Shown here piece by piece: positions 1 to 33,080 of a DNA stretch of 33,080 nucleotides. The notes beneath the pieces were generated by a model. It made no database searches. It worked only from the letters and a program-made list of their open reading frames with translations, and was not told the DNA's origin. How positions within the stretch are numbered: the stretch's first letter is position 1; each line of letters opens with the position of its first letter. Source of the stretch: an uncultured Bacilli bacterium (GTDB lineage: Bacteria; Bacillota_I; Bacilli_A; RF39; UBA660); contig CALVXD010000010.1 in the NCBI GenBank assembly GCA_944368815.1, positions 1 through 33,080 on the forward strand. Reading direction: 5' to 3'. A program made the position numbers and the translations under genes.

Positions 1-15
1 CATTAAAATATATCC

Positions 16-71
16 CTATCATTTTCACTAATTATTGATTAATAAAAATACTATCATTTTCACTAATTATT
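16..71. repeat. Two direct copies of a 21-bp AT-rich unit
   Basis: An identical 21-bp unit (starts CTATCATTTT, ends TAATTATT) lies at 16-36 and 51-71, so the copies are 35 bp apart start to start. It sits just upstream of the promoter at 103-131. It could be a regulator binding pair or the remnant of a longer array to the left of the window; only two copies are visible. Confidence 0.7.
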
Positions 72-102
72 CACAATACTAAAAGTAATATTTTCTAAAT
101 TA

Positions 103-131
103 TTGCAAAAAATAATTATATATATTATAAT
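103..131 (+). promoter_or_regulatory. Vegetative (sigma-A type) promoter of the deacetylase gene
   Basis: TTGCAA at 103-108, a 17-bp spacer and a perfect TATAAT at 126-131. An AGGAG ribosome site at 142-146 and ATG at 155 follow. Close to consensus, though AT-rich background makes chance -10 boxes common. Confidence 0.65.
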
Positions 132-154
132 TTAAGAAAGTAGGAGAGTGTAGT

Positions 155-1426
155 ATGAAGAAAAATAAAAAGAAAATAAGATATGATAGAATAGTAATAG
201 TTCTTATAGTATTAATATTAATAATTGCTTTAGTATTTGGGGGAATAAAATTACTTACTAATAAAGACACAACAAAAAATACTAACGAAATTAAAATGAT
301 TCATTTAAGAGATTTAGATGAAACCAATAAATTTGTTAGTGAAAATGAATTAAAGTTAGAAATAACTTATGAATATAATGACGAAAAAGAAAAAGACAAA
401 GTAATATCTCAAAGTATTAAAGTTGGAGATATTATAAATAAAGGGGATACTTTAAAAGTTGTTGTTTCTTTAGGTAAATTAGATAAAGAGAAACTTGCAA
501 GCGATAACATAAATGAACTTGGAACAGTACCAATTATGATGTATCATGGAATAGTAGATATGAAGTCTTCTGAAACTGAATATACTGGTGGTAATGTTGA
601 TAAAGATGGATATAACAGAACAGCTGAAGCTTTTAGAGAAGATTTAGAATTTTATTATCAAAATGGATATAGAATGGTAAGACTTACGGATTATATTGAT
701 GGAAACATTGATGTAGAATATGGTAAGAGTCCTATTATATTAACGTTTGATGATGGTAATGAAAATAACCTAAAGGTTAAAGGATTAGATGAAGATGGAA
801 ATATTATAATTGATGAAAATTCAGCAGTTGGAATACTTGAAAGTTTTAAAGAAAAATATCCTGATTACAATGTTACAGCAACATTCTTTGTGAATGGAGG
901 ACTATTTAATCAACCAGAATATAACGAAAAGATACTTAAATGGTTAGTAGAAAATGGTTATGATGTAGGAAATCATACAGAAAATCATTTAGATATTAAA
1001 AAATCTACTTCTGAACAAGTAAATAAAGAAATAGTTTCAGTATACAAACAATTAGATGAAATAATTCCAGAAAAATATGTAAATATAATTGCGCTACCTT
1101 TTGGTAGCCCGTATAATAAAGAACATGAAAACTTTGGGTATGTATTAAAGTCTACATACAATGGTGCTACTTATGAGACTAAAGCGGCTTTAAGAGTTGG
1201 ATGGGATGCTGAATATTCTCCATTTGATAAAGATTTTGATCCAACATTTTTAAAAAGATGTCGTGCTTATGATAACAATGGAAAAGATTTTGATATAGAA
1301 ATGGTATTTAAGTTACTTGAGACTAAAAGATATATATCTGATGGAAACGTTAGCACAATAGTAACAAGTGAAAAAAATAGTAGTAAAATAAGTGATAATG
1401 TAAATAAAGAAGTTATAACTTATTAG
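155..1426 (+). CDS. Membrane-anchored polysaccharide deacetylase with N-terminal PASTA-like domain
   Basis: 423 aa. A basic N-terminus is followed by one membrane segment (about residues 13-33), a PASTA-like module (about 45-107, ending VISQS...GD...KGDTLKVVVSLG) and a NodB-type carbohydrate esterase domain. Visible NodB motifs are PIMMYHG (126-132), ILTFDDG (195-201), TATFFVNGG (241-249) and GYDVGNHTENH (268-278), which supply the Asp and His metal ligands of family CE4. The protein probably faces the cell wall and removes acetyl groups from peptidoglycan or another wall glycan; the PASTA-like part would bind wall material. AGGAG precedes the ATG by 8 bases. It begins a two-gene unit with the prepilin-like gene at 1439. 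Enzyme class is confident, substrate is inference. Confidence 0.85.
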   Translation: MKKNKKKIRYDRIVIVLIVLILIIALVFGGIKLLTNKDTTKNTNEIKMIHLRDLDETNKFVSENELKLEITYEYNDEKEKDKVISQSIKVGDIINKGDTLKVVVSLGKLDKEKLASDNINELGTVPIMMYHGIVDMKSSETEYTGGNVDKDGYNRTAEAFREDLEFYYQNGYRMVRLTDYIDGNIDVEYGKSPIILTFDDGNENNLKVKGLDEDGNIIIDENSAVGILESFKEKYPDYNVTATFFVNGGLFNQPEYNEKILKWLVENGYDVGNHTENHLDIKKSTSEQVNKEIVSVYKQLDEIIPEKYVNIIALPFGSPYNKEHENFGYVLKSTYNGATYETKAALRVGWDAEYSPFDKDFDPTFLKRCRAYDNNGKDFDIEMVFKLLETKRYISDGNVSTIVTSEKNSSKISDNVNKEVITY

Positions 1427-1438
1427 GAGTCTGATAAT

Positions 1439-3122
<1,684 letters not shown>

Positions 3123-3130
3123 TTTTTTAG

Positions 3131-3151
3131 GGAACTTTAAGTTCCTTTTTT
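3131..3151 (+). terminator. Intrinsic terminator after tgt
   Basis: Stem GGAACT (3131-3136) with AGTTCC (3140-3145), 3-nt loop, followed by six T. Confidence 0.8.
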
Positions 3152-3174
3152 GTTTAATAATATTTACTAAATAC

Positions 3175-3203
3175 TTTAAAAAAAAGTTAAAATGTTATAT
3201 AAT
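3175..3203 (+). promoter_or_regulatory. Possible promoter of rel
   Basis: A perfect TATAAT at 3198-3203 with a poor -35 (TTTAAA at 3175-3180, 17-bp spacer). It is the best candidate between the tgt terminator and the rel start, but the -35 is weak. Confidence 0.4.
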
Positions 3204-3233
3204 AAATACAAGTTGAATGTGAGATGATGTTGT

Positions 3234-5399
3234 ATGAGTATAAAGACTAAATTATTAACTATTGATGAATTAATTGAGGAATTCAAAAAATATAATGATA
3301 ATGAAGAAGATGTAAAATTAATTAGAGAATGTTATAACTATGCATATGATAAACATTTTGGACAAAAAAGAATATCTGGAGAAGATTACATATACCATCC
3401 ATTAAATGTTGCATTGATACTAACTGATATTAAAGCTGATTGCAAATGTATCTGTGCAGCTCTTCTTCATGATACTATTGAAGACACAGATTCTACAAAA
3501 GAAGAGATTGAAGAAAAATTTGGTAGTGACATAGCAATGCTTGTTGATGGAGTTACTAAAATTAATAAGTTAAAGTTTAATAGTGACAGTGAACAAATGG
3601 CTGCTAATCAAAGAAAAATATTAGTAGGTCTTTCCGAAGATGTAAGAGTTATTATAATTAAACTTGCTGATCGCCTTCATAATATGCGAACTCTTTATGT
3701 AATGTCTGCTGAAAAACAAAAGAAAAAAGCCAAAGAAACATTAGAAATATTAACTCCTGTAGCCCATAGATTAGGTATTAATAAAATTAAAAGTGAATTA
3801 GAAGATTTATCTTTAAGATATTTAAAACCTGAAGCATATTTTGATATAGTTGAAAAATTAAATCAAAAGAAAAGCGAACGTGATGAAGCGGTTGGGAAAA
3901 TGTTAGGGGACGTTTCTGATTTATTAAATGAACATAATATCATTCATGAAATAAAAGGAAGAAGTAAAAGTATATATAGTATATATAATAAATTAAATAA
4001 AGGTAAAAAGTTTGATGATATATATGATATATTAGCACTTCGTGTATTTGTAAATACAGAACAAGAGTGTTACCTAGCGTTAGGACTTATTCATTCTAAA
4101 TATAAGCCTGTGCCTAAAAGATTTAAAGACTATATAGCAATGCCAAAGACAAATTTATATCAATCTTTACATACAACTGTTTTTGGAATTGATGGAAAAT
4201 TATTTGAAATTCAAATTAGAACATATGAAATGGACAAAATAGCTGAATATGGTATTGCATCACATTGGTCTTATAAAGAAAATAAGGATGGTGCTCAGGC
4301 TAGTAAAGATTCTATGGAGCAAAAATTACAAATATTTAGAAGTATTATTGAATTAAATCAAGAAACTAGTACTCCAGAAGAATTTATTAATAGTATAAAG
4401 AAAGATGTTCTTACTAATGATTCTATCTATGTATATACCCCTAAAGGAGATGTTATAGAACTTCCTGAAGGTGCTACTCCTGTTGATTTTGCATATAAAG
4501 TGCATAGTGAAGTAGGGAATAAAATGGTTGGAGCTATTGTTAATGATAATATAGTACCACTTGATTATGTTTTACATACAGGAGATATTATAAAAGTAAA
4601 TACTTCTAATGCCTCAAAAGGACCTAATAAAGATTGGTTGAATTTTGTTATAACAACACAGGCCAAAGGAAGAATTAAATCTTTTTATAGCAAGATTGAA
4701 AAAGAAGATATGATTGATAAAGGTAGCGATATTTTAGAAAAAGAAATACGAAAAAGCAATCTATCAATTAATGAAATTCTTAGTAATAAAAATATAGAAA
4801 CAGTATTAAATGAATATAACTTAAAAGATATTGATGAATTATATATTGATATTGCTTCTGGAAAAAAAAGTGCTTCTTCAATAATAAAATTTATAACTAA
4901 AAAAGATGAACCTAAAGAAAATTTAATTGACAAAATAAATGATAATTCTTATAAACAAAGTTTTAGTAAAAATGAAGTTTTAGTAGAAGGAATAACTGAT
5001 ATTAAAGTATCTTTAAGTGGTTGTTGTAATCCAATACCAGGAGATAATATTATTGGATATATTACTAAAGGATCAGGAATTTCTGTTCACAGAACATGTT
5101 GTAAAAATATAGCAGATGTTGATGAAAGATTAGTATCAGTTAGGTGGAACTCTGATATTAATAAAAAATTTGCAACTGATTTAATAGTATATACTAATAG
5201 TAGTGATAATCTTTTAGATATTATTACAAAAGCAGCTTCAAATAATATTACAATAGATAGTGTTTCGACGTTAAATAGAAGTGAATTTAAAATATATAGT
5301 ATAACTGTTTTAGTTGAAAATGTTGATAAGTTAAATAAATTTTGTATTGATTTAAATAATTTAGGATTTATTTCAAAAGTAGAAAGGTTGATGAAATAA
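3234..5399 (+). CDS. rel: Bifunctional (p)ppGpp synthetase/hydrolase (Rel)
   Basis: 721 aa long RSH protein. Order: HD hydrolase domain (about 30-190; His55, His79-Asp80 and Glu83-Asp84 in LLHDTIEDT), synthetase domain (about 235-345; GRSKSIYSIYNKL, DILALRV, NLYQSLHTTV), TGS domain (about 397-457), a Cys-rich zinc-finger region (CCNPIPGD...HRTCC) and a C-terminal ACT/RRM domain. The synthetase carries RFKD (296-299), the RxKD signature of bifunctional enzymes, so it should both make and degrade the stringent alarmones. Its TAA shares one base with the ATG of dtd, giving tight coupling, the same order as relA-dtd in Bacillus. Confidence 0.96.
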   Translation: MSIKTKLLTIDELIEEFKKYNDNEEDVKLIRECYNYAYDKHFGQKRISGEDYIYHPLNVALILTDIKADCKCICAALLHDTIEDTDSTKEEIEEKFGSDIAMLVDGVTKINKLKFNSDSEQMAANQRKILVGLSEDVRVIIIKLADRLHNMRTLYVMSAEKQKKKAKETLEILTPVAHRLGINKIKSELEDLSLRYLKPEAYFDIVEKLNQKKSERDEAVGKMLGDVSDLLNEHNIIHEIKGRSKSIYSIYNKLNKGKKFDDIYDILALRVFVNTEQECYLALGLIHSKYKPVPKRFKDYIAMPKTNLYQSLHTTVFGIDGKLFEIQIRTYEMDKIAEYGIASHWSYKENKDGAQASKDSMEQKLQIFRSIIELNQETSTPEEFINSIKKDVLTNDSIYVYTPKGDVIELPEGATPVDFAYKVHSEVGNKMVGAIVNDNIVPLDYVLHTGDIIKVNTSNASKGPNKDWLNFVITTQAKGRIKSFYSKIEKEDMIDKGSDILEKEIRKSNLSINEILSNKNIETVLNEYNLKDIDELYIDIASGKKSASSIIKFITKKDEPKENLIDKINDNSYKQSFSKNEVLVEGITDIKVSLSGCCNPIPGDNIIGYITKGSGISVHRTCCKNIADVDERLVSVRWNSDINKKFATDLIVYTNSSDNLLDIITKAASNNITIDSVSTLNRSEFKIYSITVLVENVDKLNKFCIDLNNLGFISKVERLMK

Positions 5400-5857
5400 T
5401 GCGTATATTAGTACAAAGAAGTAAATTTTCTTCAGTAACTATAGACGGCAAAGTAAATGGGCAAATTGATTATGGATTAACGTTATTAGTAGGATTTACT
5501 GAAAATGATAATGAAAAAATAATTGATTACATGGTTGATAAAGTTATTAATCTTAGGATATTTGATGATGAAAATGGTGTAATGAATAAATCTTTATTAG
5601 ATGTTTCTGGTAGTATTTTATCAATTAGTCAATTTACTTTATATGGAGATGCTAGTAAAGGAAGAAGACCAAGTTATATTAAAGCATTAAGAGGAGAAGA
5701 AGCAACTTCTTTATATGATACATTTAATAATAAATTAAGAGAAAAGAATATAAATGTTCAAACAGGTATTTTTGGAGCTGATATGCTTGTTAATATTCAA
5801 AACGATGGACCTGTAACTATATTATTAGAAAAGGAGAATAAAGATGAGGGAAAATAA
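5399..5857 (+). CDS. dtd: D-aminoacyl-tRNA deacylase
   Basis: 152 aa, normal for Dtd. It hydrolyses D-amino acids (and glycine) mis-attached to tRNA. Family landmarks: N-terminal MRILVQRS...SVTIDG, SQFTLYGD (with the active-site Thr), KGRRPSY, and NDGPVTILLE carrying the Gly-Pro pair (GPVT) that enforces chirality. It overlaps the rel stop by one base and the next gene by 14 bases, so it is surely in the rel operon. Confidence 0.95.
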   Translation: MRILVQRSKFSSVTIDGKVNGQIDYGLTLLVGFTENDNEKIIDYMVDKVINLRIFDDENGVMNKSLLDVSGSILSISQFTLYGDASKGRRPSYIKALRGEEATSLYDTFNNKLREKNINVQTGIFGADMLVNIQNDGPVTILLEKENKDEGK

Positions 5858-6902
5858 AGTTAACTATAAATTAGTTAATATAGCATTATTTGTAACCATT
5901 ATTTGTTTAATATATTTAATTAGAGGATTATGGTTAGGAGTCGTAGGTAAAATATGGGAAATATTATTTCCATTTCTAATTGCATTTGGTATTGCTTATG
6001 CCCTTCATCCAATTGCTAAAAAAATAGAAAGAAGTGGTTTCCCTAAGTGGTTATCAGTACTAATAGTTACAGTTATTAGTTTAGGCTTCTTAGTAACAAT
6101 TATAATTTTAATTGTACCTTTAATGTACGATCAAATACTTTTGTTTTTAACAAATATATCCACTTTAATTACAGATCTATCAACAAAATATGAGGTTAAT
6201 TTGGGGGTTTTACAATCTTCGATAACAGATATAACTACTAATGTTATAAAAACTCTTGGTACGTATATATCTGATGGTGCTTTAAATATAGTTAATTCAA
6301 CAATTAATTTTGGAACTGCATTTATAATTGTCCTTTTTGTTTCAATATATTTACTTGCTGATATGGATAAAATAAGAGACTTTATAAAAAGAATATTAGG
6401 TAATAAAAATAAGAAAAAATATAAATATATAAAAACATTAGATAGAGAAGTTACTAATTATTTTTCTGGTCTTGGAAAAAATATAATAATTCAATTTGTT
6501 GAATATACGACGATATTTTTCATAATTGGTCATCCTAACTATCTTATATTAGGAGTATTAGCTTCTTGTTCAACAATAATACCTATATTTGGAGGATTAA
6601 TAGTTAATATAATTGCTTTATTGATTGCTTCTGTTATAAGTGCTAAATTATTTTGGTTGACTTTAATTGTATGCTGTTTGTGCCCTCAAATTGACTCATA
6701 TATTATTGCGCCAAGAGTTTATGGTAAGACTAATAATATTCATCCATTAATTAGTATATTTGCTGTATTTGCAGGAGGTATATTAGGAGGTTTTGTAGGG
6801 ATTATTATATCTTTACCGCTTACAATAATTATAATTGCAACATTTAAGTTTTTTAGAAATGACATTGATAATAAATTAGAAGAAATAAAAGAGAAGAAAT
6901 AA
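5844..6902 (+). CDS. AI-2E family (YdiK/TqsA/YtvI-type) membrane transporter
   Basis: 352 aa with about seven or eight hydrophobic segments: two near the N-terminus (residues ~12-30 and ~38-55), one at ~70-95, one at ~150-172, and a C-terminal block from ~205 on. Family-like stretches include PFLIAFGIAYALHPI and the C-terminal GGILGGFVGIIISLP. The amphipathic insert around residues 105-145 is typical. Members export or transport diverse solutes and the substrate cannot be read from sequence; the autoinducer-2 label is only a family name. It starts inside dtd, with AAGGAG in the dtd 3' end as ribosome site. Confidence 0.85.
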   Translation: MRENKVNYKLVNIALFVTIICLIYLIRGLWLGVVGKIWEILFPFLIAFGIAYALHPIAKKIERSGFPKWLSVLIVTVISLGFLVTIIILIVPLMYDQILLFLTNISTLITDLSTKYEVNLGVLQSSITDITTNVIKTLGTYISDGALNIVNSTINFGTAFIIVLFVSIYLLADMDKIRDFIKRILGNKNKKKYKYIKTLDREVTNYFSGLGKNIIIQFVEYTTIFFIIGHPNYLILGVLASCSTIIPIFGGLIVNIIALLIASVISAKLFWLTLIVCCLCPQIDSYIIAPRVYGKTNNIHPLISIFAVFAGGILGGFVGIIISLPLTIIIIATFKFFRNDIDNKLEEIKEKK

Positions 6903-6954
6903 ATAACATAAACAAATTTTTATAAAAGTATTTGTAAAGGAGCGAATGGTTAAT

Positions 6955-8013
6955 ATGAAATACATAAAAACATTAAGTATATTAATTCTTAGTTTGTTTA
7001 TTGGAGTTTACAACGTTAATGCTGAAGAAAATCCTAAAACTGTATTTGATGAGAATGTGCTTGTAAATTATGATATTATTGGTAGTAGTGTAATTGGAGG
7101 TTATAATGTGACTATTACCAATAAAATAGATGGAGCAGCTTTAATATTAGGTAATTCTATTAATGTAAATTCTAACATTGAGTATGCATTAATAACAGGT
7201 CAAGATATAACCGTAAACGGAAAAATTAAAGATGCTTTAATCTTTGGAAATAGTATAGTATTAAATGAAAGCTCTAATATTGAAAGAGATATTATTATAT
7301 ATGGAAATAATATCGAAATATCAGGTTTAATTAATAGAGATGTAACAATTTATGGTAGTAATGTTAAAATAGATAGTGTTCAAATTGCAGGGGATATTAA
7401 AATCACTGCGAATAATATTGATATTACAGAAAATTCAGTAATTATGGGGAAATTATCTTATAATGATGATGCTATTTTAGAAAAAGCAGAAACTTCTTCA
7501 ATTGGAGAAATAGAAGTATTTGAAAGAGTTATTGACAGAGATCCAACATTTATAGAAATGGTTATAGAACATCTTATTAAATTAGTTTCATTATTAGTAA
7601 TTTTTGTTGTAATGATGTTAATAATTCCTAAGTTATTCAATAATATTGGAAATAGCAAAAATGAAATAGTTAGGAATATGGGATATGGAATTATTTCTTT
7701 AATAATAATACCAATAATAGCTTTAATATTAATGTTTACGAAGTTTGGGTTACCATTAGGATTAATATTATTAGTTTTATATCTAATTAGTATATATATA
7801 TCAACAATAGTTACAGGATATTTATTAGGTAATATTATATGGAATAAATTCATTAAAATTAAAAAAACTATTTATTTAGAAGGACTTTTAGGAATTACAA
7901 TTTTATATATAATTAGTTTAATACCATACGTTGGTACTGCTATATATTTCATTAGTTTAATAATTAGTATGGGTACTATTTTAAATATTTTATTTAAAAA
8001 AAGAAAAAAATAA
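6955..8013 (+). CDS. Secreted bactofilin-like (polymer-forming) multi-pass membrane protein
   Basis: 352 aa from this ATG. Residues 1-24 form a signal peptide (MKYIKTLSILILSLF...VNA, cut before EEN). Residues ~40-165 are short repetitive beta strands rich in Ile, Val, Gly and Asn (patterns such as GNSINVNSNIE, GNSIVLNESSNIE, GNNIEISGLINRD), resembling the bactofilin/polymer-forming right-handed beta-helix. About four membrane helices follow (~205-345), ending in a Lys-rich tail. The beta-helix would therefore lie outside the membrane, unlike cytosolic bactofilins. An ATG at 6946 is possible, but it is only 3 bases from the AAAGGAG at 6936-6942; both starts give a signal peptide. It stands in the rel-dtd run, 52 bases after the transporter, without a visible terminator. 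Confidence 0.75.
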   Translation: MKYIKTLSILILSLFIGVYNVNAEENPKTVFDENVLVNYDIIGSSVIGGYNVTITNKIDGAALILGNSINVNSNIEYALITGQDITVNGKIKDALIFGNSIVLNESSNIERDIIIYGNNIEISGLINRDVTIYGSNVKIDSVQIAGDIKITANNIDITENSVIMGKLSYNDDAILEKAETSSIGEIEVFERVIDRDPTFIEMVIEHLIKLVSLLVIFVVMMLIIPKLFNNIGNSKNEIVRNMGYGIISLIIIPIIALILMFTKFGLPLGLILLVLYLISIYISTIVTGYLLGNIIWNKFIKIKKTIYLEGLLGITILYIISLIPYVGTAIYFISLIISMGTILNILFKKRKK

Positions 8014-8029
8014 CTAGATGGAGGGTTTT

Positions 8030-9427
8030 ATGGAAGAAAAAGAATTGGTTATAATATTTAAAGCTAGAAATGTAAAAGAACAAATAAGATTAGAACCTAT
8101 AAGCTGTGTAATAGGGCATTTTGATGAAGATGACGATGTATTTATAGATGAAAAAGGGTATACATATTCTCATTTTTCAAAATTTATGCCTGGTAGATGT
8201 TTCGGAGTTAGACAAAATTTGAAAGAATTAATGTCAAAGTTTTCAATTTTTAGTGAAAAACAAATGAAAGAAAAATATTTATCATTATTTAAAGAGGGTT
8301 ATTATTATGTTGGGTTAAAAGAACATAAAATACATTTGTTGTATAAAAACACTGAGGATTCTACTAATTATAAAATATGTAAAGATATCGATGCCATGGA
8401 AGGACCAGAAATATATACAATCCAAGATTTAGAAACTGAAGAAGAGAAAAGTTTGAAATCTAATAATACAATTAATATTGATACAAAGCAATTAAGGGAA
8501 AGTATAAAAAAATGCGTATTATCCCAAGATGAAGCCATTGATAAAATTGTAACTACTATATGGAAAAATATAAAAAATAAAAATAAACCAAGTGCAGACA
8601 ATATTTTAGTTTCTGGTTCTACAGGGGTTGGGAAAACAGAAATATTTAGAAATATAGCAAAACAAATTGGTATACCTATTATTAGGTGTGATGCTAATGA
8701 TTACACTTCGGCAGGATATGTAGGGAAAAACATAGAAGAAATGCTACAATCTTTAATAAGTAATGCAAACGATGATTTAGTTAAAGCATCACATGGAATA
8801 ATTATAATTGATGAAATTGATAAATTAGCGGGTACAGGTAAAAATGATGAAGTCGGAACTACAAAAGTACAGGATGCTTTATTAACAATGATTGAAGGTA
8901 AAACATATAAAATAAGATATGGAAATGATGTTTATAATATGGATACTTCAAATATCACATTTGTAGGATTAGGAGCTTTTGCAAGAGCAGAAAGATTTAA
9001 ACCCAAAACTGTAGGATTTAATACTTCAGAAAATAGTAATCCTAGTCAATTAACAGATGAAGAAATTATAAAATATGGATTTGAACCAGAATTATTAGGA
9101 AGATTTCCAGTTCGTGTCATATTAAATGACTTAGAGATAGAAGATTTATATCATATAGCAAAAGATGCTGAATCAAGTTCATTAAAACAAGAAATAGATT
9201 TTTTAAGAGATTTAGGAATTGTTGTAGATTTTACAGATGACTTAATTTTAAATATTGCCAAAAAAGCTTATTCATATAAAAGTGGCGCAAGAGGTATATC
9301 ACGTGTTGTTTCTGACATGTTAGAAGAAGTAATGAAAGAAATTTCTGATGGGCAAGGAGAATACAATTATTTAGAATTACAATCAGAAATAGTGGACGAT
9401 AAGAAAAGGTATGTATTAAGAAAATGA
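8030..9427 (+). CDS. Divergent ClpX-like AAA+ ATPase with a non-zinc-finger N-terminus
   Basis: 465 aa. The C-terminal two thirds is ClpX/HslU-type: Walker A SGSTGVGKT (195-203), pore loop GYVG (229-232), Walker B IIIIDEID (257-264), arginine finger in LLGR (355-358) and sensor-2 SGARG (418-422). At the place of the ClpP-contacting IGF tripeptide it has VGF (328-330). Residues 1-150 are not the Cys4 zinc-binding domain of ClpX and are not recognised. It may be an unfoldase, with or without ClpP. The start at 8030 is chosen over 8018 because GGAGGG (8020-8025) precedes it at good spacing. The gene ends in TGA, overlapping the ATG of the next gene (ATGA), implying translational coupling to the TtcA-like gene. 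Confidence 0.8.
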   Translation: MEEKELVIIFKARNVKEQIRLEPISCVIGHFDEDDDVFIDEKGYTYSHFSKFMPGRCFGVRQNLKELMSKFSIFSEKQMKEKYLSLFKEGYYYVGLKEHKIHLLYKNTEDSTNYKICKDIDAMEGPEIYTIQDLETEEEKSLKSNNTINIDTKQLRESIKKCVLSQDEAIDKIVTTIWKNIKNKNKPSADNILVSGSTGVGKTEIFRNIAKQIGIPIIRCDANDYTSAGYVGKNIEEMLQSLISNANDDLVKASHGIIIIDEIDKLAGTGKNDEVGTTKVQDALLTMIEGKTYKIRYGNDVYNMDTSNITFVGLGAFARAERFKPKTVGFNTSENSNPSQLTDEEIIKYGFEPELLGRFPVRVILNDLEIEDLYHIAKDAESSSLKQEIDFLRDLGIVVDFTDDLILNIAKKAYSYKSGARGISRVVSDMLEEVMKEISDGQGEYNYLELQSEIVDDKKRYVLRK

Positions 9428-10194
9428 AAGAATTAAAAGATGTCGAAAAAAGTATAATAAAAAAATATCGGAAAGAAATATATCGAAGATTTATAAGAGC
9501 AATAAATGATTTTGAAATGATAAAAAGTGGAGATGTTATTGCGGTTTGTATAAGTGGAGGCAAAGATAGTTTTTTACTTGCTAAGTGTATGCAAGAATTA
9601 AAAAGGCATAACAAAGTTCCTTTTGAGATAAAATTTATTGTTATGAATCCTGGATATAATCGAAAAAATTTAAAAAAAATAAAAGAAAATGCTAAAAAAT
9701 TAAATATTAATATAGATATATTTAAATCAAATATATTTAGTGTTGTAGATACTTATGGTAGTAAGAGCCCTTGTTATTTGTGCGCAAGAATGAGAAGAGG
9801 TGCACTTTATGATTATGCAAGAAGCATTGGTTGTAATAAAATTGCTTTAGGTCATCATTTTAATGACGTAATAGAAACTGTTTTATTGAATCAACTTTAT
9901 AATGGTCAGTTTTCGGGAATGTTACCAATATTAGATAGTGAACACTTTGAAGGTATGAAATTAATTAGACCACTTTATTATGTAAAAGAAAAAGATATAA
10001 AATCTTGGGTTAAGTATAGTGAACTTGAATTTTTAGATTGTGCATGTTCTGTAACAAAGAAAAATGAAGGTAAAAGACAAGAAATAAAACAATTAATTAA
10101 TGAATTAATTGAAACTAATGAAAATGCTGATATAAATATATTTAACTCTATGTTTAATGTTAATCCTAACACAACAAAAAATACAAAGAGTTAA
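9424..10194 (+). CDS. TtcA-family PP-loop ATPase (tRNA thiolation-type)
   Basis: 256 aa. PP-loop SGGKDS (44-49) for ATP pyrophosphatase chemistry, a CxxC pair at Cys117/Cys120 (PCYLCARMRRG) and a CAC at 206-208 (LDCACS), matching the three-cysteine arrangement that holds the iron-sulfur cluster in TtcA/TtuA-type tRNA thiolases. GHHFNDVIETVLLN is a typical family stretch. It probably activates a tRNA base with ATP and inserts sulfur; whether the target is cytidine 32 (TtcA) cannot be settled by eye. It overlaps the ClpX-like gene by 4 bases and ends the rel-dtd run. Confidence 0.8.
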   Translation: MKELKDVEKSIIKKYRKEIYRRFIRAINDFEMIKSGDVIAVCISGGKDSFLLAKCMQELKRHNKVPFEIKFIVMNPGYNRKNLKKIKENAKKLNINIDIFKSNIFSVVDTYGSKSPCYLCARMRRGALYDYARSIGCNKIALGHHFNDVIETVLLNQLYNGQFSGMLPILDSEHFEGMKLIRPLYYVKEKDIKSWVKYSELEFLDCACSVTKKNEGKRQEIKQLINELIETNENADINIFNSMFNVNPNTTKNTKS

Positions 10195-10210
10195 TTATAT
10201 GTTAATAGTA

Positions 10211-10239
10211 TAGACTTGTATAGTTAGTTATGCTATAAT
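10211..10239 (+). promoter_or_regulatory. Strong promoter of the structured RNA
   Basis: TAGACT at 10211-10216, 17-bp spacer, extended -10 TGcTATAAT (TG at 10231-10232, TATAAT at 10234-10239). The start point would be at about 10246, exactly where the predicted closing stem of the RNA begins. Confidence 0.7.
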
Positions 10240-10245
10240 TTAATT

Positions 10246-10423
10246 AGCTAGAGGATACGATTTCTGTATATAAAACCGACTAAATAGATATTTAGGGAAT
10301 CTAATATGTATTATGTGTTGAATGCTTGTAAATTCAAGAATCCTAATTAGTATATTGTGATTTACCACCTGTGTGAAACGCGCGGGTTTTATCTAATAAG
10401 AAGCCGTTCCTTTGGCTTTTTTT
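10246..10423 (+). ncRNA. ssrS: Stand-alone structured RNA, probable 6S RNA
   Basis: About 178 nt with its own promoter and U-tract end. By-hand pairing gives a rod: closing stem 10246-10255 with 10408-10417 (10 pairs); internal loop; stem 10270-10277 with 10385-10392 (8 pairs); a large near-symmetric open region (10278-10294 opposite 10367-10384); stem 10295-10307 with 10352-10366; apical hairpin 10318-10323 with 10332-10337. A rod with a big central bubble and this length is the architecture of 6S RNA, which mimics an open promoter and binds housekeeping RNA polymerase. A small hairpin (10280-10285 with 10290-10295) could form within the bubble. The next gene has its own promoter, arguing against a riboswitch. 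In B. subtilis the 6S gene bsrA lies in a related neighbourhood (aspS/yrvM/rarA region, from memory). Identity is structural inference, not homology. Confidence 0.55.
10401..10423 (+). terminator. Intrinsic terminator of the structured RNA
   Basis: Stem AAGCC (10401-10405) with GGCTT (10414-10418), then a seven-T run from 10417. Its right arm overlaps the right arm of the RNA closing stem, so the two helices are alternatives. Confidence 0.75.
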
Positions 10424-10441
10424 ATTTTAATTATTTTTATC

Positions 10442-10470
10442 TTGAATAAATATATGTTATATAATATAAT
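10442..10470 (+). promoter_or_regulatory. Promoter of the ABC exporter operon
   Basis: TTGAAT (10442-10447), 17-bp spacer, TATAAT (10465-10470). Transcription would begin almost at the ribosome site GGAGG (10477-10481), giving a very short leader. Confidence 0.6.
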
Positions 10471-10489
10471 TATTATGGAGGAATTAGTT

Positions 10490-11389
10490 ATGCTAAAAGT
10501 AGAGAATGTTAGTAAATATTATGGAACTTTAAAAGCAGTTGATAATCTTAGTTTTGAAGTAAACGATGGAGAAATATTTGGCTTATTAGGGCTCAATGGA
10601 GCAGGTAAAACAACAACATTTAGAATGATTATGTGTTTAATTGATGACTACACAGGTAATATTACTCTAGATGGTAAAAAGATTGATTACACAGTTACAG
10701 ATAAAATTGGTTTTTTAACTGAAGAGCGAAGCTTACTTACAAAGATGACTGTTATAGAACAAGTTAAGTTTTATGCAGTATTAAAAGGTATGAAAGAAGA
10801 AGAAATTGAAAAAAAATTAGATTATTGGTTAGATAGATTTGGAGTAAGTGAATATAAAAATAAAAAAATAAAAGAATTGTCTAAAGGGAATCAACAAAAG
10901 ATTCAATTTATTTGTGCAATTATTCATGAACCAAAATTACTTATATTAGATGAACCATTTTCTGGATTAGATCCAATTAATGTAGAATTATTTAAAAGTA
11001 TTATATTAGAGTTTAAAGAAAAGGGAACTAGTATTATATTCTCTTCTCATAGAATGGAACACGTAGAATTATTTTGTGAAAAATTAGTTGTTTTAGTTAA
11101 AGGAAAAAGTGTGTTATCGGGTTACCTTAGAGACATAAAAGAAGAATATAAAAAGAAAAATGTTATTGTATGTGGTAACATTGATAAAAAGAAAATTGAA
11201 TCTTTAGATGGAGTAATTAATGTATTAAAAGAAAAAGATGAATATATAATTAAAATTAAAGATAATAGTTATGTACCTAAATTATTTAAAGAAATATCTA
11301 AGTATGATAATATAACTAAGTTTGTAGTAGAAGATGCTTCTTTAAATGAAATATTTATTGAAAAAGTAGGTGAAGCTTATGAAAAATAA
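10490..11389 (+). CDS. ABC transporter ATP-binding protein (NatA-like)
   Basis: 299 aa. One nucleotide-binding domain with Walker A GLNGAGKT (34-41), signature LSKGNQ (130-135), Walker B LLILDEP (150-156) and switch His in SSHR; a C-terminal extension of ~80 residues is typical of NatA/YhaQ-type subunits. It powers the ABC-2 type exporter encoded by the overlapping next gene; the cargo is unknown, with sodium, antibiotic or lipid-like molecules as family precedents. The start is the ATG preceded at 8 bases by GGAGG (10477-10481); an in-frame upstream extension to 10412 would read through the RNA terminator and is rejected. Confidence 0.92.
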   Translation: MLKVENVSKYYGTLKAVDNLSFEVNDGEIFGLLGLNGAGKTTTFRMIMCLIDDYTGNITLDGKKIDYTVTDKIGFLTEERSLLTKMTVIEQVKFYAVLKGMKEEEIEKKLDYWLDRFGVSEYKNKKIKELSKGNQQKIQFICAIIHEPKLLILDEPFSGLDPINVELFKSIILEFKEKGTSIIFSSHRMEHVELFCEKLVVLVKGKSVLSGYLRDIKEEYKKKNVIVCGNIDKKKIESLDGVINVLKEKDEYIIKIKDNSYVPKLFKEISKYDNITKFVVEDASLNEIFIEKVGEAYEK

Positions 11390-12695
11390 ATTAAAGTATT
11401 TAACTAAAATTAGTTTGAACAAAAAGATTAAGACTAAATGGTTTGTTATTGCTAATGTATGTTTATTACTTTTAATAGTAGGTTTAGTAAATGCTGATAG
11501 TATTATTAAGTTCTTTGGAGGAGACTTTAATAAAGTAACAGATATATTAGTTATTGATAATACTAATCAAACTGTATATGATGATATTGAAACTTATTAT
11601 AGTGAATACTCCAAATATGTAGAAGATATGAGTAAAACAGAGATAAGTTTATATGAAGATACAATAGACAAAGCAAAAGAAGAAGTAAAGGAAAAAGATA
11701 GTATTTTATTAGTAATTAATGAAGATGAAAATAATTTTATTAACGCTGAAATTATTGTTAATAAAGACGTAGATCCAATTATATCTCAGTTAATTAGTAC
11801 TTCTTTAAACACTGTTAAGACTAATATTGCTCTTAAACATTACAATATATCAGAAAGTATGTTATCTACTATTGATATGCCTGTAACAGTAGAAAAAACT
11901 AGTTTAGATGAAAGTAAAAGTACTGATGAGATGATGGATTTAGTAATGGGTGTAGCTTTTCCTATTATGATATTACCATTCTTTATGCTTACTATGTTTT
12001 TAGTTCAAATGATTGGGGCAGAAATTAATGAAGAAAAAACAACTAGAGGAATGGAAATAATTATTTCTAATGTTTCTCCTAGAGTTCATTTCTTTTCTAA
12101 ATTAATTGCTAGTAATTTATTTGTATTAATACAAGGTGCTTTATTATTTATAGATGTTGCAATTGCTCTTATAGTTAGAGTATTTGTTGGAAGTGGAAGT
12201 TTAAGTAATATTGCGGGTGATGTAGATATTTCTTCTATCATTAAAAGTTTGTCAGAAACAGGATTTATGGATAATTTAATATATATTATTCCTATTACAT
12301 TGATTCTAATGATCCTCACATTTATTGCTTATTCATTAGTTGCAGGTATTCTTGCTTCAATGACTACTAATATGGAAGATTATCAACAAGTACAAACCCC
12401 AATTATAATTATATCTTTAGTAGGTTATTATTTATCAATGATGGCTGCAATGTTTGATGGATCTATTATAATTAGAATATTATCTTATGTACCATTTATA
12501 TCAGCGTTACTAGCACCAGCATTATTAGTATTAGGACAAATTGGAATTATCGATATATTAATTGCATTAGTAATATTAATTGGAACTATATATATATTGT
12601 TTAAATATGGACTTAGAATATATAAAGTAGGAATACTTAATTATTCATCAAATGGTTTATGGAAAAAGATGTTTAAGGCGGTTAAAGAAAAATAA
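11379..12695 (+). CDS. ABC-2 type transporter permease (NatB-like)
   Basis: 438 aa. One membrane helix near residues 20-38, then a ~150-residue extracytoplasmic domain, then about five helices in the C-terminal half beginning LVMGVAFPIMILPFFMLTMFLVQMIGAEINEEK in part, a stretch typical of NatB/YhaP permeases (the E-I-N-E-E-K loop). It pairs with the ATPase just upstream; the ATG lies 11 bases inside that gene and AGGTGA (11367-11372) gives the correct spacing, so the alternative GTG at 11370 is not preferred. Substrate unknown. Confidence 0.88.
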   Translation: MKNKLKYLTKISLNKKIKTKWFVIANVCLLLLIVGLVNADSIIKFFGGDFNKVTDILVIDNTNQTVYDDIETYYSEYSKYVEDMSKTEISLYEDTIDKAKEEVKEKDSILLVINEDENNFINAEIIVNKDVDPIISQLISTSLNTVKTNIALKHYNISESMLSTIDMPVTVEKTSLDESKSTDEMMDLVMGVAFPIMILPFFMLTMFLVQMIGAEINEEKTTRGMEIIISNVSPRVHFFSKLIASNLFVLIQGALLFIDVAIALIVRVFVGSGSLSNIAGDVDISSIIKSLSETGFMDNLIYIIPITLILMILTFIAYSLVAGILASMTTNMEDYQQVQTPIIIISLVGYYLSMMAAMFDGSIIIRILSYVPFISALLAPALLVLGQIGIIDILIALVILIGTIYILFKYGLRIYKVGILNYSSNGLWKKMFKAVKEK

Positions 12696-13045
12696 TGAAG
12701 AAATTATTATTAGTATTATTTTCTTTAATATTATTTGGATGTTCTTCTAATTATAAAACAGTAAATGTAGAAACTGTATACAAAGCAATTAATGATAATA
12801 GTGATGTAGTTATATTAGATGTTAGAACTTTAGAAGAATATAATGAAGAACATATACCTAATGCAGTAAATATACCTATTGACGATATAGATACAATTGA
12901 TATAGAAAAAGATAAGACTATTTATGTTTATTGTGCAAGTGGTAATAGAAGTAAAATGGCTACTAATGAGCTTATTGATATGGGATATACTGATGTTTAT
13001 GATATGGGTGGTATTAATAACTATCCATATGAATTAGAGAAATAG
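12695..13045 (+). CDS. Rhodanese-domain lipoprotein
   Basis: 116 aa. A short signal peptide ends in a lipobox (LILFGC, Cys16), so the mature protein should be lipid-anchored on the outer face of the membrane. A single rhodanese domain follows: DVRTLEEYNEEHIPNAVNIP and active-site loop YCASGNRS with catalytic Cys80 and Arg85. It would transfer sulfane sulfur or act in a thiol relay outside the cell; the physiological acceptor is unknown. Its ATG shares one base with the permease stop, so it belongs to the exporter operon. Confidence 0.88.
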   Translation: MKKLLLVLFSLILFGCSSNYKTVNVETVYKAINDNSDVVILDVRTLEEYNEEHIPNAVNIPIDDIDTIDIEKDKTIYVYCASGNRSKMATNELIDMGYTDVYDMGGINNYPYELEK

Positions 13046-13058
13046 ATAGGGGGAAATT

Positions 13059-14060
13059 ATGGATGATAGAATAGTTACTAATGAAGAATTAGAAGAAGAT
13101 AAAATAGATAATATTAGGCCTGAAAGATTAAGTGAATATATAGGACAAACTGAAGTTAAAGAAAATATTGAAGTATTTATAAAATCTGCTTTGATAAGAG
13201 GTGAAGCACTTGATCATGTATTATTGTATGGACCACCAGGACTTGGTAAAACTACTTTGGCTGCTATTATTGCAAATGAACTTGGAAGTAATTTTAAAAC
13301 AGCAAGTGGTCCATCAATTGAAAAAAGTGGTGATCTAGCTGCTATATTATCTACTTTAGAACCTAATGATGTATTATTTATAGATGAAATACATAGAATG
13401 CCTAGATTTATTGAAGAAATATTATATCCTGCCATGGAAGACTTTACATTAGATATAATTATAGGAGGAGAAGGATCTAGTAGAAGTATTAAAATAGATT
13501 TGCCACCATTTACTTTAGTAGGAGCTACAACTAGAGCAGGCGACTTATCTTCTCCATTAAGAGATAGATTTGGTATTATTTCTAAATTAAATTATTATAC
13601 AGAAGAAGAACTTACACAAATTGCTAAAAGAACTTCAAAAGTATTAAATATAGATATAGATGATGAAGCTGCAATTGAAGTTGCCAAAAGAAGTAGAGGA
13701 ACTCCTAGAATATGTAATAGACTTATTAAAAGAATTAGAGATTTTGCTTTAGTAGAAGGTAAAAGTTGTATTGATATAGATATTACTAACAAGGCTTTAA
13801 CCAAACTCAAAGTAGATAAATTAGGATTAGATGAGACAGATTATCACCTACTTAGAGCAATAATTGAAAAATTTAATGGAGGGCCAGTTGGAATAGATGC
13901 ACTTGCTAGTTCAATCGGAGAAGAAGCTACTACTATTGAAGATGTATATGAACCATATTTACTTCAAAATGGATTTTTAAAAAGAACTAATCGCGGAAGA
14001 ATGGCTACAGAAAAAGCTTATGAACACTTAGGAATAAAAAGACAAGGAACTTTATTTTAA
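13059..14060 (+). CDS. ruvB: Holliday junction branch-migration helicase RuvB
   Basis: 333 aa, family length. Walker [10 protein letters not shown] (58-66), Walker B FIDEIHR (107-113), sensor/arginine-finger part [18 protein letters not shown], and a winged-helix C-terminus (RTNRGRMAT). It drives branch migration of Holliday junctions as a hexamer loaded by RuvA. GGGGG-type ribosome site (AGGGGGAAATT) precedes the ATG. Unusually ruvA is not next to it; instead it follows an ABC exporter and a rhodanese lipoprotein, 13 bases downstream. Confidence 0.97.
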
Positions 14061-14074
14061 TTAGTTCCTTTTTT
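14044..14074 (+). terminator. Intrinsic terminator at the ruvB 3' end
   Basis: Stem AAGGAACT (14044-14051) with AGTTCCTT (14063-14070), then T-run. It overlaps the last codons of ruvB and the stop region of the convergent gene. Confidence 0.75.
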
Positions 14075-14416
14075 ATTTATACCTAACATACTTCCAAAAG
14101 TAGATGAAACAACAATTATTAAGAAATATATTAAAGATTTAATTTCAAATACTTTTACAAATAATAAATTAATAATAACTAATAATAATATGAATATAGC
14201 ACTATATTTAATCCCTTCAAGATAACCTTTTTTATTAGATTTTTTTCCTAGAAGAAAAGATCCAATAAAGATGGAAGCAATAACTATAATTAATATTAAA
14301 GTATTAGCTATATTACTACTTAGTAAATTAAAATAGTTAAGAAGAGTAATTATAAAAGTACCAACAATAATTATTCCTAATGTATAAGCATAACTAATTA
14401 AATATTTTTTAATCAT
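14057..14416 (-). CDS. TIGR04086-family (YrzE-like) membrane protein
   Basis: 119 aa with four hydrophobic segments spaced over the whole length (roughly residues 8-27, 35-57, 70-88 and 92-110) and Gly/Ser-rich turns such as [19 protein letters not shown] and STFGSMLGI. This layout matches the TIGR04086/YrzE family found in spore-forming Bacillota, usually beside tgt-yajC. Function unknown. ATG at 14416 is chosen because AGGTGA (14430-14425, minus strand) precedes it by 8 bases; the upstream GTG at 14428 lies inside that ribosome site. It converges on ruvB with a 4-base overlap. Its company of ruvB preserves part of the ancestral ruvB-tgt-yrzE block. Confidence 0.75.
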
Positions 14417-14493
14417 AATAAAAATCACCTAATAATTTATATGATATTGTATAAAAAAATAGAATATGTATCATAATTAAATAGGTGATAAAA

Positions 14494-15135
14494 ATGGAAT
14501 ATATAGTTATTTTAATTAGAACAGTAATATTTTATTTCTTTATTTTACTATTGTATCGAATTATGGGCAAAAGAGAAGTAGGACAACTAGGTATTATTGA
14601 TTTAATAGTATCTATCTTAATTGCGGACTTAGTAGTTATTAGTATTGAAAATTATAATAAATCAATGTTATATACATTAATACCTATTAGTATATTAGCA
14701 GTCCTTCAGTTAATATTAGCGTTTATTTCTCTAAAAAAACCAAAATTTAGAATTTTTTTAGATGGTAATCCCTCTGTAATTATAAAAGATGGTAAAATAA
14801 ATTATAAAGAAATGGTTAAACAAAAATATAATTTGGATGATTTACTAGTACAAATAAGAGAAAAAGGATATAGAAGTATTGAAGAAATTGAATATGCAAT
14901 TCTTGAAAATAATGGAACTTTATCAGTATTTAATTATGCAAAAGAAAAAACGCCATTACCACTTCCTTTAATACTTGATAGTAACATTCAAACTGATACT
15001 TTAAAACATTTAAAGAAAGATGAAAAATGGGTTTATAATTTACTCCAAAAGAAAAATATTAATATAAATGAAGTATTTTATGCATTTTATAAAGATAAAA
15101 ATATATTTATAATAAAAACTAGTGATTTAGTATAA
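14494..15135 (+). CDS. YetF/DUF421 family membrane protein
   Basis: 213 aa. Three N-terminal membrane helices (about 3-22, 35-55, 60-80) containing the family stretch YRIMGKREVGQLGIIDLIVSI in part, then a soluble C-terminal domain (DGNPSVIIKDGKINYKEM, NLDDLLVQIREKGY, IEYAILENNGTLSV). These are hallmarks of the YetF/YcaP/YkjA family; in B. subtilis some paralogues act in spore germination or resistance, others are uncharacterised. ATG chosen because AGGTGA (14483-14488) is 5 bases upstream; the GTG at 14485 is inside this site. It is divergent from the TIGR04086 gene with a 77-bp gap. Confidence 0.88.
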   Translation: MEYIVILIRTVIFYFFILLLYRIMGKREVGQLGIIDLIVSILIADLVVISIENYNKSMLYTLIPISILAVLQLILAFISLKKPKFRIFLDGNPSVIIKDGKINYKEMVKQKYNLDDLLVQIREKGYRSIEEIEYAILENNGTLSVFNYAKEKTPLPLPLILDSNIQTDTLKHLKKDEKWVYNLLQKKNININEVFYAFYKDKNIFIIKTSDLV

Positions 15136-15143
15136 TTTATGGT

Positions 15144-15171
15144 ACTTTTTTTCTAATGTTGTCATAGATTA
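15144..15171 (+). promoter_or_regulatory. Candidate sigma-K promoter of cotE
   Basis: AC at 15144-15145, 17-bp spacer, CATAGATTA at 15163-15171. This fits the sigma-K pattern AC-(16/17)-CATAnnnTA exactly, and B. subtilis cotE is known to have a late mother-cell promoter. The short motif and AT-rich background keep confidence modest. Confidence 0.4.
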
Positions 15172-15189
15172 TTGTGAGGGGTGATACAC

Positions 15190-15729
15190 TTGGCAACATT
15201 TAAAGAAATAGTTACAAAAGCAGTTGTAGGTAAGGGAAAAAAGTATTATAAAAATACTTATACTATAAATACTGAAAATACACCTACTACTGTATTAGGG
15301 TGTTGGGTAATAAATCATAATTTTAAAGGATTTGAAGAAAACGGAAAAATTGTCATTACAGGAAGTTTTGATGTAAATATTTGGTATTCTTATGATAACG
15401 ATACAAAGACTACTGTTACTACTAAAACAATTGATTATAGAGAGGTAGTTAATGTTTCTACAAGAGCAAATAGTGATACTACAAATAGAGACATTATTGT
15501 AAGAAGTTTGAAACAACCTAGTTGTGTTAATGCCAAAGAAAATGGAAATTCTATTGAATTTGATATTGAGAAAGAATTAGGAATAGAAATAGTCGGGGAT
15601 ACTAAAGTAAAAATTGCAATAGAAGATGATGAAGAACCTTGGGATATTATTACTGATGATAATTTATCAGATGAAGTAGAAAAAGAGATTGATGACAGTG
15701 TAAAAGAAGATTATTTAGATAAAAAATAG
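15190..15729 (+). CDS. cotE: Outer spore coat morphogenetic protein CotE
   Basis: 179 aa. From the start it reads ATFKEIVTKAVVGKGKKYYK, then VLGCWVINHNF, then FDVNIWYSYDNDTKT; these align by eye with B. subtilis CotE (YREIITKAVVAKGRKF, ILGGWIINHKY, YDINVWYSYADNTKT). The acidic C-terminus (EDDEEPWDII...) is also CotE-like. CotE forms a layer in the mother cell on which the outer coat assembles. The likely start is TTG at 15190, 6 bases after AGGGGTGA, which matches the N-terminus of known CotE; the GTG at 15181 lies in the ribosome site. It converges on the next gene, with a 19-base overlap that doubles as terminator. Confidence 0.9.
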   Translation: MATFKEIVTKAVVGKGKKYYKNTYTINTENTPTTVLGCWVINHNFKGFEENGKIVITGSFDVNIWYSYDNDTKTTVTTKTIDYREVVNVSTRANSDTTNRDIIVRSLKQPSCVNAKENGNSIEFDIEKELGIEIVGDTKVKIAIEDDEEPWDIITDDNLSDEVEKEIDDSVKEDYLDKK

Positions 15730-15738
15730 TCTTCTTTT
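15702..15738. terminator. Bidirectional terminator inside overlapping gene ends
   Basis: A 15-pair stem, 15702-15716 with 15724-15738 (one G-T pair), 7-nt loop. It lies within the last codons of both cotE (plus) and the glycerophosphodiesterase (minus) and should stop transcription both ways. Confidence 0.75.
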
Positions 15739-16403
15739 ATATTAGCAATATAATAAATTTGGTCGTAATTATTAATTTTCTTTTTAATATTATTAAATTC
15801 TTTATAATTATTTATAGTCCAGATAAATACTTCTTTATTTCTATTGATTAAATTATTAATTAAATTCTTATTTATAAATTTATCATATAAAACATAAAAA
15901 TTATATTTATAAGATTTAATATTATTAGTTAAATAAATTAATCCAATATTAAGATTTTTATTATTGCTTCTTATAATATTTAATATGTCTTTATTAAATG
16001 ACATTAAATATATTTTTTTATTTTTGTATTTATTTAATATATTTAGTATTATTTTACTAAATAATTTAATATTATTACTTACTTTTATTTCAATTAAAAA
16101 TAATTTATTAGTATTTATTTCCAATATTTTTTCTAAAGTAGGAACCACTTGATAAAAATTTTTACTTCCAAAATTATATTTTTGTAATTCTTTTAATGTC
16201 ATATTTTCTACTATTCCAATTCCATTACTTGTCCTATTAATAGTCTTATCATGAATTACTACTATTTTATTATCTTTTGTAAGTCTTATATCAAACTCAA
16301 CTCCATATATATATTTATTATTAAAAGCGTTAAATATAGCTAAATAAGTATTTTCTTTAATTTTGTTATTATATATGCCACGATGGGCAATTATTTTATC
16401 CAT
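15711..16403 (-). CDS. Glycerophosphodiester phosphodiesterase
   Basis: 230 aa GDPD domain. Catalytic and metal residues are visible: His7-Arg8 in AHRG, Glu36 and Asp38 in GVEFDIRLTKD, His51 in VVIHD, and the LIEIK strand in the middle. It hydrolyses glycerophosphodiesters from phospholipid or teichoic-acid turnover to glycerol-3-phosphate and an alcohol. There is no signal peptide, so it should be cytosolic. The start MDKIIAHRG at 16403 is preceded by GGTGA at 6 bases; a 4-residue longer form beginning at 16415 is less likely. It is divergent from the HerA-like gene. Confidence 0.92.
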   Translation of the reverse strand: MDKIIAHRGIYNNKIKENTYLAIFNAFNNKYIYGVEFDIRLTKDNKIVVIHDKTINRTSNGIGIVENMTLKELQKYNFGSKNFYQVVPTLEKILEINTNKLFLIEIKVSNNIKLFSKIILNILNKYKNKKIYLMSFNKDILNIIRSNNKNLNIGLIYLTNNIKSYKYNFYVLYDKFINKNLINNLINRNKEVFIWTINNYKEFNNIKKKINNYDQIYYIANIKEDYFLSK

Positions 16404-16472
16404 AGATTTCACCATTTAATTATATTGTATTAATATATTAATTATGTTAAAATTATAATAAGGTGATAGTAA

Positions 16473-18233
16473 GTGTTAGGTAAGATAATTAGTGTTGATA
16501 ATAATAAAGTTATTGTAAAGTTAGACATAAACGTGTACGAAACAAATAATTTAATGGGTAAAAATGTTGTGTTCAAAGATGATAATACAACGGTGATTGG
16601 GGAAATAATATCTGTAAATAATAATGCTGTGACTGTATCTTTACAAGGAGAACTTAAAGATGATAAGTTTATATATGGAGATATTACTAAACCATCTTTT
16701 AATTCTAAGTGTAGTCTTATTACTAATAAAGAATTAGATATTATTCTTAATAATGATGCTGCTAATAACATGGTTATAGGTAAATCTTTTATATATAGTG
16801 ATTATGATATAAAGTTAGATATAAATACTTTCTTTTCTAATCATTTTGCTATATTAGGTAATACTGGATCTGGAAAAAGTTATAGTGTTGCTAAAATAAT
16901 TCAATCAATATTCTATGATTATAAATATTTACCATTTAGAACTAATATATTTTTGTTTGATGCTTATGGTGAATATCAACAAGCATTTAGCAAAATAGGG
17001 GAAACAAATGAAAATATTAACTATAAAGTATATACAACAGATTTAAAAAGTAAAAAATATGATTTATTACAAATACCTTTTTGGTTACTTACATTAGATG
17101 ATATATGTTTACTTTTAAATGTAGATAATCCTTTACAAATACCTATTATTGAAAAATCATTAAAACTAGTAAATTATTTTGCTAGAAATGATGAAGAAGC
17201 TATTAAACAAAAAAATGATATTATAGCAAGGTGCTTACTTGATATAATTTATAGTGGCTCTAAACCAATTGAAATAAGAAATAAAATAGTATCTACATTA
17301 ACTAAGTTTTATACAGATAATATTAACTTAGATTTAAAACTAACCAAAGGTGGATGGACTAGAACTTTAAAACAATGTATTTTTATTGAACCTTCTGGAA
17401 AACTCGCTGATATTGAAATAGTTATATCATATTTAGAAAGTTTAACTTCTAATAATTTTGAATTATCTATGCCTAATGGAGAAGTTAAATATACAATTAA
17501 AGATTTTTATGATGCTTTAGAGTTTGCAATAATTTCAGAAGGGGCAATTAATAGTAATAATATATTTGAATATAGTAACACACTTAAAATAAGGCTTAAT
17601 TCTATTATAAATAGTGATTATGTTAATTATTTTAACTTTAATGATTATATAAATAAAGAAAATTATATAAAATGGTTACTTACTACAAAAAGCGGAAAAA
17701 AAGCTCAAGTAATTAATTTTAATATTAATTATGTAGATGATAGACTTGCTAAAACTTTAGTAAAGATATATTCTAAGTTATTATTTGACTATATAACTAA
17801 ATTAAATAAAAGGGCATCATTTCCATTTCATATTATTTTAGAAGAAGCTCATCGTTATGTACAAAATGATAATGATATTAATATTTTAGGATACAATATA
17901 TTTGAAAGAATTACTAAAGAGGGTAGGAAGTATGGTATTCTTCTTGGTTTAATTTCTCAAAGGCCATCAGAAATTAGTCAAACTGCTTTATCACAATGCA
18001 GTAACTTCTTAATATTTAAAATGTTTCATCCAGCAGATTTAAATATTGTTAAAGATATAATTGCAAGTTCTAGTGATAGTTTAGGCGATAAATTAAAAAC
18101 ATTACATCCTGGTACTTGTATAATGTTTGGTAACGCTTTTAAAATGCCGATAATAGCAAAATTAGATATGCCAAATCCTGAACCACTAAGTAGTAACTGT
18201 AACATAAATGAAACATGGTATATTAGGAATTAA
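16473..18233 (+). CDS. HerA-like hexameric ATPase/helicase (DUF87)
   Basis: 586 aa. An N-terminal HAS-barrel-like beta region (1-80) precedes a FtsK/HerA ATPase: Walker A GNTGSGKS (129-136), a strand LFDAYGEYQ, Walker B FHIILEEAHRY and the HerA hallmark SQRPSEISQTALSQC. HerA proteins form hexameric DNA translocases; partners in known systems are NurA nuclease (archaea) or Sir2/DUF4297 effectors (bacterial defence). No NurA, Sir2 or nuclease gene is adjacent. The start is GTG, 6 bases after AGGTGA (16461-16466). A strong terminator follows, so it is not co-transcribed with the radical SAM gene. Role here unknown: repair or defence. Confidence 0.85.
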   Translation: MLGKIISVDNNKVIVKLDINVYETNNLMGKNVVFKDDNTTVIGEIISVNNNAVTVSLQGELKDDKFIYGDITKPSFNSKCSLITNKELDIILNNDAANNMVIGKSFIYSDYDIKLDINTFFSNHFAILGNTGSGKSYSVAKIIQSIFYDYKYLPFRTNIFLFDAYGEYQQAFSKIGETNENINYKVYTTDLKSKKYDLLQIPFWLLTLDDICLLLNVDNPLQIPIIEKSLKLVNYFARNDEEAIKQKNDIIARCLLDIIYSGSKPIEIRNKIVSTLTKFYTDNINLDLKLTKGGWTRTLKQCIFIEPSGKLADIEIVISYLESLTSNNFELSMPNGEVKYTIKDFYDALEFAIISEGAINSNNIFEYSNTLKIRLNSIINSDYVNYFNFNDYINKENYIKWLLTTKSGKKAQVINFNINYVDDRLAKTLVKIYSKLLFDYITKLNKRASFPFHIILEEAHRYVQNDNDINILGYNIFERITKEGRKYGILLGLISQRPSEISQTALSQCSNFLIFKMFHPADLNIVKDIIASSSDSLGDKLKTLHPGTCIMFGNAFKMPIIAKLDMPNPEPLSSNCNINETWYIRN

Positions 18234-18265
18234 AACATAATCTATATTTTAAGATTATGTTTTTT
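18234..18265 (+). terminator. Intrinsic terminator after the HerA-like gene
   Basis: Stem AACATAATCT (18234-18243) with AGATTATGTT (18252-18261), 8-nt loop, followed by T-run. Confidence 0.85.
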
Positions 18266-18284
18266 AATTATATTATAAAAAAAT

Positions 18285-18300
18285 TGTTATAGGTATAACA
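18285..18300. promoter_or_regulatory. Perfect 16-bp palindrome, candidate operator
   Basis: TGTTATAGGTATAACA: two 7-bp arms around GG, ending one base before the -35 box of the radical SAM promoter. No U-tract follows, so it is not a terminator. Position and symmetry suggest binding of a dimeric regulator; which one is unknown. Confidence 0.45.
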
Positions 18301-18328
18301 TTTACTTTTATAAAAATTATGATAAAAT
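18301..18328 (+). promoter_or_regulatory. Promoter of the radical SAM-MazG gene
   Basis: TTTACT (18301-18306), 16-bp spacer, extended -10 TGaTAAAAT (TAAAAT at 18323-18328). The same TGaTAAAAT core recurs before mnmA, the HTH gene and rarA in this window. Confidence 0.6.
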
Positions 18329-18360
18329 ATATATTGCATGTAAATTAATAGGTGATATAT

Positions 18361-19995
18361 ATGAAAGAAGTAAAAATAGAATTAACTGAACAGTGTAATA
18401 GATGGTGCAAACATTGCTCTAGTAAAGCGAAAAACACTGATTATAAGTCATTAGATATTGATACAGTTAAAAGAATAATTGACGAATCAAAAGAAATAAA
18501 CGTTAAGAGTATTGTTTTAACAGGAGGAGAAGCAACGCTGTATCCTAAACTTGATGAAGTAATCAGTTATGCTAGTAATAACGGACTTGAAATAAAATTA
18601 TATTCAATGTGTGATCCTACTTTAGATAACATTCAATATTTAGGATATCTAAATACTATTGGTCTTAAAGAAATTATTTATTCTACAACTTATAATCTTA
18701 CTTTAGATGGAGTTGTAACACTAGATAGATTAAAGAAATTTTTTCCTTTATTATTAGATGAAACTAATATTAAATTAGGGTTACACCATGCGATTTTAAA
18801 AGATACTGTATATGATATAGATGATGTAATTAAACTATTTTTTAATTTAGATGATACTAAAACAACAAATTTGTCTTTTCTTAGATATGTTCCTCATGGA
18901 AGGGGTACTAAAGCCTTACTTTTAAACAAAGATGAACTTATATGGTTTAGAAATAAAATGATTGAATATAAAAAAATATATGGAGATAAAATTAGATTAG
19001 GTAGTCCTTGGAACTTTTTAGGAATTGAAAAAACAGAATGTAGTGCGGCTGAAAAATCATTAATAGTAGGTTTTGATGGTAACGTTTATCCATGTGATGC
19101 AATGAAATATTTTGACTACTTAGGTAGTGGTGGTAATATATATCAAAATTCTTTAAAAGAAATATATAATTCTAAATATTTTAAGGATATTAGAACATTT
19201 AAAAATTGTAGTAGTTTGGAATGTTTAGAGTGCTCTAATTATGAAATATGTAAAGGTGGATGTTTAGGTCAAAAGATGGTTGCATTTATCAGTCCTGATA
19301 CTTTTACATTTAGAAAATATGGAATATTAGCAAGAAGAACTATGAATAATTTTGATACTGAAGAAATTAAGAAAATGAATGGAGAAATGGGCATTGTTGG
19401 AGAAATTGGTGAACTTATAGATTCGTTTAAAAAATATAAAACCCATAATTTAAATGTTGATAGCAAAAATAAATTAAAAGAAAATTTAATTATTGAAACA
19501 GGAGATATTGTATGGTATTTAGCAGCGTCATTATCTAGTTATTATGATATTAATTTTGAAGACATAGGTAAGTATATTCAAAATAGTTCTAATAAAGAAC
19601 TAGATAGAAAAGTATTTGATACACCAATATTACTTCAAAGTATAAAAACAAAAGATCCTGAATGTTTATTAAAATCATCAATTAATGAAATAAATATTAG
19701 TATTTTAGATAATAATACTTGTGATTATAATTTTAATAATGAATGGAAAAAACTTGTTTATTATGCTTGTCAAATAATTTATTTAAGTGATAAAAACAAA
19801 TTAATTGAAACTATTGCTAACTTACTTATTACTTTATCGAGAATTGCTAATATTGAACTTGAAGTATCAATGAATGAAGTATTAAAAAGAAATATAGAAA
19901 AGCTAAATAATAGATATAAACAAGGATATGATGTCGAAGTTGCAAATAAGAGAATTAAACTACTTACTAATTATAAAGGTAGCGAAGCAAATTAA
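18361..19995 (+). CDS. Radical SAM/SPASM-like protein fused to a MazG-type nucleotide pyrophosphohydrolase
   Basis: 544 aa. Residues 1-305 are a radical SAM enzyme: the cluster motif CNRWCKHC (Cys12, 16, 19), the GGE strand (VLTGGEATL) and a SPASM-like cysteine set (Cys227, 245, 283, 288, 291, 297, 301) with the typical DGNVYPC and CLECSNYEICKGGC arrangement, suggesting auxiliary iron-sulfur cluster binding. Residues ~335-544 are MazG-like: ExxE at Glu348/Glu351 and ExxD at Glu379/Asp382, the metal-binding pattern of all-alpha NTP pyrophosphohydrolases, ending in NIEKLNNRYKQGYD, a normal MazG tail. About 85 residues are inserted, and 470-520 looks like a second, degenerate MazG half. ATG chosen after AGGTGA. 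Substrates unknown: a modified (d)NTP or a peptide are both possible. Confidence 0.8.
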   Translation: MKEVKIELTEQCNRWCKHCSSKAKNTDYKSLDIDTVKRIIDESKEINVKSIVLTGGEATLYPKLDEVISYASNNGLEIKLYSMCDPTLDNIQYLGYLNTIGLKEIIYSTTYNLTLDGVVTLDRLKKFFPLLLDETNIKLGLHHAILKDTVYDIDDVIKLFFNLDDTKTTNLSFLRYVPHGRGTKALLLNKDELIWFRNKMIEYKKIYGDKIRLGSPWNFLGIEKTECSAAEKSLIVGFDGNVYPCDAMKYFDYLGSGGNIYQNSLKEIYNSKYFKDIRTFKNCSSLECLECSNYEICKGGCLGQKMVAFISPDTFTFRKYGILARRTMNNFDTEEIKKMNGEMGIVGEIGELIDSFKKYKTHNLNVDSKNKLKENLIIETGDIVWYLAASLSSYYDINFEDIGKYIQNSSNKELDRKVFDTPILLQSIKTKDPECLLKSSINEINISILDNNTCDYNFNNEWKKLVYYACQIIYLSDKNKLIETIANLLITLSRIANIELEVSMNEVLKRNIEKLNNRYKQGYDVEVANKRIKLLTNYKGSEAN

Positions 19996-20008
19996 AACAG
20001 GAGGAAAC

Positions 20009-20455
20009 ATGAAAACTATAGATAAAGATGAACATAAAGTAGAATTTTATAATCCTAATAATATAGTAATTGCTAAATATAAAAAATATGATCAAGAAGA
20101 ATTTGACTTGTTTGTTATGTCTAAGTTTTTATATATTAATAATGGCAAATTAGAATTTGGAAAATCTTTTAGAAACATAAATATTTATCAATTAATTGGT
20201 TTATTAAATGCAAATGATGATAATTGTTGTTATATGGATACAGTTAATTATGGAGATTATTTTTCAAATATTAATATTGAATATTATATATCACTAATAG
20301 AAGTATATAAACTTATGGGAAAAACAGAAATATTAAATAAAGAATACGTAAATAACGAAGATATGAAAATAGCATTAGAATATATAATAAATAATTATAA
20401 CGAAAAAAGAATAATGCAACAAATGGAACCAAAACAAAGAATTAGAAGAAAGTAA
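20009..20455 (+). CDS. Unrecognised 148-aa protein, partner of the radical SAM-MazG gene
   Basis: 148 aa. It starts MKTIDKDEHKVEFYNPNNIV and has no signal peptide or membrane segment; it looks like a small mixed alpha/beta cytosolic protein with a basic C-terminus (PKQRIRRK). Aromatic and Asn residues are frequent, and there is a Cys-Cys pair (DDNCCYMDTV). It does not match a family I know. The gene begins 13 bases after the radical SAM-MazG stop with a strong GGAGGAAAC ribosome site and ends in a terminator, so the two form an operon. It may be a substrate, chaperone or accessory subunit of the fusion enzyme. Confidence 0.75.
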   Translation: MKTIDKDEHKVEFYNPNNIVIAKYKKYDQEEFDLFVMSKFLYINNGKLEFGKSFRNINIYQLIGLLNANDDNCCYMDTVNYGDYFSNINIEYYISLIEVYKLMGKTEILNKEYVNNEDMKIALEYIINNYNEKRIMQQMEPKQRIRRK

Positions 20456-20487
20456 AGTTTATATGTAAATTACACTTTCTTTTTTTT
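20447..20487 (+). terminator. Intrinsic terminator of the radical SAM-MazG operon
   Basis: Outer stem AGAAAGT (20447-20453) with ACTTTCT (20474-20480), an inner GTTTA/TAAAT helix, then a run of seven or more T. Confidence 0.75.
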
Positions 20488-20539
20488 AGTACTTTAAAAA
20501 AAATGAATTTTATGGTATCCTAATATGGAAGGTGATTTT

Positions 20540-20953
20540 ATGGCATTAAGTAGAACTGAATCGAGAGAAAAAATTATGATTCTATTATATCAAGCATTAT
20601 TATATGAAAAAAATAACATTAATTATGATATAGACGATATGATAAATAATGAATTAGAAGAACAAAATGAATATATTTATAAATCATTAAATGAAATTCT
20701 AAATGGTAAAGATAAACTAATAGAAATTGCTAATAAATATTTAGGTAGTTGGCCAATGAATAGATTAGGTTTAACTGATCAATCTATTATTATGTTAGGT
20801 ATATATGAACTTATGAATACTGATATTGAAGGACCGATTATTATTAATGAAGCAGTTAATTTATCTAAAAAATATTCTGATGAACAGGTTAGTAAAATAG
20901 TTAATGGTGTTCTTGATAACATATATCATAATGAGGTAAAAGATGGAGAATAA
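20540..20953 (+). CDS. nusB: Transcription antitermination factor NusB
   Basis: 137 aa, all-alpha. The N-terminus LSRTESREKIMILLYQALL, the central LGSWPMNRLGLTDQSIIMLGIYELM and INEAVNLSKKYS...VNGVLDNI are classic NusB. It binds boxA of nascent rRNA with NusE (S10) and assists antitermination. The start is the ATG 5 bases after AAGGTGA (20529-20535); the upstream ATG at 20525 lies inside that ribosome site. It overlaps xseA by 11 bases and begins the conserved nusB-xseA-xseB operon; folD, which lies between nusB and xseA in Bacillus, is absent. Confidence 0.93.
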   Translation: MALSRTESREKIMILLYQALLYEKNNINYDIDDMINNELEEQNEYIYKSLNEILNGKDKLIEIANKYLGSWPMNRLGLTDQSIIMLGIYELMNTDIEGPIIINEAVNLSKKYSDEQVSKIVNGVLDNIYHNEVKDGE

Positions 20954-22208
20954 TTATATAACTATTACCGAATTATCGAGATATCTAAAAGGGAAATTTG
21001 AAAGTGACGAAAACTTAAGAAAAGTTTATATAAAAGGAGAAATATCAAATTTTAAGGCGCATACTAGAGGTCACTTTTATTTTACTTTAAAAGACGAAAC
21101 ATCAAGAATAAGTGCAGTAATGTTTGCATCAAATACTAGAGTTTTAAAGTTTACACCAGTTGACGGGATGAAAGTATTAGTAACAGGAAGAGTAACTGTA
21201 TATGAGGCAACCGGTGGATATCAAATATATGTTGAAGACATGCTTGAAGATGGTATAGGAAACCTTTATGTAGCATTTGAACAATTAAAAGAAAAATTAT
21301 CTAAAGAAGGTCTTTTTAATAAAGAACATAAAAGACCTATTAGAAGAATTCCTAGAAAAATAGGTATTGTTACAGCATCAACTGGAGCAGCTATTAGAGA
21401 TATATTAACCACTATTAAAAGGAGATATCCTGTATGTGAAACAATATTGTTTCCTTCCCTTGTACAAGGAAGTGATGCTGCACAAGATATTGTTAAAAAA
21501 ATAGAAATAGCAAATACATATGATATTGATACATTAATCGTGGGTAGGGGAGGCGGCTCTATTGAAGATTTATGGCCTTTTAACGAAGAAATAGTAGCAA
21601 GAGCTATATATAACTCTAAAGTTCCTGTAATTAGTGCTGTAGGACATGAAGTAGATTTTACGATTGCTGATTTTGTCGCAGACCTAAGAGCACCAACTCC
21701 AACTGCAGCAGCAGAACTAGCAGTTCCAGATATTAATACAATAATTACATATTTAGATACTGCTAAAACTAGAAGTTATAATACTTTATTAAATATAATC
21801 GAAAATAATAGATTAAAACTTCATAAACTAGAAGATAGTTTCGTTTTAAAAAGACCTACTGCTATATATGAAGTAAAAGAACAAAATTTAGATAATTTAA
21901 TCGATAAACTTAATAGAATAATAAAAGTATTTATTGATAACTCTAAAGTAGAATTATTTAAATATCAAAATAGTTATGTATTTAATAATCCCGAAATTAT
22001 TTATAAATTTAAAAAACAAAATTTAGAGAACATTATTGGTAAATTAGAAGTATTAAATCCAATGAATACATTAAAAAGAGGATATGCAATAATAAAAAAA
22101 GAAGATAGTGTAATATCTTCAATAAATAATTTAAATAAAGATGATGAAATAAAAATAAATGTATCTGATGGTATAATAGATGCAAAAGTAATTAAAGTAG
22201 GAGAATAA
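20943..22208 (+). CDS. xseA: Exodeoxyribonuclease VII large subunit
   Basis: 421 aa. An N-terminal OB-fold (VYIKGEISNFKAHTRGHFYFTLKD), then the catalytic region with the family stretches IGIVTASTGAAIRDI, LIVGRGGGSIEDLWPFNEE, VISAVGHEVDFTIADFVADLRAPTPTAAAE in part, then a long helical tail with two similar segments around residues 305-345 and 340-380 (KRPTAIYEVKEQNLDNLIDKL and NNPEIIYKFKKQNLENIIGKL, partly quoted), and a final YAII-containing strand. With XseB it degrades single-stranded DNA from both ends. GAGG upstream within nusB serves as ribosome site. Confidence 0.96.
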   Translation: MENNYITITELSRYLKGKFESDENLRKVYIKGEISNFKAHTRGHFYFTLKDETSRISAVMFASNTRVLKFTPVDGMKVLVTGRVTVYEATGGYQIYVEDMLEDGIGNLYVAFEQLKEKLSKEGLFNKEHKRPIRRIPRKIGIVTASTGAAIRDILTTIKRRYPVCETILFPSLVQGSDAAQDIVKKIEIANTYDIDTLIVGRGGGSIEDLWPFNEEIVARAIYNSKVPVISAVGHEVDFTIADFVADLRAPTPTAAAELAVPDINTIITYLDTAKTRSYNTLLNIIENNRLKLHKLEDSFVLKRPTAIYEVKEQNLDNLIDKLNRIIKVFIDNSKVELFKYQNSYVFNNPEIIYKFKKQNLENIIGKLEVLNPMNTLKRGYAIIKKEDSVISSINNLNKDDEIKINVSDGIIDAKVIKVGE

Positions 22209-22211
22209 AAT

Positions 22212-22436
22212 ATGAAAGAAAAAGAAATGAAATTTGAAGATAAAATAAGAGAACTTGAAAAAATAGTAACAGAACTTGAAAATGGAGAAGTAAGTTTAGA
22301 TGATGCCATTGATAAGTATACTACAGCAATGAAACTTGCTAAAGAATGTTCTGATAAATTAACTGAAGTATCAGATAAAGTAAATAAAATAATGTTAGAA
22401 AATGGTAAATTAGAAGAATTTAACGTAGAAGAGTAA
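22212..22436 (+). CDS. xseB: Exodeoxyribonuclease VII small subunit
   Basis: 74 aa, typical length. FEDKIRELEKIVTELENGEV, SLDDAIDKYTTAMKLAKEC and LEEFN are hallmark helices; several XseB chains wrap the XseA coiled coil. It begins 3 bases after the xseA stop with GGAG 8 bases upstream, and its last codons form the left arm of a terminator. The genes that usually follow (ispA, dxs) are absent here. Confidence 0.94.
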   Translation: MKEKEMKFEDKIRELEKIVTELENGEVSLDDAIDKYTTAMKLAKECSDKLTEVSDKVNKIMLENGKLEEFNVEE

Positions 22437-22447
22437 ATTCTTTTTTT
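22414..22447 (+). terminator. Intrinsic terminator of nusB-xseAB
   Basis: Stem AAGAATTTA (22414-22422) with TAAATTCTT (22434-22442), 11-nt loop, then T-run to 22447. Left arm lies in xseB codons. Confidence 0.7.
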
Positions 22448-22460
22448 AATACTTATTAAA

Positions 22461-22490
22461 TAAAAAAATAGAAAAAATAATTTTTTCTAT
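22461..22490 (-). terminator. Terminator of the tail-anchored protein gene
   Basis: Stem 22468-22477 with 22481-22490 (ATAGAAAAAA and its complement), 3-nt loop; on the minus strand it is followed by a seven-T run (22467-22461). The arms are almost all A-T, so it is weaker than others. Confidence 0.55.
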
Positions 22491-23236
22491 TACAATAATA
22501 CATACAATAATACTAACGAAATAATAACAGACATTATACCTAATAAACAGTAAGATACATAACCAAGTTGTGTTTCTTCTTTTCTTTTTATATAGTTAGT
22601 AGGAAGGTCTATTTCATCAATAATAATACTAGGATCTACTTCTAAAGTATTTAAATCTTCTTTAGGTTTTACTTCTTTTTCATCTTTACCAATAACAAAG
22701 TTAATATCTGTCATTTCTATTTTATTTAAAGAAATACTATCGTTATTAGTAATAGTTATAAGTTCTAAAAATGATTTGTATTCACATCTATCTTGATATT
22801 TATTTAAAAACCAACTAATAAAGCTTTTATATTTTTCATTATTTATTATAATTATTTTACTATCTACAGCTATTCCATTTTCTGTAAGTAACATATATGC
22901 TTTATTAATTATTCCTCCAATTACATTATTTAACTTGTCGTAAGTAATATCATTAGCATTAGTTCTAACGTCTTTTAATTCATCATTTTCAGTAATAGGT
23001 ATAACTAAACTAATATTATAATTATCTATTTTACTATATATATCTTTAACTAAAGCTTTTACATATTCTAAATCGTTAGTATTAACATTAAAAGTTTCAT
23101 AGTCACCACGTAATTCAATAGAAATATTAGTTTTATTAAATTCTTTATTTGGAACTGCAATAAAAAACGAAACTGTTCCTTCGCTTACTAAATAGATTTG
23201 ATGTTTATCCAAAGACATAAATAATGTTGTGTTCAT
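22490..23236 (-). CDS. Unrecognised tail-anchored protein
   Basis: 248 aa, no family recognised. No N-terminal signal. Residues 1-200 are mixed alpha/beta with repeated Ile/Asn-rich strands (ISLVIPITENDEL, IDSKIIIINNEKY-like), then an acidic linker (about 183-215, DEKEVKPKEDLNTLEVDPSI) and a single C-terminal hydrophobic helix (about 226-248, CLLGIMSVIISLVLLYVLL). This suggests a cytosolic domain anchored to the membrane by its tail. It has a strong promoter of its own (23294-23266) and a terminator, so it is a single-gene unit. An AGGAAGGGA ribosome site precedes the ATG. Confidence 0.75.
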   Translation of the reverse strand: MNTTLFMSLDKHQIYLVSEGTVSFFIAVPNKEFNKTNISIELRGDYETFNVNTNDLEYVKALVKDIYSKIDNYNISLVIPITENDELKDVRTNANDITYDKLNNVIGGIINKAYMLLTENGIAVDSKIIIINNEKYKSFISWFLNKYQDRCEYKSFLELITITNNDSISLNKIEMTDINFVIGKDEKEVKPKEDLNTLEVDPSIIIDEIDLPTNYIKRKEETQLGYVSYCLLGIMSVIISLVLLYVLL

Positions 23237-23265
23237 ATTTACTTCCCTTCCTATTATATAAATTA

Positions 23266-23294
23266 ATTATATCAAATTATTTTACACTTGTCAT
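23266..23294 (-). promoter_or_regulatory. Promoter of the tail-anchored protein gene
   Basis: Minus strand: ATGACA (23294-23289), 17-bp spacer, extended TGaTATAAT with TATAAT at 23271-23266. Near consensus in all three parts. Confidence 0.65.
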
Positions 23295-23310
23295 TAATTT
23301 TTTATTTATT

Positions 23311-24051
23311 TTACATAAACTTTATTAATATAAATAGTATACCTACAATAAAAAATACTAATAATGTTTTTTTATAATTATAACTTTTAGCGGTTGGTAA
23401 TAATTTACATAATGAAATATTTAACATAATACCTGCTACTATTGCAAATAATATACCTATAATAGTATTATTAATAAAATTTTTTAAAAATAAAAATGTT
23501 ATAAAAGCTCCAAATAATTCTGATATTGCAGATATAAAAGTATAAGATAATGCCTTAATTTTACTTTTAGTAGAATAATAAATTGGAACTGATATACTAA
23601 TTCCTTCAGGTATATTATGAAGAGCAATAGCAATAGCTAGACTAATCCCTAAAGTCATATTAGAAGACGCTGTAATAAATGTAATAATTCCTTCAGGTAT
23701 ATTATGTAAAATAATTGCTAACATTGAAATTATTCCTACTTTATATAATGTATTATTACTATTATCAGGTAAATAATAATTTAATATCATCGATATTATT
23801 ATTCCCAATATAATAGATATAATACATAAAATAAGACTTATAAAATCACTATTATTTACTTTTAAAAGTAATAAAGATTCTGGAATTAAATCAGTAATAG
23901 AAACAGTAATCATTACTCCTGATGCAAAGCTAAGAGAAGCTACTATTAATTTATTATAATTTTTAAATTTTAAAAAAATAAGTATTGTTCCAAGCATTGT
24001 TGAAAAAGCTGCAAAAGAAGTTAAAATAAATGGAAATAGAAAATTATTCAT
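23311..24051 (-). CDS. ZIP family metal transporter (ZupT-like)
   Basis: 246 aa, about eight membrane helices. The two HNIPEG motifs (His116 in AIILHNIPEGI, His145 in AIALHNIPEGI) are the metal-binding helix IV and V signature of ZIP/ZupT importers of zinc, manganese or iron; the first helix SFAAFSTMLGTI and SFASGVMITVSITDLIPES also fit. ATG at 24051 follows AGGTGAAACTTT. It takes up divalent metal; the exact ion is unclear. It is divergent from spoIVB and separated from the next minus gene by 74 bases. Confidence 0.92.
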   Translation of the reverse strand: MNNFLFPFILTSFAAFSTMLGTILIFLKFKNYNKLIVASLSFASGVMITVSITDLIPESLLLLKVNNSDFISLILCIISIILGIIISMILNYYLPDNSNNTLYKVGIISMLAIILHNIPEGIITFITASSNMTLGISLAIAIALHNIPEGISISVPIYYSTKSKIKALSYTFISAISELFGAFITFLFLKNFINNTIIGILFAIVAGIMLNISLCKLLPTAKSYNYKKTLLVFFIVGILFILIKFM

Positions 24052-24110
24052 AAAGTTTCACCTAATTAAATATATGTAAAATTTACTAAAAAAATGGTAG
24101 TTTTTTTCTC

Positions 24111-24139
24111 TTATAAATATAATTTTTAGATGCATTATA
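24111..24139 (+). promoter_or_regulatory. Possible forespore (sigma-G/F-like) promoter of spoIVB
   Basis: TTATA (24111-24115), 17-bp spacer, CATTATA (24133-24139). The second box fits the sigma-G -10 pattern CATnhTA; the first differs from GhATr at one base. B. subtilis spoIVB is transcribed in the forespore. Weak motif in AT-rich DNA. Confidence 0.25.
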
Positions 24140-24184
24140 ATAATGTAGTCTGTGAATAAAAAGCTACTAAAAGGAGATGTTTTT

Positions 24185-25180
24185 ATGTTTTTTAAAAAAT
24201 TAAAAAACAGCATTCTGCTTATTTTAACTGTTTCACTGTTATTACCAACACAAATTCTTGCTTACTCAGAATATATTATTGCAGGCGGAGAAAATATCGG
24301 TATTGAACTTAATTCAAAAGGAATTATTATAGTAGGCACTTATGAAGTAGACGGAAAAAATCCTGCTAAAGAAGCAAATTTACAAGTTGGAGACATTATA
24401 ACTTCTATTAACAATAGTAAAGTAGCAACTATTGAAGAAATGTTAACAGAAATAGATAAATTAAATGATGTAAGTTCTGTTAGTATTAATTATTTAAGAG
24501 GAAGTAAAACGTATTCTACTACTTTAAAATTAATTAAAGATAGTAATGATGTTTATAAAACAGGATTATATGTAAAAGATTCTATAACAGGAGTAGGTAC
24601 TTTATCATTTATTGATCCTAATACTAAACTATATGGTGCTTTAGGCCATGAAATAATTGAAAAATCTACTGGGCAAAAATTAGAGATAAAAGATGGTAAA
24701 ATATATAATTCAACTGTTACTAGTATAACTCCTAGTGATGATGGTAATCCTGGTGAAAAAAATGCAAGATATGATTCATCTATTGTTTATGGTGATGTAA
24801 AAGAAAATACAAGTTCTGGAATATTTGGAAGTTATACTGATACATTACCAGACAAAAAATTATATAAAGTAGCAGAACCTTCTCAAGTAAAAACTGGAAG
24901 TGCTAAAATTCTTACAGTTTTAAGTGGAGAAGAAGTTAAAGAATATGATATCAATATAATATCTGTTAGTAAAGAAGACAAAGAAACAAAAAATATTCTT
25001 TTTGAAATTACTGATTCAGAATTATTAGAAAAAACTGGTGGTATTGTTCAAGGAATGAGTGGAAGTCCTATTATTCAAGGTGAATATATTATTGGAGCAG
25101 TTACTCACGTAGTAGTAGATAACCCTAAAAGAGGATATGGTATATTTATAGTAAATATGTTAGAAGAAGCAGAAAATTAA
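24185..25180 (+). CDS. spoIVB: SpoIVB peptidase (S55 signalling protease)
   Basis: 331 aa. An N-terminal hydrophobic signal/anchor (about 8-27), a PDZ domain (about 48-118, with NPAKEANLQVGDIITSINN), then the S55 serine peptidase with LGALGHEI (His155) and TGGIVQGMSGSPIIQG, the Ser in GMSGSP being the nucleophile. In Bacillus it is secreted from the forespore and cleaves SpoIVFA to trigger pro-sigma-K processing. It is shorter than the ~425-aa Bacillus protein, mostly at the N-terminus. ATG follows AAAGGAGA; the GTG at 24152 is upstream of that site. spo0A, normally next, is missing; a terminator and IS200 follow. Confidence 0.93.
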   Translation: MFFKKLKNSILLILTVSLLLPTQILAYSEYIIAGGENIGIELNSKGIIIVGTYEVDGKNPAKEANLQVGDIITSINNSKVATIEEMLTEIDKLNDVSSVSINYLRGSKTYSTTLKLIKDSNDVYKTGLYVKDSITGVGTLSFIDPNTKLYGALGHEIIEKSTGQKLEIKDGKIYNSTVTSITPSDDGNPGEKNARYDSSIVYGDVKENTSSGIFGSYTDTLPDKKLYKVAEPSQVKTGSAKILTVLSGEEVKEYDINIISVSKEDKETKNILFEITDSELLEKTGGIVQGMSGSPIIQGEYIIGAVTHVVVDNPKRGYGIFIVNMLEEAEN

Positions 25181-25195
25181 TTATTTTAAGTTTAT

Positions 25196-25222
25196 AAGAC
25201 AGAATTTTTTTATTCTGTCTTT
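25196..25222 (+). terminator. Terminator after spoIVB
   Basis: Stem AAGACAGAAT (25196-25205) with ATTCTGTCTT (25212-25221), 6-nt loop; U-tract short on the plus strand. Confidence 0.7.
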
Positions 25223-25317
25223 ATTTATATTTAAGTTTAAAAAATTAGTAGAATTTCTAAAAAAGCAACTAAAAAATATTATTATATAATATGATTTTAA
25301 TAAAAAATAATAAAAAT

Positions 25318-25335
25318 CCACGTCTAAAGGCGTGG
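25318..25335. repeat. IS200 right-end hairpin
   Basis: CCACG (25318-25322) pairs with CGTGG (25331-25335), with one extra T-G pair; loop of 8 bases. It has the same CACG core as the left-end hairpin at 25989-26005. Confidence 0.65.
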
Positions 25336-25369
25336 TTTTTATCATTGGCCTATAAGGCCTATTACTGGC

Positions 25370-25391
25370 AGCCCACATTTGTGGGCTTTTT
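25370..25391 (+). terminator. Terminator hairpin in the IS200 right end
   Basis: AGCCCAC (25370-25376), ATTT loop, GTGGGCT (25381-25387), then T-run. It would stop transcription running from spoIVB into the antisense of tnpA. Confidence 0.65.
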
Positions 25392-25416
25392 AATACGCCA
25401 ATCGCCTTCGCAACTA

Positions 25417-25884
25417 TTACTTACCCGTAAACGGGTCTTTATATTCTTTTAAACTTCTCTTATCTTTTATTTGATCTTCAAGTTCTTGATTTTGAATATA
25501 TTTTTTTATTGTATTTTTGTTCATACCTACGGTACTCACAAAATAACCTTCAGCCCAAAAATGTCTATTTCCATAGTTGTATTTTAAATTCGCATGTTCT
25601 TCAAATATCATTAAGCTACTTTTACCTTTTAAATATCCCATAAAAGATGATATACTTATTTTAGGTGGAATTTTTACAAGCATATGAATATGGTCTGGAC
25701 AAGCATTCGCTTCTACAATTTCCACTCCTTTATAATCACATAGTCTTCTTAAGTATTTCCCAATATCTCTTCTTAATTTGTTATATATTGCTTTTCTTCT
25801 ATATTTTGGTGTGAAGACTATGTGATATTGGCAATCCCATTTAGTATGAGATAATGAACTTACATCGTCATTTTTAAATCTCAT
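25417..25884 (-). CDS. tnpA: IS200/IS605 Y1 transposase TnpA
   Basis: 155 aa, full length. HUH motif DHIHML (His65, His67) and catalytic Tyr129 (NTIKKYIQNQ) are intact, with the family opening HTKWDCQYHIVFTPKYRRK in part. It cuts and rejoins single-stranded element ends. The gene appears undamaged, so the copy may be active or recent. Its strong ribosome site AAAGGAGGAG is paired with an upstream copy of its complement: CTCCTTTTGAT (25895-25905) and ATCAAAAGGAG (25940-25950) on the plus strand form an 11-pair stem, so translation is probably throttled, as described for IS200. Confidence 0.95.
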   Translation of the reverse strand: MRFKNDDVSSLSHTKWDCQYHIVFTPKYRRKAIYNKLRRDIGKYLRRLCDYKGVEIVEANACPDHIHMLVKIPPKISISSFMGYLKGKSSLMIFEEHANLKYNYGNRHFWAEGYFVSTVGMNKNTIKKYIQNQELEDQIKDKRSLKEYKDPFTGK

Positions 25885-25894
25885 TGATTTTCTC

Positions 25895-25950
25895 CTCCTT
25901 TTGATTTTTATTAGCGGTTTGGCGTACCACTTTTATTATATCAAAAGGAG
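25895..25950 (-). promoter_or_regulatory. Leader hairpin hiding the tnpA ribosome site
   Basis: Perfect 11-bp inverted repeat (25895-25905 with 25940-25950) with a 34-nt loop; its 3' arm in the tnpA mRNA is the ribosome binding site. Known IS200 elements limit TnpA synthesis this way. Confidence 0.65.
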
Positions 25951-25988
25951 AAGAAAGTGCATATGAATGCTATCGCTTTTTCAGTTCT

Positions 25989-26005
25989 CACGTGCATAGC
26001 ACGTG
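25989..26005. repeat. IS200 left-end hairpin
   Basis: Perfect CACGTGC-ATA-GCACGTG hairpin, 7 pairs and a 3-base loop, the structure TnpA recognises on one strand. Confidence 0.65.
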
Positions 26006-26040
26006 GTTTTATTCGCTCGTCAATTCTTTCCGAGCAAATA

Positions 26041-26073
26041 AAATAGGAAGATTAATAAGTATCTTCCTATTTT
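26041..26073. terminator. Bidirectional hairpin next to the 45-aa gene
   Basis: 12-pair perfect stem (26041-26052 with 26061-26072), 8-nt loop. It lies immediately after the stop codon of the minus-strand 45-aa gene and at the outer edge of the IS200 element. Confidence 0.7.
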
Positions 26074-26209
26074 AAATGTAAGCTACAATACCTGCTACTA
26101 CTGATAAAACCATTAATAGTAACATAATTATAGCAATAATTTTAGTACCTAAATTTTTAATTTTCTTTTTATGTTTTTTCTTTTTCTTATCTTTATTAAC
26201 TTCTTTCAT
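26072..26209 (-). CDS. 45-aa Lys-rich single-pass membrane protein
   Basis: Reads MKEVNKDKKKKKHKKKIKNL then one hydrophobic helix (about residues 21-43, IIAIIMLLLMVLSVVAGIV in part). GAGGTG stands 5 bases before the ATG and a 12-pair terminator hairpin touches the stop, so a short real gene is likely. The layout (very basic cytosolic start, single helix, no outer domain) resembles DUF4044-type mini-proteins of Bacilli, but this is only a visual likeness. It is divergent from spoIIM, 78 bases away. Function unknown. Confidence 0.65.
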   Translation of the reverse strand: MKEVNKDKKKKKHKKKIKNLGTKIIAIIMLLLMVLSVVAGIVAYI

Positions 26210-26287
26210 GTTACACCTCGTAATCCATTATACAAAATTTTAGTAATAATATCAATACTAATTAAATATAATTTAGTGGTGATAACA

Positions 26288-26917
26288 ATGGACAAGAAAT
26301 TAACAAAGATTAAAAATATTATTTTACCTAGCAAAAAAACTAACTACTTTATAATAACAATTTTGATACTTGGATTAATATCAGGATCAGTATTTTTAAT
26401 GGTACTAAATGAAACAGATAAAACAAGTGTACTTAATCAAATACAAACATTTTTTACAAATATTGATACTTCTAATATTAATAGTGGACTAGCATTTAAA
26501 AATAGCATTATTACTAATATGATATATATTACTTTAATATGGATACTTGGAATGAGCATTATTGGAATATTTATTAATATTTTCTTAGTTTACTTGAAAG
26601 GATTTTTATTAGGCTTCTCAATTGCTTCTATATTTAGTTGTTATGGTTTTAAAGGTGTAGTAGGAGTATTTATATACATATTTCCACATCAATTATTAAA
26701 TATATTTTGTATAATCATATTAGGTATTTACAGTATAATGTTTACAGTAAAATTATTTGAATATATAATGGGAAAAAAGAATAATAATATGAGAAATATG
26801 CTAAAAAAATATACAATAATATATATATTTACTATTATTATTTCATTGCTTTCTTCTTTGTCAGAAGCATATTTATTACCTGCACTTATGAAATTAGTAA
26901 TAAAATTATTTATATAA
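26288..26917 (+). CDS. spoIIM: Stage II sporulation protein M
   Basis: 209 aa, about five membrane helices. Family pattern: after a first helix (about 17-37) and a polar loop, SGLAFKNSIITNMIYITLIWILGMSIIG in part, LKGFLLGFSIASIF and IFPHQLLNIF correspond to the SpoIIM core (KN...LIWILGLTVIG, LKGFxLGF, LPQN). SpoIIM with SpoIID and SpoIIP forms the machine that remodels septal peptidoglycan during engulfment. ATG at 26288 follows GTGGTGA (26276-26283); an in-frame extension upstream would overlap the 45-aa gene and is rejected. In Bacillus spoIIM is close to xerD, which is found 4 kb away here. Confidence 0.85.
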   Translation: MDKKLTKIKNIILPSKKTNYFIITILILGLISGSVFLMVLNETDKTSVLNQIQTFFTNIDTSNINSGLAFKNSIITNMIYITLIWILGMSIIGIFINIFLVYLKGFLLGFSIASIFSCYGFKGVVGVFIYIFPHQLLNIFCIIILGIYSIMFTVKLFEYIMGKKNNNMRNMLKKYTIIYIFTIIISLLSSLSEAYLLPALMKLVIKLFI

Positions 26918-26938
26918 AAACACGTAATGTGTTTTTTT
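26916..26938 (+). terminator. Intrinsic terminator after spoIIM
   Basis: Stem AAAAACAC (26916-26923) with GTGTTTTT (26929-26936), 5-nt loop, continuing T-run. Confidence 0.75.
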
Positions 26939-26951
26939 CTTTGCAAAAATA

Positions 26952-26960
26952 TGATAAAAT
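26952..26960 (+). promoter_or_regulatory. Extended -10 element of mnmA
   Basis: TGaTAAAAT at 26952-26960 without a good -35 box; it repeats the -10 form seen at 18320, 28084 and 31708. Confidence 0.4.
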
Positions 26961-26982
26961 TATATGGAACGAAGGTGTATAT

Positions 26983-28059
26983 ATGAAAAAAGTAGTAATT
27001 GGAATATCAGGAGGAGTAGATAGTTCTGTTGCAGCCCTTTTATTAAAAGAACAAGGTTATGATGTAATTGGATTATTTATGCGAAATTGGGATAGTTCTA
27101 TTAATAATGATTATTTAGGTAATCCAGATTTAAATAATGATATATGTCCTCAAGAAAAGGATTATAATGATGCTTTAGAAGTATGTAAAAAGTTAGACAT
27201 ACCTTTACATAGAATTGATTTTGTAAAAGAATATTGGGATTATGTTTTTACTTATTTTCTAGATGAACTTAAAAAAGGAAGAACTCCTAACCCTGATGTT
27301 ATGTGTAATAAATATATTAAATTTGATTTGTTTGTAAAAGAAGCTAAAAAACTAGGAGCAGATTATATTGCTACAGGGCATTATGCTAAAGTAATAGATG
27401 GACAACTTTACAAAGCAAGTGACAAGAATAAAGATCAAAGTTATTTTCTTGCCTATGTAAATAAAGATGTATTTAAAGATGTTATTTTCCCTTTACAGGA
27501 TTTAACAAAACCAGAAATTAGAAAAATAGCAAGTGATAATGGACTTATAACTGCCAAGAAAAAAGACTCTACCGGGATATGCTTTATTGGAGAAAGAAAC
27601 TTTACAAAGTTTTTAGAAAATTACTTACCTAACATACCTGGAAAAATTGTTAATATTGAAACAAACAAGGTAGTAGGGGAGCATATAGGGCTAATGTACT
27701 ATACTTTAGGGCAGAGAAGGGGACTTAACTTAGGAGGATTTAAAGATAAGTCTTATGTTGCTAAAAAAGATTTGGAGAACAATATTTTATATATTGCTAC
27801 TGGAGATGAAAATAAATATTTATATTCTAAAGAAGCAATAATTGAAGATTTTAATTTCTTAACAGATAAAAGAATTACTGATTGTACTTGTAAATTTAGA
27901 TATCGTCAACCTGATATAAAGTGTCATGTTGAATACTTAGAAAATAATAAAATTAAGGTTACTTATGATAATGCTAAAGCTGTAACACCAGGACAATTTT
28001 GTGTATTATATGATGGCGATTTATGTCTAGGTGGCGGTATTATCGAAAAAGTATTTTAG
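26983..28059 (+). CDS. mnmA: tRNA-specific 2-thiouridylase MnmA
   Basis: 358 aa, normal length. PP-loop GISGGVDSSV (7-16), first catalytic Cys108 in TPNPDVMCNKYIKF, second Cys200 in DSTGICFIGE, and ATGHYA. It thiolates U34 of tRNA Lys, Glu and Gln using sulfur from a cysteine desulfurase relay. The start is the ATG 5 bases after GAAGGTG (26971-26977). The desulfurase that often precedes it in Bacillus (yrvO) is not here. Confidence 0.96.
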   Translation: MKKVVIGISGGVDSSVAALLLKEQGYDVIGLFMRNWDSSINNDYLGNPDLNNDICPQEKDYNDALEVCKKLDIPLHRIDFVKEYWDYVFTYFLDELKKGRTPNPDVMCNKYIKFDLFVKEAKKLGADYIATGHYAKVIDGQLYKASDKNKDQSYFLAYVNKDVFKDVIFPLQDLTKPEIRKIASDNGLITAKKKDSTGICFIGERNFTKFLENYLPNIPGKIVNIETNKVVGEHIGLMYYTLGQRRGLNLGGFKDKSYVAKKDLENNILYIATGDENKYLYSKEAIIEDFNFLTDKRITDCTCKFRYRQPDIKCHVEYLENNKIKVTYDNAKAVTPGQFCVLYDGDLCLGGGIIEKVF

Positions 28060-28064
28060 GTTAC

Positions 28065-28092
28065 TTGACATAATTTAAATAAATGATAAAAT
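28065..28092 (+). promoter_or_regulatory. Near-consensus promoter of the HTH gene
   Basis: Perfect TTGACA (28065-28070), 16-bp spacer, extended TGaTAAAAT with TAAAAT at 28087-28092. Strongest -35 in the window. Confidence 0.75.
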
Positions 28093-28113
28093 ATTAATAG
28101 GAGGAATACAATA

Positions 28114-28893
28114 ATGAATGTAGTGGAAAAAATAAATGCAATATTAAAGAAAGCCAATATTTCTAAAGTTAATTTAGCTAAGTATTTAGGGGTATCTAGA
28201 CAAATGGTATATAACTATTTAGATGGTGAAGATTTATCTAATGTACCTAATGAAAAGTGTCAATTATTGTATAAATTATTAAATGTAAAATCTGAACAAG
28301 AGATTATTGATATAGAACTTACAACTGAATATATAGAAGAAGTTGGAAATAAAATATTTACTTCAAAGAAAGTTACAACACAAAAAGATGAAATAATTGA
28401 ATTAAACGGGTTAAAAAAAGAAGAACAAGAGGTTATTAGTGATATTGTATTCATATTAAAAGAAATGTTAAATGAAGATAAATCAAAAACTTCATTAACA
28501 ACAATGACTTATTTTTATCATTTTTTACAAGCAATGAGTAATACTAAAGAATTAAAATATATTTTAGGTTATGTTTCTAAAGCAGCAGGGTATATTAAAC
28601 CACTTGATTTTGCTTATGATGAAGAACATCAATATGTATTTGAAAGTATATTATATTCTGCCATGACGTTATATTCTAATGGTGGTGCATCAAGAACTAA
28701 ACTCGCTGAATCACATAAACGTTGGGAAATGGAACTTGCTAGAAAAAATGAAGAAAAATTAAGTCGTACTCAAGAATTAAATACTGCCAAAGTAATGGCT
28801 TTAAAAGAACTTGGATATACTGAAATAAACGAAAAAAATGCAAGTGAAGTATTTGATAAAATTGCTGAAATTCAATCTAGGAATTTATATTAA
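28114..28893 (+). CDS. Xre-type helix-turn-helix protein, function unknown
   Basis: 259 aa. Residues ~5-55 form a Cro/CI-type HTH: INAILKKANISKVNLAKYLG and VSRQMVYNYLDGE carry the recognition helix region. The remaining ~200 residues are mostly helical (LKKEEQEVISDIVFILKEML, MTYFYHFLQAMS, WEMELARKNEEKLSRTQELN in separate stretches) and are not a family I know. It is probably a DNA-binding regulator; no partner gene is adjacent. AGGAGG (28099-28104) precedes the ATG by 9 bases. With a consensus promoter and own terminator it should be well expressed. Confidence 0.75.
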   Translation: MNVVEKINAILKKANISKVNLAKYLGVSRQMVYNYLDGEDLSNVPNEKCQLLYKLLNVKSEQEIIDIELTTEYIEEVGNKIFTSKKVTTQKDEIIELNGLKKEEQEVISDIVFILKEMLNEDKSKTSLTTMTYFYHFLQAMSNTKELKYILGYVSKAAGYIKPLDFAYDEEHQYVFESILYSAMTLYSNGGASRTKLAESHKRWEMELARKNEEKLSRTQELNTAKVMALKELGYTEINEKNASEVFDKIAEIQSRNLY

Positions 28894-28907
28894 TCCTAGA
28901 TTTTTTT
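28874..28907 (+). terminator. Intrinsic terminator after the HTH gene
   Basis: Stem TCTAGGA (28876-28882) with TCCTAGA (28894-28900), extendable by two A-T pairs, then seven T. Confidence 0.8.
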
Positions 28908-29319
28908 ATGTACAACTCCCCTATTGTTTTTTAAAAATTTAAGTAGGTGAGTAGGTAATGTTAATTTATCTATAATTTATTGGCTCTGTATTGATTCGGG
29001 AAATAATTTTATGGACAATTATATTACTCAAATTAAAATATAAGCATAATAAAACGAATAAATAATTAGTTTGTATCTAAAATTAAAATAATAACATAAT
29101 AAATTTTAAAAAATTTTAATACAAATAATTATCTTAATTAATTTAGTATAATTTAAATTGTTATATAAAAAGAAGATAGTATTATTCATATAAATATATT
29201 TATTATAAATTATATTAAATATGATTAATTATCTATCTTTTTCTTTCAAACTATCTAAGTACGATAATGTATATTATGTTAAGTTCTATAAAATAGAAGA
29301 AATGAATAGAGAGAATATA
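28908..29319. other. Non-coding, very AT-rich 412-bp gap
   Basis: No open frame with a ribosome site was found on either strand. It holds a direct repeat with a 50-bp period (29030-29053 and 29080-29103, about 20 of 23 bases the same), a pair GTAGGTGAGTAGGT near 28943, and a long-range inverted pair (AAAAAGaAGATAG near 29167 with CTATCTTTTTC near 29231). A TATAAT at 29147-29152 has no good -35. It may hold a small RNA, regulatory sites or relics. Confidence 0.5.
29030..29103. repeat. Imperfect direct repeat, 50-bp period
   Basis: AATTAAAATA then A/T/G variants then CATAATAAA occurs at 29031-29053 and again at 29081-29103, 20 of 23 positions the same. Confidence 0.55.
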
Positions 29320-30678
29320 CTAAAGTAATTCATTTAATAAATTAGTAAATTCTTGTTCTATTTCATTTAATCTTTCTTTAGTTTTAGCTTCATATCTCAT
29401 TGTAATATTAGGACCTGTATTAGAAGCTCTAACAACGGCTGATCCGTCATCAAATAAAACTTTAACACCATCTATTGTAAGTATTTTATAATTTTTACTA
29501 ATACAATATTCTTTAACTTTATTAACAATATCAAATTTTATTTCATCGTTTACTTTCATTTTTAATTCTTTTGTACTGTAATAAGTATTTATGCCTAGAA
29601 GTAATTCTGATACATTTTTATTAGTTTTAGATAATATTTCGATTAATCTTAAACCAGCGTATATTCCGTCATCATATCCAGGGAATTTGTCTCTAAAAAA
29701 TACATGCCCAGAATACTCTCCAGAAAATGGGAAATTGCCCTCTACTGACATAGCTTTAGTATATGAGTTACCTGAACGATAACATACTGGTTCAATACCT
29801 AATTTAATTAATTCATCTTCTAAAACTTTTGAACATTTTATATCAAATAATCCTTTTTTGTTTTCTACTTTATTGTAAATATCACGCCATATAATTATCA
29901 TGTATTTATCAATATCAATCATATTCCCCTTCTCGTCTACTACCCCTACTCTATCGCCATCGCCGTCAAAAGCAATACCAACATCAGCTTGTGTTTCTAA
30001 TACTTTTTTCTTTAAATATGCCAAATTTTCTTCTACACAAGGATCAGGATGATGATTAGGAAATTCTGGATCAGAATCAGCAAATATAGGAATAAACTCA
30101 ATGTTAGGATTATTAAATACGTCTTTTGCTACTATACTAGTAGTCCCATTACCACAATCGTATACTACCTTTAATTTACGATTACCAAGTTCTATATTCT
30201 TCCATAATAATTTTATATATTCGCTCTTTATATCTTTATTAGTTATAGTCCCATTACCATTTGTAAAATCTTTATTAATAATAGTGTCATATAAATTATA
30301 TACGTCTTTACCATAAGCATTATGAATACCATTATAACTAAATTTAAAACCATTATATTCTTTAGGATTATGAGATGCAGTAATCATAACACCACATTTA
30401 ATATTAAGTAAATCCCATCCATAATAATACATTGGAGTAGTAACTAATCCTAGTCTTACAACATTAATTCCTGACTCTGTAATACCTTTTACTAAATTTT
30501 TTTCAATAATTGGAGAAGATATTCTATTATCGTATCCTACTAAAGTTTCTGTTTTACCCATTTTTTTTAAATTACTACCAAACGCTCTACCAATTAAATA
30601 AGAAACTTCTTCATCAATATCTTCATTGTATATCCCTCTTATATCATATTCTCTAAACATTAATTTATTAACTTTCAT
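29320..30678 (-). CDS. Phosphomannomutase/phosphoglucomutase
   Basis: 452 aa alpha-D-phosphohexomutase. Active-site phosphoserine loop TASHNP (Ser102), metal loop DGDGDR (238-243), sugar-binding GEYSGH (320-325), and C-terminal phosphate loop RASNTGPNIT. It interconverts mannose or glucose 6- and 1-phosphates for cell-surface polysaccharide precursors; GEYSGH is the form typical of PMM/PGM enzymes rather than GlmM. The start is the ATG just after GGAGGATAAA; the ATG at 30690 is directly upstream of this ribosome site. It is downstream of, and co-oriented with, the xer gene, but has its own extended -10. Confidence 0.93.
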   Translation of the reverse strand: MKVNKLMFREYDIRGIYNEDIDEEVSYLIGRAFGSNLKKMGKTETLVGYDNRISSPIIEKNLVKGITESGINVVRLGLVTTPMYYYGWDLLNIKCGVMITASHNPKEYNGFKFSYNGIHNAYGKDVYNLYDTIINKDFTNGNGTITNKDIKSEYIKLLWKNIELGNRKLKVVYDCGNGTTSIVAKDVFNNPNIEFIPIFADSDPEFPNHHPDPCVEENLAYLKKKVLETQADVGIAFDGDGDRVGVVDEKGNMIDIDKYMIIIWRDIYNKVENKKGLFDIKCSKVLEDELIKLGIEPVCYRSGNSYTKAMSVEGNFPFSGEYSGHVFFRDKFPGYDDGIYAGLRLIEILSKTNKNVSELLLGINTYYSTKELKMKVNDEIKFDIVNKVKEYCISKNYKILTIDGVKVLFDDGSAVVRASNTGPNITMRYEAKTKERLNEIEQEFTNLLNELL

Positions 30679-30701
30679 TTTATCCTCCATTCTATAAGTT
30701 A

Positions 30702-30710
30702 ATTATACCA
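30702..30710 (-). promoter_or_regulatory. Extended -10 of the phosphomannomutase gene
   Basis: Minus strand TGgTATAAT (30710-30702). No convincing -35; the place where it would sit is the stop codon of the recombinase gene. Confidence 0.45.
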
Positions 30711-30724
30711 TATTTTATAATATT

Positions 30725-31648
30725 TTAGTTATCATCTTTCTTTTTATATTCTGGATGATATAAATCATAATTTTCTCTTAATACTTCTCTACTTATATTA
30801 GTATATATTTGAGTAGTAGATAAATTAGAGTGTCCTAACATTACCTGAATACTTCGTAAATCTGCTCCATTATTAAGTAAATGTGTTGCAAAAGAGTGTC
30901 TTAACATATGGGGAGTAATAGTTTTATTAATTCCTTTTTCTTTTACTATATTATTTAAAATAAATTCAAATCCTTGTCTCGTCATTTTCTTTCCATGATT
31001 ATTTAAGAATATATTTTCTGTTAAATATTTCTTTTTTAGTAAAGGTCGATATTCATTTAAATATAAACTTAAATAATAGGCACAAACTTCGCCATATGGA
31101 ACGATTCTTTCTTTACTACCCTTTCCTATGCACCTTACATAATTGTTCTCTAAATCAATATCTTTTAGCTCTAAAGAGCACAATTCACTTACTCTAAGTC
31201 CTGTTGCATACATTAACTCAAGCATTGCTTTATTTCGATAATCAAATGGTGTTTCTAATTTAATATCTAATAACATTTCTACTTCTTCAATTGTTAATGT
31301 ATTAGGTAATTTTCTATAAAACTTAGGATGCTCTATATTAATTGCAAAATCTTTTATATTATGAAATCTTCCTAAATATTTATGAAATGATTTTATTGAT
31401 ACAATTTTTCTTTCAACAGAAGTTACACTTAATTTATCTTTATCTAATTTTTCTAAATATTTATATATATCATCTTTAACTATATTGCTATAATCTTTAT
31501 TTAAATATTCTAAATACTTAATTATATCTAATATATATGAATCAACAGAATTATCTGCCATATGTCTTTCTGTATATAAATATATTTGATATTTAGTAAG
31601 TATTTCTTTATTTTTATCATTAAGTTTATTTCTACTTATATCTATCAT
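30725..31648 (-). CDS. xerD: XerC/XerD-type tyrosine recombinase
   Basis: 307 aa, the usual Xer length. N-terminal SAM-like DNA-binding domain (TKYQIYLYTERHMADNSVDSY in part), then the catalytic domain with Arg in YATGLRVSEL, HMLRHSFATHLLNNGADLRSIQ in part, LGHSNLSTTQIYT and the nucleophilic Tyr in that last motif. Xer recombinases resolve chromosome dimers at dif. XerC versus XerD cannot be settled by eye; proximity to spoIIM (as in Bacillus, spoIIM near xerD/ripX) slightly favours XerD. No integrase partners or attachment sites are near, so it is a housekeeping gene. GGGTG precedes the ATG. Confidence 0.9.
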   Translation of the reverse strand: MIDISRNKLNDKNKEILTKYQIYLYTERHMADNSVDSYILDIIKYLEYLNKDYSNIVKDDIYKYLEKLDKDKLSVTSVERKIVSIKSFHKYLGRFHNIKDFAINIEHPKFYRKLPNTLTIEEVEMLLDIKLETPFDYRNKAMLELMYATGLRVSELCSLELKDIDLENNYVRCIGKGSKERIVPYGEVCAYYLSLYLNEYRPLLKKKYLTENIFLNNHGKKMTRQGFEFILNNIVKEKGINKTITPHMLRHSFATHLLNNGADLRSIQVMLGHSNLSTTQIYTNISREVLRENYDLYHPEYKKKDDN

Positions 31649-31665
31649 AATTACACCCTAATAAA

Positions 31666-31694
31666 ATTATATCATATTCTAATTTTGTTTACAA
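31666..31694 (-). promoter_or_regulatory. Promoter of the xer gene
   Basis: Minus strand: TTGTAA (31694-31689), 17-bp spacer, extended TGaTATAAT with TATAAT at 31671-31666. Its -35 occupies the same base pairs as the -35 of rarA. Confidence 0.7.
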
Positions 31695-31716
31695 TTAACT
31701 ATTATTTTGATAAAAT
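31688..31716 (+). promoter_or_regulatory. Promoter of rarA
   Basis: TTTACA (31688-31693), 17-bp spacer, extended TGaTAAAAT with TAAAAT at 31711-31716. Back to back with the xer promoter. Confidence 0.65.
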
Positions 31717-31735
31717 ACTAAATGGATGTGATAGA

Positions 31736-32938
31736 ATGAATGAACTTTTAGCAGACAAATTAAGACCTACTAAATTAACTGATATTGTTGGTCAAACGCA
31801 TTTAATCGGAGAAAATAAAATCTTAACTAATTGGGTTAATAACAATAAATTATTTTCTATTATTTTATATGGAAAACCTGGTATTGGGAAGACTTCTATT
31901 GCAGTTACTTTAGTAAATGAATTAAATGTTAAATATCGTATGTTAAATGCTGTTATTAATAATAAAAAAGATTTTGATACAGTAATTGAGGAAGCTAAAA
32001 TGTATGGCGGATTAGTTTTAATTATGGATGAAATACATAGATTAAACAAAGATAAACAAGATTTACTTCTTCCTTATTTAGAAAATGGTCTTATTGTTTT
32101 AATTGGAATGACTACTTCTAATCCTTATCATAGTATTAACCCCGCAATTAGAAGTAGATGTCAATTACTAGAACTTCATGATTTAACTAGTGAAGATATT
32201 ATTTCTGCTTTAAAAAGTGATAAAATAAAATCTATATTAACTGATATTAATATAGATGAAGAATGTTATAAAATAATTGCTAATGCTAGTGGTTATGATT
32301 TAAGGCATGCATATAACTTGTTAGAAGTTGCATATTTTACTACTAATGATAAACATATAACTAAAGATGTACTTAAAAATGTTATTCAGAAAAATAATGT
32401 TTTTCATGATAAAGATGGTGACGGATATTACAATCTCCTTAGTGCTTTTCAAAAATCTATTCGTGGAAGTGATCCTCATGCTAGTGTTTATTATTTAGCG
32501 AGATTAATTATAGGAGGAGATATTGAAGCCATTTGTAGAAGACTTTCTGTTATTGTATATGAAGATATAGGACTAGCTAATCCTAGTATGGGACCTAAAG
32601 TAGATGCTGCGATTAATTGTGCTCTTAGATTAGGACTACCAGAAGCAAGAATACCTTTATCTGCAGTAGTAATAGAACTTGCTTTATCTCCCAAATCAAA
32701 TAGTGCTGAATCCGCAATAGATATGGCACTTAATGATATAGAATCAGGAAATACTGGAGATGTTCCAAATCATTTACATAATGGAAATCCCGAATATAAA
32801 TATCCTCATGATTATCCTAATAGTTATGTAAAACAACAATATTTACCTGATAAAATTAAAGATAAAAGATATTATTTTCCAAGAAAAAATAAAAATGAAC
32901 AAATATTAAAAAATATTATGGATAATTTAAAAAAATAA
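31736..32938 (+). CDS. rarA: Replication-associated recombination protein A (RarA/MgsA AAA+ ATPase)
   Basis: 400 aa. LADKLRPTKLTDIVGQTHLIG opens the clamp-loader-like domain (partly quoted); Walker A YGKPGIGKT (45-53), Walker B LIMDEIHR, sensor GMTTSNPYHSINPAIRSRC in part, and the tetramerisation C-terminus with SAFQKSIRGSDPHASVYYLARL in part and YEDIGLANP. It acts at stalled replication forks. The start ATG follows GGATGTGA; an in-frame frame open from 31586 has no ribosome site and covers the xer promoter. In B. subtilis rarA (yrvN) lies near mnmA; here they are 4 kb apart. Confidence 0.94.
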   Translation: MNELLADKLRPTKLTDIVGQTHLIGENKILTNWVNNNKLFSIILYGKPGIGKTSIAVTLVNELNVKYRMLNAVINNKKDFDTVIEEAKMYGGLVLIMDEIHRLNKDKQDLLLPYLENGLIVLIGMTTSNPYHSINPAIRSRCQLLELHDLTSEDIISALKSDKIKSILTDINIDEECYKIIANASGYDLRHAYNLLEVAYFTTNDKHITKDVLKNVIQKNNVFHDKDGDGYYNLLSAFQKSIRGSDPHASVYYLARLIIGGDIEAICRRLSVIVYEDIGLANPSMGPKVDAAINCALRLGLPEARIPLSAVVIELALSPKSNSAESAIDMALNDIESGNTGDVPNHLHNGNPEYKYPHDYPNSYVKQQYLPDKIKDKRYYFPRKNKNEQILKNIMDNLKK

Positions 32939-32978
32939 CAAATTACAATGGTACATTTTAAATGTTAAAGCATAAAAA

Positions 32979-33048
32979 AAGAAAACTACAGTTTTAGTTT
33001 TCTTCAGACTGTTGACAAATAGGTACAAAAATATCTATTTGTTTTTTA
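32979..33048 (+). terminator. Two successive hairpins after rarA
   Basis: First: AAGAAAACT (32979-32987) with AGTTTTCTT (32996-33004). Second and stronger: 33015-33025 with 33032-33042, 11 pairs including one G-T, then six T. The second is a normal intrinsic terminator; the first lacks a U-tract. Confidence 0.75.
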
Positions 33049-33080
33049 TTTTATATAAATTAATAAAAAGTAAGATATTG

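Follow-up and report, generated by a model that had tools for sequence, protein, structure and literature searches.

A radical SAM-SPASM protein of uncultured Bacilli with a MazG half predicted inside its SPASM domain and a possible role in nucleotide processing

The locus and its borders

The window, by which we mean the whole stretch of 33,080 nucleotides that was analysed, comes from an uncultured Bacilli bacterium of gut type with a genome of 1.27 Mb over 71 contigs. It contains a gene that encodes, in a single uninterrupted frame with an ATG start, a protein of 544 residues (Table 1). Pfam matches within this protein are to Radical_SAM (8e-11), SPASM (1.2e-9) and MazG (4e-7, split over two stretches). 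The protein is a genuine fusion, made up of a radical SAM core, an entire SPASM domain and a MazG part in two halves; the open frame and the Pfam matches bear out a sequence-only reading of this DNA, which had described one frame of this length fusing radical SAM to MazG.

The fusion gene is placed between herA and nusB. In two congeners without the fusion, herA is directly beside nusB and the site is empty. Thus, the fusion gene is an accessory insertion, and HerA, the product of a resident gene, was rejected as its partner. The HerA-type ATPase itself (16473-18233; PADLOC HerA, E 1e-113) has no nuclease partner adjoining it, and its gene, which is next to nusB in congeners, is missing from the corresponding place in locus L028.

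The sequence-only reading had also given the unit a promoter, a palindrome and a terminator of its own. The terminator stands, in the form of a terminator-like hairpin after the downstream open reading frame (ORF). The palindrome near 18285-18300 folds as shuffled sequences do (z -0.76), and promoter-like sites occur at chance level (23 found versus 23.9 expected in shuffles). The downstream ORF was correctly described as starting 13 bases after the fusion gene and belonging to no known family. Its suggested role as a partner or radical SAM substrate fared less well: among five fusion-bearing congeners two have an intact ORF, one has a broken copy and two have none; it is absent beside the fusions of other genera; and the two intact copies are weakly constrained (dN 0.26, dS 0.32 between them). 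Since the ORF is not conserved, neither role is supported; it was rejected as a partner and is probably not part of the fusion's function. In addition, a scan of ORFs of 60 aa or more found no conserved small substrate gene beside the fusion.

Table 1. Features of the fusion locus, in window coordinates
Feature	Position	Strand	Basis
AT-rich hairpin and T-run, probable terminator of upstream herA	18232..18263	+	12-nt perfect arms; RNA fold -10.9 kcal/mol, z -5.7
rSAM-SPASM-MazG1-SPASM end-MazG2 fusion protein, 544 aa	18361..19995	+	open frame; Pfam matches; 15 distinct full-length homologous loci
CX3CX2C radical SAM cluster motif (Cys12, Cys16, Cys19)	18394..18417	+	invariant in 29/29 aligned family members
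SPASM cysteines 1 to 6 (C227-x12-G-x4-C245, C288-x2-C291-x5-C297-x3-C301)	19039..19263	+	Pfam SPASM 1.2e-9; (nearly) invariant
MazG half 1 (residues 314-410), catalytically intact by motif, predicted insertion in SPASM	19300..19590	+	sequence motifs; structural alignment; homology
Metal ligands Glu348xxGlu351	19402..19413	+	invariant in 15/15 fusions
Metal ligands Glu379xxAsp382	19495..19506	+	invariant in 15/15 fusions
DPEC, Cys435 as seventh SPASM cysteine, predicted Aux II ligand	19654..19665	+	DPxC conservation; PqqE alignment; structural alignments
MazG half 2 (about residues 458-530), acidic ligands lost, C-terminal NIxKLxxRYxxG kept	19732..19950	+	Pfam; alignment; dN/dS about 0.17
148-aa ORF, no known family, non-conserved	20009..20455	+	Pfam; congener comparison; dN/dS
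Hairpin (20446-20481) and T-run, probable unit terminator	20446..20487	+	AT-rich; z -2.7

An interleaved SPASM domain and a double MazG tail

The protein belongs to the radical SAM superfamily, with its CX3CX2C motif lying within a partial TIM barrel. The SPASM motif, defined as CX9-15GX4C-Xn-CX2CX5CX3C-Xn-C (PMC5715301), is represented in full by C227, C245, C288, C291, C297, C301 and C435. The last of these lies in a DPxC sequence that is invariant in 29 of 29 aligned proteins, fusions and stand-alone radical SAM relatives alike, and forms the extreme C-terminus of the stand-alone relatives. In the alignment with PqqE, Cys435 falls on the cysteine of a DPxC sequence there, which we take to be Cys341. 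PqqE Cys341 is a proposed ligand of Aux II (PMC5715301).

The full-length AF2 model of the fusion has a pLDDT of 84.5 and a pTM of 0.62; the alignments behind the AF2 models are shallow (29 and 15 sequences). Against SuiB, CteB, anSME, PqqE and ChlB the model aligns from residue 1 to residues 437-443 (Z 23-25; SPASM structures in general, about 20-25). For the SPASM part, SuiB, anSME, PqqE and ChlB match best in structure. Because these alignments reach residues 437-443, the DPEC segment is predicted to complete the SPASM fold, with residues 314-410 as an insertion. Also, Cys435 is located past MazG half 1, so this half is predicted to sit inside the SPASM domain, spliced between cysteines 6 and 7. 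The sequence-only reading had joined seven SPASM-like cysteines to a MazG metal motif; a SPASM domain is indeed present, but its canonical seventh cysteine lies beyond MazG half 1, and the simple order of SPASM followed by MazG does not hold.

Assignment to characterized radical SAM families is not supported by profile searches. The viperin profile scores 34.5 bits against a cut-off of 180 and covers residues 7-80 only; a viperin identity was rejected because nothing matches past the generic N-terminal radical SAM part, which also accounts for the PADLOC matches of the fusion, all to viperin models. The best NCBIfam matches are mostly peptide maturases, every one well under its cut-off, and the equivalog cut-off for SPASM peptide maturases (PqqE, MftC, sactisynthases) is missed (best 67.7 bits versus 265).

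Pfam MazG matches the tails of all 15 fusions. The ExxE and ExxD metal ligands of MazG and all-alpha NTP pyrophosphohydrolases, which had been picked out from the sequence, are kept in half 1 of every fusion and lost from half 2. The related suggestion of a duplicated MazG with a dead second copy is likewise upheld, since half 2 has no ligands and a stand-alone viral double MazG exists. This free form is encoded by two viral contigs (L150, L224), matches the fusion tail across both halves (hhalign 98%) and has no DPxC segment. The first half is also related to the N-domain of a plasmid MazG/MazG_C protein (32% over 88 residues, E 6e-10). With the MazG tail by itself as query, a sequence search of the PDB gave only chance-level matches. 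In one diverged Bacilli fusion (L039, 3335-4327) an insertion of about 75 residues separates the two helices that carry the ligands of MazG half 1.

Modelled alone, the tail has a pLDDT of 83.5. A structure search with this model has dimeric dUTPases or their phage relatives in every one of its top 16 rows (Z 11, up to 173 residues); HisE, MazG (iMazG) and dCTPase rows come next. These matches place the MazG residues in a MazG-type fold, as the earlier reading had anticipated, a Z of 11 being modest for a helical model. The dimeric dUTPase profile (PF08761, dUTPase_2) has no Pfam match in the tail and an hhalign probability of 0.6%. Judged by sequence, the tail is MazG rather than dUTPase_2.

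Distribution and gene neighbourhoods

A pattern scan over 84,980 species genomes found 52 loci. They fall into two clearly separate groups, the full-length fusions and the stand-alone radical SAM relatives, which lack MazG. The fusions comprise 15 distinct full-length loci, the window included, from uncultured Bacilli and many assemblies, and all keep both active-site motifs. Five of the seven genomes of the genus (the window's own counted) contain it, with 83-93% identity to the window protein, and one genome from a different genus does so at 43% identity. A phylum-wide sample of 392 genomes yielded zero additional family members. In the tree, the fusions form one clade (support 92/90) with the Bacilli stand-alone proteins as its sister (99/98), and the Moorella and Deltaproteobacterial proteins fall outside. 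The dN/dS values of the fusion parts are 0.12 (radical SAM), 0.15 (MazG1) and 0.17 (MazG2), with 0.54 in the linker; by these ratios all folded parts are under purifying selection. An assembly error was rejected, since the 15 distinct loci come from many assemblies and are under purifying selection.

In one genome (G310; L095, 1165-2151) only a remnant is left, in which the radical SAM motif and core, the SPASM domain and DPxC are gone and the ligands of the double MazG are intact. MazG can therefore persist alone, and the pattern of loss fits the splice model. Pattern searches of IMG/VR found no relative of the full fusion protein, and phage records gave only weak, separate radical SAM or MazG matches; a phage origin of the whole protein was rejected on these grounds. 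A plasmid search with the full fusion as query gave only partial radical SAM matches.

The sister-clade protein, which contains no MazG, has a nearly constant neighbour. HMUDK_hel (PF18723, E about 1e-107), of the 5-hmdU DNA kinase type, is the next gene in 29 of the 30 Bacilli stand-alone loci with sufficient downstream sequence (two of the 30 are probably one genome, and one has a frameshifted radical SAM gene), at a distance within 60 bases in 28 loci and of 191 bases in one. Every sampled genome that encodes the stand-alone Bacilli protein contains PF18723, and all 16 genome entries with the fusion or its remnant (at least one entry is a duplicate) lack it; the fusion is thus not a member of an HMUDK_hel cassette. 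Because the fusions are a single clade, this exclusion does not equal many independent events, and the swap of partners may have been a single historical event. Of 21 genomes, 13 have HMUDK_hel but no detected radical SAM gene, and none of eleven such loci inspected adjoins one. The genes next to the sister-clade proteins agree with the earlier suggestion that a nucleotide is the substrate of both halves.

More distant relatives are found in similar company. The Deltaproteobacterial members lie in cassettes of the order ImmA, thymidylate-synthase-like, HMUDK_hel and radical SAM; in one of these loci (L073, 8232-9953) a thymidylate kinase is fused to HMUDK_hel between the thymidylate-synthase-like and radical SAM genes. 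The Moorella locus consists of a thymidylate-synthase-like gene, the radical SAM gene and, immediately 3' of it (L071, 10987-12162), a gene for a uracil-DNA glycosylase fused to a Panacea (SocA-like) domain. On a Parabacteroides plasmid (L134, 4862-9504) the operon-like order is ThsB-type TIR, Nmad2, HMUDK_hel, radical SAM and a 521-aa protein without a Pfam match. Other plasmids have MazG beside HMUDK_hel: those of Allocoleopsis, Nostoc and Sinorhizobium show the order XRE, ImmA, thymidylate synthase, HMUDK_hel, MazG/MazG_C, and that of Gloeothece the order CBASS phospholipase, HMUDK_hel, MazG/MazG_C, TIR, Nmad2 (the check for MazG_C covered the proteins of Allocoleopsis and Gloeothece). Radical SAM and MazG thus alternate in one place beside HMUDK_hel, and the window protein unites these two enzymes in one chain.

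Several other genes recur in the neighbourhoods. An SIS-like gene lies near fusion and stand-alone radical SAM genes (L036, 8363-9930; L059, 6429-8118; L045, 11954-12979), accompanied in L036 and L059 by a HAM1-like NTPase gene. A tRNA-thiolase-like gene with an SGGKDS motif (L037, 3825-4652; L077, 1976-2821; L117, 2447-3286) is found just 5' of two fusion genes and one lone HMUDK_hel gene. Also, annotated dCTP deaminase genes adjoin HMUDK_hel on rhizobial plasmids (L136, 874-1659; L146, 3096-3914).

Possible function and relation to known systems

No conserved neighbour is common to fusion loci across genera, and the case for a nucleotide context therefore draws on the sister clade and on distant relatives. 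Those relatives adjoin genes for DNA base modification and phage defence, and the fusion therefore probably makes or destroys an unusual nucleotide; by this analogy, the relatives point to a biological role in modifying nucleotides or in conflict with phages. A radical SAM core abstracts hydrogen from its substrate, and MazG-type sites convert an NTP to NMP and pyrophosphate. Our leading explanation, which could equally well prove right or wrong, is that the protein is a self-contained nucleotide-processing enzyme whose radical SAM half modifies, and whose MazG half cleaves, one nucleotide family, possibly in conflict with phages. The three-cluster radical SAM/SPASM half would modify a nucleotide. 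A pyrimidine deoxynucleotide, or something closely derived from one, is the likeliest candidate, since the relatives have thymidylate synthase, thymidylate kinase and HMUDK_hel genes clustered with them. The phage-type double MazG would cleave the matching triphosphate to the monophosphate and pyrophosphate. In the version that we prefer, the two sites share one nucleotide family, and the order of the reactions may be either of two: MazG may feed an NMP to the radical SAM site, as MazZ, a MazG-type enzyme, supplies the base-modifying enzyme PurZ in phage S-2L (PMC8342488), or it may keep the modified triphosphate out of the pool. A narrower version, which we offer tentatively and with some doubt, is that one chain couples the making and cleaving of an unusual deoxynucleotide, with the NTPase anchored on the auxiliary Fe-S domain, and so acts as a one-gene equivalent of an HMUDK_hel-type modification or antiviral cassette.

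The SPASM enzymes of known function act mostly on peptides, and the closest structural matches of the model are peptide enzymes too; both points count against a nucleotide substrate. It is conceivable, if unlikely, that a house-cleaning MazG NTPase shares a chain with a radical SAM/SPASM enzyme that modifies peptides or proteins, in which case the activities would be unrelated and their fusion would serve only to co-regulate them. The structural neighbours of the SPASM part (SuiB, anSME, PqqE, ChlB), the NCBIfam matches to peptide maturases, far under cut-off as they are, and the MazG ligands that outlast the radical SAM motif, SPASM and DPxC in G310 all agree with such an arrangement. Against it are the lack of a conserved precursor-like ORF next to the fusion, the 148-aa ORF not being conserved, and the pairing of the sister proteins with nucleotide enzymes.

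An anti-phage system, in which radical SAM makes or MazG destroys a nucleotide and so poisons phage DNA synthesis or removes modified phage nucleotides, overlaps partly with our leading explanation and is, as a separate account, also improbable. Relatives adjoin ThsB-type TIR, Nmad2, CBASS phospholipase and XRE/ImmA genes, and the patchy occurrence within the genus, with an empty herA-nusB site, is of the kind expected on this account. Moreover, a 2026 study counts thymidylate synthase and 5-hydroxymethyluracil kinase domains among those of experimentally validated defence systems, and predicts MazG and aGPT-Pplase as defence domains (PMC13092281). However, the fusion lies outside any recognisable defence island, HerA is resident even without it, and PADLOC sees only the generic radical SAM part through its viperin models.

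That the tail is a housekeeping dUTPase module replacing a missing host enzyme is very unlikely: dimeric dUTPases head its structural matches (Z 11), but the host already has a PF00692 (dUTPase-family) gene, and hhalign against dUTPase_2 and Pfam, which gives MazG only, both disfavour such a replacement. Modification of the 148-aa protein by the radical SAM half is scarcely credible, as the short gap, common strand and shared terminator-like hairpin downstream are outweighed by its loss or breakage beside intact fusions and by a dN near dS.

The insertion of MazG in SPASM offers a clear handle, since one purified protein can reveal whether a modified nucleotide exists. If one does, radical chemistry would be linked to the nucleotide-based conflict systems, which genome context had predicted and which were validated in part in 2026. 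The literature searched describes no radical SAM family linked to DNA-base-modification genes in ordinary bacterial chromosomes. No paper there joins radical SAM, MazG and SPASM, with an earlier mention among papers on conflict systems or base hypermodification being possible, and nothing relevant links radical SAM to thymine pyrophosphorylase, hypermodification or defence. The sequence-only reading knew of no described system with this layout; the literature searched agrees as to the combination of domains, but the functional neighbourhood has been described in part (PMC13092281). Those defence systems use thymidylate synthase, dNMP kinase and 5-hmdU kinase, the same domain families that partner the fusion's relatives; they differ in that the text names no radical SAM and the fusion is not among the systems tested there.

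With the radical SAM/SPASM enzymes PqqE, anSME, SuiB and MftC the fusion shares CX3CX2C, a TIM-barrel core, a seven-cysteine SPASM domain and the PqqE-type C-terminal DPxC. Unlike them, it has a MazG half predicted between SPASM cysteines 6 and 7, falls below the NCBIfam equivalog cut-offs and has a sister clade that pairs with a DNA-base-modification protein. Its MazG1 is homologous to the N-domain of the plasmid MazG/MazG_C proteins, which lie beside HMUDK_hel and thymidylate synthase, with identical ligands; unlike these, the fusion has no MazG_C, carries a dead second MazG half and a fused radical SAM enzyme, and belongs to a genome without HMUDK_hel. The viral double MazG resembles the tail in its active-type first half and ligand-less second half, but is unfused and has no DPxC segment between the halves. 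The dimeric dUTPases of Campylobacter, trypanosomes and staphylococcal phage, which are thought to descend from a MazG duplication (PMC2954211), share the single-chain, two-half, all-alpha NTPase architecture, but the fusion tail has no match to their sequence profile. Finally, in the MazZ-PurZ pair of phage S-2L a MazG-type enzyme makes the NMP for a base-modifying enzyme, as we propose for the fusion; the phage pair differs in acting on a purine, by non-radical chemistry and from separate genes (PMC8342488).
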